From positions 62,001 through 126,000 of the forward strand of contig NZ_FNDT01000009.1 in the NCBI RefSeq assembly GCF_900099735.1: a DNA stretch of 64,000 nt, read 5' to 3'. Made by a program: the position numbers and the translations under genes. Shown piece by piece: positions 1-64,000 of this stretch (its first letter is position 1; each line of letters starts with the position of its first letter). This DNA comes from Arthrobacter subterraneus (GTDB taxonomy: Bacteria > Actinomycetota > Actinomycetes > Actinomycetales > Micrococcaceae). Below the pieces are notes generated by a model. The model had not been told where the DNA came from and ran no database searches. It worked only from the letters and a program-made list of their open reading frames with translations.

Positions 1-1
1 C

Positions 2-2995
2 GGGGAAGCGGTCGGTGATGAGCGTCCGGTTGTCATCGGAAGCGTCATTACCCGTGAACAGGCCTGGTGGAAACGATATCGCGGGGGCACCGCCGGAAAG
101 CTCTGGATTGATCCTGACGGCTCCGGGGACTTCACCCGATTCCTGCCGGAGCTGGACGGTAACCTCGCGGACCCGATGTGGGTCGGCGGGCGGCTGGCCT
201 TCCTTTCGGACCATGAGGGATACGGCAACCTCTACTCGGTGGCGCCCAACGGCCAGGATCTCCGGCGACACACAGACCATCAGGATTTCTACGTGCGGCA
301 CGCCAGCACGGACGGAACCCGCGTGGTGTACGAGTCCGCCGGCACGCTCTGGCTGCTGGACAACCTCGGTGCTGAACCGCGCACCCTTGAGATCACTCTT
401 GGGTCAGCCTCCACTGGCCGCCGTCCCCAGCCGCTGAACGTCTCCCGGCATCTCGCCGCCGCTTCGCCGGTGGGTGACGGCCGGGCCAGCATCATTGAGT
501 CACACGGAACCCTGCACCTGCTGACCCACAGGGATGGACCGTCACGGGTGGTTGAGGCAACCGCAGGTGTTCGTGCCCGGCTGGGCCGGCCGGTAGGTGA
601 TGACCGCGTTGCCTACATTGCCGATCACGAGGGTGAGGAGGCGCTCTACATCCGCAATGTGTTCGACGTCGATCTTCCGGCCTCGAACGGCCCGGTACCT
701 GCCGAGCCGACCACATCCGATGAAGGACTTCCGGCCCCCGTACCGGCGGCGGGGCCGGGCAGTATAGGAGCCCCCGGGGAAAGTGCTGATCCGGACCAGC
801 CGGTTGATCCCGCCGCACCCGAAACGGCGGTTGTCGATGCGCAGGACCATGCCGGCAGCGCAGCGCTCAGCCGTGTAGTGCTCGCAGACCGCTTCAGGGC
901 CAGCAATCTGGCAGTGAGCCCCAACGGGGAAATCCTGGCCCTTGCGGGGGAGATGGGCGAAATACTCATCCACAAGATCGGAAGCGACGGCTACTTCACG
1001 CTGTCCACAACCCCGCACGGGGCCATCGATGATCTTGCTTTCTCCCCCGACTCCGCCTGGCTGGTCTGGGCGGAGCCCGTGACCGGAGACGGAGCACGCA
1101 CCCGCATCCGGCTGGCCCGTGCCACGGAGGACGCGGAGATCCTCGACGTCACGGACGGGCGCTTCCGCGACCACGCGCCGTCGTTCACCCCCGACTGCCG
1201 CTATATCGCTTTCCTGTCCGACCGCAGCTTCGACCCGGTGTATGACACTCACCGCTTCGACCTAAGCTTCCCTGCCTCGACCAAGCCGTTCCTGGTGGCG
1301 CTTGCTGCGAGCACTGCTTCACCCTTCGGGCCGACGGTACACGATCGGCCGGCGCCGGAGGATGAGGATAAAAAGGAGGCCGTGGTGGACGTCGCGGCAG
1401 AACGCCTTGCCGAGCGGATCATTCCCGTGCCGGTTCCGCAGGGGACGTATGAGGGCTTGCGCACAGTGGAGAACGCGCTCCTCTGGGTGGCTGCTGACAC
1501 GATGGGAATCACCGGAGACGGGCGCGCCACCACCGACGCGAAGGAACCTGCCAAGCGGCTCGAGCGCTTCGACATGATCAAACGGGAGACAACCACCCTC
1601 GTGCAGGAGGTAGGTTCGTTCGAGATCAGCGGCGACGGCAAACGGGCTGTGATTGTCAACGCTGGGTCGGTGACGGCCGTGCCGACCTCCGGTCCGGCCG
1701 ACCCGGAGTCAGCGGAGCGTGTCAGCGTGGACCTGAACCGGATCCGTGTCCTGCTGGATCCTCCGAGCGTATGGCGCCAGGCCTTCGAGGATGCGTGGCG
1801 CCTGCAGCGGGACTTCTTCTGGGCTGAGGACATGGGCGGCCTGGACTGGGTGGGGGTGCGTGAGCGCTACCGGCCGCTGCTGGACCGCATTGGATCGCAC
1901 GACGACCTTGTAGACGTCCTGTGGGAGCTGCATGGTGAGTTGGGGACATCCCACGCCTACGTCACGCCGGCTCTCGCCGGCGAGCCCGGCACAGGTGCGC
2001 AGGGTTTCCTCGGCGCTGAGATGAGCCGTTCAGAGCGCGGCTGGCGGGTGGACAGAATCTTCGCCGGAGAATCCTCGGATCCCCAGGCCGCCGCGCCTCT
2101 GGCTGCACCCGGAGTTGCCGTAGAACCCGGAGACATCATCCAGGCGGTCGACGGCGTTCCGGTTCCTCCGGACCTTGGCCCCGCCGTGCTGCTCACCGGT
2201 GCGGGCGGACGCCCGGTGGAGCTGACCGTTGCCAGACATCATGACGACGGCGCACGGACCACGATGCGCCGGGTTGCGGTGGTGCCGCTTCGCAGCGAAG
2301 AACGGCTCCGTTACCAGAACTGGGTGAATGCCAACCGCACGATTGTGCACGAGGCTTCGGGGGAGCGCTTCGGCTACCTGCATATTCCGGACATGGTGGC
2401 GCGCGGATGGGCGCAGCTCCACCGCGACCTCGACCGTGAGACGGCCCGCGACGGGCTGATCATCGACGTGCGCCGAAACCGCGGTGGTCACACCTCGCAG
2501 CTCGTGGCAGAACTCATCGGGCGCAAGGTGACGGCGTGGTCGCTTCCTAGGGGAGAGCAGCCCGGCACCTACCCGGCGCACGCACCGCGCGGCCCAGTGG
2601 TGATCCTGACGGATGAGTTTGCCGGTTCCGACGGTGACATCATCACCCAGGTGGCGAAGCTTCGGGGGATCGGACCGGTGATCGGGACGCGGACCTGGGG
2701 AGGCGTCGTCGGAATCGACGGGCGGTTCAAACTCGCCGACGGTACCGGTGTCACCCAGCCCCGATACGCCTTCTGGATGACCGGCGGCGTCGAATGGGCA
2801 GTGGAGAACTACGGAGTGGACCCGGATATCGAGGTCCCGTTCCCGCCGCATGCCTATGCGGCGCAGGAGGATCCGCAGCTTGAGCACGCAGTCGGTATCC
2901 TCCGCGAGATGCTGGAGGAACTGCCTACGGACGTGCCTCCTGAGCGGAAGAACTACCCGAAACTGGTGCCGGCTCCCCTCCCTCCGCGGGCCTGA
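2..2995 (+). CDS. Tricorn-like S41 family peptidase (5' end outside window)
   Basis: The reading frame is already open at base 2 and encodes family-like sequence (WWKRYRGGTAGKLWID), so the gene begins upstream and the first in-window ATG at 176 is not the start. Order of domains seen: beta-propeller repeats, an Ala/Pro/Asp-rich low-complexity insert (about 690-860), a second propeller, a helical C1-type core domain, a PDZ domain (about 1990-2280) and the C-terminal S41 hydrolase fold. Candidate catalytic residues are the Ser-His pair at 1949-1954 (GTSHAY) and the nucleophile Ser at 2627-2629 in FAGSDGD. In known tricorn proteases, peptides of 6-12 residues released by the proteasome are trimmed further in the cytosol. 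This role is inferred from family. The stop at 2993-2995 is convergent with osmC. Confidence 0.9.
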   Translation, partial: GEAVGDERPVVIGSVITREQAWWKRYRGGTAGKLWIDPDGSGDFTRFLPELDGNLADPMWVGGRLAFLSDHEGYGNLYSVAPNGQDLRRHTDHQDFYVRHASTDGTRVVYESAGTLWLLDNLGAEPRTLEITLGSASTGRRPQPLNVSRHLAAASPVGDGRASIIESHGTLHLLTHRDGPSRVVEATAGVRARLGRPVGDDRVAYIADHEGEEALYIRNVFDVDLPASNGPVPAEPTTSDEGLPAPVPAAGPGSIGAPGESADPDQPVDPAAPETAVVDAQDHAGSAALSRVVLADRFRASNLAVSPNGEILALAGEMGEILIHKIGSDGYFTLSTTPHGAIDDLAFSPDSAWLVWAEPVTGDGARTRIRLARATEDAEILDVTDGRFRDHAPSFTPDCRYIAFLSDRSFDPVYDTHRFDLSFPASTKPFLVALAASTASPFGPTVHDRPAPEDEDKKEAVVDVAAERLAERIIPVPVPQGTYEGLRTVENALLWVAADTMGITGDGRATTDAKEPAKRLERFDMIKRETTTLVQEVGSFEISGDGKRAVIVNAGSVTAVPTSGPADPESAERVSVDLNRIRVLLDPPSVWRQAFEDAWRLQRDFFWAEDMGGLDWVGVRERYRPLLDRIGSHDDLVDVLWELHGELGTSHAYVTPALAGEPGTGAQGFLGAEMSRSERGWRVDRIFAGESSDPQAAAPLAAPGVAVEPGDIIQAVDGVPVPPDLGPAVLLTGAGGRPVELTVARHHDDGARTTMRRVAVVPLRSEERLRYQNWVNANRTIVHEASGERFGYLHIPDMVARGWAQLHRDLDRETARDGLIIDVRRNRGGHTSQLVAELIGRKVTAWSLPRGEQPGTYPAHAPRGPVVILTDEFAGSDGDIITQVAKLRGIGPVIGTRTWGGVVGIDGRFKLADGTGVTQPRYAFWMTGGVEWAVENYGVDPDIEVPFPPHAYAAQEDPQLEHAVGILREMLEELPTDVPPERKNYPKLVPAPLPPRA

Positions 2996-3023
2996 CTCCG
3001 GTCACGCGCCAGCGAACGACGGC

Positions 3024-3059
3024 GGCCCGGCACCTCCCCGGATGGGAAGGCGCCGGGCC
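3024..3059. terminator. Stem-loop between convergent peptidase and osmC genes
   Basis: A 12-bp stem with one mismatch (3024-3035 with 3048-3059) encloses a 12-nt loop. There is no T-run on either side. It lies between two genes that end toward each other, so it could stop transcription from both; this is inference from structure and place only. Confidence 0.4.
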
Positions 3060-3095
3060 GTTCGGCGGGGACGAAGGCGCCGGGCCGTTCGGCGG
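3047..3095. repeat. Tandem direct repeat, two 22-bp identical copies
   Basis: Bases 3047-3068 and 3074-3095 are identical over 22 bp, giving a 27-bp period. Both copies contain the right arm of the upstream stem-loop, so the left arm at 3024-3035 can pair with either copy. It looks like a recent small duplication in the 3' intergenic region. Confidence 0.8.
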
Positions 3096-3098
3096 TTC

Positions 3099-3530
3099 CT
3101 AGGACTCCAGCGTCGCGTCCAGCGTAATATTCTTCACCGCGGCCAGGGCCTGGGAGACGGGACAACCGTTCTTGGCGTCGTTGGCGAGCCGCTGGAAGTC
3201 CTCCTCGCTCAGCCCGGGAACGGATGCCTGCACCGTGAGACGGATGGCTGTAATGCCCTCTCCGGGCTGGAAATCCACCTCGGCCCGGGTATTGATGCGC
3301 TCAGCGGTCTTGCCCTCCTCGCTCAACGCGAGACTGAATGCCATGGAGAAGCATGAGGAGTGGGCAGCTGCGATCAGCTCCTCGGGGCTGGTCTTGCCCT
3401 CTGCCTCCTCTGCCCGGGCCTTCCAGGTGACGTCATAGGTGCCAAGACCGGAGGTGTCGAGTGAAACCTGACCCGATCCGCTGAACAGATCGCCGGACCA
3501 GACAGTGTGTGCTGCACGTACGGTAGCCAT
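3099..3530 (-). CDS. OsmC family peroxiredoxin
   Basis: A 143-aa protein of the usual OsmC/Ohr length. The two redox cysteines are present: Cys60 in HSSCFSMA and Cys123 in NGCPVS. The HSSCFSMA context favours the OsmC subgroup over Ohr. Known OsmC proteins reduce organic hydroperoxides in the cytosol, in several species using dihydrolipoamide as electron donor, which fits the nearby lpdA and sucB on the same strand. It follows sucB after a 155-bp gap with a strong hairpin, so it is probably transcribed separately. The start ATG at 3530 is preceded on its strand by an AAGGAG-type ribosome site. Confidence 0.9.
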   Translation of the reverse strand: MATVRAAHTVWSGDLFSGSGQVSLDTSGLGTYDVTWKARAEEAEGKTSPEELIAAAHSSCFSMAFSLALSEEGKTAERINTRAEVDFQPGEGITAIRLTVQASVPGLSEEDFQRLANDAKNGCPVSQALAAVKNITLDATLES

Positions 3531-3630
3531 GAGTTCTCCTTTTCGATGTGAATCATGTTCACCGGACGCGGGACGCCCGGCATTTCTCCATCATTTTCGA
3601 TGAAGAAGCTATGTTGTTCCGCCCCCGGAC

Positions 3631-3672
3631 GCAGATGGCAGCGCCCCGGGAAGCCGGAACGCTGCCATCTGC
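3631..3672 (-). terminator. Hairpin terminator downstream of sucB
   Basis: A perfect 13-bp inverted repeat (3631-3643 and 3660-3672) with a 16-nt loop begins 14 bases past the sucB stop codon. No U-tract follows on the minus strand, as is common for actinobacterial terminators. Confidence 0.6.
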
Positions 3673-3685
3673 ATGGTGATGCCGT

Positions 3686-5473
3686 TCAGAGGCCGAGATC
3701 TGCCTCAAACGCACCATCTTCAAGACGGGACTTCAGCGACTGCAGGAACCTGCCGGCGTCGGCCCCGTCCACCAGACGGTGGTCGTAGGTGAGGCACAGG
3801 TACATCATCGACCGGATGGCGATGGTGTCTTCCCCGTCCGCGTCTGTGACAACCACCGGACGCTTGACGATGGCTCCGGTGCCGAGGATTCCGACCTGGG
3901 GCTGGTTGATGATCGGGGTGTCGAACAGCGCGCCCACCGACCCGATGTTGGTGATCGTGAAGGTACCGCCGGAGAGTTCATCCGGTCCGATCTGTCCGTT
4001 GCGGGTGCGGGCACCCACGTCAGCGATCTTCTTGGCGAGTCCGGCGAGGTTGAGGTTGCCGGCGTCGTTGATGACCGGTACCAGCAGACCCTTCTCGGTA
4101 TCCACCGCAATGGCCAAGTGTTCGGCGTCGTGGTAGGTCACTTCCTTTGCTTCCTCATCGAAGGAAGCGTTGAGCTTGGCATGCTGCTTCAGCGCTTCGG
4201 TCACCGCCTTGGCGATGAACGGAAGGAAGGTGAGCTTGGCGCCGTTCTGCGCCTGGAAGCTGTCCTTTGCTTTCGAGCGGAGGCGCGCAACGCGGGTCAT
4301 ATCAACTTCAATGACCTGCGTGAGCTGGGCCGAGGCTTCCAGTGACTCCCGCATGCGCCGGGCGATGGTCTGCCGGATACGCGGGGCCTTCTCCACGGTT
4401 CCGCGCAGACTGGATGCGGCCGGAGCCGCGGCCGGTGCGGAGGACGCAGCGGGCGCGGCAGCGGGTGCCGTTTCCTGCTGCGGTGCTTTCGCTGCCTCCG
4501 CGGCTTCAAGGACATCCTGCTTGCGGACGCGTCCGCCGACACCCGTTCCCTTGAGTGACCCGAGATCGACTCCGTGCTGGTTGGCCAGCTTCCGGACGAG
4601 GGGCGTGACGTACACGGCGTCCCCGCCGGACGGTTCACCCTGCTTGTCATCGGCAGCAGGAGCTTCCCTGGACGGAGCGGGGGGCGCACTCTCGGCAGGC
4701 TCTGTCTCGGGTTCCGGCTGGGACGTGGTCTCGGCGGGTGCCGGCTCAGCGGCCGGTTCTTCCCGCTCGGTCGACGGTGCTGCTGCAACCGGTTCAGCTG
4801 AGGTGGGTTCAGCCGCTGCGGGGGCAGCGCTGCCGGAACCAATCACTGCGAGGACGGAGCCCACCTCAGCGGTCTCGTCCTCATTGACCCGGATCTCCTG
4901 CAGGGTTCCCGCGACGGGGGAGGGAATCTCGGTGTCAACCTTGTCAGTCGAGACCTCGAGCAGAGGCTCGTCGACCTCGACCTCGTCGCCGACCGCCTTG
5001 AGCCAGCGCGTAACTGTTCCCTCGGTGACGCTTTCCCCCAGTGCCGGCAGCGTCACCTCTGTGCCCTGCCCGCCGCCCTGGCTCTCACCGGAGTCCGTGG
5101 ATTCCTCGGCAGCGGGCGCTTCCGCTTCAGCGGTTTCCTCGGCGGCGTCTGTCTGATCGGGATTTTCTGCGGGCTGCTCAGAATCTTCTGCCGAGGCCGC
5201 TGAGTCCTCATCATTCGAACTGTCCGATCCGCCCGAACCGTCGCCGATCCTCACCAGCGGAGCTCCCACCTCGGCGGTCTCGTCTTCAGCGACGAGGATT
5301 TCCTCGATGACTCCCGCGATCGGGGAGGGGATCTCTGTGTCGACTTTGTCCGTCGATACCTCGAGCAGGGGCTCGTCGACTTCGACGCGGTCGCCGACCT
5401 GCTTGAGCCAACGGGTGACGGTACCTTCGGTGACACTCTCGCCGAGGGCCGGCAAGTTTACGGATTCAGACAT
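3686..5473 (-). CDS. sucB: Dihydrolipoamide acyltransferase E2 (2-oxoglutarate dehydrogenase type)
   Basis: A 595-aa E2 core protein of 2-oxo-acid dehydrogenase complexes. It has two N-terminal lipoyl domains (about 3-78 and 138-213), each with the lipoylation motif [12 protein letters not shown] (Lys43 and Lys178). They are joined by Glu/Ala/Pro-rich linkers to a peripheral E1/E3-binding domain (about 287-325, [15 protein letters not shown]), and then the acyltransferase domain. The catalytic pair is His565/Asp569 in YDHRLVDG. The domain layout resembles mycobacterial DlaT, which serves pyruvate dehydrogenase, so the acyl specificity (succinyl or acetyl) cannot be fixed from sequence alone. 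lpdA, encoding the E3 partner, lies directly upstream on the same strand with a 123-bp gap. Confidence 0.93.
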
Positions 5474-5596
5474 GGTGTCCGTTTCTCCTTGTTCTTTCTA
5501 CCTTTCACCGCCGGTCCCGGGAACAGCCGGTCGGTGCGAGGTTGCCAGTGATGCTTTGTGGAGCTTGGTGCAGGTTGTGCGCTGTGGAAGCGGCGG

Positions 5597-6979
5597 TCAG
5601 CCGTGGAGCGGTTTGCCGGCGAGGGCCAAGTGAGCTTCGCCGAGCGATTCGTTCTGTGTCGGGTGGGCGTGAACCAGTTGTGCCACGTCCTCGGGGTAGG
5701 CTTCCCAGTTCACGATGAGCTGCGCCTCTCCGATCTGCTCGCCCATGCGGGTTCCGATCATGTGGACTCCCACCACGGGGCCGTCCTTCTCCCTGACCAG
5801 CTTGACGATGCCGCCGGTGCCGAGAATGGAACTCTTGCCGTTGCCCGCAAGGTTGTATTCCTGGGTTTCAACCCTGTCTTCGCCCAGCTTCTCCCTGGCA
5901 GCCTTTTCGGTCAGGCCAACCGAGGCGATTTCGGGTTCGCAGTAGGTCACCTTCGGGATGTTCACGTCTTCGACGACGACGGGCTTGAGCCCGGCGATTT
6001 CCTCGGCGACGAAGATGCCCTGCTGGTACCCACGGTGTGCAAGCTGCAGGCCGGGAACGATGTCGCCGACAGCGTAGATGTTGCCCACGCCGGTGTGCAG
6101 GCGATCGTTGGTGATCACGAAGCCGCGGTCCAGGGTGATGCCCGCATCCTCGTAGCCGAGGCCGTCGGTGACGGGGCCGCGGCCCACTGCAACCAGCAGG
6201 AGGTCGGCTTCGAAGGTCTTGCCGTCGACGAGGGTGACCTTGACGCCGTCGTCATTCTGCTCGACCTTGTCGAAGAAGGTTCCGGTGTTGAACTTGATGC
6301 CGCGCTTCTTGAACGCGCGTTCGAGGTTCTTGACGATAACGGCGTCTTCATTGGGCACCAGGGAGGGCAGGCCTTCGACGATAGTCACGTCGACGCCGAA
6401 CGACTTCCAGACGGAGGCGAATTCGCAACCGATGACGCCGCCGCCGAGCACGATCGCGCTTGACGGGATGGTGTCCATGGTCAGTGCCTGGTCGGAGGTG
6501 ATGACCTTGCCGCCGATTTCCAGTCCGGGGAGGGAACGTGAGTACGAGCCGGTGGCGAGAACAATGTTCTTGCCCGTGTAGGTGGTGCCGTCAACCTCGA
6601 TGGTGTTCTGACCGGTCAGCCGCCCGGCACCCTCGATAACGGTGATTCCCTTGGCCTTGATCAGACCCTGAAGACCCTTGAACTTGCCGGCAATGATGCC
6701 GTCCTTGTAGGCGTTCACGGCCGTCATGTCGATTGACTCGAACGTGGCGTTGATGCCGTACTTCGCCGCGGAGCGTGCGCTGTCCGCTACTTCAGCGGAG
6801 TGCAGCAGGGCCTTGGTGGGGATGCACCCGTTATGAAGGCAGGTTCCCCCGAGCTTGCCCTTTTCAATGAGCCCAACCGTGAAGCCGAGCTGTACGGCGC
6901 GAAGGGCGGCGGCGTAACCCCCGCTGCCTCCGCCCAATACCAGGATGTCGAATTCTTGCGCAGTTGCCGTATCGGCCAC
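5597..6979 (-). CDS. lpdA: Dihydrolipoyl dehydrogenase (E3)
   Basis: A 460-aa flavoprotein of the pyridine nucleotide-disulfide oxidoreductase family. Seen are the FAD dinucleotide motif LGGGSGGYAAA near residue 15, the redox disulfide Cys47/Cys52 in GGTCLHNGCIP, the NAD motif GGGVIGCEFAS, and the dimer-interface His439/Glu444 pair (HPTQNE). It reoxidises the dihydrolipoyl groups of E2 and reduces NAD. The neighbour downstream is sucB, so this is an E3-E2 pair. A TAGGGT hexamer on the minus strand in the 174-bp gap before pepA is a possible -10 box, without a convincing -35. Confidence 0.95.
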   Translation of the reverse strand: MADTATAQEFDILVLGGGSGGYAAALRAVQLGFTVGLIEKGKLGGTCLHNGCIPTKALLHSAEVADSARSAAKYGINATFESIDMTAVNAYKDGIIAGKFKGLQGLIKAKGITVIEGAGRLTGQNTIEVDGTTYTGKNIVLATGSYSRSLPGLEIGGKVITSDQALTMDTIPSSAIVLGGGVIGCEFASVWKSFGVDVTIVEGLPSLVPNEDAVIVKNLERAFKKRGIKFNTGTFFDKVEQNDDGVKVTLVDGKTFEADLLLVAVGRGPVTDGLGYEDAGITLDRGFVITNDRLHTGVGNIYAVGDIVPGLQLAHRGYQQGIFVAEEIAGLKPVVVEDVNIPKVTYCEPEIASVGLTEKAAREKLGEDRVETQEYNLAGNGKSSILGTGGIVKLVREKDGPVVGVHMIGTRMGEQIGEAQLIVNWEAYPEDVAQLVHAHPTQNESLGEAHLALAGKPLHG

Positions 6980-7153
6980 TTGGACGCTCCCTCGCGTGGT
7001 CGGTGACGCACTTAGGTTCGCGCGTCTGTTGATGTCTGGCGGAATGCTTGGTGTGATCTGGCTTCACCCTATCGCCACATCCCACCATCAGCCACTTGAT
7101 GAAGGGCGGGACACCTCACTGTGTGTCGAGTCTCACCCCGCATGGAGCCAGGT

Positions 7154-8704
7154 TCAGGCTGACTGCTTTTCCGCGCGTTCGACCACGTCCTCGACGTACG
7201 CCAGGAGGGTGCGGACCCCAACTCCTGTGGCGCCCTTGGGCGTGTACCCGTACGCGCTGCCTTCATTGAAGGCGGGGCCCGCGATGTCCAGGTGCGCCCA
7301 AGGGATCTTCTCGCCGTCGACCTCGCCGATAAACTCCCGCAGGAAGACAGCGGCCGTCATCATTCCGCCGAACTTCTCTCCGATGTTCGCAATGTCGGCA
7401 ACCGTTGAATCGAGGCTGGGGCGCAGTTCTTCCGGCAGGGGCATGGGCCAGAACTGCTCACCCACCCGGTCTGCTGCGGCCTTGACCGCGTCCCGGACGC
7501 CGTCGTCTCCCATGACGCCGGAAACCCGCTTGCCCAGGGCGACCATCTGTGCGCCGGTGAGGGTGGCCACGTCGATGATTGCGTCAGGGTATTCGGCGCT
7601 GGCGGCCGCAAGCGCGTCCGCCATGACAAGACGGCCCTCGGCGTCCGTGTTGAGAACCTCGACGGTGCGCCCACCGAAGGTGGTCAGCACGTCGGAGGGC
7701 CGCTGCGCGGTGCCCGAAGGCATGTTTTCCGCCAGGCACAGCCAGCCGCTGACGCTGACAGGGAGACCGAGCTGCGCGATGGCCGCCACGGCTGTGAGCA
7801 CGACGGCGGCACCCGCCATATCCAGCTTCATGGTCTGCATGCCTGCGCCAGGCTTCAGGGACAGTCCGCCGGAATCGAAGGTGATTCCCTTTCCGACGAG
7901 CGCGAGATTGATCTTTGACCTGGCCGGGCTGTACTCGAGCTTGACGAGCCGAGGCGGGCGTGAGGAGCCCTTGCCGACGCCGAGGATTCCGCCGTAGCCG
8001 TCCTTCTCCAGCTTCTTTTCATCCAGCACGTTCACCTTCACCGGCAGACCCTTGACGTAGTCGCGCGCGAACTGCGCGAACGACTCGGGATAAAGATGGC
8101 TCGGCGGCTGGTTGACGAGGGTCCGCGTGGCGTTGACTCCGCGGCCGATGGCCTGGGCCCGCTCAAGGGCCGCCTTCAACCCGCGGTCCTGCGCCGCGGC
8201 CGTCAGGATGGCGACGCGGGAGAGGGTCTTCGCGGAGGGACGCGGTGCCTTGCCTCCGACGGAGGAGTAGTGCTCGGTGTAGGAGTAGCTACCCAGGAGA
8301 ATCCCCTCGGCAACCGCAGCGGCCTGCTCCACGGTGGCCGCGGGCAGCGCAACGGCGATGCTTTCAACACCGCCCAGCTGGCGGGCGGCGGCTCCTGCGG
8401 CCCGCCGTAACCGCTCCTCGGTCAGGGGCGAACTCACCGCGGTGCGGCCGGTGCCGGCCAGAACGAGCACGTCTGCCCCGGTCTCCGGCAGGCCGGGGAA
8501 GCGCCGGACCTCGTCAGCGGCCCCGGTGATGCCCAGCGAGGGCAGGCTGTCCGTCAGCGCCCGCGCGGACTTGGCAGTCAGGGGGTTGTCCAGGAGTACG
8601 GGACCGTCGGGGCTCTGACCGGTGCCGATCACCAGGACCTCGCACGCGGACTTCTTGATGTCCCGGGAGACTGCGGTCAGGTGGATATCGCTGGTGTTGC
8701 TCAC
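7154..8704 (-). CDS. pepA: Leucyl aminopeptidase (M17)
   Basis: A 516-aa cytosolic metallo-aminopeptidase. The M17 signature NTDAEGRLVMADAL is present, and so are the metal-ligand segments GKGITFDSGG and KLDMAGAA. Family members are hexamers with two metal ions that release N-terminal residues from peptides. It could complete digestion of peptides made by the tricorn-like peptidase at the left edge, but this link is only by function. The start is a GTG at 8704 with a GAGGA site about nine bases upstream on the minus strand. It is divergent from the PAC2 gene. Confidence 0.95.
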   Translation of the reverse strand: MSNTSDIHLTAVSRDIKKSACEVLVIGTGQSPDGPVLLDNPLTAKSARALTDSLPSLGITGAADEVRRFPGLPETGADVLVLAGTGRTAVSSPLTEERLRRAAGAAARQLGGVESIAVALPAATVEQAAAVAEGILLGSYSYTEHYSSVGGKAPRPSAKTLSRVAILTAAAQDRGLKAALERAQAIGRGVNATRTLVNQPPSHLYPESFAQFARDYVKGLPVKVNVLDEKKLEKDGYGGILGVGKGSSRPPRLVKLEYSPARSKINLALVGKGITFDSGGLSLKPGAGMQTMKLDMAGAAVVLTAVAAIAQLGLPVSVSGWLCLAENMPSGTAQRPSDVLTTFGGRTVEVLNTDAEGRLVMADALAAASAEYPDAIIDVATLTGAQMVALGKRVSGVMGDDGVRDAVKAAADRVGEQFWPMPLPEELRPSLDSTVADIANIGEKFGGMMTAAVFLREFIGEVDGEKIPWAHLDIAGPAFNEGSAYGYTPKGATGVGVRTLLAYVEDVVERAEKQSA

Positions 8705-8887
8705 GAAGGTTCGTCCTCGCTTCCGATGGCTGGGGGTACCTGGACTCGCGTACGGATTTCGTTGCGCTCATCCATTCCTGTAGATCGTAGCCGCACCCTG
8801 TGACATGCGTCCTACGGGCACGGGTTGGGGAATCACGGAAGCTCCGCGGCGCGTTACACGGACGGAAAGAAAACGCAGCGCATCAAC

Positions 8888-8893
8888 TAGGGT
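8888..8893 (+). promoter_or_regulatory. Candidate -10 box for the PAC2 gene
   Basis: TAGGGT matches TANNNT and lies 77 bases before the PAC2 start. It overlaps a small palindrome, GGTTGTCAACC (8891-8901). No good -35 box is visible. The rest of the 266-bp divergent spacer between pepA and PAC2 shows nothing else recognisable. Confidence 0.3.
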
Positions 8894-8970
8894 TGTCAAC
8901 CGGGTGCGCACGTACTGCGAGGCGCCCGCGGAACCCCCGCAAACGTCCGGATCCGAGCTGAGGAGGAAGC

Positions 8971-10002
8971 ATGCTGGAGCCGCAGAGCCTGTACAACGTC
9001 AGCAACTCGATCAGTGCCGACCCGTCCCTGCTGGGCCTGCCGCTGGTCGCCGGGTTTACCGGATTCGTGGATGCCGGTCACGTTGTGGTGCAGGTGCGCG
9101 ATGAGCTGCTGGGCTCTCTGGACCATGAGGTCCTGGCTGTGTTCGACACCGATCAGCTCATCGACTACCGGAGCCGCAGACCACGTATCACCTTCGAACA
9201 GGACCATTTGACGGACTATCAGGCTCCTGCCCTCGAACTCCGGGTTCTGCGCGACGGGCTGGGGGAGAGGTTCCTCCTGCTCAGCGGCATGGAGCCCGAT
9301 CTCCAGTGGGAAAGGTTCTGCGCCGCCGTCGGGCAGCTGGTCGACCTGCTCGAAGTGCCGCTGGTTGCCTGGGTCCATTCGCTGCCCATGCCGGTTCCCC
9401 ACACCCGCCCCCTCGGAGTGACCGTTCACGGCAACCGGGGCGACCTCATCGAGGGAATGGGATCCACGTGGAAGCCGACAGCGGAACTGCAGTCCTCGAT
9501 CGGTCACCTGCTGGAACTGCGCCTCATGGAGGCGGGGCACGACGTCGTGGGTTATGTGGTGCATGTGCCCCACTACCTCGCCGAGGCCGAATATCCGCCC
9601 GCCGCGGTAACAGCGCTGGAATACGTCGGTGCCTCCATCGGCCGTGTGCTGCCCACCGACAGGCTGCGGGAGGCCGGCCGCGACGCGGAGCGGCAGATCA
9701 CCCGGCAGGTCGATAATTCGGCCGAAGTGCAGGGCGTGGTCTCATCCCTGGAGAAGCGCTACGACGAGCACTCCGACGGATCCCGCCGTTCACTGCTGGT
9801 CAAGCAGAACATGGAACTGGCCAGTGCCGAGGAGCTGGGAGCCGCCGTCGAGGCCTACCTCGCCGGCCCCCTTGCGGCGAACGAACTTGCCCAGACCTTC
9901 CGGGACGCGGCCGCTGCGGCGGAAACCGTGACCGGCGAGGACACTGACGATGACGGCTCCCACCACCGCACCGGGGACGGGGGCGAAGAGCCTGGCGACT
10001 GA
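8971..10002 (+). CDS. PAC2 family protein
   Basis: A 343-aa soluble protein with the PAC2 (proteasome assembly chaperone 2) fold, recognised from LPLVAGFTGFVDAGH near residue 22, MPVPHTRP near 145 and the actinobacterial C-terminal helical extension. A strong ribosome site (AGGAGGA) lies shortly before the ATG. Eukaryotic and archaeal relatives help assemble 20S proteasomes. Actinobacterial members are conserved but their role is not established. The acidic, Gly/Asp/His-rich tail (TGEDTDDDGSHH) looks disordered. The last 53 bases overlap the next gene, so the two are probably co-transcribed. Confidence 0.88.
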   Translation: MLEPQSLYNVSNSISADPSLLGLPLVAGFTGFVDAGHVVVQVRDELLGSLDHEVLAVFDTDQLIDYRSRRPRITFEQDHLTDYQAPALELRVLRDGLGERFLLLSGMEPDLQWERFCAAVGQLVDLLEVPLVAWVHSLPMPVPHTRPLGVTVHGNRGDLIEGMGSTWKPTAELQSSIGHLLELRLMEAGHDVVGYVVHVPHYLAEAEYPPAAVTALEYVGASIGRVLPTDRLREAGRDAERQITRQVDNSAEVQGVVSSLEKRYDEHSDGSRRSLLVKQNMELASAEELGAAVEAYLAGPLAANELAQTFRDAAAAAETVTGEDTDDDGSHHRTGDGGEEPGD

Positions 10003-11335
10003 GCCGGTTTCCCGGACGGACCGGCGCGCCTGGCTGGTGTGGGGTGCCGGCGTCCTGGCGTACCTGATAGCGGTCACACAGCGCACGTCATTTGGTGTTG
10101 CGGGCCTTGAGGCAACCGAACGTTTCGGCGCCACTGCCTCCGCCCTCGCAGTCTTCACCGTCGCACAGCTTGTGGTGTACGCGGGACTGCAGATCCCGGT
10201 CGGCGTCCTGGTCGACCGGTTCGGCCCGCGCATCATGATCGTCGGCGGCGCCGTGCTGATGGCACTTGGCCAGACCCAACTCGCGTTCGCCGAGTCCGTT
10301 CCTGCCGGCATCGGCGGGCGTCTGCTCGTGGGCGGCGGCGACGCCATGACTTTCGTGGCAGTGCTCAGGCTGCTCCCGGCGTGGTTCGAGGCGCGGAGAA
10401 TCCCGGTGCTCACCCAGCTCACCGGCATCCTCGGCCAATTCGGCCAGATCATCAGCGTTATCCCGTTCCTCGCCGTCCTGCAGGTCGCAGGCTGGAACAC
10501 AGCGTTCCTCTCCGCGGCCGGACTCGGGGTCCTCTCCGCTGTCCTGGCGCTCTCGCTGATCCGCGACCACCCGCAGGGAACCGACCAGCGACACCGCGTG
10601 TCGCTGCGCCAGACCGGTGTTTCGCTGACCGAGGCCTGGAAGCAGCCGGGCACCCGCCTGGGTCTCTGGTGCCATTTCACAACACAGTTCTCGGGGACGG
10701 TCTTCGTCCTGATCTGGGGGTACCCCTATCTGGTGAGCGCTCAGGAACTGGCGGCGCCCACGGCCTCAGTGCTGATGACGCTCTTCGTGGTGGTCGGAAT
10801 GATCTGCGGACCGCTCCTCGGCGTCTACGTTGCCCGACACCCGCTGCGCCGTTCGACCATGGTCCTGGCGATCACCGCAGCGACCGCCCTGGCGTGGCTG
10901 GTGGTTCTGACGTATCCCGGGAAGGCACCCGTCTGGCTGCTGGTGCTGCTGGTGGTGACACTGGCCGTCGGCGGACCCGGATCCATGATCGGTTTCGATT
11001 TCGCCCGGACCTTCAACCCCGCCTCTCGGCTCGGAACCGCAACTGGAATCGTCAACATCGGCGGATTCACCGCCGCCCTCCTCACGATGTTCGCGGTGGG
11101 ACTCATCCTGGATCTGCTCCTGGCCAGCGGTTTCTCGAACGGAGACCTGTACGCCCTTGACTCGTTCAGGATCGCCTTCGCCGTGCAGTTTGTGGTCCTC
11201 GGAGTCGGCACAGTCGCTATTGTGGTGCTCCGCCGCCGGGTGCGCGCCCAACTTGCCCGGCAGTCGATCATCGTGCCGCCGCTGCGCCAGGCAATCGCCA
11301 GGGAATTACGACGACGGCGCGAGGCCCGCAGGTAG
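9950..11335 (+). CDS. MFS transporter
   Basis: A 461-aa integral membrane protein with about 12 hydrophobic segments. Major facilitator features are motif A between helices 2 and 3 (GVLVDRFGPR) and an N-terminal pattern seen in nitrate/oxalate-type and uncharacterised MFS carriers (AVTQRTSFGVAGL). The C-terminus is Arg-rich and cytosolic. The substrate cannot be read from the sequence. The start overlaps the end of the PAC2 gene in another frame and has a GCGAGG site nine bases upstream, which suggests translational coupling. Confidence 0.88.
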   Translation: MTAPTTAPGTGAKSLATEPVSRTDRRAWLVWGAGVLAYLIAVTQRTSFGVAGLEATERFGATASALAVFTVAQLVVYAGLQIPVGVLVDRFGPRIMIVGGAVLMALGQTQLAFAESVPAGIGGRLLVGGGDAMTFVAVLRLLPAWFEARRIPVLTQLTGILGQFGQIISVIPFLAVLQVAGWNTAFLSAAGLGVLSAVLALSLIRDHPQGTDQRHRVSLRQTGVSLTEAWKQPGTRLGLWCHFTTQFSGTVFVLIWGYPYLVSAQELAAPTASVLMTLFVVVGMICGPLLGVYVARHPLRRSTMVLAITAATALAWLVVLTYPGKAPVWLLVLLVVTLAVGGPGSMIGFDFARTFNPASRLGTATGIVNIGGFTAALLTMFAVGLILDLLLASGFSNGDLYALDSFRIAFAVQFVVLGVGTVAIVVLRRRVRAQLARQSIIVPPLRQAIARELRRRREARR

Positions 11336-11417
11336 GAAACCCCTCCTCCACAGCCGCCAGACCGGGGAACTTACCCACATAGCGGAACAGGGCCTCCGCG
11401 GGCGGTGAATTCGGCGG

Positions 11418-11423
11418 CACAGT
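11418..11423 (+). promoter_or_regulatory. Possible leaderless promoter of the DUF4192 gene
   Basis: CACAGT, one mismatch from TANNNT, ends seven bases before the ATG of the DUF4192 gene. No ribosome site is seen before that ATG, so transcription may begin at or next to the start codon. Confidence 0.3.
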
Positions 11424-11430
11424 CGTAGGC

Positions 11431-12690
11431 ATGACATCCAAAGCGCCCCGTCCAGATTCACCACCCATCTCGGTCAGCACCCCGGCTGACATTCTCAGTT
11501 ACGTCCCCCATCTCCTCGGCTTCCAACCCCGCGAGAGCCTCGTCTTCCTCACAATGTGCGGTAAACGCGTCGGTGCCACCCTGCGGCTTGATCTTCCCCC
11601 GCAGGACGCGGACCCGCTGGACTATGCGGTCACTGTGCGTGACTACCTTGAAGCAGACTCAGCTGCCGACGGGGTACTGATGGTGATCTACACAGACGAG
11701 AAATGGCCGGAGCCGGAAGCGCCGCCGTTCGCGCCGCTGGTCCACTGCCTTGACCTGGTTCTGGATACCGCCGGTCTCGAACTCCTGGACGGCTGGCTCG
11801 TAAGCTCCAGCCACTGGCGCGATTACTTCTGCGGCGAGGGGTCCTGCTGCCCCTGGCCCGGTCATTCCCTCGCAGACATCACTGCGAGCATTCTGAACGC
11901 CGAAATGGTTTACCAGGGAAGCACCTATGCCGAGTCGCTTGAAGCGGCCGTGGGATCAGCCGATACCCGCCGCAACAGACAAATTCTCCTCCAGACGGCA
12001 ACCTACACTGAGCAGTGGCACGGCACCTGGGACCGGTCCAGCCTCGGCAGGGACTGCCTCGTCCTGTGGGACGCGCTCATCACCGGCCCGGAGCGCACAT
12101 GCGTCTCAGAGATGCCCGACGTTGTGGCCTTCCTCCTGGCCGGACTGGCAAGCGCCCCTGTGCGGGACAGCGTCATTGTGCTGGCTGCCGCCGGCGCGGT
12201 TGCTGCCCAGGAGGCCGCCGTCGATGCCGGCGTGCTCCCGGCTGACCCGCCGGAGGTGGAGCTTCCGGAGGCATGCGAGGTCCTGAAAAACCAGGCGCTG
12301 GCGGCGCAACAGGCCGAGGCAAGGTCGGTCCGGGCAGGGTCAGCCGGAGATGCGACCGGACGTCCCGCGGACCTTTTCCGCGAAGTCTTCCTCGCGACCC
12401 TCGGCAACCCGGACTGGGACCGGCTCGATGCGGCACACACCGTGTTCCTGGGGATGGCCGCTGTGGCTGAGGGCCAGCCGCGCTCGGCGCTGCTGAGTAT
12501 GCTCGGCTGGCTCGAGTGGGCGCGCGGCCGGGGCTCCCGGGCCCATCACTATCTGCAGGAAGCGCTGGCGGAAACTCCTGAATACACCCTTGCCGAGTTG
12601 CTGTTGACGCTGGTCGGGACGGGTTCCCTTTCGCCGTGGGCGCGCCGGCGTGAAACTGCCTGGACCTCGGATTCCCGCCGTGCTGCCTGA
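11431..12690 (+). CDS. DUF4192 domain-containing protein
   Basis: A 419-aa soluble protein. The start VSTPADILSYVPHLLGFQP and the SLVFLTM segment are typical of DUF4192, a family restricted to Actinobacteria with no known function. The C-terminal part (about 300-400) is helical and includes an Ala/Leu-rich stretch that looks like TPR-type repeats (RGSRAHHYLQEALAETP). It sits upstream of sigA on the same strand but is separated from it by 289 bases, so it is not clearly in one operon with it. Confidence 0.85.
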   Translation: MTSKAPRPDSPPISVSTPADILSYVPHLLGFQPRESLVFLTMCGKRVGATLRLDLPPQDADPLDYAVTVRDYLEADSAADGVLMVIYTDEKWPEPEAPPFAPLVHCLDLVLDTAGLELLDGWLVSSSHWRDYFCGEGSCCPWPGHSLADITASILNAEMVYQGSTYAESLEAAVGSADTRRNRQILLQTATYTEQWHGTWDRSSLGRDCLVLWDALITGPERTCVSEMPDVVAFLLAGLASAPVRDSVIVLAAAGAVAAQEAAVDAGVLPADPPEVELPEACEVLKNQALAAQQAEARSVRAGSAGDATGRPADLFREVFLATLGNPDWDRLDAAHTVFLGMAAVAEGQPRSALLSMLGWLEWARGRGSRAHHYLQEALAETPEYTLAELLLTLVGTGSLSPWARRRETAWTSDSRRAA

Positions 12691-12979
12691 GGCGCTGAAT
12701 GAGCAGCGAGGCGCTCAGTGAGATTACGTGCGGCCGGCAAAGCGTGCGACAATGGAACCGAGACCCGGTTGGGTTCGTGTTTCAGATTGATGCGCTGCAG
12801 ATCCCGTGAACGTGGGTGTTGACACCACCGAACGGCCGCGAGGGAATAGCGCAATCGGCGGAGCTGTTGCAGGTACGGACAGTTTCTGCTGACAGGTCTG
12901 ATCTCAACACGGACTTGACAGGGTCATAGTGGTGTTGCCCCCTTGGCGGCGCCGCAAACCGCCGTATGAAAGGTTCTCA
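12691..12979 (+). promoter_or_regulatory. Leader and presumed promoter region of sigA
   Basis: No gene is seen here. Two perfect TTGACA hexamers occur at 12819-12824 and 12915-12920, but neither has a clear TANNNT box at 16-18 bases. GACAAT at 12748-12753 resembles a -10 box. An in-frame ATG at 12929 precedes the preferred sigA start and has no ribosome site. Confidence 0.35.
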
Positions 12980-14212
12980 GTGTCGGCCAAGAAGACAACA
13001 GCACCGGTGTTATCAGAACCCGGTACAACTGCGACCAAGCGCAAAGCCCCTGCCGCGAAAGCGGCGTCGAAGACCGCTGCCACGCGTGGTGCAAAGCGCG
13101 GGGCAAACGCGGCCGCCGTAGACACGAAGGCTCCTGACTCTGCGCCCGAAGAGGACCTGCCTGAGCAGGACGCCGAGCCCGCCGCAGACCTTGAGACGGA
13201 TGCAGCGGAGCCCGAGGTCGCAGAAGCCTCTACAGGCAGCGGATTCGTCTACTCGGATGCGGATGACGATGACGCTCCGGCGCAGCAGGTCGTTTCTGCT
13301 GGCGCCACCGCCGATCCGGTCAAGGATTACCTGAAGCAAATCGGTAAGGTCGCACTGCTCAACGCTGAACAGGAAGTCGATCTCGCCCTGCGGATTGAGG
13401 CCGGACTCTTTGCGGAAGAGAAGCTGGCAGCCAATGGGAACATCGACCCGAAATTGCGGCGTGAACTGGAATGGGTCATCCATGACGGAAAGCGCGCCAA
13501 GAACCACCTGCTGGAGGCCAACCTTCGTCTGGTGGTTTCACTCGCCAAGCGTTACACCGGCCGCGGTATGCTTTTCCTCGACCTGATCCAGGAAGGAAAC
13601 CTGGGCCTCATCCGGGCGGTGGAGAAGTTTGACTACACCAAGGGCTTCAAGTTCTCCACCTATGCAACGTGGTGGATCCGCCAGGCGATCACCCGCGCCA
13701 TGGCGGACCAGGCACGGACCATCCGTATTCCGGTGCACATGGTGGAAGTCATCAACAAGCTGGCCCGTGTCCAGCGCCAGATGCTCCAGGACCTGGGCCG
13801 GGAGCCCACACCGGAGGAACTGGCCCTGGAACTCGACATGACCCCGGAGAAGGTCGTCGAGGTTCAGAAGTACGGTCGCGAGCCCATTTCGCTGCACACG
13901 CCGCTGGGCGAAGACGGAGATTCCGAGTTCGGCGATCTCATTGAGGATTCGGAGGCCGTTGTCCCGGCCGACGCCGTCAGCTTCACGCTTCTGCAGGAGC
14001 AGCTGCACTCCGTGCTGGACACCCTCTCCGAGCGTGAGGCCGGCGTCGTGGCCATGCGGTTCGGCCTGACCGACGGTCAACCGAAGACGCTCGACGAGAT
14101 CGGCAAGGTCTACGGAGTCACCCGTGAACGCATCCGCCAGATAGAGTCCAAGACGATGTCAAAGCTGCGGCACCCCTCCCGGTCGCAGGTGCTGCGCGAC
14201 TACCTCGACTAG
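12980..14212 (+). CDS. sigA: Primary RNA polymerase sigma factor (SigA/RpoD)
   Basis: The main housekeeping sigma factor. The GTG at 12980 is preferred: it has a GAAAGG site with six bases of spacing and gives the usual Lys/Ala-rich N-terminus; this makes 410 aa. Seen in order: acidic and basic low-complexity region 1.1 (to about 100), region 1.2 ([13 protein letters not shown]), regions 2.1-2.4 ([32 protein letters not shown]), region 3 ([18 protein letters not shown]), and region 4.2 helix-turn-helix ([17 protein letters not shown]). The low-complexity N-terminus with [10 protein letters not shown] is common in actinobacterial SigA. Confidence 0.96.
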
Positions 14213-14224
14213 GATTCGCGGGCG

Positions 14225-14247
14225 CCGGCTTCCCGGCAGGAAGCCGG
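14225..14247 (+). terminator. sigA stem-loop
   Basis: A perfect 9-bp stem (CCGGCTTCC / GGAAGCCGG) with a 5-nt loop starts 13 bases past the sigA stop codon. No T-run follows. It stands before the larger palindrome at 14290-14347. Confidence 0.5.
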
Positions 14248-14262
14248 GCCGAACGCCGCTCG

Positions 14263-14299
14263 CCGAACATGTACCGATAGACCGAACATGGCCCGATAG
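14263..14299. repeat. Imperfect direct repeat next to the sigA terminator
   Basis: Two 18-bp units (14263-14280 and 14282-14299) agree at 16 positions (CCGAACATG..CCGATAG). The second unit runs into the left arm of the long palindrome. Confidence 0.7.
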
Positions 14300-14347
14300 A
14301 CAGGAAGAACCCCCTCCGCGGAGGGGGTTCTTCCTGTCTATCGGGCC
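14290..14347. terminator. 58-bp perfect palindrome, bidirectional terminator
   Basis: Two 29-bp arms (14290-14318 and 14319-14347) are exact reverse complements with no unpaired centre. The core GAACCCCCTCCGCGGAGGGGG followed by TTCTTCCTGTCT reads as a GC stem plus a U-rich tail on either strand. It lies between sigA (rightward) and the DUF7455 gene (leftward), so it can end both transcripts. Confidence 0.85.
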
Positions 14348-14400
14348 TCGGGTGAGGAGGCCGGCTCTGCGCTGCGCTGCCCGGGGGGCGAACCGGGCGA

Positions 14401-14625
14401 CTACGCTTCTACGACGCTCTGCGCCTTCTCGGTCAGCCTGGAAGTCTCATCCTGCCACTCTGAAGTCTGCGGCCGGAGAGTGCTCTCGACGGAACGGGCG
14501 TGGTGCCCGCAGAAGAGAAGCTCACCACCGGAGGACTGAAGGACTGCGCGCACATACGCCTGGGCTCCGCACCGGTCACAACGGTGCAGCGCGGTCAGCT
14601 CACGGGTTGCTGTAGCTGTGGTCAT
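14401..14625 (-). CDS. DUF7455 small zinc-ribbon-like protein
   Basis: A 74-aa protein with CDRCGAQAYV near residue 16 and CGHH near residue 39, which together look like a metal site. The family is commonly found next to sigA in Actinobacteria and has no known function. A strong AAGGAGG site precedes the ATG. The convergent partner is sigA, with the long palindrome between them. Confidence 0.85.
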   Translation of the reverse strand: MTTATATRELTALHRCDRCGAQAYVRAVLQSSGGELLFCGHHARSVESTLRPQTSEWQDETSRLTEKAQSVVEA

Positions 14626-14636
14626 GGATGCCTCCT

Positions 14637-14666
14637 TAGTGGTTCCTGTAGTTCATATAACCACTA
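14637..14666. repeat. Inverted repeat in the 5' region of the DUF7455 gene
   Basis: TAGTGGTT (14637-14644) and AACCACTA (14659-14666) form a perfect 8-bp inverted repeat with a 14-bp AT-rich centre containing a TATATG/TTATAT element on the minus strand. It could be an operator over the promoter or a 5' hairpin next to the ribosome site. Confidence 0.4.
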
Positions 14667-14862
14667 TTCGTCGCCGTTTCTTCGCAGGCTGGGTGTGCTT
14701 TCGCTGAGCGCGTACGTCCGCGGGCAGGGCTGAGGATCATCCGGAGAGCCCGGCACGCCTGCGGTTCTTAGCGCGCACAAGGGAATATGCTTGGTGAGGC
14801 GCGCCGCCCCCGGCCGCAGTTCCGCCTGAGACAGACCGCAATCCCAAGGAGTTTCCAAGGAA

Positions 14863-16959
14863 GTGGCCCCCAGCTCTGAATACACAGCCCGCCATCTTTC
14901 CGTACTCGAGGGACTTGAGGCGGTACGCAAGCGCCCCGGAATGTACATCGGATCCACCGACTCACGCGGGCTGATGCACTGCCTGTGGGAAATCATCGAT
15001 AACTCCGTCGACGAGGCGCTCGCCGGGCACGGCCAGAACATCACCGTCATCCTCCACGCTGACGGCTCGGTTGAGGTGCACGACGACGGCCGTGGAATAC
15101 CGGTGGACGCGGAACCCAAGACAGGGCTCAGCGGAGTCGAGGTGGTCTTCACCAAGCTGCACGCCGGCGGAAAGTTCGGTGGCGGCTCCTACACCGCCTC
15201 GGGCGGCCTCCACGGTGTCGGCGCGAGTGTGGTCAACGCGCTCTCCGCCCGGCTCGACGTGCAGGTGGACCGGGGAGGCAAGACGTACCAGATGTCCTTC
15301 CGCAGGGGCGAGCCGGGGCGCTTCGCGGACGGAAGCAAGCCCTCACCGACAGCAAAATTCGCCCCGTTTGTAGACAGCTCCCGCCTCGAAGTGGTGGGCT
15401 CTGCCAAACGGGGAGTGACCGGGACCAGGATCCGGTACTGGGCGGACCGCCAGATCTTCACCCCCGACGCCAAGTTCTCCTACGAGGAACTGCAGGCGCG
15501 TGCGCGCCAGACATCATTCCTCGTGCCCGGACTGCGCCTGACGCTGCGGGACGAACGCGCCCTGCCCGGCACCGACGGGGTGGTCGAGGAAGTCTTCCAG
15601 CACGACGGCGGCATTTCCGAGTTCGCTGAATTCCTCGCCATTGATCACGGGGTCACCGACGTGTGGCGCCTGCAGGGTTCCGGCCGGTTCAAGGAATCCG
15701 TGCCCGTTCTCGACGAGCAGGGCCACAGCCGGATCACGGAGATCGAGCGTGACTGCGAGGTGGACATCGCGCTCCGCTGGGGCATCGGCTATGACACAAC
15801 GGTCAAGAGCTTCGTCAATATCATCGCCACGCCCAAGGGCGGAACCCACCAGGCGGGCTTCGAGCAGGCACTGCTGAAAACCTTCCGTAAAGCAGTCGAA
15901 TCCAACGCGCGCAAGCTCAAGGCGGGTAACGACAAGCTGGAGAAGGACGATGTCTTCGCCGGCCTCACCGCTGTCCTTACCGTACGCCTGGCTGAGCCGC
16001 AGTTCGAAGGCCAGACGAAGGAAATCCTTGGAACCTCGGCGGTACGGGCGATCGTGGCGAAAGTGGTCGAAACGCAGATCCAGGCCCGGCTGAGTTCCCC
16101 GGCGCGCGGAGACAAGGCCCAGGCGGCTCTCCTCCTTGAAAAGGTCGTCGCCGAAATGAAGTCCCGCGTGTCCGCCCGGGTGCACAAGGAGACCCAGCGC
16201 CGGAAGAACGCGCTGGAGACCTCCTCCATGCCCACGAAGCTGGCCGACTGCCGCATTGACGACTCCGACCGCTCCGAGCTTTTCATCGTCGAGGGTGACA
16301 GCGCGCTGGGAACAGCCAAACTGGCCCGCTCCTCCGATTACCAGGCGCTGCTTCCCATCCGCGGGAAAATCCTGAACGTGCAGAAGGCCTCGGTCGGTGA
16401 CATGCTCTCCAATGCCGAGTGCGCCGCACTGATCCAGGTGGTCGGTGCCGGCTCGGGCCGCAGCTTCCAGTTGGATGCTGCCCGCTACGGCAAGGTCATC
16501 CTCATGACTGACGCCGATGTAGACGGTGCGCACATCCGCACCCTGCTGCTCACGTTGTTCTTCAGGTACATGCGCCCGCTCGTGGATGCCGGCCGGGTCT
16601 TCGCCGCTGTCCCGCCGCTGCACCGGGTTGAAATCCTCAACGCAGGCAGCAAGGCCAACGAGACCGTTTATACCTACTCCGACCAGGAGCTGCATCGGCT
16701 GCTTGCCACCCTCGAACGGGAGGGCAAACGCTACAAGGAGCCCATCCAGCGCTACAAGGGGCTGGGGGAGATGGACGCGGGACAGCTGGCGGAAACCACC
16801 ATGGATCCCCGCCACCGCACTTTGCGCAGGGTCCGGATCCAGGAGGCCGAAGCGGCGGAGCGGGTCTTTGACCTGCTGATGGGCAGTGATGTCGCTCCGC
16901 GGAAGGACTTCATTGTTGCTGGAGCAGCGTCCCTTGACCGCGAGCGGATCGACGCCTGA
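14863..16959 (+). CDS. parE: DNA topoisomerase IV subunit B (type IIA, ATPase/TOPRIM subunit)
   Basis: A 698-aa type IIA topoisomerase B subunit. Seen are the GHKL ATPase motifs (Asn47 in DNSVDEAL, DDGRGIPV, GGLHGVGASVVNALS), the transducer domain, the TOPRIM motif with Glu477 (VEGDSALG), PIRGKILNVQKA, and the metal-binding DADVDGAHI. It probably pairs with the ParC-like A subunit encoded at 25.8-28.2 kb. The assignment to ParE over GyrB rests on this pairing and on the A subunit lacking a canonical GyrA box. No gyrA follows it, as would be expected for gyrB near oriC. The start is a GTG with a weak ribosome site. Confidence 0.88.
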   Translation: MAPSSEYTARHLSVLEGLEAVRKRPGMYIGSTDSRGLMHCLWEIIDNSVDEALAGHGQNITVILHADGSVEVHDDGRGIPVDAEPKTGLSGVEVVFTKLHAGGKFGGGSYTASGGLHGVGASVVNALSARLDVQVDRGGKTYQMSFRRGEPGRFADGSKPSPTAKFAPFVDSSRLEVVGSAKRGVTGTRIRYWADRQIFTPDAKFSYEELQARARQTSFLVPGLRLTLRDERALPGTDGVVEEVFQHDGGISEFAEFLAIDHGVTDVWRLQGSGRFKESVPVLDEQGHSRITEIERDCEVDIALRWGIGYDTTVKSFVNIIATPKGGTHQAGFEQALLKTFRKAVESNARKLKAGNDKLEKDDVFAGLTAVLTVRLAEPQFEGQTKEILGTSAVRAIVAKVVETQIQARLSSPARGDKAQAALLLEKVVAEMKSRVSARVHKETQRRKNALETSSMPTKLADCRIDDSDRSELFIVEGDSALGTAKLARSSDYQALLPIRGKILNVQKASVGDMLSNAECAALIQVVGAGSGRSFQLDAARYGKVILMTDADVDGAHIRTLLLTLFFRYMRPLVDAGRVFAAVPPLHRVEILNAGSKANETVYTYSDQELHRLLATLEREGKRYKEPIQRYKGLGEMDAGQLAETTMDPRHRTLRRVRIQEAEAAERVFDLLMGSDVAPRKDFIVAGAASLDRERIDA

Positions 16960-17004
16960 CCGGGAAAGCTCCTGCAGCGGCGGCCCCAAGGAAGCCCGAA
17001 GGAA

Positions 17005-17985
17005 TCAGCCGAGCAAACCGGGCGCTATCAGCAGCGCTGTCGGAACGGTGAGCAGCAGGGCCGAGGTTCCCAACGCCGCAAATTGCTGGACGGGAGTAAG
17101 CGGCCGCTGTGGCTGCAGCAGCCGGCGCAGCCGGTGAACAGTCGAAAGGGAGCCGTCGTCGGCGTCGGATTCGGCGTCGGATTCCGGGTCCATCCCGGCG
17201 TCGGACGGTGCCGGTGTTTCGGTACCCGGACCATGCCGCCCGGTAGCGACGACGGCGATGGCGCCGACCAGGGTTTCATGGTCCACCTGTTTGACCGCCA
17301 CATCGTCGGCCAGCATCTCGATGAGTTCGTTGACCGCACGCTGGGCCAGCCGCGACGTCGGGAGCCAGGGGAGTGCGGCACGCCATGCTGCGAATGCCCA
17401 CAACAGCAGGTGATGCCGCTGGCTCAGGTGGGCCCGTTCATGCAGGAGCACTGCCCGCAGTTCCTCGTCCGAGAGCAGGCCCATCAGGCCGTCCGAGAGG
17501 ACCGTGACCGAGCGCGCCCCTCCCGGAAGGCAGTAGGCAACGGGTGACGGGTGCTTGATCACGAGAGTGGAGGGGCTGGTGCGTGACGGTGAGCTCAGCA
17601 GGTTCAGCAGATTGCGGTGCCGGCGCCTTTGAGCCCTGATCCGGGCGTAGGTGATGAGCAGCGTGAAGACAAGATGCGCGGTCAGCAGGCTCGCCGCACT
17701 GAGGGCAAAGACGTGGACCAGGCCCAGGGTGTCCGCCGGCCGGTTGTTCACCATCACGTCCCACAGCCCGCGCAGCGCCTGAAGGAGATTGTCTCCGAGA
17801 GGTTCCAGGCCCCAGACCAGCATGGCGCCGATCATCGAGAGACCGCCGGCCAGCGCGATGGCCTGCCACAGGATCATCGCTGTGAACGGCGAGCGTGAAG
17901 GCCACTGGGCCCGTGACAGCGCGATCGGCGCAGGCCACGCCAGGACCACGGCAAGCGCGGCCAGGAAGTGGGAGGCCCAGAACAT
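17005..17985 (-). CDS. M56 family membrane metallopeptidase (BlaR1/MecR1-like)
   Basis: A 326-aa membrane protein with about four hydrophobic segments (residues 1-22, 35-60, 86-112 and a C-terminal one) and the zinc motif HERAH at 182-186 followed by LSQRHH. This is the gluzincin core of the BlaR1/MecR1 family. No C-terminal penicillin-binding sensor domain is present: after the protease there is only an acidic linker (SDAESDADDG) and a last hydrophobic stretch. It follows the BlaI-type repressor gene by six bases, so the two form an operon. In the family, the protease inactivates its repressor on a signal. What is sensed here is unknown, and the divergent cytochrome bd genes suggest a respiratory signal (inference). 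Confidence 0.87.
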   Translation of the reverse strand: MFWASHFLAALAVVLAWPAPIALSRAQWPSRSPFTAMILWQAIALAGGLSMIGAMLVWGLEPLGDNLLQALRGLWDVMVNNRPADTLGLVHVFALSAASLLTAHLVFTLLITYARIRAQRRRHRNLLNLLSSPSRTSPSTLVIKHPSPVAYCLPGGARSVTVLSDGLMGLLSDEELRAVLLHERAHLSQRHHLLLWAFAAWRAALPWLPTSRLAQRAVNELIEMLADDVAVKQVDHETLVGAIAVVATGRHGPGTETPAPSDAGMDPESDAESDADDGSLSTVHRLRRLLQPQRPLTPVQQFAALGTSALLLTVPTALLIAPGLLG

Positions 17986-17991
17986 GGGAGG

Positions 17992-18363
17992 TTAGCTGCT
18001 GCCCAGGAGCCGTCGGAGGGTGCGGGCCTCGCTCTCGGAAACACTGCCGATGAACCGGGCGAGCACTGCCTCACGGTCAGGGGCCGTCACCAGTACCTCA
18101 TGCATGAGTTCAGCGGTGTGGTCTTCGCGGCTGGTCACCGCGCGGTAGCGGTGAGGGCGGGTGTCCCGTTCACGCTCCACCAACCCTTTTTTCTCCAGCC
18201 GGGACAGTACGGTCAGCACAGTGGTGACCGCGAGTTCCTTGCCCTCCGTGGTCCCCTCCGGCGCAAGGGCCAGAGCATCACGAAGAGCATTGGCGGTCAT
18301 GGCCTCCTGGGTGCCCCACAGCAGGTCCATCACTGTGCGTTCGAGTTCACCGAGCGTGGCCAT
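17992..18363 (-). CDS. BlaI/MecI/CopY family transcriptional repressor
   Basis: A 123-aa winged-helix repressor when started at the ATG at 18363, which has an AAAGGA site at good spacing; an upstream in-frame ATG at 18432 has none and adds an unrelated N-terminus. The DNA-binding domain covers about 1-75 (GELERTVMDLLW, TTVLTVLSRLEKKGLVERE), followed by a short dimerisation region. Family members bind TACA/TGTA palindromes as dimers. Three such sites lie in the 210-bp spacer to cydA. The downstream gene is an M56 protease. Likely targets are its own operon and cydABDC. Confidence 0.9.
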   Translation of the reverse strand: MATLGELERTVMDLLWGTQEAMTANALRDALALAPEGTTEGKELAVTTVLTVLSRLEKKGLVERERDTRPHRYRAVTSREDHTAELMHEVLVTAPDREAVLARFIGSVSESEARTLRRLLGSS

Positions 18364-18437
18364 TCTTATTCCTTTGTTGATTTCCCGATGCCGGCCGACG
18401 GGTGTATTGCGATGCAATCCCGGTACCGGCAACTCCT

Positions 18438-18443
18438 AATCTA
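18438..18443 (-). promoter_or_regulatory. Candidate -10 box of the blaI operon
   Basis: On the minus strand these bases read TAGATT. At 17 bases upstream the -35 position falls on the edge of operator O1 with a poor match. A transcript from here would have a leader of about 65-70 bases. Confidence 0.35.
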
Positions 18444-18461
18444 CAACTTTTTCGCGCAAGG

Positions 18462-18478
18462 TTCTACGCCATGTAGAA
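18462..18478. promoter_or_regulatory. BlaI-type operator O1
   Basis: TTCTAC-N5-GTAGAA, a 6+5+6 palindrome. It is placed over the -35 region of the candidate blaI promoter. The right half reads TGTAGAA, the core expected for BlaI/CopY-type sites. Confidence 0.75.
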
Positions 18479-18494
18479 GTGGAGGGAAAAGTTG

Positions 18495-18511
18495 TTCTAC
18501 GATGTGTAGAA
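18495..18511. promoter_or_regulatory. BlaI-type operator O2
   Basis: A second TTCTAC-N5-GTAGAA palindrome. Its centre is 33 bp from that of O1 and 24 bp from that of O3, so it lies between the two divergent promoters. Confidence 0.75.
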
Positions 18512-18518
18512 GAAATCT

Positions 18519-18535
18519 TTCTACAGCCTGTAGAA
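18519..18535. promoter_or_regulatory. BlaI-type operator O3
   Basis: The most symmetric of the three sites: TTCTACA-GCC-TGTAGAA, 7+3+7. It covers the candidate -35 box (TCTACA, 18520-18525) of the cyd promoter. Confidence 0.78.
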
Positions 18536-18548
18536 AACTTGCTGTAGT
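18520..18548 (+). promoter_or_regulatory. Candidate cydA promoter
   Basis: TCTACA (18520-18525, four of six to TTGACA) and TGTAGT (18543-18548) are 17 bases apart. Transcription would begin near 18555, about 20 bases before the GTG. The -35 box lies wholly inside operator O3, so repressor binding would block RNA polymerase. Confidence 0.45.
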
Positions 18549-18573
18549 CCTGTTCCGGATGAATAGAGGAACC

Positions 18574-20148
18574 GTGGAAGCACTCGAGATTGCCCGGTGG
18601 CAGTTCGGCATCACCACCGTCTACCACTTCCTGATGGTTCCACTGACGATCGGACTGGGTCTTCTCGTCGCCGTGATGCAGACCCTCTGGTTCCGGACCG
18701 GCCAGGAACACTACCTGCGCATGACGAAGTTCTGGGGGAAGCTGTTCCTCATCAACTTCATCATGGGCGTGGCTACCGGTTTGGTGCAGGAATTCCAGTT
18801 CGGGCTTGCCTGGAGCGAATACAGCCGGTTTGTCGGGGACGTCTTCGGGGCACCGCTGGCCATGGAGGCGCTGCTGGCCTTCTTCGTCGAGTCGACCTTC
18901 CTGGGCCTGTGGATCTTCGGGTGGCAGCGGCTGCCCCGCATCCTCCACCTCGGCTCCCTCTGGGCGGCGGTCCTGGCCTCCGTGTTCTCCGCCTACTTCA
19001 TCATCGTTGCGAACTCCTGGATGCAGCACCCGGTCGGCGTGGAACTTGTGGACGGACGTGCCCGGATGGTGGACGCCTGGGCGGTTTTCACCAACAACAC
19101 CGCGCTGGTTGCCTTCACCCACACGGTGTTCGGCGCCCTCGCCGTAGCGGGCGGTTTCCTTCTCGGCATCGCCTGGTACCACCTCTGGAAGCGGCGCCGG
19201 GACGGCCTGGACACGGTCGACGACGACGGCGCGGTGATCATCGGCGGAGCCTCCACCCGTTCGCGCGGAGTTATCGACCACCGCGTCTGGCTGCGCTCGG
19301 CACGCATCGGCGCCGTCGTCGCGCTTGTCTCTTTCGCCGGAACCGCGGTTTCCGGGGATCTGCAGGCAAAGCTGATGTTCGAACAGCAGCCCATGAAGAT
19401 GGCGGCAGCGGAAGCGGCCTGCCACGACGGCACGGGTTTCTCGGTCCTCTCGGTCGGCAACCTCGGCTCGCAGGACTGCGATGACATTGTCGCGGTCTTC
19501 GAGGTGCCGGGCCTGCTGTCCTTCCTGGCCAACGGCGATTTCACCACCGAGGTCAAGGGCGTCAACACCCTCCTGCCGGAGTACCAGGAAAAATACGGCA
19601 AGACCCTGCCCGATGACCCCATTTACGGCGAGCGCGCAGGCATGACCATCGACTACCTGCCGGTCATGGAGGTCACCTACTGGGGCTTCCGGATCATGAT
19701 CGGGTTCGGCGGGCTGGCGGCCTTCGCCGCACTGGTGGCCCTGTGGATCCTGCGGAAGGGAACGGTCCCCGAATCGCGCTGGCTGATGCGCCTGGCCGTC
19801 TTCGGGATCCTGGCGCCGTTCGGAGCCAACTCGGCCGGCTGGATTTTCACGGAAATGGGCCGCCAACCGTTCGTCGTTGCTCCGAACCCGGATCCCAGCG
19901 GCATCGACGGGGTATTCATGTTCACGGCGGCGGCAGTGTCACCGGGGGTTTCCCTGGCGGAACTCGTCTTTTCGCTGATCGCGCTCACGCTCGTGTACGC
20001 GGTGCTGCTGGTTGTCGAAGTGAAGCTGCTGGTCATCTACGTGCGGGGCGGGGTTGCCTCCGCCATGCCGGAGCTGGCCGAGAAGCACGACGACGACGGT
20101 GGCCCGCACGGAAAGGACGACGACGATGTCCTCGCCTTCGCCTACTGA
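18574..20148 (+). CDS. cydA: Cytochrome bd oxidase subunit I
   Basis: A 524-aa quinol oxidase subunit in the membrane. The frame is open far upstream, but family alignment and an AGAGGA site (18565-18570) favour the GTG at 18574 (VEALEIARWQFGITTVYHF). Haem ligands and proton-path residues fall at His18, Glu98, Glu106 and His183, each near the E. coli positions 19, 99, 107 and 186. The quinol loop is of the short type. GWIFTEMGRQPFVV is conserved near the C-terminus, which ends in a His/Asp-rich tail. The subunit holds haems b558, b595 and d and reduces oxygen with high affinity. It is first in the cydA-cydB-cydDC operon and divergent from the blaI pair. Confidence 0.95.
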   Translation: MEALEIARWQFGITTVYHFLMVPLTIGLGLLVAVMQTLWFRTGQEHYLRMTKFWGKLFLINFIMGVATGLVQEFQFGLAWSEYSRFVGDVFGAPLAMEALLAFFVESTFLGLWIFGWQRLPRILHLGSLWAAVLASVFSAYFIIVANSWMQHPVGVELVDGRARMVDAWAVFTNNTALVAFTHTVFGALAVAGGFLLGIAWYHLWKRRRDGLDTVDDDGAVIIGGASTRSRGVIDHRVWLRSARIGAVVALVSFAGTAVSGDLQAKLMFEQQPMKMAAAEAACHDGTGFSVLSVGNLGSQDCDDIVAVFEVPGLLSFLANGDFTTEVKGVNTLLPEYQEKYGKTLPDDPIYGERAGMTIDYLPVMEVTYWGFRIMIGFGGLAAFAALVALWILRKGTVPESRWLMRLAVFGILAPFGANSAGWIFTEMGRQPFVVAPNPDPSGIDGVFMFTAAAVSPGVSLAELVFSLIALTLVYAVLLVVEVKLLVIYVRGGVASAMPELAEKHDDDGGPHGKDDDDVLAFAY

Positions 20149-20166
20149 GCCTTTGCCTACTGAGCC
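20137..20166 (+). repeat. 15-bp tandem duplication at the cydA stop codon
   Basis: TTCGCCTACTGAGCC (20137-20151) is followed at once by TTTGCCTACTGAGCC (20152-20166), with one difference. The cydA stop lies in the first unit and is repeated in frame in the second. Confidence 0.75.
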
Positions 20167-20250
20167 TTTGGCTGGTGGGTCCCCATCTGCTGAGCCCACA
20201 CCTCGTCACCTGCCGAACCGGCCCCCGTCCCGCGGAAAGGAATCCCGCGC

Positions 20251-21273
20251 ATGACCGACATGCTTCCCACCCTCTGGTTCATCCTGATCGCAGTGCTGTG
20301 GACCGGCTATCTCTTCCTTGAGGGATTCGACCTCGGCGTCGGCATGCTGATGAAACTGTTCGCCCGGACCGACCGCGAACGGAGGGTGCTCCTCAACACC
20401 GTGGGACCGGTCTGGGACGGCAACGAGGTATGGCTGGTCACCGCCGTCGGGGCAACCCTCGCGGCTTTCCCGCTCTGGTACGCCTCGCTGCTCTCCACGC
20501 TGTACCTCCCGTTCGTCTTTGTACTGCTGGCCCTCATCTTCCGTGCCGTTGCTTTTGAGTACCGCGGGAAGATGAACAGCGAGCGCTGGCGCGGGCATTG
20601 GGACCGGGCGATCTTCCTCGGCTCATTCACCTCCGCGGCCGGGATCGGCGCAGCGCTCGCCCTGACCACCACCGGCCTGCCGCTCAACGAAAACGGGGAC
20701 CGGGTGGGCGGCCCGTTTGCGTGGCTGACGTTCGATGCACTGCTCGGCGCGGCCGCCGTCGTCCTCTTCTGCCTCGCCCACGCGCTGGCGTTCCTGGTCC
20801 TCAAGACTGACGGTCCCATCCGGGAGCGGGCGCGGCGCCTGCTGGTGAGGCTGCTGCCGTTCGCGCTGGTGCCGCTGCTCTTCTGGGCGGCGAAGATCTA
20901 CGTTGCCGGTGGAACGGTCTGGACCGGGCTCGCCCTTCTCCTCGCGGTGGCGGCTGCCGCAGCCTCGTGGTTCGCCGAGCGGTCCTCCCGTGACGGGTGG
21001 GGTTTTCTCTGGCTGGGCGTGGCGCTCGCGTCGTCGCTGGCCTGCATCTTCGGTTCCGTGTACCCGGTGGTGCTGCCCTCAACGATCAGCGAGGCGTTCA
21101 ACCTCACCGTGGTGAACGCTTCCAGCTCGCCGTACACCCTCGGCCTGATGAGCATCGTCGCCGCGCTCGGCGTTCCGCTGGTGCTCGCCTACCAGGGGTG
21201 GACGTACTGGGTCTTCCGGAAACGGGTCACCGAGCAGAGCATCCCGGACGCCCACTCGGTAATCCCGCTGTGA
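20251..21273 (+). CDS. cydB: Cytochrome bd oxidase subunit II
   Basis: A 340-aa membrane protein with about eight or nine hydrophobic segments. Family signatures are the N-terminal LFLEGFDLGVGML and GPVWDGNEVWLV. It pairs with CydA to form the bd oxidase. The ATG has an AAAGGA site nine bases upstream. A 102-bp gap follows cydA, and the stop codon overlaps the start of cydDC (GTGA), which indicates coupled translation. Confidence 0.95.
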   Translation: MTDMLPTLWFILIAVLWTGYLFLEGFDLGVGMLMKLFARTDRERRVLLNTVGPVWDGNEVWLVTAVGATLAAFPLWYASLLSTLYLPFVFVLLALIFRAVAFEYRGKMNSERWRGHWDRAIFLGSFTSAAGIGAALALTTTGLPLNENGDRVGGPFAWLTFDALLGAAAVVLFCLAHALAFLVLKTDGPIRERARRLLVRLLPFALVPLLFWAAKIYVAGGTVWTGLALLLAVAAAAASWFAERSSRDGWGFLWLGVALASSLACIFGSVYPVVLPSTISEAFNLTVVNASSSPYTLGLMSIVAALGVPLVLAYQGWTYWVFRKRVTEQSIPDAHSVIPL

Positions 21274-24200
21274 TCGAGCGGTTCCTGGCCAGGGGCCCCG
21301 CCGGCACCGCTGTTCCGGCCGCGCCCATCTACATCCTGGGTATTCTTGCCGCGGCCAAGGCAGCCGGCCTGGTCCTGGTCGCGGAAGCCCTTGCCCGGGG
21401 CATCGCAGCGCTCGCCGCCGGTGTTGTGCCGGGTACGGACCTCCTCTGGCTGGGGCTCGCAGGGGCAGCGCTCCGCGCTGTCGCCGCCTGGGCGCAGCAG
21501 GGCACCGCCCAGCGCCTGGCGCACGGGGTGAAGGAACGGCTGCGCCGCGAAGCTCTGGAGCGCGTACTCGCCGATGGCGGCCCGCCGGGCGCCACATACG
21601 GGACCGGTGCGCTCAGCGTGCTGCTCACACGCGGCCTGGACGGGCTCGACAAGTACCACACCCAGTACCTGCCGGCTCTGATCACGTGCGCGGTGGTTCC
21701 GCCCCTCGTCGGGGCGCGGATCCTGGCCGCTGACTGGGTGAGCGCCGTCGTCATTGTCCTCACCATCCCACTGATCCCGGTCTTCATGGTGCTCATCGGC
21801 TGGCATACCCAGGACCGGACAGCCGAGGCCCGAGCGTCGCTGGACCGGCTCTCCGACCACCTGCTGGAACTGGCCCGGGGGCTGCCGGCGCTGGTGGGGC
21901 TGGGCCGTGCCAGCGCCCAGACCCGTGCGCTCCAGGACATCGGCGCCGGCTATTCGCGGCGGACGATGGAAACCCTGCGGGTCGCGTTCCTGTCCTCGCT
22001 GGCTCTGGAGCTCATCAGCACCATCTCGGTCGCCGTCGTCGCCGTGTTCGTCGGGGTGCGCCTCATCCATGGTGAGGTGGGGCTCGAGGTCGGGTTGCTC
22101 GCCCTCATCCTCGCGCCCGAGTGCTACCTGCCCCTGCGGGATCTCGGCGCCGCGCACCACGCAAGCGACGACGGCCTTGCGGTAGGGCGCAGCGTCCGGA
22201 CGATCATCGATGCGCCCGCCGCCGGCTGGACAAGGGTACCTACCGCGGGCGGGACAGAAGCCGCCCGCACACAGTACGACGGCGGTCCCGCCGGTGCGCA
22301 GAACCTCACCCTCCGGTTCGACAGCGCAGAGGCGCCCCTGGTGAGCGGTCTCAGCTTCACACTGGCCGCCGGGTCAGTTACCGCCCTGCGCGGCGCCAGC
22401 GGCTCGGGGAAGTCCACGCTCATGGGCCTGCTCGCGGGAGTGCGGCAGCCCGGGCTGCAGGTGGAAGGGACAGTCCAGCCGCTTCCCGGACGGCTCGCGT
22501 GGGTGCCCCAACACCCGGAGCCGCTGATGGGCACTGTCCGTGACGAACTCGCCTTCTATGCCGCTTCCGCGCCCGGCATGCAACCCCGTGAAGAGTCCCT
22601 CGCCGCGGCGCTGGCAGCGGTAGGCGGCCCGCAGCTGCTCGGCAGGTCCACGGGGGAACTCAGCCCCGGCGAGCTGCGACGCCTCGCGCTTGCGCGCGCA
22701 CTGCTGCGCCTGGGGCCGGACGGCGGAACCCTTCTGCTCGATGAGCCGACAGCCCACGTCGACGAGGCCACCTCGGACACCATCCGGGACACTGTTCGAC
22801 GGCTGAGCGGGACTGTGACGGTGCTCCTCATCGCGCACGATGAGGCAACAGCCGCGCTCGCCGACACCACCATTGACCTGGGAATTCCGGTCCGGGCGGC
22901 CGGGTCTGTAGAGCACACCCATCGGGTGGGCGTATCCGGCAGCAACGCGGGCGAGGCAGCGCTCTGTCCGCCCGCCCGCTTGGAAGAGGACGGGCAACGG
23001 GAGCGTCCTGAGCCGGCCGACGCGCGGGCCTTGCCCCAGCGGCCCGGCGCGAACAGCAGGCTCCAGCCCGGCGGCGGGAATCTCGGCACCGGTCTGCGGA
23101 CGGCCCTACGTGCGCTTGCCCTGGTGCGTCCCTGGTCGCCGCGGTTCCTGGCGGCCCTGGCGTTCGGGACGGGCTCCTCCGCCTTCGCCGTCGCACTCAC
23201 AGCGCTCTCGGGCTGGCTGATCGTCCGCGCGTCCGAGCAGCCGCCCATCCTCTACCTGCTCGCCGCCATTGTTGGAGTGCGCTTCTTCGGCATCGGCCGG
23301 TCGTTGCTGCGCTACTGCGAGAGGCTCTGGCTGCACGGCAGTATCCTTCAGAGCGCCGACAGCATCCGGGTCCGGCTGTGGCAGGCGCTGCTCGGCAGGG
23401 CGGAGTCCTGGCGTTCTCTCTCCCGTGGTTCAGGCGGCATCGAACGCCTCGTGGGAGATATCGACGAGTTGCGCGACACGGCTGCGCGGGCAGTCTTCCC
23501 TCCGCTCACTGCCGTCTTCACCGGCTTTGCCGCACTGATCACGACGGCGCTGCTCCTGCCGTCAGCTCTCGGCTGGCAGCTCTTCGGGACCCTGATGGGG
23601 TTACTGGCCGCACCGGCCGCCGCGCTGCTCGCAGAACGCAGGGCGGGAGCGGCGGGAATCGCGCTGCGGGCCGCCTCCCTCGCGGAAACCACCGGCCTGC
23701 TGCGGGCTGCGCGCGACGTCAGCGTGAACGGGCTGTCCCACAGGGCACTGGACCGCCTGGCGCAGCTGGAATACCACGCAGCCCGCGGCCTGCGGCGCAC
23801 CTCGTGGGCCGCCGGCATCGGACAGGCGCTCGTCATCCTCGGCTGCACCACCGCCGCGATCGCGATCCTCACCGGTTCGGGCGGGCAGTCCGCCGAGGTG
23901 GTGGCCGTCGTCGTCCTGATGCAGCTTGCGCTCATCGAGCCGCTGGGGCTCGGCGTGGCCGCCGTCCAGCAGTGGGCGCCCTTCGGAGCAGTTGCGGGGC
24001 GGCTCGACGAGCACCTGGAAGACACTTCCGCGCAACGGCCGGTCGACCGTTTCCCTGAAGCGGAAACGGTGTGCGAAGCCGGGGCGCCGGCGCTGGCCCT
24101 GGTCGATGCCGCAGTCGGCTACGAGCCCGGGGTCGACGTGGTCCAGGGTGTGACACTCGAGATCCGCAAAGGTTCCTGGACGGCGCTGACGGGCCCTTCG

Positions 24201-24764
24201 GGGAGCGGCAAATCCACGCTGATCGGAGCACTGCTCGGCTTCCTGCCGCTCAGCCGGGGCAGGTTCCTGGCCGCGGCCGAGGCTCACGGACCGGCGCACG
24301 TTCCGGTCCGGCCCGCCTGGTGCCCGCAGGATGGCTACCTGTTCGATTCGACAGTGCGGGCGAACCTGCTCCTCGCCTGCGCCGATCAACCGGCGACCGA
24401 AGACGACCTCTGGCGCGTCCTGGACGCCGTCGGGCTGGCGGACACGGTGCGGCGGCGCGGCGGGGGCCTGGAGGCCAGGATCGGAGCCGGTGGGAGCAGG
24501 CTGTCGGGCGGTGAGCGGCAGCGTCTCGCGGTGGCCCGCGCACTGCTTACACCGGCGCCGGCCCTGATCCTCGATGAACCCACAGCGCACCTCGATTCCG
24601 ACGGCGCCGCCGGGCTCCTGCGGGACCTGCGTGCCGGCCTGGGCGAACGCCCCGTACTGCTTGTCACGCATGACCGGGCGGAGGCACTGCGCTGTGACAC
24701 CGGCGTCGAGCTTTCCGCCGGTGGCCAGGGCAATCACCTACGCTGGGAGCATGCCTACTCCTGA
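21270..24764 (+). CDS. cydDC: Fused ABC transporter CydDC
   Basis: A 1164-aa protein formed of two complete ABC half-transporters. The GTG at 21270 overlaps the cydB stop by four bases and gives the expected N-terminus (VIERFLARGPAG); the frame is open further upstream inside cydB. The CydD half has GASGSGKST (near 375), LSPGELRRLALARAL and LLLDEPTAHVDE. After a Pro/Arg/Glu-rich linker (about 550-610), the CydC half has GPSGSGKST (near 977), LSGGERQRLAVARAL and LILDEPTAHLD. E. coli CydDC is needed for bd oxidase assembly; thiol and haem substrates have both been proposed. Fused cydDC genes are known in Streptomyces. Confidence 0.93.
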   Translation: MIERFLARGPAGTAVPAAPIYILGILAAAKAAGLVLVAEALARGIAALAAGVVPGTDLLWLGLAGAALRAVAAWAQQGTAQRLAHGVKERLRREALERVLADGGPPGATYGTGALSVLLTRGLDGLDKYHTQYLPALITCAVVPPLVGARILAADWVSAVVIVLTIPLIPVFMVLIGWHTQDRTAEARASLDRLSDHLLELARGLPALVGLGRASAQTRALQDIGAGYSRRTMETLRVAFLSSLALELISTISVAVVAVFVGVRLIHGEVGLEVGLLALILAPECYLPLRDLGAAHHASDDGLAVGRSVRTIIDAPAAGWTRVPTAGGTEAARTQYDGGPAGAQNLTLRFDSAEAPLVSGLSFTLAAGSVTALRGASGSGKSTLMGLLAGVRQPGLQVEGTVQPLPGRLAWVPQHPEPLMGTVRDELAFYAASAPGMQPREESLAAALAAVGGPQLLGRSTGELSPGELRRLALARALLRLGPDGGTLLLDEPTAHVDEATSDTIRDTVRRLSGTVTVLLIAHDEATAALADTTIDLGIPVRAAGSVEHTHRVGVSGSNAGEAALCPPARLEEDGQRERPEPADARALPQRPGANSRLQPGGGNLGTGLRTALRALALVRPWSPRFLAALAFGTGSSAFAVALTALSGWLIVRASEQPPILYLLAAIVGVRFFGIGRSLLRYCERLWLHGSILQSADSIRVRLWQALLGRAESWRSLSRGSGGIERLVGDIDELRDTAARAVFPPLTAVFTGFAALITTALLLPSALGWQLFGTLMGLLAAPAAALLAERRAGAAGIALRAASLAETTGLLRAARDVSVNGLSHRALDRLAQLEYHAARGLRRTSWAAGIGQALVILGCTTAAIAILTGSGGQSAEVVAVVVLMQLALIEPLGLGVAAVQQWAPFGAVAGRLDEHLEDTSAQRPVDRFPEAETVCEAGAPALALVDAAVGYEPGVDVVQGVTLEIRKGSWTALTGPSGSGKSTLIGALLGFLPLSRGRFLAAAEAHGPAHVPVRPAWCPQDGYLFDSTVRANLLLACADQPATEDDLWRVLDAVGLADTVRRRGGGLEARIGAGGSRLSGGERQRLAVARALLTPAPALILDEPTAHLDSDGAAGLLRDLRAGLGERPVLLVTHDRAEALRCDTGVELSAGGQGNHLRWEHAYS

Positions 24765-25731
24765 GCTGACACCACCCGACCAGCAGCTGAGCTGGCGGGC
24801 GATCACGGACGCGGACATCGACGGCTGGGAGGCCCTGCTGCGCCGCATGGCCGGGGAGGACAAGCCGGACTGGATCGAGCAGCGCGCCGATCTCGAGGAA
24901 GTGCTGCACGCGTCCAAGAACAATCCGGCGCTGGACACGGTGATGGGTTTCGACACCGCTGGAATACCGCGCGCCTTCGGTCGGATCAGTGCCAATGCAG
25001 GGTCCAGCCTTGCGCACGCCTTCGGCGGGGTTGACCCTGCATGGCGCCGCCGTGGAATAGGCCGCGCCGTCCATGAGTGGCAGATCGAGCGGACCCGCAG
25101 GCGGTTCGCTGACGCGGGAATCACGGGAGGTGTGGTCCGCACCTACGTCGAGGAAAGCAACACCGGCCATCAGGCGCTCATGACGGCTGCCGGTAACACC
25201 ATCGTGCGCTGGTTCACGGAGATGACCAGGGGCCTGGCCGCTGACATCCCCGAAGTGGAGCTGGATCCGGAATTCGAAATCGCCACCTTCAGCGACGATC
25301 TCTCGGAAGCAGTGCGCCTGGCCCACAATGAAGCCTTCCAGGACCACTGGGGAAGCGAACCCCGCGACGAGGAAAGCTGGCACTACACGGTGACCCACCC
25401 CGAGTTCCGGCCGGACTGGAGCCTCGCGGTGATCGATTCCTCTTCTGATGAGGTCGCCGCCTACCAGATCGCCAGCTACGACCCGGAGTCCAGGGAACTG
25501 GTGGGACACAGCGAAGGCTATACCGATCTCCTGGGGGTCAGGCGCGCCTGGCGCGGCCGGCGGCTGGCGCCGGCACTCCTCACCGAAGCGATGCGCAGAT
25601 TCAAGGCCGACGGCATGGAGAATGCCGGGCTCGGCGTGGACACCGAGAACCCGTCCGGCGCCCTCGGACTGTACGAACGCCTGGGCTACACCCCTACCCG
25701 CCGCTCGATGGCGTTCGAGCGCAGTCTCTGA
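24751..25731 (+). CDS. Tandem-domain GNAT acetyltransferase
   Basis: A 326-aa protein with two GNAT domains. The ATG at 24751 follows a GGGAG site and overlaps the end of cydDC by 14 bases; an open frame further upstream runs inside cydDC and is not used. The acetyl-CoA loop of the N-terminal domain reads VDPAWRRRGIGRAVHEW (about 92-108), and that of the C-terminal one LGVRRAWRGRRLAPALL, followed by NPSGALGLYERLGYTP. The double-GNAT plan resembles mycothiol synthase MshD, but the sequence is not close enough for me to assign that role. The substrate is unknown. Confidence 0.85.
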   Translation: MPTPELTPPDQQLSWRAITDADIDGWEALLRRMAGEDKPDWIEQRADLEEVLHASKNNPALDTVMGFDTAGIPRAFGRISANAGSSLAHAFGGVDPAWRRRGIGRAVHEWQIERTRRRFADAGITGGVVRTYVEESNTGHQALMTAAGNTIVRWFTEMTRGLAADIPEVELDPEFEIATFSDDLSEAVRLAHNEAFQDHWGSEPRDEESWHYTVTHPEFRPDWSLAVIDSSSDEVAAYQIASYDPESRELVGHSEGYTDLLGVRRAWRGRRLAPALLTEAMRRFKADGMENAGLGVDTENPSGALGLYERLGYTPTRRSMAFERSL

Positions 25732-25743
25732 AGCCGCCGGGAT

Positions 25744-25759
25744 CCGGGCATCCGCCCGG
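25744..25759. terminator. Short stem-loop between convergent GNAT and parC genes
   Basis: CCGGGC-ATCC-GCCCGG forms a 6-bp GC stem with a 4-nt loop in the 29-bp spacer. No T-run is present. Confidence 0.4.
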
Positions 25760-25760
25760 G

Positions 25761-28238
25761 CTACACCGGGTTTGGCCCGATGGCGTCCACCGGCTGTGAC
25801 AGCGCCACACCTGAACCATCGCGCCGGCCGTGCTCTGTCGGCAGTGCACGCGCAACGCCGGTGGCAGAGACGGCCCGCGCCGGCCCGTGCCCTGCCCACG
25901 CGAGGCTCAGATGGTCCTCACCCTTCAGGAAACGGTGGCACCGCACGCCCCCGGTCGCCCTGCCCTTCGCCGGGTATTCGCTGAACTCCGTCACCTTGAC
26001 GGAACCGGGCACGGTTCCCGGCAGGGACTCGCTGCCGGCAGCAATGGTCACCACGACGGCGGCAGGATCCTGCGCGCGCACGGCACCGAAGAACACGACG
26101 GCGTCGCGCTCGGCCAGCTTGATGCCCGCCACGCCGCCGGCCAGGCGTCCCTGCGGCCGCACCAGGGAGGCAGGGAACCGCAGCAGCTGTGCTTCCCTGG
26201 TAATGAAGACGAGGTCGTCGGCATCATCCGCAGCCGCGAGGCCCACGACGCTGTCTTTCGGTTTGAGGGTGACTGCCTCCCAATCGTCCCGGTTGAGCGG
26301 GTAGTCGGGGACCACCCGCTTGACAACGCCCTGGGCGGTGCCGAGCGCAAAAGGCTTGTCCAGGGGAACCAGCCCCACCAGCACCTCGCCGCGCTCAAGG
26401 GTGATGAACTCCTTGACGGAGACTCCGCCGGCCAGGTTGGGGATTCCGTTGGTGGGCGGTAGCGCCGGCATGTCCACGACCTGTAGCCGCACCATGCGTC
26501 CGGACGAGGTCAGGGCGCCTATTTCTGCGCGTGCAGTGGTTGCCACCACCGACGTGAAGGCGTCGTGTTTCACCCGCTGTCCGCCGTCGCTGATCTGCTC
26601 CCGGCCGGTGGTGCGCGCCAGCTGCCCGCACGTGGAGAGGATGACCCAGCACGGGTCATCGGCGATCTCCAGGGCCAGCGGTGCCTTGGCGCCGTTGCCT
26701 GCAGGGCTGGGCAGAACGGTGCCCTTCAGCGGAGCGCTCGCCTCCGATTCCAGCAGAACCGTGCGCCGCGGCGTGGCGAACTGCTCAGCAACAGCAGCGA
26801 GCTCATCGGAGACCAGCGCGCGCAGCCTCTGCTCCGACCCCAGGATCTCTTCGAGTTCGGCGATTTCCCGGCGCAGCTCGTCCTGCTCCTTCTCCAGCTC
26901 GATGCGGGAGTACTTGGTGAGCTGACGCAGGCGGAGCTCGAGAATGTAGTTGGCCTGGATTTCCGTCAGGTCGTAGATGGACATGAGCCTGGTCCTGGCT
27001 GCCGCCGCCTCGTCCGAGGACCGGATGATCTGGATGACCTCATCGATGTCCACGATGGCGATCAGCAGGCCCTCCACGAGGTGGAGGCGGTCCTTCTTCT
27101 TCGCGAGCCGGTAGGACGTGCGGCGCCGGACCACGGAAATCCGGTGGCTGATGTATACCTGCAGCAGTTCCACGAGCCCCAGGGTGCGGGGCTGGCCGTC
27201 AACGAGGGTCACATTGTTGATGCCGAAGGAGTCCTCCATCGGCGAATACCGGTACAGCTGCGCCAGCACCGCGTTCGGGTTGAATCCGTTCTTCAGCTCA
27301 ATGACCAGCCGCAGTCCGTGCGTCCGGTCCGTCAGGTCGACGATGTCGGAGATGCCCTGCAGCTTCTTTGCCGTTACGGCATCCTTGATCTTTTCGATCA
27401 CCTTCTCAGGGCCCACCATGTACGGCAGTTCGGTGACCACCAGGCCGGTGCGCCGGGCGGAGAGCTGCTCGACCTCAACCGCGGCGCGGGTCTTGAAGGA
27501 GCCCCTGCCGGTCGCGTAGGCGTCCCGGATGCCATCCAGCCCGACGATCCTTCCGCCGCTCGGGAGGTCCGGACCCGGCACGAAGCGCATGATGTCCTCG
27601 AGCGTGGCCTCCGGGTTGTCGATCAGGTGCCGGGCCGCGGCGATCACCTCGCCGAGGTTATGCGGGGCCATGTTGGTGGCCATGCCGACAGCGATCCCCG
27701 TTGCACCGTTGACGAGGAGGTTCGGGAAGGCGGCGGGGAGCACCTCGGGCTGGGTGAGCTGGTTGTCGTAGTTCGGAATGAAGTCGACCACGTCCTCACC
27801 GAGGTGGTCGGTCATGGTCAGTGCCGCCGGAGCGAGCCGCGCTTCGGTGTAGCGGGCGGCGGCAGGGCCGTCGTCGAGCGAACCGAAGTTTCCGTGCCCG
27901 TCAATGAGGGGGAGGCGGAGGGAGAAGTTCTGAGCCATGCGCACCATGGCGTCGTAGATGGCGGCGTCACCGTGCGGGTGGAGCTTGCCCATCACCTCGC
28001 CGACAACCCGGGCGGATTTCACGTGCCCGCGGTCCGGCCGCAGACCCATGTCCGTCATCATGTACAGGATTCTGCGCTGCACGGGCTTCAGCCCGTCCCG
28101 GGCGTCAGGGAGGGCGCGGGAATAGATCACCGAGTAGGCGTACTCCAGGAAGGAGCCTTCCATCTCGGAGGTGACATCGATGTCGATGATCTTCTCGGTG
28201 TAATCCATATCCGGTGGTGTGGCTTGGCGCCTGGCCAT
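25761..28238 (-). CDS. parC: DNA topoisomerase IV subunit A
   Basis: An 825-aa type IIA topoisomerase A subunit started at the ATG at 28238; an upstream in-frame ATG gives an unrelated N-terminus. The winged-helix domain holds the DNA-cleaving Tyr130 in [11 protein letters not shown], with [25 protein letters not shown] split over residues 67-91 as in the family, then a coiled-coil tower and a beta-pinwheel C-terminal domain. A canonical GyrA box (QRRGGKG) is not seen; the nearest segment reads [10 protein letters not shown]. This supports ParC over GyrA. Its partner parE lies 11 kb away on the other strand. Confidence 0.9.
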
Positions 28239-28310
28239 GGTGTGTCGGGTCCTTCGGCAGCTGATTGTTGACGGCAGGCATGCTTGCTGACGGGAGAAGC
28301 AGCCGCCCAC

Positions 28311-28316
28311 TAGTGT
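28311..28316 (+). promoter_or_regulatory. -10 box of a probable leaderless promoter
   Basis: TAGTGT lies six bases before the ATG at 28323, with CTGACG (28287-28292) as a weak -35 box at 18 bases. No ribosome site precedes the ATG. The transcript would start at or next to the start codon. Confidence 0.5.
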
Positions 28317-28322
28317 GAGTCT

Positions 28323-31019
28323 ATGGTGGCTCAGGGACTATACCCCGAATATTGGGAGGCGGACGTCGTGTTGCGGGACGGCTCAACGGGCCATCTCCGG
28401 CCGATCTCGCCCGACGATGCGGACGCTGTGCAGGCGTTCCACATGCGGCAGTCGCAGAACTCCATCTACCTGAGGTTCTTCACCTACAAGTCTTCCCTGA
28501 GCGAGAAGGAACTCAAGCGCTTCACCGAGGTGGACCACGTGGGCCGGGTGGCCTTTGTGGTCACGCGCGGCCAGGACATCATCGGGATCGGCCGCTACGA
28601 CCGCCTGGACAACCCTGACGAGGCAGAAGTCGCCTTCAATGTCTCCGACGCCTATCAGGGCAGGGGCCTGGGGTCCATCCTGCTCGAACACCTCGCGGCG
28701 GCGGCACGGGAAAACGGAATCCGGCGCTTCACGGCCGAGGTGCTGCCCGAGAACCGGAAGATGATTACCGTCTTCGCGGAAGCGGGTTACGAGGTGGAGC
28801 GCCGGTTCGATGACGGCGTGGTGGAGCTCAACTTCAATATCGATCCCACCGAGCGGTCCCGTGCGGTGATGGAGGCACGGGAGCACCGCGCGGAGGCGCG
28901 GAGCATGCAGACCCTGCTGGCGCCGTCGTCGGTTGCTGTGATCGGGGCCAGCCGCAGCTGGGGGAGCGTGGGGTATTCCCTGCTCGAGCACATTGTCGAC
29001 GGCGGATTCACCGGCCCGGTGGCGGGGGTCAATCCGGAGGCGTTCGAACTGAACGGCATGGTTGCCTACGGCTCCATCGCGGAAGTACCCGGGCCGGTTG
29101 ACCTTGCGGTCATCGCCGTGCCCTATGACCAGGTGCTCGCCGTGGTTGAGGAATGCGGACGCGCCGGTGTGAAGGGACTGCTGGTTGCCACGGCGGGCTT
29201 CGCCGACGACGACGGCGAGGGACTCTCGCGCCAGCGTGCCCTGGTGCACTGTGCCCGCTCCTACGGCATGCGGGTGGTGGGACCGGCGTCGCTGGGCATC
29301 ATCAACACGGACCCTGCGGTGCGGTTGAATGCGTCGATGGCCCCGGAACTCCCGGTCCCCGGCGGCCTCGGCCTGTTCAGCCAGTCCGCGGCGATCGGGG
29401 TCATGCTCCATGCCGCCGCAGCCAGGCGTTCGCTCGGCCTGTCCTCGGCGCTGTCGGCCGGCAACCGGGCGGACGTGTCCGGGAACGACGCCATGCAGTA
29501 CTGGGAAGACGACCCGCGGACCAGGGCGGTGGCCCTGTACCTGGAGTCCATCGGAAACCCGCGCAAATTTTCACGCATCGCACGCAGGCTCTCCCGGATG
29601 AAGCCGGTCATCGTTGCCAAATCCGACGTCATGGGGCTGCAGTTGCCTCCCGGCCATGCGGTGCGCACCACCCAGGCGCCGGCCGGCGCACTCGACGCGA
29701 TGCTCCGCCAGTCCGGGGTCATCCGCGTCGAGACGAACGAGCAGTTGATGGACGTGGCGCAGATAGTGGTGGGCCAGCCCGTCCCCGACGGCGCGGGCGT
29801 CGCAGTGTTCAGCAACTCCCTCGCACTGGGAAAGGTCCTCGCCGACGCCGCCCGGTCCCAGCAGCTCGAGGTGGTGCGGATGGATGCCCACCTCGAACTC
29901 GACGGCGGTCAGTCCGTGGCGCTGCCCGCGCTGGAGAAGGCGCTGACGGAGGCGCTCGAGGATCCTGCCGTGTCTTCCCTCATCCTGACGCTGATCCCCG
30001 CCGTCGGGCTGGCCCCCGAAGCGATCCTGCCGGTGCTGAATCGGTGCGGCCGCGCGGCAGGAAAAGCCGTGGTCGCCTGTTTCACCGGTGTACTGGACCC
30101 CGCCGCGCAGCTGGAGGGCCTGCGGTCCGGTTCCGGCGGCGGGTCCGATCACGAGGACGCCACCGTGCCGTGCTTCGCCAGTCCGGGGGCCGCCGTGTCG
30201 GCGCTGGGCGCCGTCGTGCGTTACAGCCGCTGGCGCGCCGGCGAGCATGGGGTGTTCGCGGAGCTTGAGGGGATCGACGAGGAGGCCGCCGCCGCCCAGC
30301 TTGCGCAGGTGCTCTCCGGTGTAAGGGATGTCGGGCTGCGGCGCCTGGACAGCGGGCAGGCCGGCAGGCTTCTCGGCGCCTACGGCATCAGCGTCCTGCC
30401 GTCCATTCCATTCGATTCCATCGGGGAAGCCCTGGAGGCCGCCGAAGCGCTGGGCTGGCCTGTGGCGTTGAAGACGGTCGAGGAAAACCTCCGGCACAGG
30501 CTGGACTTCGGCGGGGTACGGCTCAACATCGGCGACCAGTCCGGACTGCGGGCGGGGATCGAGGCCATGCGCGCCGAGCTCCGTCCCTTCGGAAGCCCGG
30601 GCCTGGAAATCCAGGCCATGGCGCCGCCCGGGCAGGCGTGCGTCATCCGGGCGATCGAGGACCCGCTCCTGGGGCCCGTGATTTCCTTCGGCCTGGCAGG
30701 GGACGCCGTCAACCTGCTTGACGACTGGGCGCACGGCATTCCTCCGCTGACCACGGTGGATGTTGCGGATCTGGTGAGGACGCCCCGGGCCAGCAGGAGG
30801 CTCTTCGGTTACCAGGGCCTGCCGCCGGTGGACATTCCCGCCATCGAGGACCTGCTCCTGCGCGTCGCTCTGCTGAAGGACCGGCATCCTGAGATTGCGC
30901 TGCTGCGGTTCAATCCGGTCCTGGTGTCCGCGTCCGGCCTGGCGATCCTGAGCGCGGAAGTCAGCGTCGGAAATCCCCAGCAGCGCACCGACAGCGCCCG
31001 CCGGGCGATGCGGGACTGA
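28323..31019 (+). CDS. GNAT / acyl-CoA synthetase (NDP-forming)-like fusion, Pat-type protein acetyltransferase
   Basis: An 898-aa protein. The N-terminal GNAT domain (about 18-185) has an acetyl-CoA loop [15 protein letters not shown] CoA-binding Rossmann domain follows ([20 protein letters not shown], about 198), then succinyl-CoA-ligase-like domains, and a C-terminal segment resembling the ATP-grasp part (about 665-890). This order, GNAT first, matches the lysine acetyltransferases described in Streptomyces lividans (SlPatA type), which modify acyl-CoA synthetases. Whether the synthetase part is active is not clear: it probably binds a regulatory ligand (inference). The gene is divergent from parC with an 84-bp spacer and seems leaderless. 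Confidence 0.85.
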
Positions 31020-31092
31020 CCCCGCACCATGGTCCTGAACCGGCGTGCTCCCGGTTAGGCGTGCGCCGCCGCCATAAGTCACACTGGATAGC

Positions 31093-31770
31093 ATGACTCC
31101 ATCGCTGTCGGCTGAACGCCGCGACCTGGACGCCTCCCTGGAGCGAGCTGGTTTCTACCCGCGCCTGGTGGCCGACGTCGTCCACGATGCCCTGGACGGC
31201 AGGGAACCGCTCTCCCACGTGGTCCATCTGGAGACCCACTTCGAGCGGACCGAGGTCCGCCGGCACATCACCGTCCTTGTCCTGACGGAGGACATGCTGG
31301 TGGTGACGCACGTTGATGACCAGCAGCTGGACGACGCCGGCGAGCAGGTCACCGCGCAGGTTTCCACCGAGTCCGTTCCGGTCAGCCAGATCCGCTCGGT
31401 AGTGCTCAGCTACCAGTACGCCCAGCCGCAGAACTACAAGCCCTCCGATCCCGTCCGCGAACTCACCCTGGGCATCGCCTGGTCCGGCGGCCAGCGGCTG
31501 GAGATGGGGCCGGCCAGCTGTGGAGACCCGCAGTGCGACGCGGATCACGGTTACACCGGCACCATTGCGCAGGAAGACATCGTCCTGCGGGTCAGCGCGG
31601 AGGCGGACGGGCTCCAGGCTGTCCAGAATGCCAAGTCCTTCGCCCGCGCCCTGCGCACGGTGAGTACCGCCAATCCGGCAGTGGCCGGCGTCGTGGTCAA
31701 CCAGCCGGGTGCCAGCCGGAGGCAGCCCGGGCTGACCAGCCGGTTCAGCCGCGCCCACCACGGGCGGTAA
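31093..31770 (+). CDS. DUF5998 family protein
   Basis: A 225-aa soluble protein of an actinobacterial family of unknown function. Conserved parts seen are LERAGFYPRLVADVVHDAL near the N-terminus, HLETHFERTEVRRHITVLVL, and a GDPQCDADHGYTG segment near 150. The Arg-rich C-terminus (SRFSRAHHGR) may bind nucleic acid or be disordered. It starts a compact rightward block with the next two genes (gaps of 8 and 3 bases), so the three are probably one operon. Confidence 0.82.
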   Translation: MTPSLSAERRDLDASLERAGFYPRLVADVVHDALDGREPLSHVVHLETHFERTEVRRHITVLVLTEDMLVVTHVDDQQLDDAGEQVTAQVSTESVPVSQIRSVVLSYQYAQPQNYKPSDPVRELTLGIAWSGGQRLEMGPASCGDPQCDADHGYTGTIAQEDIVLRVSAEADGLQAVQNAKSFARALRTVSTANPAVAGVVVNQPGASRRQPGLTSRFSRAHHGR

Positions 31771-31778
31771 TCCGGCAC

Positions 31779-32972
31779 GTGACTGCATCATCGCTCCACA
31801 GGGAGCCCCTGCCAGCCGCGCCTGCCTACGGGCGCACCTCTGTTGCCGAGGTCTTCACCAGCTCCGCTGCCGCGCTTGGACTCCCGGACTTCTCCAACAC
31901 GCTGGACCTGCCGGCGGCCCGTCGGGTCTGCGTGGTCCTGGTGGACGGACTGGGCTCAGCCCTGCTCCGCCAGCGCTCCGGCCACGCCCCCTTCCTGCGG
32001 CAGTTCCTCGATTCCGGCCGCAAGCTCGGCTCGGTTTTTCCGAGCACGACGGCGGCGGCGCTTGCTTCGCTCGGGACAGGCCTCGCGCCCGGGCAGCATG
32101 GACTGGTGGGCTACGACGTCCTGGACCCGGGGCAGGGCAGGATAGTGAACATGCTCGGCGGATGGGACGCAGCGGTGCAGCCCGACCGTTGGCAGCCCCA
32201 TCCGACAGTGTTTGAGCGTGTGGCACCCAGGGTGCCGGTCACCAGCGTCGGGCTGGCGCGCTTCGACGGCTCGGGCCTCACTCGCGCGGCGCTGCGGGGC
32301 GGCACGTATGTTGCGGGAAGCACCCCGCAGGCACGGGTCAAGGCAGCCTGCAGGGCGCTGGAAGCCACTGACCAGGCACTGGTTTACCTGTATCTGAATG
32401 AACTCGACAAGACCGGACACCGTTCCGGATGCATGTCCGCCGACTGGGGAGACCGGCTGGAGGACCTGGACCGGACCATGCGGTCCCTTGCAGCCGGCCT
32501 GCCGCCCCACACGCTGCTCCTCCTGACAGCCGATCACGGGATGGTGGATGTTGCACCGGAACAGCAGGTGGACTTTTCCGCTGATCCCGCCCTGATTGAC
32601 GGCGTAGCCCTCACCGGGGGCGAGCCTCGGATGGTCCACCTCTACACAGAACCGGATCTGACGGAGGCGGGCGTGGCGCGTCTGGTTGAGTCCTGGCGCA
32701 GCGCCCACGGACACAGGGCCTGGGTCCTGACACGCGGGGAGGCGATTGCCGCCGGCCTGTTCGGTCCGGTTGCCCCGGCAGTCAGCCCCCGGATCGGAGA
32801 CGTCCTCATTGCCGCACGCGAGCCCGTGGCGTTCTATGACACCCGCAGGGTCCCGGCGTCGGCGCTCGAAGTGGTCGGCCAGCACGGGTCCATCACCCGC
32901 GCCGAAAGGGAAGTCCCGCTGCTGACCCTCGCCAAGCCCGGACCGGGCCCAGCCCGTATGGTGGGTCGCTGA
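31779..32972 (+). CDS. Alkaline phosphatase superfamily hydrolase (nucleotide pyrophosphatase-like)
   Basis: A 397-aa enzyme when started at the GTG at 31779, eight bases after the previous stop; the frame stays open inside that gene. Metal-binding and catalytic residues of the superfamily are visible: Asp56 (VLVDGLGSAL), the Thr nucleophile at 90 or 91 (FPSTTAAAL), Asp/His in LDKTGHRSG, Asp-His in TADHGMVD, and His in GQHGSIT near the C-terminus. Relatives are annotated as nucleotide pyrophosphatases or phosphodiesterases. No signal peptide is seen, so the enzyme is likely cytosolic. The substrate is unknown. Thymidine kinase follows three bases later. Confidence 0.86.
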   Translation: MTASSLHREPLPAAPAYGRTSVAEVFTSSAAALGLPDFSNTLDLPAARRVCVVLVDGLGSALLRQRSGHAPFLRQFLDSGRKLGSVFPSTTAAALASLGTGLAPGQHGLVGYDVLDPGQGRIVNMLGGWDAAVQPDRWQPHPTVFERVAPRVPVTSVGLARFDGSGLTRAALRGGTYVAGSTPQARVKAACRALEATDQALVYLYLNELDKTGHRSGCMSADWGDRLEDLDRTMRSLAAGLPPHTLLLLTADHGMVDVAPEQQVDFSADPALIDGVALTGGEPRMVHLYTEPDLTEAGVARLVESWRSAHGHRAWVLTRGEAIAAGLFGPVAPAVSPRIGDVLIAAREPVAFYDTRRVPASALEVVGQHGSITRAEREVPLLTLAKPGPGPARMVGR

Positions 32973-32975
32973 CCG

Positions 32976-33707
32976 ATGGCCGAGCTCGTGTTCTTCTCCG
33001 GAACAATGGACTGCGGCAAGTCGACCCTCGCGCTGCAGATGGATCACAACCACACCGCCCGCGGCCGCAGCGGACTGCTCTTCAGCTCCCACGACCGTGC
33101 GGGGGAATCAGTGATTTCCAGCCGCCTCGGACTCATGACACAGGCCGTGGAAGTGCGTCAGGACACCGACTTCTGGGAGGAGCTGGTGCGGCGCCGCACG
33201 CATGGGACACGGGTGGACTATCTCATCTGCGACGAAGCGCAGTTCTACACCCGGCGGCAGATCGAACAGCTGGCGCGGGTGGTCGACGATATGGACATTG
33301 ACGTTTTTGCGTTCGGCATCACGTCCGACTTCCGCACAGAGCTCTTTCCCGGGTCACAGCGTCTCATCGAGCTCGCTGACCGCACGCAGGTCCTGCAGGT
33401 CGAGGCTCTGTGCTGGTGCGGACGGCGTGCCACCCACAATGCGCGCACCGTGGACGGCGTGATGGTGGTGGAGGGTGAGCAGATGGTGGTCGGTGACGTC
33501 GAGCCGGCTGCCGTGGAGACTGATCCACGCCAGGCGAGGCTCACGGGCGGCGGGCTGGACGAGCTCGATCCGCCGGCCGCGCCGGTGATCGGCTATGAAA
33601 CGCTGTGCCGCCGGCACCATATGCGCCGCGTCACCACTCTCAGCGCGCGCACCCAGGCAGGCAGCGACGTTGCGCTGCCGTTCGACCCCGTGGCCGCGCG
33701 CCTGTAG
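32976..33707 (+). CDS. tdk: Thymidine kinase (type II)
   Basis: A 243-aa salvage enzyme that phosphorylates thymidine to dTMP. The P-loop is GTMDCGKST (9-17), with the catalytic Glu87 in CDEAQF. Two Cys pairs for the structural zinc are partly seen: CWCGRRA and CRRHH. The C-terminal lasso segment is longer than in small homologues and holds an inserted acidic region (about 165-200). It is the last gene of the DUF5998-phosphatase-tdk block and converges with sepH. Confidence 0.92.
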   Translation: MAELVFFSGTMDCGKSTLALQMDHNHTARGRSGLLFSSHDRAGESVISSRLGLMTQAVEVRQDTDFWEELVRRRTHGTRVDYLICDEAQFYTRRQIEQLARVVDDMDIDVFAFGITSDFRTELFPGSQRLIELADRTQVLQVEALCWCGRRATHNARTVDGVMVVEGEQMVVGDVEPAAVETDPRQARLTGGGLDELDPPAAPVIGYETLCRRHHMRRVTTLSARTQAGSDVALPFDPVAARL

Positions 33708-33748
33708 TCTCCCGGCGCCCTGGCTGGAGGTGCAGTCTCCGACGGAGG

Positions 33749-35014
33749 CTAGTCGCCCTTCGTGCCGAATACGATCTCGTCCCAGCTCGGCACGCTGGAG
33801 CGCCTTGGCCGAAGCTTCCGGTCGGCCTCCGGCGCCTTCTGCGCAGCATCCCGGGTCTCATCGGACGTAGACGGGTTCTCCCCGGCGGCGTCGGCCCGCC
33901 GCGATGGCTCCCGGGCGGCAACGGACTCTGACTCCTCGGCCGGGCGCTGCGGCCGCGCAATAACGCTGATCTCCCTGGTGTCCGTACTCACGCCCTCGAA
34001 AAGGCGTGGCGTGCCGTCGTCGTACATGTCCCCGGAGTTTTCGTCGTCGAAAATGGAGGGAGCCAGGCTGAGTCCGGGGAAAGGCCGGGTCTGGGCACCG
34101 GCCGACTGAGTGTCCGCTTCCTCGGCCTCGCCGTTGCCCGGACGCGGATGCGCAGCGGGCACGTGGCCCTTGGCCAGCATCAGGGCAAGCGCATCATCGC
34201 CGTCCTCATCCGTGCCCAGGCGGTGACCGCGGCGTGACCGCAGCACATCCAGCAGCTCATCGGCGTCGTCGTCCTGGGGTGTTTCCTCGGCGGCATCGGT
34301 CTCAAAGTCGAAAACCCTGTCCGCCACGGCGCTGAGCCTCCGGGAGGGGAGCGGGCCGTCAAGCGGCTCCAGCTCGCTCAGGACCTGGGCCCAGCGGTTG
34401 GCATTCAGCACCGTCTTGCGGGACGGGTTGAACGTCCACTGCGCGGGCGGTTCCTCACCCACGGAGGCTGCAGTTCCGGCAGGCAGCTCGAACCGGACCA
34501 CCACGGTCCACAGGCCGTCCGGCTTGCGCCAGGCGTCCCATTCAGCGGTTTCCGGATCCACCCCGAACGCCTGCAGGCGGTACCGGACCATGTCATCGAG
34601 CTGGGCCGGATTGTCGCCGAACGCGGACCGGTAGCCATCATTGGAGGGCAGCGGCGAAGCCACCTCGACCCGCTGCGCAAGCTGGGCCATGTAATCGCGC
34701 TCGGCGCGGACCGGTCCTTCATAGCGCAGCACATGCTGCAGTTCCACACCCATCTCATCGACGATCTGCTGGGCGGTTGCGCCGCCCCGGATCCGCGCCT
34801 GGATGTCCCGCGGGCTCAGGGGCGCGCGCCGTGCCTTGCCGTCCGGGCTCTCCGATGTACCGGGTGCCTCCTGCCGTGCCGGACGTGTGGACGGCCGTGT
34901 GCTTGCCATCCGCAGCGCCTCGTTGATAGGCAGGCGGAACGAAGCCCCACCCTCACCGCCCAGCAGCAGATGGCCTCCGCCCTCATCCACGCCTACCAGC
35001 CGTAGCTCCTGCAT
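33749..35014 (-). CDS. sepH: Septation protein SepH (DUF3071)
   Basis: A 421-aa protein started at the ATG at 35014, which follows GGAGGG at six bases; an in-frame ATG seven codons upstream has no such site. The N-terminal DUF3071 domain (MQELRLVGVDEGGGHLLL) is followed by a helix-turn-helix (LSPRDIQARIRGGATAQQI, about 67-90) and a conserved SepH core to about 200. A long acidic, disordered C-terminal half ends in the conserved RRSSVPSWDEIVFG. Streptomyces SepH binds FtsZ and promotes its assembly at division sites. It is divergent from DUF4193 with a 269-bp spacer and convergent with tdk. Confidence 0.92.
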   Translation of the reverse strand: MQELRLVGVDEGGGHLLLGGEGGASFRLPINEALRMASTRPSTRPARQEAPGTSESPDGKARRAPLSPRDIQARIRGGATAQQIVDEMGVELQHVLRYEGPVRAERDYMAQLAQRVEVASPLPSNDGYRSAFGDNPAQLDDMVRYRLQAFGVDPETAEWDAWRKPDGLWTVVVRFELPAGTAASVGEEPPAQWTFNPSRKTVLNANRWAQVLSELEPLDGPLPSRRLSAVADRVFDFETDAAEETPQDDDADELLDVLRSRRGHRLGTDEDGDDALALMLAKGHVPAAHPRPGNGEAEEADTQSAGAQTRPFPGLSLAPSIFDDENSGDMYDDGTPRLFEGVSTDTREISVIARPQRPAEESESVAAREPSRRADAAGENPSTSDETRDAAQKAPEADRKLRPRRSSVPSWDEIVFGTKGD

Positions 35015-35283
35015 CAAAAACCCTCCAGCCGACATACATTACCTTTGGTGAAACTTTGCCATCCAAAGGGGTCCGTTCCTACTTCATCCCTAGGTGTGGC
35101 GCGGAAGTTATGCACCGATTCGCTTTTCAGGGGACGATCAGCAACAATCTCTGCGGTACGGGCACAAAATTGGCCCCCGCAGCGTTGTGACACGAACAGG
35201 ACCTGCGCTGTACGGCGCCGTTCCTGGATCACTGATTTCCACCGATAGACCACCGACATCCACCGGAGCGTGAACTACTAACT

Positions 35284-35583
35284 ATGGCGACTGACTACGA
35301 TGCGCCTCGGAAGACTGACGACGAACTCAGCGAAGACTCCATTGAAGAGCTGAAATCCCGTCGTACGGACAAGCAGTCCGCGGTAGTCGACGAGGACGAG
35401 ACTGACGCAGCGGAAGGCTTTGAACTTCCGGGCGCCGATCTTTCCGGCGAGGAACTCCTCGTGCGGGTCCTTCCGGCGCAGGCCGACGAATTCACCTGTG
35501 CTTCCTGCTTCCTCGTGCGCCACCGCTCCCAGATTGCGAAAGAGAAGGACGGGCTGGCCTACTGCAAGGACTGCGAAGGCTGA
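35284..35583 (+). CDS. DUF4193 zinc-ribbon protein
   Basis: A 99-aa acidic protein. MATDYDAPRK and the C-terminal four-cysteine site (FTCASCFLVRH near 72 and YCKDCEG at the end) are typical of DUF4193, an actinobacterial family without known function. The first half is rich in Asp and Glu and looks disordered. It stands alone, converging with the DUF3093 gene at a 16-bp spacer. Confidence 0.9.
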   Translation: MATDYDAPRKTDDELSEDSIEELKSRRTDKQSAVVDEDETDAAEGFELPGADLSGEELLVRVLPAQADEFTCASCFLVRHRSQIAKEKDGLAYCKDCEG

Positions 35584-35599
35584 GCCTTTTCCTGCGACT

Positions 35600-36070
35600 T
35601 TACGTTCCCTGCGACGGGGCGGTCAGGGCAGCTGTCAGCTGCTCGGGCCGCCTCGTTGACGTTAACCAGTAAGGAGTAGGGTCCTCCGCATCATTGATCG
35701 TGATCCTCACCACCGGCGAGATCCACCCCCGGATACAGAGGTATGCCTTGCCGTGCAGTTCCGTCCCTCGCTGCGCTGTTGCAGCTGAGCCGGTGAACGC
35801 CTCAACATCTCCCAGATACTTCCGCTCGATCTGCGCTTTTCCCACCTGTAGCTCGGTGGAGGTCACCCTGATGTGGGGGGTGGAAAGCAGGAGGAGGGTA
35901 CTCAGGACGGCGGCGACGACGACGGCGGCCACTATCCCTGCCTGGATGCTGATGGGAATGAACGTGAATACGGAGGCAACGGCGGCACCGGCCACCACAA
36001 GCCAGATCCACGGCGCCGGCCACAGCTTCTCTTCGTAAAGCACCGGCTCACCGGCGGATCCTGTAGGCAT
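35600..36070 (-). CDS. DUF3093 membrane protein
   Basis: A 156-aa protein with two adjoining hydrophobic segments (about 20-40 and 44-63) and a soluble C-terminal part. The start YEEKLWPAPWIW and the conserved CIRGWISPVVRI and DPTPYWLTSTRRP segments are typical of DUF3093. Function is unknown. In M. tuberculosis the family member also lies next to dut, and the divergent order is kept here. Confidence 0.88.
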   Translation of the reverse strand: MPTGSAGEPVLYEEKLWPAPWIWLVVAGAAVASVFTFIPISIQAGIVAAVVVAAVLSTLLLLSTPHIRVTSTELQVGKAQIERKYLGDVEAFTGSAATAQRGTELHGKAYLCIRGWISPVVRITINDAEDPTPYWLTSTRRPEQLTAALTAPSQGT

Positions 36071-36249
36071 GTCAGCTAGCTAAGCACCTTTCCTGCCGCT
36101 TTTCATCCCGGCCTGAAAGCGCAGGCCAGCCCGTGGAAGCGCTACAGTAAATGGTGCAAAGGGCTCCGGTGCATTCCGCACTTTCGGCGCAGCGCCGGCC
36201 GACGGCGCATGCTGTGCCCGCCCATCAGAAGAACCGTGCAGGAGAAGAC

Positions 36250-36729
36250 GTGCTTGATACAGCGGAAGCATTGTCAGTGCAGATCAAAATGCTCGACGAC
36301 GGCCTCGAGCCTCCTTCCTACGCACACCCCGGTGACGCCGGCGCGGACCTGCGGACCAGGATCGACTTCGAGCTCCAGCCCGGTGAGCGCGCGCTGATCC
36401 CCACCGGGGTATCCCTGGCACTGCCGGCCGGCTACGCCGCGTTTGTCCATCCCCGGTCAGGACTGGCCGCCAAACACGGCATCACCGTCGTCAATTCGCC
36501 CGGAACAGTCGACGCCGGCTACCGCGGCGAAATCGCCGTGACCCTGTTGAACACGGATCCGGCCGCTTCCCTGTCCTTCAGAAGGGGCGACCGCATCGCC
36601 CAGCTGGTGATCCAGAAAGTGGAACACGCAGCGTTCGTGACGGTCCAGGAGCTGCCCGATTCGGTGCGGGGTGCCGGTGGATTCGGCTCCACCGGGGGGT
36701 TCACGCCCTCGGCCGGAGCCACACGCTGA
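36250..36729 (+). CDS. dut: dUTP diphosphatase
   Basis: A 159-aa trimeric dUTPase. The GTG at 36250 has an AGGAG site five bases upstream; the frame is open upstream without a better start. The five family motifs are present in order: AHPGDAGADL, HPRSGLAAKHG, SPGTVDAGYRGEI, RGDRIAQLVI and GAGGFGSTG. The enzyme converts dUTP to dUMP, keeping uracil out of DNA and feeding dTMP synthesis, which fits the nearby tdk. A possible -10 box, TACAGT, lies at 36143-36148. Confidence 0.95.
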   Translation: MLDTAEALSVQIKMLDDGLEPPSYAHPGDAGADLRTRIDFELQPGERALIPTGVSLALPAGYAAFVHPRSGLAAKHGITVVNSPGTVDAGYRGEIAVTLLNTDPAASLSFRRGDRIAQLVIQKVEHAAFVTVQELPDSVRGAGGFGSTGGFTPSAGATR

Positions 36730-36784
36730 CGCAATCGACCGGCAGCCGCCGGCTGTCGAGAACTATCGAAGGAGGATCCCGATC

Positions 36785-37531
36785 ATGATTTTCGGGCGCC
36801 GCAAGAAAAACCAGGAGTCCGGTAAGGACTCAAGCGCTGCATTGAGTTCTGCCGACGAGACCGACGAGCTTCCGGAAGAGCAGGGCGAGGGCGCGTCGAC
36901 AGAGGACGGCCGCGCCGCTACCGGTCCGTTCGACGAGTCCGAGAAGGACACTACCGCCGGCTACATCGACCTCGGAGCCCTTCGTATTGCCGCTGCCGAG
37001 AACCTGCAGCTCCGTCTCGAGGTCGAGGAACGTACAAAGCGGGTCATCGCGGTCACGCTGGATATCAAGGGCTCGAACCTGCAGCTGCAGGCGTTCGCTG
37101 CTCCCCGGTCGGAAGGGCTCTGGGATGAAATCCGCGGCCAGATCGCAGCATCGGTGGGCTCGCAGGGCGGCACCGTCGAAGAGCGCACGGGGGAGTTCGG
37201 TACCGAACTGATCGCCAGGCTTCCCGCACAGACTCCCGACGGACGTCAGGGATTCCGGGTGGCGAGGTTCGTCGGAGTGGACGGTCCGCGCTGGTTCCTC
37301 CGAGGCGTCTTCGGGGGCCCTGGTGCCATGGATCCAGCAGCAGCCGCGCCGATGGAACAGCTCTTCCGGAACGTGGTCGTGGTTCGCGGAGAGCATCCGC
37401 TGCCTCCGCGTGAGCTCCTGCCGCTCCGGTTGCCCAAGGACGCCGGAGCCCCGAAGCAGCAGGCTGAGCAGCCGCTGACGGCTCCGGATGACCCGCTACG
37501 CCGGGGTCCCGAGATCACCCACATTGGCTGA
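36785..37531 (+). CDS. DUF3710 domain-containing protein
   Basis: A 248-aa soluble protein started at the ATG at 36785, which has an AAGGAGG site nine bases upstream. A charged N-terminus (MIFGRRKKNQESG and an acidic stretch to about 55) precedes the DUF3710 domain (YIDLGALRI, DEIRGQIAAS, WFLRGVFGGPGA). The family is conserved in Actinobacteria next to dut and has no known function. It overlaps the next gene by 44 bases. Confidence 0.88.
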   Translation: MIFGRRKKNQESGKDSSAALSSADETDELPEEQGEGASTEDGRAATGPFDESEKDTTAGYIDLGALRIAAAENLQLRLEVEERTKRVIAVTLDIKGSNLQLQAFAAPRSEGLWDEIRGQIAASVGSQGGTVEERTGEFGTELIARLPAQTPDGRQGFRVARFVGVDGPRWFLRGVFGGPGAMDPAAAAPMEQLFRNVVVVRGEHPLPPRELLPLRLPKDAGAPKQQAEQPLTAPDDPLRRGPEITHIG

Positions 37532-37814
37532 CCAACTGGCCCTGCCGCGCCGTGGACGGATCAGCGGGCACGGCTTCGTGGAGCGGGTGACCATCCTGCC
37601 CCGCAGTGCCATGCCCCAGTTCTCGGCGATGGTAACCCTGCACGAACCGCGCGACGCCCGCGTCCGGCTCCTCTGGACCGGGCAGCGGAGGATCCCGGGC
37701 ATCGACCCGGGGGTCAACCTGGCGTTCGAGGGAATGCTCACCGTCGTTGACGGGGTACCCACCATTCACAACCCGCGGTATGAGATTGTCGGCCGTGTCG
37801 AGGAGTCAGAGTGA
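37488..37814 (+). CDS. OB-fold nucleic acid-binding domain protein
   Basis: A 108-aa small basic protein with an OB-fold pattern (GFVERVTILPRS, VRLLWTGQRRIPGIDPG, GVPTIHNPRYEIV). Relatives are found in this position in many Actinobacteria. The start may be the ATG at 37488, inside the DUF3710 gene, or a TTG at 37524 that overlaps its stop. The end overlaps the DUF3159 start as GTGA. A role in nucleic acid binding is inferred from fold alone. Confidence 0.8.
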   Translation: MTRYAGVPRSPTLADQLALPRRGRISGHGFVERVTILPRSAMPQFSAMVTLHEPRDARVRLLWTGQRRIPGIDPGVNLAFEGMLTVVDGVPTIHNPRYEIVGRVEESE

Positions 37815-38548
37815 ACCAGCCCGCAGAGAACCCGCCAGGCAGCGATCCGTCCGACAACCGTGAAGTCCCGCAGCCCGAGCCGGGAATGGGCGGCCTGGCC
37901 GGCCAGTACGCTGCCAAGGCGGGGGTCCGCCAGGATGAGAGCGGCCGCATCGACGTGCTGCAGTCCATCGGAGGAGTGCGCGGCCTCGCCGAGAGCATCC
38001 TGCCCGGCCTGCTGTTCACCGTGGTCTTCACCATCCTGCGGGATCTGCAGCTCGCCCTCGTGGCTGCGCTGGCCGTCTCCGCAGTGTTCACGGTCATTCG
38101 GCTCCTGACCAGAACGCCCCTCACGCAGGCTCTGTCCGGCCTGGTGGGCGTGGCCATCTGTGCCTTTGTCGCGAACCGGACAGGCAACGCGGAGGACTTC
38201 TTCCTCCCCGGATTCTTCACCAACGCCGCCTACATCGTGGGTATGGCTGTGTCCATCGCCGTCCGATGGCCGCTGGCCGGACTGCTCTTCGGGTTTATCC
38301 GCGGCGAGGGCACGGAATGGCGCAAACAACCGGCGAGGATCCGCGCCTACTCCCTGGCAACCTGGCTGATCGTCGCCGTACTGGCCCTGCGGCTCATTGT
38401 GCAGGTGCCGCTCTACCTTGCGGACAATATCGCGGCCCTGGGCGCCACCCGCGTTGCCATGGGGGTTCCGCTCTACGCACTGGGGCTCTGGTTCGCGTGG
38501 CTGGTATCCCGGCCGGCGCTGGAGAAGCAGCAGCATCCGCCCGCCTGA
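37811..38548 (+). CDS. DUF3159 membrane protein
   Basis: A 245-aa protein with a Pro-rich soluble N-terminus (about 1-55) and about six hydrophobic segments. IGGVRGLAESILPGLLF is the typical family entry. It is coupled to the OB-fold gene by the GTGA overlap. DUF3159 proteins have no known function; they lie beside the trkA genes across Actinobacteria. It converges with the trkA pair. Confidence 0.88.
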   Translation: MNQPAENPPGSDPSDNREVPQPEPGMGGLAGQYAAKAGVRQDESGRIDVLQSIGGVRGLAESILPGLLFTVVFTILRDLQLALVAALAVSAVFTVIRLLTRTPLTQALSGLVGVAICAFVANRTGNAEDFFLPGFFTNAAYIVGMAVSIAVRWPLAGLLFGFIRGEGTEWRKQPARIRAYSLATWLIVAVLALRLIVQVPLYLADNIAALGATRVAMGVPLYALGLWFAWLVSRPALEKQQHPPA

Positions 38549-38574
38549 CGCGGCCGGCTCGCCGGAAGGCTCCG

Positions 38575-39237
38575 TTACGAGGTCGGCCGCAGAGCAGTCC
38601 TGAGGGCATCCTCGGCGGCGATGGCAGCGACGAAGAACAGCTCGTCGCCGGCCTCCACCACATCATCCGGGCTGGGAGCAATCGGAGCATCGTCACGCAG
38701 GATGGCCACCGCCGTGCAGTCGGCGGGCAACTCGACGGAGCCGAGGGTCCGTCCCACCAGCAGCGAGTCCTGCGGAACGGTGAACTCCACAATCGCGGAC
38801 ACGCCGGTCTGCAGGGTCAACAGGCGCACAAGGTCGCCGATTTCCACCGCTTCCTCGACCAGTGCCGTCATGAGGCGGGGCGTGTTGACGGCGACGTCCA
38901 CTCCCCAGGAGTCATCGAACATCCAGTCGTTCTTGGGATTGTTGACCCGGCCCACCGTCCGTCCCACGCCGAACTCGCTCTTGGCAAGGAGGGAGACGAC
39001 CAGGTTTACCTTGTCATCACCGGTCGCGGAGACCACGACGTCGGCCTCGTCCAGTTTGGCGTCCTTGAGCGTGGTGAGCTCGCAGGCATCACCGATCAGC
39101 CAGCGCGCCCCTTTAAGGCCGCTGCGCCCGACCACCTCGGGCTTCTCATCGATGAGCAGGATGTCATGGTTGTTGGACAACAGCTCGCGGGCAATCGAGG
39201 ACCCCACACTTCCCGCCCCGGCAATGACTACCTTCAT
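38575..39237 (-). CDS. TrkA family potassium uptake regulator (CeoB-like)
   Basis: A 220-aa cytosolic RCK protein. An N-terminal Rossmann domain (VVIAGAGSVGSSIARELL) with the acidic residue at the end of strand two (LLIDEK) predicts NAD(H) binding, followed by a TrkA_C domain (about 135-215). It pairs with the next upstream gene, with which it shares an ATGA overlap. The two probably form one gating complex for a K+ channel or symporter. The channel partner may be encoded elsewhere. The pair matches M. tuberculosis ceoB/ceoC in position. Confidence 0.88.
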   Translation of the reverse strand: MKVVIAGAGSVGSSIARELLSNNHDILLIDEKPEVVGRSGLKGARWLIGDACELTTLKDAKLDEADVVVSATGDDKVNLVVSLLAKSEFGVGRTVGRVNNPKNDWMFDDSWGVDVAVNTPRLMTALVEEAVEIGDLVRLLTLQTGVSAIVEFTVPQDSLLVGRTLGSVELPADCTAVAILRDDAPIAPSPDDVVEAGDELFFVAAIAAEDALRTALRPTS

Positions 39238-39908
39238 TCCTGCTCCTCCCGCGGCTGCTTGGACAGTACCCGAGCCACTTCATCCGTAGCGGCGGTTTCC
39301 ATCATGGCGTGGACCACGTCGCCTTCCTGGTAACTGGTGCCGCTGCCGGGCAGCATCCCCTCGCCGAAGCGGGTCAGGTAGGCGACGCGGACTCCGGCGG
39401 CCGCCTCGATCTCCTTGATCGAGCGGCCGAGCCAGCCGTCATGGAGGGTGAGTTCGCCCAGGATGAGCCTTCCCGAGGATTCCCGGAAATCGCCGTTGAT
39501 GCTCTGTTCAGGGAGGATCCGGCGCAGGACCTGGTCCGCGCTCCACCGGACGGCCGCAACGGTGGGTATACCGAGCCGCTGGTAGATCTCGGCGCGCCCG
39601 GGATCGTAGATCCTGGCGACGACGTGCGGGACGTGGAAAATCTCCCGCGCCACCCGGGTGGCAAGAATGTTGGAGTTGTCACCACTGGACACGGCGGCGA
39701 AGGCATAGGCGTTTTCGATGTCCGCGTTCTTCAGCGTGTCGCGGTCAAAGCCAACGCCGGTGACCTTGCGGCCGCCGAAGGAACCCCTGAGCCTGCGGAA
39801 CGCGCGGTCATCCTGGTCAATGATTGCCACGCTGTGTCCGGACTCGTCCAGCGTGTGTGCCAGGCTGACTCCCACCCGGCCGCAGCCCATGATTACGAAA
39901 TGCGCCAC
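39234..39908 (-). CDS. TrkA family potassium uptake regulator (CeoC-like)
   Basis: A 224-aa protein when started at the GTG at 39908 (VAHFVIMGCGRVGVSLAH), which has a Gly-rich ribosome site; an ATG 13 codons upstream has none. The Rossmann domain (GCGRVG, AIIDQD) is followed by FGGRKVTGVGFDRD and AVSSGDNSNI, then a TrkA_C domain. It is translated just before, and coupled to, the second TrkA protein. It is divergent from the APC transporter gene with an 83-bp spacer. Confidence 0.88.
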   Translation of the reverse strand: MAHFVIMGCGRVGVSLAHTLDESGHSVAIIDQDDRAFRRLRGSFGGRKVTGVGFDRDTLKNADIENAYAFAAVSSGDNSNILATRVAREIFHVPHVVARIYDPGRAEIYQRLGIPTVAAVRWSADQVLRRILPEQSINGDFRESSGRLILGELTLHDGWLGRSIKEIEAAAGVRVAYLTRFGEGMLPGSGTSYQEGDVVHAMMETAATDEVARVLSKQPREEQE

Positions 39909-39978
39909 TGCGCCACCCCTGATTGTGTTCCGTTCATTGTCTTCCAAGGGTAGTGGAGGGCGGCACCACCAAACGCGC

Positions 39979-39984
39979 TAGTCT
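39979..39984 (+). promoter_or_regulatory. -10 box of a probable leaderless promoter
   Basis: TAGTCT ends seven bases before the GTG at 39992. No ribosome site precedes the GTG, so the transcript would begin at the start codon. The -35 region is weak. Confidence 0.45.
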
Positions 39985-39991
39985 GTGGGCT

Positions 39992-41968
39992 GTGCTGACT
40001 TTCTTCGAGGCCGCCAAGCGGGTGCTGGTGGGCAAACCGTTCCGCAACGACCGGCTCCGGCATGAGACGCTGCCCAAGAAGATCGCCATGCCGCTGTTTT
40101 CGACCAGTGCACTGTCTTCCACGGCCTATTCACCGGACGAGATCCTTCTTACCCTCGCACTCGCGGGAGTCACCGCCGTTGCTGTTTCCCCCTGGGTGGG
40201 GCTCGCCGTCATCGTTGTCCTGCTGGTGGTCATCGCGTCCTACCGGCAGTCCGTACACGCTTATCCCTCCGGCGGCGGTGATTATGAAATCGCCCGGCGC
40301 AACCTCGGCGACGGCGCGGGGGTGACCGTGGCTGCGGCGCTCATGGTGGACTACGTCCTGACGGTTGCCGTGTCGGTTTCCGCCGCCGCACACTATCTGA
40401 TTTCCCTGGCCCCCGTGCTCGCAGGGGCGCAGACCTCACTGGCGGTGGGGGCCGTCGTCGTGCTGGTTCTGGTGAACCTGCGCGGCTTCACCCGGGACGC
40501 ACGCGTCCTGGCGCTTCCGTCCTACGTGTTCATGGCCGCAATCCTGGCGCTGTGCGTCACCGGGATCATCCAGCGGCTCACGGGGACGCTGGGGGAGGCG
40601 CCGAGCGCCCGCTTCGAAATCATTCCGGACGCGGCGTTCGACAACGGGCTGGTGGGCCTTGCCGGCGCACTCCTCATCCTGCGGGCGTTTTCCTCGGGGG
40701 CTGCGGCGCTGACCGGTGTGGAGGCTCCGAGCGCCAATGTGCCCAGCTTCGAGCCTCCGCGCAGCAGGAACGCCGCGAGCACCCTGCTCATCCTCGGCGT
40801 GGTCGCCTCCCTGATGACCGCCGGAGTCATCTACCTCGCCAACGCCACGCGGGTCCACGTGGTGCAGAACCCCGCCACGCAGCTGCTGCTGGACGGTGAG
40901 CCCGTGCCCGGGTCCTACGTGCAGAACCCGGTCATCAGCCAGCTTGCACGGACCATTTTCGACGGCGGAAGCCTCCCGTTCATCGTGGTCGTCGCTGCGA
41001 CCGCGCTCATCCTGCTGCTGGCAGCGCATGGCGCCTTCAACGGTTTCCCGGTGCTGGCGTCGATCCTGGCCAAGGACGGCTACCTGCCCCGCCAGCTGCG
41101 TACCCGCGGTGACCGCCTCACGTTCAGCAACGGCATCATGGCCCTCGGCCTCGGCGCCATCCTGCTCATCCTCGTCTTCCGCGCGGACGTCACACAGCTG
41201 GTGCAGCTGTACATTGTCGGCGTCTTTGTGTCCTTCACCGCCACCCAGCTGGCGTTGATCAAGCACTGGGGCCGCGAGCTGCGCAGTACCGTGGACAGGA
41301 AGCGCCGCTGGCAGATGAACAAGTCCCGGGCAATCAACTCGATCGGCTTCGTGCTGACCGCGGCGGTGCTCGTGGTGGTGCTGGTGACGAAGTTCGAGTT
41401 CGGTGCCTGGATTGCGGTCCTGGCCATGGCCGCACTGTTTGTGGTCATGTTCAGCATCAAGGCCCACTACGACCAGGTGGCCCGCGAACTGGCCATCGAT
41501 GATGCCGCCTCCGCCCGTGCCCTGCCCTCCCGAGTCCACGCAGTCATCCTCGTCTCCCACGTGCGCAAACCGGTGCTGCGTGCCCTGGCCTTCGCGCGGG
41601 CATCCCGGCCCTCCAAACTGGATGCGATCGTGGTGGACGTCGACCCGGAGGAAACCCGGCGCACGCTCGAGGACTGGGACCGCCTTGAGGTGCCCGTGCC
41701 GATCACCGTCCTTGCCTCTCCCTACCGCGACACCATCCAGCCGATCATGGACTACATCAAGTCGATGCGCAGGGACTCACCCCGGGACCTCATCGTTGTC
41801 TACATCCCCGAATACGTTGTCGGTAAATGGTGGGAGCAGCTCGTGCACAACCAGACCGCACTTCGCATCAAGACACGGCTCCACTTCGAGCCGGGCGTTA
41901 TGGTGGCAAGCGTGCCATGGCAGCTGGCTTCCTCCGATGCCGCCCGCAAATTCCAGGACCTCAGGTGA
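39992..41968 (+). CDS. APC superfamily amino acid/cation transporter
   Basis: A 658-aa membrane protein with about 12 hydrophobic segments (residues 50-480) and a soluble C-terminal domain of about 170 residues. The conserved entry KIAMPLFSTSALSSTAYSPDE and SGGGDYEIARRNLG region resemble the APC/KUP-like carriers found beside trkA in Actinobacteria (M. tuberculosis Rv2690c type). The substrate is not known; the TrkA neighbours make a cation link possible (inference). The GTG at 39992 is chosen over ATG-rich upstream sequence that reads through the trkA promoter region. The stop overlaps the next start as GTGA. Confidence 0.85.
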   Translation: MLTFFEAAKRVLVGKPFRNDRLRHETLPKKIAMPLFSTSALSSTAYSPDEILLTLALAGVTAVAVSPWVGLAVIVVLLVVIASYRQSVHAYPSGGGDYEIARRNLGDGAGVTVAAALMVDYVLTVAVSVSAAAHYLISLAPVLAGAQTSLAVGAVVVLVLVNLRGFTRDARVLALPSYVFMAAILALCVTGIIQRLTGTLGEAPSARFEIIPDAAFDNGLVGLAGALLILRAFSSGAAALTGVEAPSANVPSFEPPRSRNAASTLLILGVVASLMTAGVIYLANATRVHVVQNPATQLLLDGEPVPGSYVQNPVISQLARTIFDGGSLPFIVVVAATALILLLAAHGAFNGFPVLASILAKDGYLPRQLRTRGDRLTFSNGIMALGLGAILLILVFRADVTQLVQLYIVGVFVSFTATQLALIKHWGRELRSTVDRKRRWQMNKSRAINSIGFVLTAAVLVVVLVTKFEFGAWIAVLAMAALFVVMFSIKAHYDQVARELAIDDAASARALPSRVHAVILVSHVRKPVLRALAFARASRPSKLDAIVVDVDPEETRRTLEDWDRLEVPVPITVLASPYRDTIQPIMDYIKSMRRDSPRDLIVVYIPEYVVGKWWEQLVHNQTALRIKTRLHFEPGVMVASVPWQLASSDAARKFQDLR

Positions 41969-43266
41969 CGCAGACCCCAGAACTCGAACTGACCATCGGC
42001 CCGCCCGCCCATGGCGGGCACTGCGTTGCCCGCCATGAGGGCAGGGTGATCTTTGTGCGTCATGCGCTCCCCGGCGAGGTGGTGAAGGCCCGCCTGACCG
42101 AGTACGACGACGACGCCCGCTTCTGGCGCGCGGACGCCACCGAGGTGGTGCAGGCATCGACCGACCGGGTGAACCACCCGTGGCCGCTTGCAGACGCGGC
42201 TCTGGCAGGAATGCGGGGCACGCGCCCCGTGGGCGGCGCCGAGTTCGGCCACATCGGGCTGGCCGCCCAGCGGCGGCTGAAGGCTGACATCTTCACGGAA
42301 CAGCTTGCCCGCCTCGGAAAGATCGACCGCCGGATCACCGTCGAAGCCGTGCCGGACGAGTCCCCGGACGGGCTCGGCTGGCGCACCCGCGTGGGATTCG
42401 CCGTCGATCCCGACGGGCACCTCGCCATGCACGAACACCGTTCGACCACGCTGGTTCCGGTGGCGGACATGCCGCTCGCCGTCCCTGCGATCAACGCGCT
42501 CGCCCTCTGGGAGCGGGACTTCAGTGGTGTGGACGGCGTCGAGGTGGCAGCCGGATCCGGCGATGAAGAGCCGCTGGTGCTGCTGAGAAGCACCCAGGAC
42601 CCGCCCGGCCGTGCCCTCCGTGCCCTTGCTGAGGGAATCCCGGGCGCTTCCGTGGCCGTCCTCAACCCCGACACCGGGTCGGTCCTTCGGCTGCGCGGGC
42701 GCACCTGGGTGCGGGAGGTTGTCGGCGGCCACACCTTCCGGGTCACCGGCGAGGGGTTCTGGCAGATTCACCGCAGCGCGCCCCGGGTGCTGACCGAGGC
42801 CGTGCTGGAGGGCCTCCAGCCGGCGTCCGGAGCGCGGGTCGCAGACCTGTACGCGGGAGCCGGACTTTTCACTGCCGCCCTCGCCGAACGAGTGGGGCAG
42901 ACCGGCTCGGTGCTCTCGGTCGAGGGTTCACCGGCGGCAAGCCGCGACGCACGGCGGAACCTGCATGGCCGGGACCACGTGGACATTGTGCAGGGGAAGG
43001 TGGAAAAGGTGCTGCGCGAGCGCCGGCCGCACCTGGACGCCGTCGTGCTCGATCCGCCGCGGGCGGGAGCCGGCAGGGAGACGGTGCGGGCCATCGCGGG
43101 CACCGGGGCAAAGGCCGTGGTGTATGTGTCCTGCGATCCGGCGTCCTTCGCCCGGGACGTCGCGTACTTCGCGGCGGCGGGCTGGGGCCTGGACTCCCTC
43201 CGGGTCTTCGATCTTTATCCCCATACCCACCATATGGAATCTGTGGCGGTCCTGCGCCCACTGTGA
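41965..43266 (+). CDS. TRAM-domain class I SAM-dependent RNA methyltransferase
   Basis: A 433-aa enzyme of the TrmA/RlmCD (RumA) family. A TRAM domain (about 4-55) is followed by the SAM site VADLYAGAGLFTAAL (about 292), the DPPRAGAG motif and the nucleophile Cys in YVSCDPASFARD. Family members methylate C5 of uridine in tRNA or 23S rRNA; the target is not known here. The four-Cys iron-sulfur site of RlmD is not seen. It is coupled to the APC gene by the GTGA overlap. Confidence 0.9.
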   Translation: MTQTPELELTIGPPAHGGHCVARHEGRVIFVRHALPGEVVKARLTEYDDDARFWRADATEVVQASTDRVNHPWPLADAALAGMRGTRPVGGAEFGHIGLAAQRRLKADIFTEQLARLGKIDRRITVEAVPDESPDGLGWRTRVGFAVDPDGHLAMHEHRSTTLVPVADMPLAVPAINALALWERDFSGVDGVEVAAGSGDEEPLVLLRSTQDPPGRALRALAEGIPGASVAVLNPDTGSVLRLRGRTWVREVVGGHTFRVTGEGFWQIHRSAPRVLTEAVLEGLQPASGARVADLYAGAGLFTAALAERVGQTGSVLSVEGSPAASRDARRNLHGRDHVDIVQGKVEKVLRERRPHLDAVVLDPPRAGAGRETVRAIAGTGAKAVVYVSCDPASFARDVAYFAAAGWGLDSLRVFDLYPHTHHMESVAVLRPL

Positions 43267-43439
43267 CGCCCCCTGTCCTGCGCATGCGGATAGGATGAAA
43301 AACGGTTGTTCCGTGTGGACTTCGCAGCCGGCACCCGCCTGCGAAAACGATTCCTGCCGCAGTCCGGGTCTTAGGTGTTCCTAACTGGCAGCTCGCGCCC
43401 GCCGGAACAAGGATAGAAGACGGCGAGAGGAGTCCTGAC

Positions 43440-46232
<2,793 letters not shown>

Positions 46233-46245
46233 CCGACGGGCCGCA

Positions 46246-46289
46246 GCAGAACACGCCGCATCCGCTCTGGCGGAGGCGGCGTGTTCTGC
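46246..46289 (+). terminator. acnA terminator
   Basis: A perfect 14-bp inverted repeat (46246-46259 and 46276-46289) encloses TCCGC...GCGGA, which extends the stem. GTTAAC follows. Its arms share the sequence AGAACACGCCG/CGGCGTGTTCT with the terminator after rne. Confidence 0.8.
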
Positions 46290-46403
46290 GTTAACGCGCG
46301 GCGTACGCCCGGCCCGGCACCCGTCGCCGGGACGCGGCGTTAGAGTTAACAGCGAGTGAGAGCGCACCGACGCCGCAGATCACCAGTTTTAGAAGGAGGC
46401 GCG

Positions 46404-48377
46404 ATGGGACTTCTGGAGACCATCCACAGCCCACAGGACCTGACCAGGTTGTCAGGACAGCAGCTTTCCCGCCTGGCCGCGGAAATCCGAGCCTTCCTCA
46501 TCCGCACGGTCTCACGCACGGGCGGGCACCTCGGACCCAACCTCGGTGTAGTTGAACTGACCATCGGCATCCACCGGGTATTCGACTCGCCGCGCGACAG
46601 CATCGTCTTTGATACCGGACACCAGTCCTATGTGCACAAGCTGCTCACCGGCCGGCAGGATTTCGATTCCCTCCGCCAGCAGGGCGGGCTCTCCGGTTAT
46701 CCCTCGCGCGCCGAATCAGTGCACGACGTCGTTGAGAGCTCGCATGCCTCCGCCTCGCTCTCGTGGGCGGACGGCATTTCCCGCGCACGGGTACTGAATG
46801 GGGAAGAAGACCGCTCCGCCGTCGTCCTCATCGGGGACGGCGCGCTCACCGGCGGCATGGCGTGGGAAGCGATCAACAACATCGCCGCGGACAAGCGGCG
46901 CCGCGTGGTGATCGTGGTAAATGACAATGGGCGTTCCTACGCACCCACCATCGGCGGGGTTGCTGATTACCTGGCGTCGCTGCGACCCACCCTCGATTCC
47001 GTCCGCACCCACCGGGTCTATGAGGGCACCCTCGACTGGTGGAAGCGGAAGCTCCAGGGCGGCGGCGTGGTCGGCCGGTTCGCCTACCGGAGCCTGCACG
47101 CCACCAAGAAGGGTGTGAAGGACTGGTGGGCGCCCCAGGGCCTCTTCGAGGACCTGGGCATGAAGTACATCGGACCCATCAACGGCCATGACCTCCCCGC
47201 AGTGGAGCACGCCCTGACCCAGGCGAAAAACTATGGCGGCCCGGTTATTGTCCACGCCATCACCGAGAAGGGCCACGGCTACGCCCCCGCCCGCGCCGAT
47301 GAGGCCGACCAGTTCCACGCCGTGGGAATCATTGACCCGGAGACGGGCGAGCCCATCGGAGCCGGGGGAGTGCAGTCCTGGACATCGGTCTTCGCCGAGG
47401 AAATCGCCGCCATAGCCGACGAGCGCAAGGACATTGTCGGCATCACCGGCGCCATGCTCATCCCCGTTGGCCTTCACAAGTTTGCGGCGAAGCATCCAGA
47501 CCGGGTGTTCGACGTCGGCATCGCCGAGCAGCACGCGCTCACCAGTGCAGCCGGTATGGCCTTCGGCGGCCTGCACCCGGTGATCGCCCTGTACGCCACC
47601 TTCCTGAACCGTGCATTCGACCAGCTCCTCATGGACGTTGCGCTGCACAAGGCCGGGGTGACCATCGTGCTGGACCGGTCAGGGGTGACCGGACCGGACG
47701 GGGCCAGCCATCACGGCATGTGGGATCTGTCGATGCTGCAGATCGTTCCCGGACTGCACCTCGCCGCCCCGCGCGACGCCACCCGGCTGCGGGAGGAATT
47801 GCGGGAAGCCGTCGCAATCAGTGACGCGCCCTCCGTGGTGCGGTATTCGAAGGGCAACGTCGGTGTCGAGGTCGAGTCGGTAGAGCGGCTTGCCGACGGG
47901 GTGGACGTCCTGAGCCGCAGGCCGGCCGGCTCCCGCCAGAACGACGTCCTGATTGTCAGCGTGGGCGCGATGAGCGAACTCGCCCTCGACGTCTCCAACA
48001 GGTTGGGTGCGCAGGGAATCAGCTCCACGGTCATTGACCCGCGGTGGGTTCTGCCCGTGGCCGGTTCGGTCATCCGGCTGGCGGCGGAACACCGGATCGT
48101 CGTCGTCATCGAGGACGGGGTACGCGCGGGCGGGGTGGGATCACGGATTCGCCAGGAGATGCGCTCGGCCGGTGTCGATACAGCACTCAACGAGGTGGGC
48201 CTGCCGGTGGAGTTCCTGGATCACGGTTCCCGCAGCGAGGTGCTGGAACGCGTGGGGCTGTCTGCCCGCAAGGTGGCACAGGACATTGTGGAACAGGTGC
48301 TCGGCACCAAGGTTCCTGTCGCCCGTCCGCTGCCGGGTGAGGTTCCCTCAGCCACCGGGCAGTTGCCGAAGCTCTAG
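46404..48377 (+). CDS. dxs: 1-deoxy-D-xylulose-5-phosphate synthase
   Basis: A 657-aa thiamine-diphosphate enzyme that condenses pyruvate and glyceraldehyde 3-phosphate, the first step of the MEP isoprenoid pathway. The ATG at 46404 follows AAGGAGG. Seen are [11 protein letters not shown], the TPP motif [15 protein letters not shown] and the DRSG-type segment [25 protein letters not shown] at 46341-46346 may be the -10 box. The TPP-dependence links it loosely to the thiamine gene at 53 kb. Confidence 0.96.
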
Positions 48378-48400
48378 CACCGGCGCCCTGTTAGCCGGTG
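48378..48400. terminator. Stem-loop between convergent dxs and VKOR genes
   Basis: CACCGGC (48378-48384) and GCCGGTG (48394-48400) form a 7-bp stem with a 9-nt loop starting directly after the dxs stop codon. Confidence 0.45.
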
Positions 48401-48405
48401 GCCCG

Positions 48406-49044
48406 CTAGCCGAGGAACGCACGGGAGAAGCTGAAGAACACTGACGCAGCGGTGGCAGCCAGCAGCAGCACGGTCAGCGGCCAGGCCCACCCGGCGAGAA
48501 AGCGGCGCAGGGCGGCCGGGGACGGAACGTCGCCGTGGATGGCGTTCCGCGCGGTCAGCAGGACGGTCAGCACGATCATCGCTGCCCATACCACCATGCA
48601 GTACAGGCAGAGAATGTGAATGGCGAACAGCGCCTGGCTCCAGAGCCAGATAACGAACACGAACCCGAGGCCCACCCCGGCCTGCAGCCCCCGCCAGTAC
48701 CAGCGGGCGGGGCGGGCGCCGGAGAACAGGACCATCGCCGTCGTAAGAATGACCGCGAAGGCAACAATACCGATGAGCGGATTCGGGAAGCCGAACAGCG
48801 CGGCCTGCCAGGTCCGGAACACCTCACCGCAGGAGACAAACGGGCTGATATCGCAGGACGTCACGTAACCGGGGTCCTGGTACAGCGCCAGCCGTTCCAG
48901 GACCAGCTGTCCTGAGGCCAGGAAGCCGACGGCGCCGCACACGGCGAACGCCCATGCCATTCCCCGGTCGGTGGCGAATGCAGGCCCGCCGGCCTCCCGC
49001 GCACCCGCGGTCCCCGCTCCGCCGTGCCCGGCATTGGCTGGCAT
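48406..49044 (-). CDS. Vitamin K epoxide reductase (VKOR) family protein
   Basis: A 212-aa membrane protein with about five hydrophobic segments. It is started at the ATG at 49044, which has a GGGAG site; the open frame upstream is spurious. The two cysteine pairs of the family are seen: the loop pair in TSCDISPFVSCGE and the active CLYC motif near 150. In Actinobacteria VKOR reoxidises DsbA-like proteins and passes electrons to menaquinone, so it supports disulfide formation outside the membrane. No DsbA gene is fused or adjacent here. Confidence 0.9.
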   Translation of the reverse strand: MPANAGHGGAGTAGAREAGGPAFATDRGMAWAFAVCGAVGFLASGQLVLERLALYQDPGYVTSCDISPFVSCGEVFRTWQAALFGFPNPLIGIVAFAVILTTAMVLFSGARPARWYWRGLQAGVGLGFVFVIWLWSQALFAIHILCLYCMVVWAAMIVLTVLLTARNAIHGDVPSPAALRRFLAGWAWPLTVLLLAATAASVFFSFSRAFLG

Positions 49045-49481
49045 GCCCACTCCCAACTGTTCCCGTCCGTCCAGGTCTTCCCGCCGCCGCTCCGGCAGCG
49101 GCCCGCCACGAGCGAGTCTAACCTCCGGTACTGCAGGCAGCGACGGGCGTGTGAGACAATGAACGTGGCTGGCGCAGGAACCACATTCCGGTGCCGGTCC
49201 AGTGACAGGCTTCCGGTTCTGCCGGCGACGCTCCTGCGGATTTTGGTATTTCCATGGTGAACCCCGCAGAATCCGCCGGGCAGAACCCGCGCTGGTTTCA
49301 GCGATCGGGCAGGAAAAGCGCCACTGGTCTTCGAGTGATGCCGCGCCCCATGGTTGGCGCGACCTCGAACGACACAAAAACGACTTCCGGGTGGCGCGTG
49401 CACTCACGCCGCGGACACCCGACCAAGCGCCTCGGGGCGCCGGAATGTGGACGGTGTTCCGGGGGTGGAGCACAGCCGAAT
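49045..49481. promoter_or_regulatory. 437-bp divergent non-coding region, VKOR / rne
   Basis: No gene is supported here. The frame of rne is open from 49254 but codes for unconserved sequence without a ribosome site. GACAAT near 49152 (after GTGTGA) is a possible rne -10 box, which would give a 5' leader of about 320 bases. A long leader would recall the autoregulatory rne leader of E. coli, but no matching structure is recognised. Confidence 0.35.
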
Positions 49482-52400
49482 ATGGATACAAACGCATCAG
49501 ATTCCTCAGAGGTCCTGACGGATGCCGCTGAGCGAGAAGCACCTGCACGCAAGGCACCGCGCACGCGCCGCAAGAAGAGCGACGACGCACCAGCGGTGAC
49601 GGGGGAGTCCCCCGAAGCCGGCGAGGCAGAGGCCGCGCCGCCGGCCCGCCGCCGGGCCACCCGCCGGCCAACCCAGGGTGAACTCACGTTGCCCGAGTCG
49701 CCCGCCCAGCCGCCGTCGATCGGCGCGGAACCGGCACCCGCGTCCGCTGATGGGACGGTCACGGAAACCGGCACCTCTGACGGGCCAAACGCTGATGGGC
49801 CAAACTCTGACGGGCCAAACGCTGATGGTGCAATTCCTGACGCCGCACCGTTGTCCGGTGACGCACCGGCGCGCAAACCGGCCCGCACCCGGCGCACCCG
49901 CGCAACCGTACCGGCAGGCCGGCCCGATTCCGCTGCAGGGGAAGCTGCGGAGGCACCCGCCGCCGGCGATGCCGCCCCCGAGCAGCCCGCCCGTCGCCGC
50001 CGCGCGAGCGCAAAAGCAGCAACCACCGATGAATCGGCTGCCCTGCCCGATACAGCAGGGTCGGCCGCCGCAGAGCCTGCAGGCGACGGACAGGCAGCAG
50101 CCGAGCCGCCGGTAGCCCCGAGTGCAGCGGACGATTCCTCCTCGGAGGGGGAGGCGGATTCCGGGCAGGGGTCCCGCCGCTCCCGCTCGGCCCGCTCGCG
50201 CTCCCGCCGCGCAACGGCCGACGCCGGGCAGGCCAACGCTGCGACCCCGGACGCCGAGGATGCCGTGAAAGTTGAGGCCGCCCCGGCACAGTCCGCCGCC
50301 GGTGAAGCAGCCCCCGCGGCAGGAGACAAGGCTGCCGACACTTCCGGCAACGCCCCGGACTCTCCTGCTGGGGACTCATCCGCAGCTCAGAACAGCGGTG
50401 GACTGGATCCGTTCGCTGTTCCGGACTCGCCTGTCTCGCTGCTGTTTCATGCACCGGACCTCACCGCCGTGGTGCCCCGGACCCAGCCGAAAGCGGCCGT
50501 CGCAGACGACGCCGATGATGAGGCCGAGGGGGACAGCGACACCGGGCGCGGACGCCGCCGTAACCGGCGGAGCAGGAGCCGCAGCCGGTCCGCTGAGGGC
50601 GAAGCGCCCGAGTCGGAGTCCGGCGGACCGGCAGAGCAGGGCGGGGAGGGTGAGTCGGTGACTTCGCGTCGTCGTCGCCGGCGCCGCCGCGGTGAAGAGG
50701 ACCTGGAACTCACCGGCGGGCAGGATGACGATCCGCCCAACACGGTGACGCGCGTCCGCGCGCCCCGGCAGAGCCAGGAGGCGCCGTCGGACCGCGTCAC
50801 CAGCGTGAAGGGTTCCACCCGCCTGGAAGCCAAGAAGCAGCGCCGCCGGGAATCGCGCGATTCCGGCCGGCGCCGCCATGTCATCACCGAGGCGGAGTTC
50901 CTGGCCCGCCGCGAGTCCGTCGATCGCCAGATGGTGGTCCGGCAGCGCGATGACAGGATCCAGATCGGCGTCATGGAGGATGGAGTGCTCGCCGAGCACT
51001 TCGTGTCCAAGACCCAGCAGGATTCACTGATCGGCAATGTGTACCTCGGCAAGGTCCAGAACGTCCTGCCCAGCATGGAAGCTGCGTTCATCGATATCGG
51101 GCGCGGCCGCAACGCCGTGCTGTACGCCGGTGAGGTCAACTGGGATGCTGCAGGTCTCGACGGCCAGCCGCGCCGGATCGAGCTGGCGCTGAAGTCCGGT
51201 GACCCGGTCCTCGTGCAGGTCACCAAGGATCCCGTGGGCCACAAGGGCGCCCGGTTGACCAGCCAGATCTCCCTTCCCGGGCGCTACCTCGTGTATGTTC
51301 CGGGCGGCTCCATGACGGGTATCTCCCGGAAGCTTCCCGACGTCGAACGCAACCGCCTCAAGCGGATCCTCAAGGACCGGCTGCCGGAGAACGCCGGCGT
51401 GATTGTGCGCACCGCGGCCGAGGGCGCCAGCGAAGAGGAACTGACCCACGACATCAACCGCCTCCGCTCCCAGTGGGAGACGATCGAGGCCAAGGCAGCC
51501 TCGGCCAAGACGCTGGCACCGGAACTGCTGTACGGCGAACCGGACCTGACCATCAAGGTGGTCCGCGATGTGTTCAACGAAGACTTCTCCAAGCTGATCG
51601 TTTCCGGCGAGGAGGCATGGGACACCATCGAGGCCTACGTCATGTACGTTGCTCCGGACCTCGTGGGCAGGCTCGAAAAGTGGACGAAGGACGAGGACAT
51701 CTTCGCCGCCCGGCGCATCGATGAGCAGATCCAGAAGGCGCTGGACCGTAAGGTGTTCCTGCCTTCCGGCGGCTCACTGGTGATTGACCGGACGGAAGCC
51801 ATGACCGTGGTTGACGTCAACACGGGCAAGTTCACGGGCAGCGGCGGCAACCTCGAGGAAACCGTCACCAAGAACAACCTGGAGGCAGCGGAAGAGGTTG
51901 TGCGGCAGCTTCGCCTCCGGGACATCGGCGGCATCATCGTGATCGACTTCATCGACATGGTGCTTGAAGCGAACCGCGACCTCGTACTGCGACGGCTCGT
52001 CGAGTGCCTGGGACGCGACCGGACCAAGCATCAGGTTGCGGAGGTCACCTCCCTGGGCCTCGTCCAGATGACCCGCAAGCGCATGGGGACCGGACTGCTC
52101 GAGGTGTTCGGAGAGAACTGTGAACACTGCGCCGGGCGGGGCGTGGTGACCCATGACGAGCCCGTGGAGCACCGCAGGCACGTAGTCTCGCCGGAGAATC
52201 ACCAGCAGCACCTCCGTCAGGAGAAGGTTTCCCGCAGCGAACGGAAGCGCCGGGCCCGCACCCAGCCGAATGAAGAGCACACTCCTGCGCCCGAGCAGAA
52301 GGGCGACGACGCCGAACGCCAGGCCCGCGCTGAAGCCGCCCGCGCTGCACTGGCCAGCATCGCGGCAGCCACCCATGCCGCGCATGAGCATGATCACGAG

Positions 52401-52928
52401 GTGCTTCCGCCCGCCGCGGCTGCGCCGGCGTCGGGCCCTGTGCTGACCATCAACGGCGAGAAGGTGACGCTGCCGCGCGCTGAAAACGCGCCGTCGTCGG
52501 TCCGGCCGGAGCCCAGCCTCACACTTGAGAGTCTGACGGAGGCGTTCAACCGTTTCCCTGCGACGGGTCAGCCGGAATCTGCGGCGCCGTCACAGGCCGG
52601 CCCGGCGGGGACGGACAGCGGGCCGGCGGAGGCACCGCGGGATGAACCTGCGGTGCCGGATACTGCTTCCCGCCCCGAGACCGTGCAGCAGGCTGCCACG
52701 GGCACCGGAGCAGCGCCGTCGTCGGGTCGGCGTAACCGGCGGCACCGCGCCGCCAGCAGTGCCCAGGGCTCAGCGGAGAACGCGACGATCGAGCGGGTCG
52801 CTGCAGCCGGCAGCGCTCCGGCAGCCGGTACGCAGCACATTGCACGGGCTGCCGAGCCCGCGGCGGCACCGAAGCAGACCGAAGAGCCGATGATCCTCGG
52901 TGTCGGGGTGCCCGCCTCCGAACTCTAG
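49482..52928 (+). CDS. rne: Ribonuclease E/G
   Basis: A 1148-aa endoribonuclease of the Rne/Rng family (start at the ATG at 49482 is probable, not certain). The first 450 residues are Ala/Pro/Glu/Arg-rich and disordered, with short basic clusters (RRSRSARSRSRR) that may bind RNA. The catalytic core follows: S1 domain (NVYLGKVQNVLPSMEAAFID), 5'-sensor, DNase I-like domain with metal ligands in VVDVNTGKFTG and VIDFIDM, and the zinc-link CEHCAGRG. The C-terminal tail is again Ala/Pro-rich. Actinobacterial RNase E carries the catalytic domain centrally like this. The enzyme processes rRNA and starts mRNA decay. Confidence 0.93.
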   Translation: MDTNASDSSEVLTDAAEREAPARKAPRTRRKKSDDAPAVTGESPEAGEAEAAPPARRRATRRPTQGELTLPESPAQPPSIGAEPAPASADGTVTETGTSDGPNADGPNSDGPNADGAIPDAAPLSGDAPARKPARTRRTRATVPAGRPDSAAGEAAEAPAAGDAAPEQPARRRRASAKAATTDESAALPDTAGSAAAEPAGDGQAAAEPPVAPSAADDSSSEGEADSGQGSRRSRSARSRSRRATADAGQANAATPDAEDAVKVEAAPAQSAAGEAAPAAGDKAADTSGNAPDSPAGDSSAAQNSGGLDPFAVPDSPVSLLFHAPDLTAVVPRTQPKAAVADDADDEAEGDSDTGRGRRRNRRSRSRSRSAEGEAPESESGGPAEQGGEGESVTSRRRRRRRRGEEDLELTGGQDDDPPNTVTRVRAPRQSQEAPSDRVTSVKGSTRLEAKKQRRRESRDSGRRRHVITEAEFLARRESVDRQMVVRQRDDRIQIGVMEDGVLAEHFVSKTQQDSLIGNVYLGKVQNVLPSMEAAFIDIGRGRNAVLYAGEVNWDAAGLDGQPRRIELALKSGDPVLVQVTKDPVGHKGARLTSQISLPGRYLVYVPGGSMTGISRKLPDVERNRLKRILKDRLPENAGVIVRTAAEGASEEELTHDINRLRSQWETIEAKAASAKTLAPELLYGEPDLTIKVVRDVFNEDFSKLIVSGEEAWDTIEAYVMYVAPDLVGRLEKWTKDEDIFAARRIDEQIQKALDRKVFLPSGGSLVIDRTEAMTVVDVNTGKFTGSGGNLEETVTKNNLEAAEEVVRQLRLRDIGGIIVIDFIDMVLEANRDLVLRRLVECLGRDRTKHQVAEVTSLGLVQMTRKRMGTGLLEVFGENCEHCAGRGVVTHDEPVEHRRHVVSPENHQQHLRQEKVSRSERKRRARTQPNEEHTPAPEQKGDDAERQARAEAARAALASIAAATHAAHEHDHEVLPPAAAAPASGPVLTINGEKVTLPRAENAPSSVRPEPSLTLESLTEAFNRFPATGQPESAAPSQAGPAGTDSGPAEAPRDEPAVPDTASRPETVQQAATGTGAAPSSGRRNRRHRAASSAQGSAENATIERVAAAGSAPAAGTQHIARAAEPAAAPKQTEEPMILGVGVPASEL
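49776..49835 (+). repeat. 15-bp tandem repeats in rne
   Basis: Four adjoining 15-bp units (49776, 49791, 49806, 49821) code for SDGPN, ADGPN, SDGPN and ADGAI. Units 1 and 3 are identical in DNA, units 2 and 4 close. They lie in the disordered N-terminal extension and are in frame, so changes in copy number would keep the protein intact. Confidence 0.85.
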
Positions 52929-52956
52929 GTGTCCCTTCAGGCTTCCTGCCTGCCCT

Positions 52957-53001
52957 ACAGAACACGCCGTATCCCCAGCGGGAGCGGCGTGTTCTGTTTT
53001 T
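52957..53001 (+). terminator. rne intrinsic terminator
   Basis: A perfect 13-bp stem (52957-52969 and 52985-52997) with a 15-nt loop is followed by a run of five T. It is the clearest rho-independent terminator of the window and separates rne from the riboswitch. Confidence 0.9.
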
Positions 53002-53057
53002 CCCGGCCGTGCGTCATGGAATGGGTATTTTCCCGCCGCGCGGTAGGGTGGGACGAA

Positions 53058-53157
53058 GTGACACGCGGTGCCCGTTGCGGGCTGAGATAAGACGCGTTGA
53101 ACCTGATCTAGAGACGGCCGCCGGAACAGGCGGCCCTTGGCCTAGCGGAGGGATGTC
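53058..53157 (+). ncRNA. TPP riboswitch (THI element)
   Basis: The conserved pieces are in order: GCGGTGCCC...GGGCTGAGA (53065-53087), ACCTGATCTAG (53101-53111), a GC-rich hairpin GGCCGCC/GGCGGCC, and CCTAGCGGAGGGA (53141-53153). A short P1 can form between GACA (53060) and TGTC (53154). The GGAGGG inside the 3' strand is also the only ribosome site of the thiD-tenA gene, so thiamine diphosphate binding would hide it. Control is probably at translation. Confidence 0.9.
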
Positions 53158-53161
53158 GCGG

Positions 53162-54763
53162 ATGAGTATTCGCACGCTTGAGGAACACACCCAACACACC
53201 AAAGACCCGTCGAGCCTGCCTGCCCCGGCCCGGCTCCGGACTGTTCCGCGCGTACTGAGCGTGGCCGGAACCGACCCGACCGGTGGAGCAGGCATCCAGG
53301 CCGATCTGAAGAGCATCGGTGCGCACGGCGGGTACGGCATGGCCGTCGTTACCTCCCTCGTGGCCCAGAACACGAGGGGGGTGCGCAGCGTACACACGCC
53401 GCCGTCCGCCTTTCTGGAGGAGCAGCTGCTGGCGGTCAGCGATGACGTCACCATCGACGCGGTAAAGATCGGCATGCTCGGCGACGTGGACACCATCCGG
53501 ACGGTTCGCCGGTGGCTCCCGCGGGTAGCCGGCGCCGTCGTCGTCCTGGATCCTGTCATGGTGGCCACCAGCGGCGACCGGCTGCTGGCTGCCGAAGCGG
53601 AGGACGAGCTGCGGGCGCTGGTTCCGCTCGCGGACCTGGTGACGCCCAATCTGGCCGAGCTTGCGGTCCTGCTGGGCGAGCCTGTCGCTCCGGACTGGGA
53701 CACCGCGCTGGACCAGGGGAAGCGGCTCGCTGCAGCCACCGGCACCTCCGTCCTGGTCAAGGGCGGCCACCTCGTCGCCCGGACAATGGGCGATGCGGAG
53801 GCCGGGGGCTGCCCCGATGCGCTCGTGGACAGCAGCGGCAGCGTCCTCGTGGTGCCGGGCGCACGAGTCGACACCCGAAACACCCACGGCACGGGCTGCT
53901 CACTGTCGGCTGCGCTGGCGACCGTCCAGGCGCGCACCGGGGACTGGGAGCAGTCGCTGGTTCTTGTGAAGGATTGGCTCCGGGGCGCGCTTGAACGCGC
54001 GGATGAACTGGAGGTGGGCGGAGGCAACGGACCCATCCACCACTTCCACCAGTTCTCCGCCGGCAGCGTGCAGAAGGTCCCGCAGGATGGCCGTCCGTTC
54101 AGCGAACTGGTCTGGGAACTCACGTCCGGCCACCGGAGCGCGATTGAAACCCTCGGATTTGTGCGGGCGCTCGGAGACGGCAGCCTGCCGGACGGGCAGT
54201 TCGCCTACTACCTTGCGCAGGACGCGCTGTACCTCGGGGAGTACTCCCGGGTGCTCGCCAGGGCCAGCGCCCTTGCACCCACCGAAGCTGAGCAGCAGTT
54301 CTGGGCGAAATCCGCCCTCAACTGCCTGGAGGTGGAGTCCGAACTGCACCGTACCTGGCTTGCCGGGCGCGAGGCACCCGGCAGGCAGGGTCCCGTGACC
54401 AAGGCGTATGTGGACCACCTGCTCGCGGCCTCCGGCAACGGCTCCTACGCCGTGCTCGTGGCGGCGGTCCTGCCGTGCTTCTGGCTCTACGCCCACGTGG
54501 GGAACGTCCTCCACGCCCAGTGGAGCGATGCGGGAGCCGACCGGGCCCACCCGTACGCGGACTGGATGGAGACCTACGCGGATCCGGCCTTCGCTGATGC
54601 CACGGCACGGGCGATCGCCTATGCCGATTCGGCATTCGAACACGCCTCGCCCGTGGACCGGGCCGCGATGATCAACGCTTTCGAAGCTTCCGCCTGGTAC
54701 GAGCACGAGTTTTTCGACGCGCCGACGCGCCCGGATTTGCGGGAATCCGCGAAACTGCCGTAA
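53162..54763 (+). CDS. thiD: Bifunctional ThiD-TenA: hydroxymethylpyrimidine (phosphate) kinase / aminopyrimidine aminohydrolase
   Basis: A 533-aa fusion. The ATG at 53162 is nine bases after GGAGGG of the riboswitch; an in-frame ATG at 53153 is too close to it. The ThiD half (about 28-300) has VAGTDPTGGAGIQADLK, VKIGMLGD, LDPVMVATSGD and a NTHGTGCSLSAAL anion hole. The TenA half (about 320-530) has LPCFWLYAHVG with the active Cys and WYEHEFFD with a conserved acidic residue. ThiD makes HMP diphosphate for thiamine; TenA recovers HMP from degraded thiamine. The two together give salvage and synthesis under one riboswitch. Confidence 0.93.
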   Translation: MSIRTLEEHTQHTKDPSSLPAPARLRTVPRVLSVAGTDPTGGAGIQADLKSIGAHGGYGMAVVTSLVAQNTRGVRSVHTPPSAFLEEQLLAVSDDVTIDAVKIGMLGDVDTIRTVRRWLPRVAGAVVVLDPVMVATSGDRLLAAEAEDELRALVPLADLVTPNLAELAVLLGEPVAPDWDTALDQGKRLAAATGTSVLVKGGHLVARTMGDAEAGGCPDALVDSSGSVLVVPGARVDTRNTHGTGCSLSAALATVQARTGDWEQSLVLVKDWLRGALERADELEVGGGNGPIHHFHQFSAGSVQKVPQDGRPFSELVWELTSGHRSAIETLGFVRALGDGSLPDGQFAYYLAQDALYLGEYSRVLARASALAPTEAEQQFWAKSALNCLEVESELHRTWLAGREAPGRQGPVTKAYVDHLLAASGNGSYAVLVAAVLPCFWLYAHVGNVLHAQWSDAGADRAHPYADWMETYADPAFADATARAIAYADSAFEHASPVDRAAMINAFEASAWYEHEFFDAPTRPDLRESAKLP

Positions 54764-54766
54764 TCT
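54737..54766 (+). promoter_or_regulatory. Candidate rplU promoter
   Basis: TTGCGG (54737-54742) and TAATCT (54761-54766) are 18 bases apart. The transcript would start near 54773 and leave a leader of about 143 bases. The promoter overlaps the end of thiD-tenA. The same -35 sequence TTGCGG is seen before the tRNA gene. Confidence 0.5.
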
Positions 54767-54843
54767 AGATCTTCGGTGCTGCGCCCTCGTGTGACTAATT
54801 TCTGGGCGTGAAAGCGCCGTGAGTGCACAAGCACCCCTCCGGC

Positions 54844-54861
54844 TGCGCTGAGAACAGCGCA
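54844..54861 (+). promoter_or_regulatory. Hairpin in the rplU leader
   Basis: TGCGCTG-AGAA-CAGCGCA gives a perfect 7-bp stem with a tetraloop, 55 bases before the rplU start. Some bacteria regulate the L21 operon by a leader RNA; whether this hairpin does so is unknown. Confidence 0.35.
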
Positions 54862-54915
54862 CGGTCCCGGAACAGTTTGCAAAAAGTTCGAACGTCGAGA
54901 GAAGTGAGTTCCCAA

Positions 54916-55224
54916 GTGGTGTACGCGATTGTCCGCGCAGGCGGCCGCCAAGAAAAGGTTTCCGTGGGAGACCTCGTTACCCTTGACCGCGTCCCCGGTG
55001 AGGCCGGCAGCAGCTTCAAGCTGCCTGCTCTCCTTCTGGTCGACGGCGACAAGGTGACCTCAGCAGCACAGGACCTCGCAAAGGTCACTGTCACTGCCGA
55101 GATCGTCGAGAATCTTCGGGGCCCGAAGATTGTTATCCAGAAGTTCAAGAACAAGACCGGCTACAAGAAGCGCCAGGGTCACCGTTCAGAGCTCACCAAG
55201 GTCAAGATCACGGGCATCAAGTAA
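54916..55224 (+). CDS. rplU: 50S ribosomal protein L21
   Basis: A 102-aa ribosomal protein. The GTG at 54916 gives the usual N-terminus ([19 protein letters not shown]); the frame upstream reads through the leader. The conserved C-terminal [19 protein letters not shown] is the rRNA-binding segment. It is followed by rpmA at 55 bases, the usual L21-L27 pair. Confidence 0.97.
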
Positions 55225-55279
55225 CCCCTGGGGTTGCTCGAGCCGAAGATTCTGTTTCAGAAAAAGGCAGGCATAACAG

Positions 55280-55540
55280 ATGGCACATAAGAAGGGTGCG
55301 AGTTCCACTCGCAACGGTCGCGACTCCAACGCCCAGTACCTCGGCGTCAAGCGCTTCGGCGGACAGGTCGTCAAGGCAGGCGAAATCATCGTCCGCCAGC
55401 GCGGAACCCATTTCCACCCCGGCGCCAACGTCGGCCGTGGCGGCGACGACACGCTGTTCGCCCTGGAAGCCGGTGCCGTTGAGTTCGGTACCCGCCGTGG
55501 ACGTCGCGTAGTCAACATTGTGGGTGCGGCTGCCGAGTAG
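55280..55540 (+). CDS. rpmA: 50S ribosomal protein L27
   Basis: An 86-aa ribosomal protein near the peptidyl transferase centre. [19 protein letters not shown] and [13 protein letters not shown] are fully typical. No cleavable N-terminal extension of the Firmicutes type is present. A strong intrinsic terminator lies 45 bases after the stop. Confidence 0.97.
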
Positions 55541-55584
55541 TACTCGCAACCGCACACCATAGCAGCGTTACACAAAGCACTAGG

Positions 55585-55620
55585 GTGGGGTGAGCCAACA
55601 GGCTCGCCCCACTTTCTTTT
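55585..55620 (+). terminator. rplU-rpmA intrinsic terminator
   Basis: A 12-bp stem with one G-T pair (55585-55596 and 55601-55612), an AACA loop and TTTCTTTT tail. It ends the ribosomal operon before obgE. Confidence 0.9.
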
Positions 55621-55669
55621 AAGCCGGATAAACTCGGCATAGATGTGAAATTCTCAAGAGGAGTACACC

Positions 55670-57259
55670 GTGGCTAGCTTCGTTGACCGGGTAGTTCTGC
55701 ATGTCTCGGGCGGCACCGGCGGACACGGCTGCGTCTCGGTGAAGCGGGAAAAGTTCAAGCCGCTGGGCGGGCCCGACGGCGGCAACGGCGGCGACGGCGG
55801 AGCCGTCATCCTCCGTGTTGACCCGCAAACCACCACCCTTCTGGACTATCACCACGCCCCGCACCGGCACGCCACCAACGGCGGTAACGGCATGGGCGAC
55901 TGGCGCGAGGGCCGCAAGGGGGAAACCCTCATCCTGCCCGTGCCGGACGGCACCGTAGTGAAAACGCGCGACGGCGAAGTGCTGGCCGACCTGGTCGGGG
56001 AAGGCGCTGAGTACGTCGCCGCGGCAGGCGGACAGGGCGGCCTGGGAAACTCCTCCCTGTCGTCCCAGAAGCGCAAGGCCCCCGGGTTCGCCCTCCTGGG
56101 TATTCCCGGTGACGCCCGGGACGTGGTCCTGGAGCTCAAATCGATCGCGGACATCGCGCTGGTCGGTTTCCCGTCGGCCGGGAAGTCCAGCCTGATCGCC
56201 GCAATGTCCGCAGCCCGCCCCAAGATCGCGGACTACCCATTCACCACGCTGCGCCCCAACCTGGGCGTCGTCGAAGCCGGTGACGTCCGATTCACCATTG
56301 CGGATGTTCCCGGGCTGATCGAGGGAGCGAGTGAAGGCAGAGGTCTCGGTCATGACTTCCTGCGCCACGTCGAGCGCTGTGCGGCACTGGTCCACGTCCT
56401 GGACTGCGCCGCACTGGAGACGGACCGGGATCCGCTGAAGGACCTCGGCATCATCGAACGCGAACTTGACCGCTACTCGGTGGACATGAGCTACGCCGGT
56501 CCCGGCGGCGAGGTCATACCCCTGAACGAGCGCCCCCGCCTCGTTGCCCTGAACAAGGTCGACGTGCCTGACGGGCGGGACATGGCGGAGTTTGTCCGCC
56601 CGGAGCTCGAATCCCGCGGCTACCGGGTGTTCGAGGTCTCCGCCGCGAGCCATGAAGGGCTGCGGCAGCTTGGCTTCGCGATGGCGGAGATTGTGCGCGA
56701 GGCCCGGGCGAAGCTCGAGACGGCACCTCCGGTTGTCACCCCGCCCGTGCTGCGGCCGCGCGCGGTCAACCAGAAGGGGTTCATCATCCGCCGCGAGGAG
56801 AAGAACCTTGAGCCGCTCTTCCGCGTGCTCGGCGAAAAGCCCGAGCGCTGGGTGAAGCAGACCGATTTCACCAACGACGAAGCCGTTGGCTACCTGGCCG
56901 ATCGGCTCGCTAAGTTGGGTGTCGAGGAACAGCTCTTCAAGAGCGGGGCCAAGCCCGGGGATACCGTGGTGATCGGCGAGGGCGACGGCGTCGTCTTCGA
57001 CTGGGAACCGACCATGATGGGCGGCGCCGAACTCCTGGCCTCCCCCCGCGGCACCGACCTCCGCCTTGAAGAGCTCATGCGTCCCACGCGTGAACAGAAG
57101 CGTGAGGACCATCAGGCCCGCAAGGACGCGCGTGCCGCCGCCCGTGCCGAGCTTGAGGCCGAGAGGAAGGCCGGCATCTGGACAGAGTCGGTCAATTACC
57201 GCAACTCCGGTCAGAAGGCGGCAGAGGACGACGGCGGCTCTGACCGCGACGGAGCCTGA
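55670..57259 (+). CDS. obgE: GTPase Obg
   Basis: A 529-aa essential GTPase in ribosome assembly and growth control. The GTG at 55670 follows AAGAGGAG. It has the Gly-rich Obg fold ([29 protein letters not shown]), the G domain with [19 protein letters not shown] and LNKVD, and a C-terminal OCT domain (about 350-430) followed by a charged tail found in actinobacterial Obg ([20 protein letters not shown]). It is probably in one transcript with proB, 47 bases later. Confidence 0.96.
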
Positions 57260-57306
57260 CCCACCGCCGCAACCACAGAAACCCCAGTAACCGACCGAAG
57301 GAATAG

Positions 57307-58455
57307 ATGACCGTAAAGCGCCCGCTCAAGACCCGTTCCGGACTGGCGAAAGCCAAGCGAATAGTCGTCAAGGTAGGTTCCTCCTCCCTGACCTCGCTTT
57401 CCGGAGGACTCTCCGACGAAGCGCTGTTCGCACTCTCGGACGTGCTCGCTGCCCGCCGCAACGAGGGAACCGAAGTGATCCTCGTGTCCTCCGGTGCGAT
57501 CGCAGCCGGCCTGGCCCCGCTGGGACTGGCCCGGCGCCCCAACCAGCTCTCTTCCCAGCAGGCGGCCGCCAGCGTAGGGCAGGGCCTGCTGATGGCGCGC
57601 TACACCCATGCTTTCGGCGCCCACGGTGTGACCGTCAGCCAGGTGCTGCTGACCCTGGACGACCTCATGCGGCGCAGCCACTACGCCAATGCGCACCGGG
57701 CAATGGAGCGCCTCCTGAATTTCGGCGTCGTGCCGATCGTCAACGAGAACGACACGGTGGCCAGCTCCGAGATCCGCTTCGGCGACAATGACCGCCTGGC
57801 TGCCCTGGTGGCGCACCTGGTCAAGGCTGACGCCCTGATCCTGCTCTCCGACGTCGATTCCCTCTATGACGGTCCTCCCAAGGCGGGCGCGAAGCGCATC
57901 CCCGAAGTCCGCGGCCCTGAAGACCTCGAGGGTGTGAGCATCGGACGGACCGGCAAGGCAGGCGTGGGCACCGGGGGCATGGTGACGAAAGTCGAGGCCG
58001 CCACCATAGCTGCCTCCTCGGGTATCCCGGCGCTGGTCACCTCCGCCGACAACGCCGGCCCAGCCCTCGCGGGTGAGGACGTCGGCACCTGGTTCAGCAC
58101 CAATGGCCGCCGCCAGCCGATCAGGCTGCTCTGGCTTGCCCACCTTGCCCGGATCCAGGGCACCCTGACACTGGACGACGGCGCCGCGAGGGCTGTGGGG
58201 GAGCGTCGCCGGTCACTGCTGCCCGCCGGCATCGTGTCAGTGGGCGGAGAATTCGAGGCGGGCGATCCGGTCGAGATGGTGGACCGCGCCGGCACCGTGA
58301 TTGCGCGGGGACTCGTGAACTACAGCTCCTTTGAACTGCCCCGGATGCTGGGGCGGTCCACGCGCGAGCTGTCGCGGGAACTGGGCCGGGAATACGAGCG
58401 CTCGGTGGTCCACGTCAACGACCTCGTGGTACTGAACGCCCCTGCCGCTTCCTGA
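57307..58455 (+). CDS. proB: Glutamate 5-kinase
   Basis: A 382-aa enzyme for the first step of proline synthesis. The amino acid kinase domain (about 18-265) has VVKVGSSSLTS, VSSGAIAAGL, NENDTV and FGDNDRLAALVA; a PUA domain (about 285-370) closes the protein. The product, gamma-glutamyl phosphate, is passed to ProA, encoded 41 bases later. Confidence 0.96.
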   Translation: MTVKRPLKTRSGLAKAKRIVVKVGSSSLTSLSGGLSDEALFALSDVLAARRNEGTEVILVSSGAIAAGLAPLGLARRPNQLSSQQAAASVGQGLLMARYTHAFGAHGVTVSQVLLTLDDLMRRSHYANAHRAMERLLNFGVVPIVNENDTVASSEIRFGDNDRLAALVAHLVKADALILLSDVDSLYDGPPKAGAKRIPEVRGPEDLEGVSIGRTGKAGVGTGGMVTKVEAATIAASSGIPALVTSADNAGPALAGEDVGTWFSTNGRRQPIRLLWLAHLARIQGTLTLDDGAARAVGERRRSLLPAGIVSVGGEFEAGDPVEMVDRAGTVIARGLVNYSSFELPRMLGRSTRELSRELGREYERSVVHVNDLVVLNAPAAS

Positions 58456-58484
58456 ACCGGCTGGGGTTGCACCGGTGTCCTCGT

Positions 58485-58490
58485 TAGACT
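58485..58490 (+). promoter_or_regulatory. -10 box of a probable leaderless proA promoter
   Basis: TAGACT ends six bases before the proA ATG, with no good ribosome site between. proA can thus be read from its own leaderless transcript as well as from the proB message. Confidence 0.5.
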
Positions 58491-58496
58491 GGGGGA

Positions 58497-59834
58497 ATGA
58501 CTGACGTGACTACACAGCAGACTGCCCATCAGACCACCACCGATCCCGCACACGGCGAACAGCCGGCCACACCGGTGAACGTCGAGCAGGCTGTGCACGC
58601 TATCGCAGACCGTGCCAGAACCGCTTCACGGGTCATTGCGCGCGCCAACCGTGCACACAAGGACAAGGCGCTGGAGGCGATCGGCGAGGCGCTCGTCGCC
58701 AACCAGGAGACCATCCTGCGGGCCAACCGCGAGGACCTTGAGACCGGCCGCACGAACGGCACCTCCTCCGCGCTGCTGGACCGCCTCAGCCTCAGCGAGG
58801 ACCGTATCGCCGGCCTTGCCGCAGCGCTCGAGAATCTCGCCGGCCTGCCCGATCCGGTTGGAACCATCGAACGCGGACAGACTCTCCCGAACGGCGTCCG
58901 GCTCCGCCAGGTGCATGTTCCGCTCGGCGTGGTTGCGGCCATCTACGAGGCCCGCCCCAACGTGACGGTGGACATCGCAGGCCTCGCGCTGAAGAGCGGC
59001 AATGCCGTGATCCTCCGGGGTGGAAGCGCTGCTGCCAGGACCAACGCGGCCCTCCTTGGCATCATCCGCGACGCACTCGACCGCACGGGCCTTCCGGCAG
59101 ACGCCGTCCAGACCGTCGATGAGTTCGGCCGTGAGGGAGCCAACATCCTGATGAAGGCACGCGGCCGCGTCGACGTCCTGATTCCGCGCGGAGGCCACGA
59201 CCTCATTCAGACGGTGGTGACCAATGCGGCCGTACCGGTTATCGAGACCGGCGAGGGAAATGTCCACATCTACCTTGACGAGAGCGCCGACGAGGACATG
59301 GCGGTGGACATCCTGCTCAATGCCAAGACCCAGCGTCCCAGCGTCTGCAACACGGTGGAGACCCTCCTGGTCCACCGGGACGCGAAGGCGGCACCGGCTG
59401 TCCTGGAAGCGTTGGCCGGCGCGGGCGTCCGCATCCACGCAGACAGCCGGATTCAGGCGATCCTCCCGGACGGCGTGTCAGCGGACACCGCGGACGACGG
59501 CGACTGGGCACGCGAGTACATGGACCTGGACATTGCGGTTGCGATGGTGGATTCGGTCGACGAAGCGCTCGAGCACATCCGCACCTGGAGCACCGGTCAC
59601 ACGGAAGCCATCATCACCAACAACCTGGCACGGTCCGAACAGTTCATCGCCGGCGTTGATTCGGCGGCGGTCATCGTCAACGCGTCCACGCGCTTCACCG
59701 ACGGCGGCGAACTGGGCCTGGGCGCAGAGGTGGGCATCTCCACGCAGAAGATGCACGCACGCGGCCCCATGGGCCTGCGCGAGCTGACAACCACCAAGTG
59801 GATCATCCAGGGCGACGGTCAGATCCGCCGGTAG
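58497..59834 (+). CDS. proA: Gamma-glutamyl phosphate reductase
   Basis: A 445-aa NADPH-dependent enzyme of the aldehyde dehydrogenase superfamily; second step of proline synthesis. The nucleophile Cys is in QRPSVCNTVETLL, with the conserved VPLGVVAAIYEARPNVT near 145 and EVGISTQKMHARGPMGL near the C-terminus. The N-terminus is about 20-25 residues longer than in E. coli and rich in Thr/Gln/His (TTQQTAHQTTTD). Confidence 0.96.
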   Translation: MTDVTTQQTAHQTTTDPAHGEQPATPVNVEQAVHAIADRARTASRVIARANRAHKDKALEAIGEALVANQETILRANREDLETGRTNGTSSALLDRLSLSEDRIAGLAAALENLAGLPDPVGTIERGQTLPNGVRLRQVHVPLGVVAAIYEARPNVTVDIAGLALKSGNAVILRGGSAAARTNAALLGIIRDALDRTGLPADAVQTVDEFGREGANILMKARGRVDVLIPRGGHDLIQTVVTNAAVPVIETGEGNVHIYLDESADEDMAVDILLNAKTQRPSVCNTVETLLVHRDAKAAPAVLEALAGAGVRIHADSRIQAILPDGVSADTADDGDWAREYMDLDIAVAMVDSVDEALEHIRTWSTGHTEAIITNNLARSEQFIAGVDSAAVIVNASTRFTDGGELGLGAEVGISTQKMHARGPMGLRELTTTKWIIQGDGQIRR

Positions 59835-59858
59835 CGGCCGCTGCGGCCCCGGCGGCCG
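59835..59858 (+). terminator. proA stem-loop
   Basis: CGGCCGC and GCGGCCG form a 7-bp stem with a 10-nt loop directly after the proA stop codon. No T-run follows. Confidence 0.4.
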
Positions 59859-59979
59859 TAGTTCCGCAGTTCGGGGCGCCCGGGGTTAGCGCGTAGGATA
59901 GTAGCGAAACAGTACTGAAAGCACGCGCTGACCCACGCCCGGCCGGCGGGGTGGGCGCGTCATTCCCAAGGGGAGAAGA

Positions 59980-60219
59980 ATGCTGACCCAGATCCTCAAC
60001 TTCGCGGTGGTTGCAGGCGAGACCGCAGAGCACCACGCCGAACTGCCGATGCCCGCCATTGCGTACGGCGGCCTTATCATGGGAGCGCTGCTGCTGCTGA
60101 TGTTCGTGACCATTGCGTTCACCAGCCTCGGGCACCGCCACGAGGCGGTCCAGGAGCACGCTGACCCGCATCGCCAGCACCCCAACAAGCACGATCACGG
60201 CGAGACCTCCCAGCACTGA
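59980..60219 (+). CDS. Small single-pass membrane protein with His-rich tail
   Basis: A 79-aa protein that I cannot assign to a named family. One hydrophobic segment is seen at about 28-50 ([20 protein letters not shown]), flanked by a short N-terminal part with HHAELPMP and a soluble tail rich in His, Asp and Asn ([17 protein letters not shown]). The ATG follows AAGGGGAGAAGA. The tail could bind a metal, but no site is defined. It sits five bases before nadD, so the two are likely co-transcribed. Confidence 0.72.
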
Positions 60220-60224
60220 TCTCC

Positions 60225-60920
60225 TTGGCCGTTCCTCCCGCACCTCCAACCGAGCAGGGGATCCACCCGGGCGCTCTCACCTCCGACGGCTCATCCCGTT
60301 GGCGGCTGGGCGTCATGGGTGGCACCTTTGACCCGATCCACCACGGCCACCTTGTCGCAGCCAGTGAAGTGGCGGCGGCGTTCGACCTGGATGAAGTGGT
60401 GTTTGTCCCCACCGGCCAGCCCTGGCAGAAGAACGCCAAGGAGGTCAGCCCGGCCGAGCACCGCTACCTCATGACGGTTGTGGCGACGGCATCCAACCCG
60501 CGCTTCACCGTCAGCAGGGTGGACATCGACCGGCCCGGCCCGACGTACACGATCGACACCCTCCGGGACCTGCACGCAACACGTCCGGAAGCTGAGCTGT
60601 TCTTCATCACCGGAGCGGACGCCATGGCGCAGATCCTGTCCTGGAAGAACGTCGACGAGCTCTGGTCGTTGGCGCACTTTGTCGGCGTCACGAGACCAGG
60701 TCATGTGCTGAGCACGCAGCGCACGGATGTCAGCCTGATGGAGGTTCCGGCCATGGCGATCTCCTCGACGGACTGCCGCCGGCGGGTCTCCGACGGGGAG
60801 CCGGTCTGGTATCTGGTTCCGGACGGCGTGGTGCAGTACATCGCGAAGCACGGGCTGTACCTGAAGAACGGGCCGGCGAAAGACTCACAGGTTGAACCTG
60901 AAGTGTCCACAACAACATGA
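60225..60920 (+). CDS. nadD: Nicotinate-nucleotide adenylyltransferase
   Basis: A 231-aa enzyme when started at the TTG at 60225; the start is uncertain, as no ribosome site is clear, and the conserved core begins near residue 28. [15 protein letters not shown] (30-43) is the nucleotidyltransferase signature, and [10 protein letters not shown] near 180 corresponds to the ISSTxIR motif. It makes nicotinate adenine dinucleotide in NAD synthesis. In many bacteria it stands next to rsfS, and only one gene separates them here. Confidence 0.93.
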
Positions 60921-60941
60921 CTATCACTGGGTGAAGAAGCA

Positions 60942-62180
60942 ATGAGTAACGGTCACGAGTCCGCACAAAGCCGGAGGTCTCTCCGGCAGGCGCGCGCGGC
61001 TTCTGCCGGGGACCAGGCGCCGTCGTCCCAGGAGGATTCCGGGGCAGTGCAACCGTCAGAGCATCCTCCAGCCGAGCACCGTCCGTCGGGGAATCGTTCA
61101 GGCGTGCAACCCGGAAAGCCGTCCGCAGTCAGTATCGAACCTGCTCCCGCCGCGCAGCGGCGCAGCAGGCGGGCAGCGGATGTGCCGGTGGACGCGCCGT
61201 CGTCGGTGCCCACCACCGAACGGGTGTCCCAGGCGCGCGCGCGGGACCGGGAGATGCGGCGCAATTACCGGGCGCTGGCCGAACAGCAGGCAGAACAGCC
61301 CGCAGGCATTCCCACCCGCCGGCAGCTCCGCCTCCAGCAGCAGGCTGCCCGCGAGAAGGCGCTGCAGGCAGAGGGCTCAGCGCAGGGCACAACCGCTGCG
61401 TCGCGGACGCCGGAGGAGCCGGAGCAGCCCCCGACTGCCGGGCGCGGTGAGCTGACAGTAGAGCAGGCGCTTGCCGCCCGCGAGGCGATCATCAACCAGG
61501 CCCGGAACCAGGTTGCGGTGATGGAAGCCGCCGCCAAGGATGACCCGTTCTCGGTTGACCTCGAGATCCTGGCGCAGCAGAAGGCGCTGGCCGAACGGGC
61601 TGCCGTGTTGAACACGCGTGCGCAGAAAATCCAGCAGCTCACGCAGGAAAACCGGCAGCGGAAGCCGCTGCTCAACGACCCCACGACTGCCCACAACCTT
61701 TCCATCGTCTCGCCCGTGGAGTTCGTTCGGGTGCCGACCGAGAGCCCGGACGTTCCGGCGCCGTCGACCTCCCACATTCCGGTTGTTGCGCCCGCGCCGT
61801 CCGGCTCCCGGCGGGGCGCCCCGGGCACGCTGCCGCCTGCTGCGGCTCCACCGCGGCCTCGGGCGGACAAGCCGGCACAGCCGGTCGTGACCGCCCCCGC
61901 CGTTCCCAGCATGCCGCCGTCGTCGGCCCTGTCCCCGGACTCTGCCGGGCGCTCACGGGTACTGGCACAGGCGGAAGCGATGGTGCGCGAGCAGAGGCGT
62001 CCCGGGTCCGACGGCGCCACTCCCATCCGCGCGCGCAGCGCGTACGGACTGGAACCCCTTGACGCGATGACCGCAGGGCTGGCACGTGTCCAGCGCATGC
62101 GGATCGTGCAGTATTCGGTAGTTGGCTTGGGCGCACTGGCGCTCATCACCGGAATCATGATGATTGTCAGCGGCCTCTAG
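60942..62180 (+). CDS. Uncharacterised tail-anchored low-complexity protein
   Basis: A 412-aa protein that I do not recognise as a named domain. The N-terminal 180 residues are Ser/Ala/Pro/Arg-rich and disordered; a helical, probably coiled-coil part follows (about 175-245, EQALAAREAIINQARNQVAV, EILAQQKALAERAAVL), then a Pro-rich stretch and one C-terminal membrane segment (VVGLGALALITGIMMIVSGL). A cytosolic protein held at the membrane by its tail is the likely layout. It lies between nadD and rsfS and seems to be in their operon. Confidence 0.75.
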   Translation: MSNGHESAQSRRSLRQARAASAGDQAPSSQEDSGAVQPSEHPPAEHRPSGNRSGVQPGKPSAVSIEPAPAAQRRSRRAADVPVDAPSSVPTTERVSQARARDREMRRNYRALAEQQAEQPAGIPTRRQLRLQQQAAREKALQAEGSAQGTTAASRTPEEPEQPPTAGRGELTVEQALAAREAIINQARNQVAVMEAAAKDDPFSVDLEILAQQKALAERAAVLNTRAQKIQQLTQENRQRKPLLNDPTTAHNLSIVSPVEFVRVPTESPDVPAPSTSHIPVVAPAPSGSRRGAPGTLPPAAAPPRPRADKPAQPVVTAPAVPSMPPSSALSPDSAGRSRVLAQAEAMVREQRRPGSDGATPIRARSAYGLEPLDAMTAGLARVQRMRIVQYSVVGLGALALITGIMMIVSGL

Positions 62181-62205
62181 CCGTTGACCACACCCTAGGA
62201 GATTA

Positions 62206-62616
62206 GTGAGCGCATCGGAATCGTCCATTGCGATTGCCCGCACCGCAGCACGTGCGGCGACGGACAAGATTGCACAGGACATCGTGGCCATGGATGTCAG
62301 TGAACGCCTCGCGATCACTGACGTCTTTCTTGTGGCCTCGGCCCCCAGCGAGCGGCAGGTCAACGCGATCGTCGACGGCATCGAGGAAGAACTTGCCAAG
62401 CAGGATCTGAAGCCCGTGCGGCGTGAGGGCCGCAGCGAAGGCCGCTGGGTGCTGCTCGACTATGCGGAGGTGGTCATCCACGTCCAGCACCAGGAAGACC
62501 GCGTCTTCTACGCGCTCGAACGGCTGTGGGGCGACTGCCCCAAGGTGGACCTGCAGCTTGACGACGCCGCTGTGAACGCCGGGTCCGCTGACGCTGCAGC
62601 CGCCGACGCCGAGTGA
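62206..62616 (+). CDS. rsfS: Ribosomal silencing factor RsfS
   Basis: A 136-aa protein. The core (about 8-115) has DVSERLAITDVFLVASAPSE and GRWVLLDYAEVVIHV, typical of RsfS. It binds ribosomal protein L14 and stops the two subunits from joining when nutrients are low. The GTG at 62206 is the start; the C-terminal Ala/Asp-rich tail is disordered. The stop overlaps the next start (GTGA). Confidence 0.94.
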   Translation: MSASESSIAIARTAARAATDKIAQDIVAMDVSERLAITDVFLVASAPSERQVNAIVDGIEEELAKQDLKPVRREGRSEGRWVLLDYAEVVIHVQHQEDRVFYALERLWGDCPKVDLQLDDAAVNAGSADAAAADAE

Positions 62617-63314
62617 GTCCCCGCGCTGTAGACAGCGCCGCGGGTGATTCCGCGCCGGAGGGCCGGAGGATTGTCTTCTGGCGCCACGGGCGGACGGAAT
62701 GGAATGCCCGCGGCCTGTTCCAAGGGCAGGAAGACATCGCCCTTGATGACCTCGGAAGGCAGCAGGCCGCGCAGGCCGCCTATGAACTGAAGCATCTGTC
62801 GCCGTCGCTGATCGTGTCTTCCGACCTGGAGCGCGCGCGTGATACCGCTGCTGCGCTGTGCGTCGCTACCGGAATGCCCGTCTCCACCGACGTGCGTTTC
62901 CGGGAGACCTATGCGGGCCGGTGGCAGGGTCTGGCGTTCGCCGAGATCGGCCGCCGGTTCCCGCAGGACCAGCAGGCCTGGCACGCGGGCGATCCACGGG
63001 TGGCTGCAGGTGGGGGAGAGAGCCGGCTCGACGTGGGGGAGCGCATGAAGGCGGGTGCTCTGGAGGCCGTTGCGGCAATCGAGCCGGGCCAGACCGTCGT
63101 CGTGGTCAGCCACGGCGGTGCAATCCGTGCCGGCGTTGCCGCGTTGATGGGCATTCCGCCGGAGCTGTGGGGATCCCTGGCCGGCGTGGCGAACTGCCAC
63201 TGGTCCGTGCTGGAGGAGCTTAATCCGTCTCTCAGCACGGTTGTACCGCGGTGGCAGCTGACCGAGCACAACGTCGGTCTGGCGTCCATGCCGTCAACCC
63301 CGCTGGAAGGCTGA
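62613..63314 (+). CDS. Histidine phosphatase family protein
   Basis: A 233-aa enzyme of the phosphoglycerate-mutase-like superfamily. The phospho-acceptor His is in the WRHGRTEWN motif (about 23-31); the second His is in VVSHGGAIRAG. SSDLERARDTA and the conserved ETYAGRWQG are also seen. Relatives in this position downstream of rsfS in Actinobacteria are called phosphoglycerate mutase or broad phosphatases; the substrate is unknown. It is coupled to rsfS by the start-stop overlap. Confidence 0.9.
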   Translation: MSPRAVDSAAGDSAPEGRRIVFWRHGRTEWNARGLFQGQEDIALDDLGRQQAAQAAYELKHLSPSLIVSSDLERARDTAAALCVATGMPVSTDVRFRETYAGRWQGLAFAEIGRRFPQDQQAWHAGDPRVAAGGGESRLDVGERMKAGALEAVAAIEPGQTVVVVSHGGAIRAGVAALMGIPPELWGSLAGVANCHWSVLEELNPSLSTVVPRWQLTEHNVGLASMPSTPLEG

Positions 63315-63335
63315 AACCGCGCCGCCGCACCGATT

Positions 63336-63363
63336 TTGCGGGGACCGGAAAATTGTCTAAACT
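63336..63363 (+). promoter_or_regulatory. tRNA-Ala promoter
   Basis: TTGCGG (63336-63341) and TAAACT (63358-63363) are 16 bases apart. Start of transcription is expected near 63370, about 36 bases before the mature tRNA. Confidence 0.6.
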
Positions 63364-64000
63364 GGACAAGTTGCTCCGGCCGGTCGGGTAGGGGGCAGCG
63401 AGTTTGGGGCTGTGGCGCAGCTGGTAGCGCACCTGCATGGCATGCAGGGGGTCAGGGGTTCGAGTCCCCTCAGCTCCACGTAAGTTGAGAAGTTCGAAAC
63501 CTGCCCCGTCTGATGGCGGGGCAGGTTCGTGTCCGGCTCCGGTTGGGTCGTCTCGCCGCCGCGCGCCTGGGCGAAGACGGCCGCAGCTGGCTCGGCTGGT
63601 AGGAACGTGACGTGTTCGTCCTCGTCGATGACTATCCCCTTGAACAGTGCTCGGTTGAGGATTCGGCGTTCAGCAGGTTCGCACTTGCTGTAAAGGTCCC
63701 CGAGGTCGGTGAGGACACCGAGGATCTGATCGAGCCCCTCGTGAGCGCTGTGGTAGGTGGTTGCGATGCTGTCGAGTCGGTTGATGATCGCGTCCAGGCT
63801 GGTGCGGATGCGGTCCTGTTCGGTCCTGAGCAGGTCGAGTGGAATGGCGTCGGCGTAGTGGGCTTGGACGAGCTTGAGGCGTTCGGCTTCGAGCTTGTCG
63901 CGCTGTGCGGTCAGCACGGCGCGTTCATCGCCGCTGGAGGCTTCGAGCTGGGCGAACACCTGATGTAGGACCTGGTTGACGCGCTGTGCTTCCTCGGCGG
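63357..64000 (-). CDS. Serine recombinase C-terminal part (gene continues past window)
   Basis: The frame is open to the window edge. Visible are the helical C-terminal region of large serine recombinases (LEAERLKLVQAHYADAIP, LLRTEQDRIRTSL) and an acidic linker. The resolvase catalytic domain would lie outside the window. The last part runs antisense through the whole tRNA-Ala (GLEPLTPCMPCRCATSC) and stops at 63357. Such a tail made of antisense tRNA sequence is common where a recombinase gene has been fused to its attachment site, so the true C-terminus in the mobile element may have been different. Confidence 0.8.
   Translation of the reverse strand, partial: AEEAQRVNQVLHQVFAQLEASSGDERAVLTAQRDKLEAERLKLVQAHYADAIPLDLLRTEQDRIRTSLDAIINRLDSIATTYHSAHEGLDQILGVLTDLGDLYSKCEPAERRILNRALFKGIVIDEDEHVTFLPAEPAAAVFAQARGGETTQPEPDTNLPRHQTGQVSNFSTYVELRGLEPLTPCMPCRCATSCATAPNSLPPTRPAGATCPV
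63406..63478 (+). tRNA. tRNA-Ala (anticodon GGC)
   Basis: A 73-base cloverleaf with the acceptor stem GGGGCTG/CAGCTCC (one G-T pair), discriminator A, an anticodon stem CCTGC/GCAGG around ATGGCAT with anticodon GGC, and the T-loop GGTTCGAGTCC. CCA is not encoded. Confidence 0.97.
63441..64000. mobile_element. Putative edge of an integrative element at tRNA-Ala
   Basis: The serine recombinase abuts and reads into the 3' half of the tRNA. Everything to the left is core genome, so an attachment core inside the tRNA 3' half and an element extending to the right are likely. The exact core and the other end are not in the window. Confidence 0.4.
63498..63527. terminator. Hairpin after tRNA-Ala
   Basis: A perfect 11-bp stem (63498-63508 and 63517-63527) with an 8-nt loop. 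No T-run. It may end the tRNA transcript; it lies inside the recombinase frame on the other strand. Confidence 0.5.

Follow-up and report, generated by a model that had tools for sequence, protein, structure and literature searches.

An autoregulated BlaI-type repressor, working with a BlaR1-like protease that has no beta-lactam domain, very probably controls a regulon of respiration and haem genes through TTCTAC-N5-GTAGAA palindromes, three of which form an array between blaI and cydA. This reading builds on the sites, their positions and their conservation, on gene identities by family match and on the co-inheritance of repressor and sites, all of which are observed directly; binding, repression and proteolysis are what we infer from them.

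Organisation of the blaI–cyd locus

In the window, that is, the whole 64-kb stretch of DNA that was analysed, a repressor–protease pair on the minus strand stands back to back with the cytochrome bd genes:

17005..17985, minus strand: BlaR1-like membrane zinc protease (M56/M48 type), 326 aa, without a C-terminal penicillin-sensor domain
17992..18363, minus strand: blaI, BlaI/MecI-type repressor, 123 aa (Penicillinase_R, E = 1.1e-21)
18574..20148, plus strand: cydA, cytochrome bd subunit I (PF01654, E = 1.9e-150)
20251..21273, plus strand: cydB, cytochrome bd subunit II (PF02322, E = 3.8e-97)
21285..24764, plus strand: cydDC, a single ORF with CydD and CydC halves, start approximate (TIGR02857, TIGR02868)

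The family domain spans the whole of BlaI (PF03965, 77.7 bits against a cut-off of 22.6, residues 4-120 of 123), and the sole match among PDB sequences at E <= 0.001 is 2g9w (E = 2.5e-17), which we take to be M. tuberculosis BlaI (Rv1846c). The protease carries the membrane-zincin features of an HExxH motif and a distal Glu, and scores above the Pfam cut-off for M48 (41 bits, cut-off 20.3) and below it for M56 (22.7 bits, cut-off 31). No penicillin-binding sensor domain of Pfam is found at the C-terminus of its 326 residues, and the structure model predicts a helix (298-323) as the C-terminal end. Its sequence has no PDB match at E <= 1, and a Foldseek search with the model returned nothing below E = 0.001, the best hit being BlaR1 at 1.2e-3. 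Cys152 of the protease is nearly invariant. The cydA reading frame starts with GTG at 18574, with an alternative in-frame ATG at 18559, and in the cydDC fusion TIGR02857 (CydD) covers residues 15-532 and TIGR02868 (CydC) residues 609-1130, both above cut-off.

The blaI–protease pair lies between genes for a gyrase/topoisomerase B subunit and a topoisomerase A subunit (14863-28310 of the window), with cydABDC and a GNAT gene as its other neighbours, and neither a beta-lactamase nor a PBP2a gene is found at the locus between these topoisomerase genes. Pairs that are separated from cydA in other genomes still adjoin a topoisomerase B-subunit-like gene. A second BlaI-family protein of the home genome (L130, G000:C57; 38% identity) is encoded on a contig of 11.7 kb, where the sequence upstream of its gene is different, and a third Penicillinase_R protein (C17) scores only 23.6 bits.

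A predicted three-operator array between blaI and cydA

Three exact TTCTAC-N5-GTAGAA palindromes span 74 bp of the intergenic region, which also holds a candidate blaI promoter element:

18438..18443, minus strand: predicted blaI -10, TAGATT, at 18-nt spacing to O1
18462..18478, no strand: O1 TTCTACGCCATGTAGAA, blaI-proximal operator (predicted)
18495..18511, no strand: O2 TTCTACGATGTGTAGAA, cyd-side operator (predicted)
18519..18535, no strand: O3 TTCTACAGCCTGTAGAA, cyd-proximal operator (predicted)

The three palindromes reported in an earlier note on this DNA are all present at those positions, and they are the only matches to the motif at <= 2 mismatches in the entire window; 100 dinucleotide shuffles of it averaged 0.24 matches, with 2 as the highest count. 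The palindromy of O3, previously given as 7+3+7 bases, extends further, to 8+3+8 (18518-18536). An Rfam search of 17800-18800 returned no RNA element. We regard the array as a real and strongly conserved regulatory element.

A scan of CydA relatives, of which we analysed the best 80 of 587 loci (nearly all labelled Arthrobacter or other Micrococcaceae), found that the 400 bp upstream of cydA hold one or more exact sites in 80/80 and two or more sites at <= 1 mismatch in 79/80. The blaI–protease pair adjoins cydA in 76 of these best 80, and none of the 80 has a site at <= 1 mismatch outside the cyd promoter. The two cyd-side sites, corresponding to O2 and O3, lie 23-25 bp apart from start to start in 66/79 loci, and where at least three sites are present (53 loci among the best 80) the next one towards blaI follows at 21 to 244 bp. 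Among the 212 cyd-region sites picked at <= 1 mismatch from these best 80 loci, 206 are exact; the conservation of the arms in this set is partly a selection artefact, since the sites were picked at <= 1 mismatch. The five central bases are variable except for a purine after TAC (A 49%, G 50%, n = 212), and of the three operators only O3 fits the TACA/TGTA wording given earlier for BlaI/CopY repressors.

The arrangement on the blaI side is informative about its promoter. TAnATT stands exactly 18 nt past O1 in 42 of the 53 loci with at least three sites (among the best 80 of 587), and this fixed spacing places the right arm of O1 at the -35 of blaI, in agreement with the placement of O1 suggested earlier. 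The companion proposal, that O3 covers the cyd -35 box, is not supported: the aligned cyd loci (best 80 of 587) contain no conserved -10 for cydA downstream of O3, and no promoter turned up when 18340-18600 was scanned for the sigma-70 consensus.

Association of the operators with blaI

In four of the best 80 of 587 loci (L053, L057, L073 and L076) cydA has no neighbouring blaI, and each keeps two exact sites; the genomes concerned carry a close BlaI elsewhere, at 80-87% identity. Five distinct loci with a separate blaI (L133-L136 and, from a further congener, L242; L245 shares its site with L135, and the two count as one) have retained the protease and have one exact operator 76-149 bp upstream. 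In the separated configuration, a reading that covers the genomes of L133-L136 and not that of L242, one operator travels with blaI and the pair stays with cydA (4 loci). No such site, even at <= 2 mismatches, accompanies three BlaI-family paralogues of 37-40% identity (L138-L140). In one genome (G028) a BlaI of 62% identity is encoded beside cydA, yet there is no exact site there and none at its own blaI promoter. In other Micrococcaceae, where the earlier note had proposed to look for it, the motif is strongly conserved at cydA and blaI, and at the level of conserved sites this supports control by BlaI of both its own operon and cyd.

Predicted operators at distant genes

Background was estimated with a reversed-motif control, with shuffles of the window, and with reversed or permuted motifs in the fetched loci. 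The home genome contains eight exact sites, against none for the reversed motif: three at blaI–cyd and one each at hemQ (chlorite dismutase family, followed by a ferrochelatase gene), the flavohaemoglobin gene hmp, qcrC, a ResB/CcsA pair and a gene for a 111-aa membrane protein, all but the first group lying away from the locus. A further 13 sites have one mismatch, 10 of them intergenic and three inside genes; the latter (L026, L027 and L042) were not counted as targets. The intergenic ones lie upstream of ctaE, ctaB, the ABC-ctaA/sufR divergon, sucC, a Cg1360-like gene preceding atpB, a ResA-CcdA-ResB operon, CtaG/CopD, a 199-aa gene before a DUF1775 gene and a gene for a 122-aa membrane protein, and between UbiB-like and multicopper oxidase genes. 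At <= 2 mismatches the home genome yields 80 matches against 138 for the reversed motif, and since this does not exceed the control, two-mismatch matches were not taken into the regulon. No beta-lactamase gene is among the own-genome targets scanned.

Two small proteins have no assigned family. The 111-aa protein (L031:3645-3980, minus strand; also L238, L246, L250, L252, L305 and L318) contains two hydrophobic stretches and matches no family in Pfam or NCBIfam; its gene repeatedly has an exact operator just upstream. The strongly hydrophobic 122-aa protein (L038:3605-3973, minus strand; also L306, L327 and L333), likewise without a family match, is encoded downstream of an operator in several genera and also in family f6.

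These distant sites are conserved. In a sample of 38 genomes, 24 congeneric (our own included) and 14 from other families, every congener has 3-11 exact sites, totalling 155 against seven for the reversed motif, and the 14 genomes of other families have none. A gene-first search of the 24 congeners found a one-mismatch site (ATCTACGAAWTGTAGAA) upstream of 25/25 copies of ctaE, an exact site upstream of 24/25 copies of qcrC, a site upstream of 23/23 copies of hemQ (22 exact; one genome has no hemQ match) and a one-mismatch site upstream of 24/24 copies of ctaB. The spacers of these sites vary between copies. The right arm at ctaB is always GTAAAA (24/24), and most other sites have GTAGAA. The atp operon has a site in 11/24 congeners at <= 1 mismatch and in 13 at <= 2, one of which (L203) looks like chance. 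About half of the congeners have the atp operator (L201-L212, upstream of the Cg1360-like gene); the more distant ones lack it, a pattern that would fit a loss or gain within one clade. As controls, five reversed or permuted motifs had no match in the upstream windows of ctaE-qcrC, hemQ, ctaB and atp; over the whole fetched loci their only matches were two in the ctaB set, and the motif itself gave 49 (ctaE-qcrC), 23 (hemQ), 11 (atp) and 24 (ctaB). Sampling that started from the sites added four loci in which an exact site accompanies an hmp gene sharing 44-46% identity with the home copy.

The positions of several sites suggest how they might act. At qcrC and atp the right arm of the site together with the next T reads TAGAAT, and at ctaB, in the rows shown, TATGAT (in some TATGCT) follows the end of the site after 3 or 17 nt. 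Judged from these promoter-like sequences, the sites at blaI, qcrC, atp and ctaB overlap predicted -35 or -10 elements and so occupy blocking positions.

Rhodopsin genes carry the predicted operator

Sampling by site led to one bacteriorhodopsin-like gene, and a family search found such genes in 5/38 same-genus genomes and none in the home genome. In all five (L299-L303) an exact operator precedes the start by approximately 85-110 bp; the genes stand in four different neighbourhoods, one of them common to L301 and L302. Four of the sequences have the D-T-E and retinal-lysine pattern, which we take to be that of outward proton pumps. One rhodopsin promoter (L300) has an array of two or three sites; elsewhere arrays were seen at cyd–blaI only.

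Distribution in other genera and families

In another genus of the same family (G099) there are 15 exact sites, against none for the reversed motif, and they were examined as 14 fetched sites plus the blaI site. They lie by hemQ, ctaB, redoxin/ccdA, ABC/sufR, CtaG/CopD, CopC, SURF1, 111-aa, 122-aa and PNPOx genes, and one has a succinate dehydrogenase cytochrome b gene 259 bp away on one side and a nucleotidyl transferase gene on the other; one exact site is inside a gene (L314) and two have no assigned target (L315-L316). The sites of G044 are by hemQ, hmp, ccs, the 111-aa protein gene and a PNPOx gene. In family f6 (G054 and G070) exact sites are found by CtaG, Usp, 122-aa protein and unassigned genes, and not by hemQ or ctaB. 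Some exact sites thus have no clear respiratory gene beside them, namely those at PNPOx, Usp, amidohydrolase, 111-aa and 122-aa protein genes.

Sites and repressor tend to be present or absent together. Kin with an orthologue (G099 and G044; G054 and G070) have 5-15 exact sites, and three genomes without a BlaI match (G085, G086 and G100) have none. In family f19 the orthologue is present with 1-2 exact sites in each of four genomes, two of which have none beyond blaI. Overall, 10/11 genomes with an orthologue have sites, against 0/16 without, in a Fisher test on a sample that is biased because 8 of the 11 were added after a blaI palindrome had been seen and 3 of the 16 after no BlaI match had been seen. 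In an order-level sample of 79 genomes, 31 have a BlaI match; the blaI–protease–cydA layout recurs in families f6, f7, f14 and f19, and 4/9 loci of f7 and f14 have a perfect palindrome with TACTAC or TACGAC arms upstream of blaI.

Proposed mechanism and alternative explanations

We propose that the adjacent BlaI-type repressor would bind O1, O2 and O3 as operators. At O1 it would sit on the -35 element of the blaI–protease promoter, thereby regulating itself, and the O2-O3 pair would govern cydABDC. The same repressor would reach ctaE-qcrCAB, ctaB, the ABC-ctaA/sufR divergon, hemQ-hemH and the cytochrome c maturation genes, as well as CtaG and copper-protein genes, hmp, the atp operon, sucCD and, where present, rhodopsin. 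At its targets a repressor dimer would block RNA polymerase, and cleavage of BlaI by the BlaR1-like membrane zinc protease on a membrane or respiratory signal would let the targets rise together. What that signal is can be guessed at: a respiratory block, nitric oxide, a low proton-motive force, or the haem or redox state. The earlier proposal, of one repressor for both its own operon and cydABDC, is supported at the level of conserved sites and was too narrow: the motif marks a wider set of respiration and haem genes.

The narrower scope, in which BlaI serves its own operon and cydABDC and the distant matches arose by chance or are read by some other factor whose site is similar, would fit the confinement of two- and three-site arrays to cyd–blaI and one rhodopsin promoter (L300), and the failure of two-mismatch matches to exceed the reversed-motif control. 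We regard it as very unlikely, given that the distant sites lie between genes and persist, with changing spacers, across 24 congeners, that they recur at hemQ, ctaB, ccs and suf genes in G099 and at hemQ, hmp and ccs in G044, and that the best 80 of 587 cyd loci have no sites at <= 1 mismatch outside the cyd promoter. The motif is assigned to BlaI by genomic association, which also leaves room for an unlinked transcription factor that reads the palindrome and has blaI as one of its targets. Against such a factor stand the TAC..GTA core, which resembles the BlaI type, the separated blaI–M56 pair, which has its own site in five loci as autoregulation predicts, and the joint absence of BlaI and sites in G085, G086 and G100. 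Binding of M. tuberculosis BlaI at cyd and atp promoters, as reported in PMC5473688, speaks against it too, and we hold it highly improbable.

BlaI/MecI proteins are repressors as a rule, and the sites lie on predicted -35 or -10 elements at blaI, qcrC, atp and ctaB; both points count against a protein that activates respiratory genes from these sites. A dual role would be conceivable at the cyd pair, where no -10 was found, but transcription of Rv1303 is lowered by mycobacterial BlaI (PMC12565901), and we give activation very little credence. That the pair is a beta-lactam resistance regulator with respiration genes as side targets is suggested by the family name, by the repression of blaC by mycobacterial BlaI, and by the rise of blaI-blaR and cydAB under a beta-lactam plus clavulanate in M. 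tuberculosis (PMC12565901 and PMC5473688). The 326-aa protease, however, has no penicillin-binding domain, and no beta-lactamase gene is found between the flanking topoisomerase genes or among the own-genome targets scanned, so that this explanation, too, appears remote.

Beyond the BlaI-controlled respiration and haem regulon, we tentatively entertain a broader idea, to which we incline slightly less than evenly: that a protease-inactivated BlaI-type repressor may be the master switch of energy-converting membranes in Micrococcaceae, jointly adjusting the bd and bcc-aa3 branches, the supply of haem, haem-o/a and cytochrome c, ATP synthase and a light-driven proton pump, with the protease sensing failing respiration from within the membrane. 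Respiration might then be the older job of actinobacterial BlaI-BlaR, one that mycobacteria have too (cyd, atp), and beta-lactam control a specialised use.

Comparison with known systems

Staphylococcal BlaI/MecI with BlaR1/MecR1 differs from the present system, where there is no C-terminal penicillin sensor and the targets are respiratory; the core spacing of the staphylococcal operator is one base shorter than that of TTCTAC-N5-GTAGAA. The CopY/TcrY copper repressors share the Pfam family, and several targets here are copper-protein or oxidase-assembly genes, but BlaI stays below the CopY_TcrY equivalog cut-off of NCBIfam (28.9 bits against 121.95). Rex and ArcA are further respiratory regulators, and belong to other protein families than BlaI. 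SenX3-RegX3 resembles our system in its control of cyd, PMC5874750 and PMC7924339 placing RegX3 at cydAB/cydB; it differs in protein family and has no proteolytic switch of the kind proposed here.

The closest counterpart would be mycobacterial BlaI-BlaR (Rv1846c-Rv1845c), which appears alike in sequence (the pairwise 2g9w match), in its cyd and atp targets and in its sensorless protease. According to PMC5473688 (eLife 2017), which cites Sala 2009, BlaI of M. tuberculosis occupies the promoters of cytochrome bd and of ATP synthase, and mycobacterial BlaR has no sensor domain; the atp operon is named as a BlaI target (PMC5874750), the Rv1303 promoter is bound and Rv1303-atp transcription lowered (PMC12565901), and the regulon includes atpH and sigC (PMC8265638). 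Further targets named in M. tuberculosis are blaC, sigC and ftsQ (PMC8265638, PMC12565901), which sets the two systems apart. In the literature searched, qcr, ctaE, ctaB, hemQ, cytochrome c maturation, hmp and rhodopsin are not named as mycobacterial BlaI targets, and the full target list and operator of Sala 2009 may overlap more.

The earlier note knew of no description of the system in this group. As far as Micrococcaceae are concerned that agrees with the literature searched, which yielded no report, but the BlaI–cyd link and the sensorless BlaR have a precedent in M. tuberculosis, as stated in PMC5473688. The three-operator array, the wider regulon and the rhodopsin target appear to be new, no description of them having been found in that literature. 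By analogy, the mycobacteria as a second lineage support a respiratory role of BlaI. What was an isolated mycobacterial fact, BlaI at cyd and atp, is here widened to a base-exact comparative regulon in Arthrobacter, a harmless genus that is easy to work with, and takes in the two oxidase branches, the supply of haem and cytochrome c, and rhodopsin; this suggests a purpose for sensorless BlaR-like proteases, and makes what they sense testable with respiratory inhibitors.
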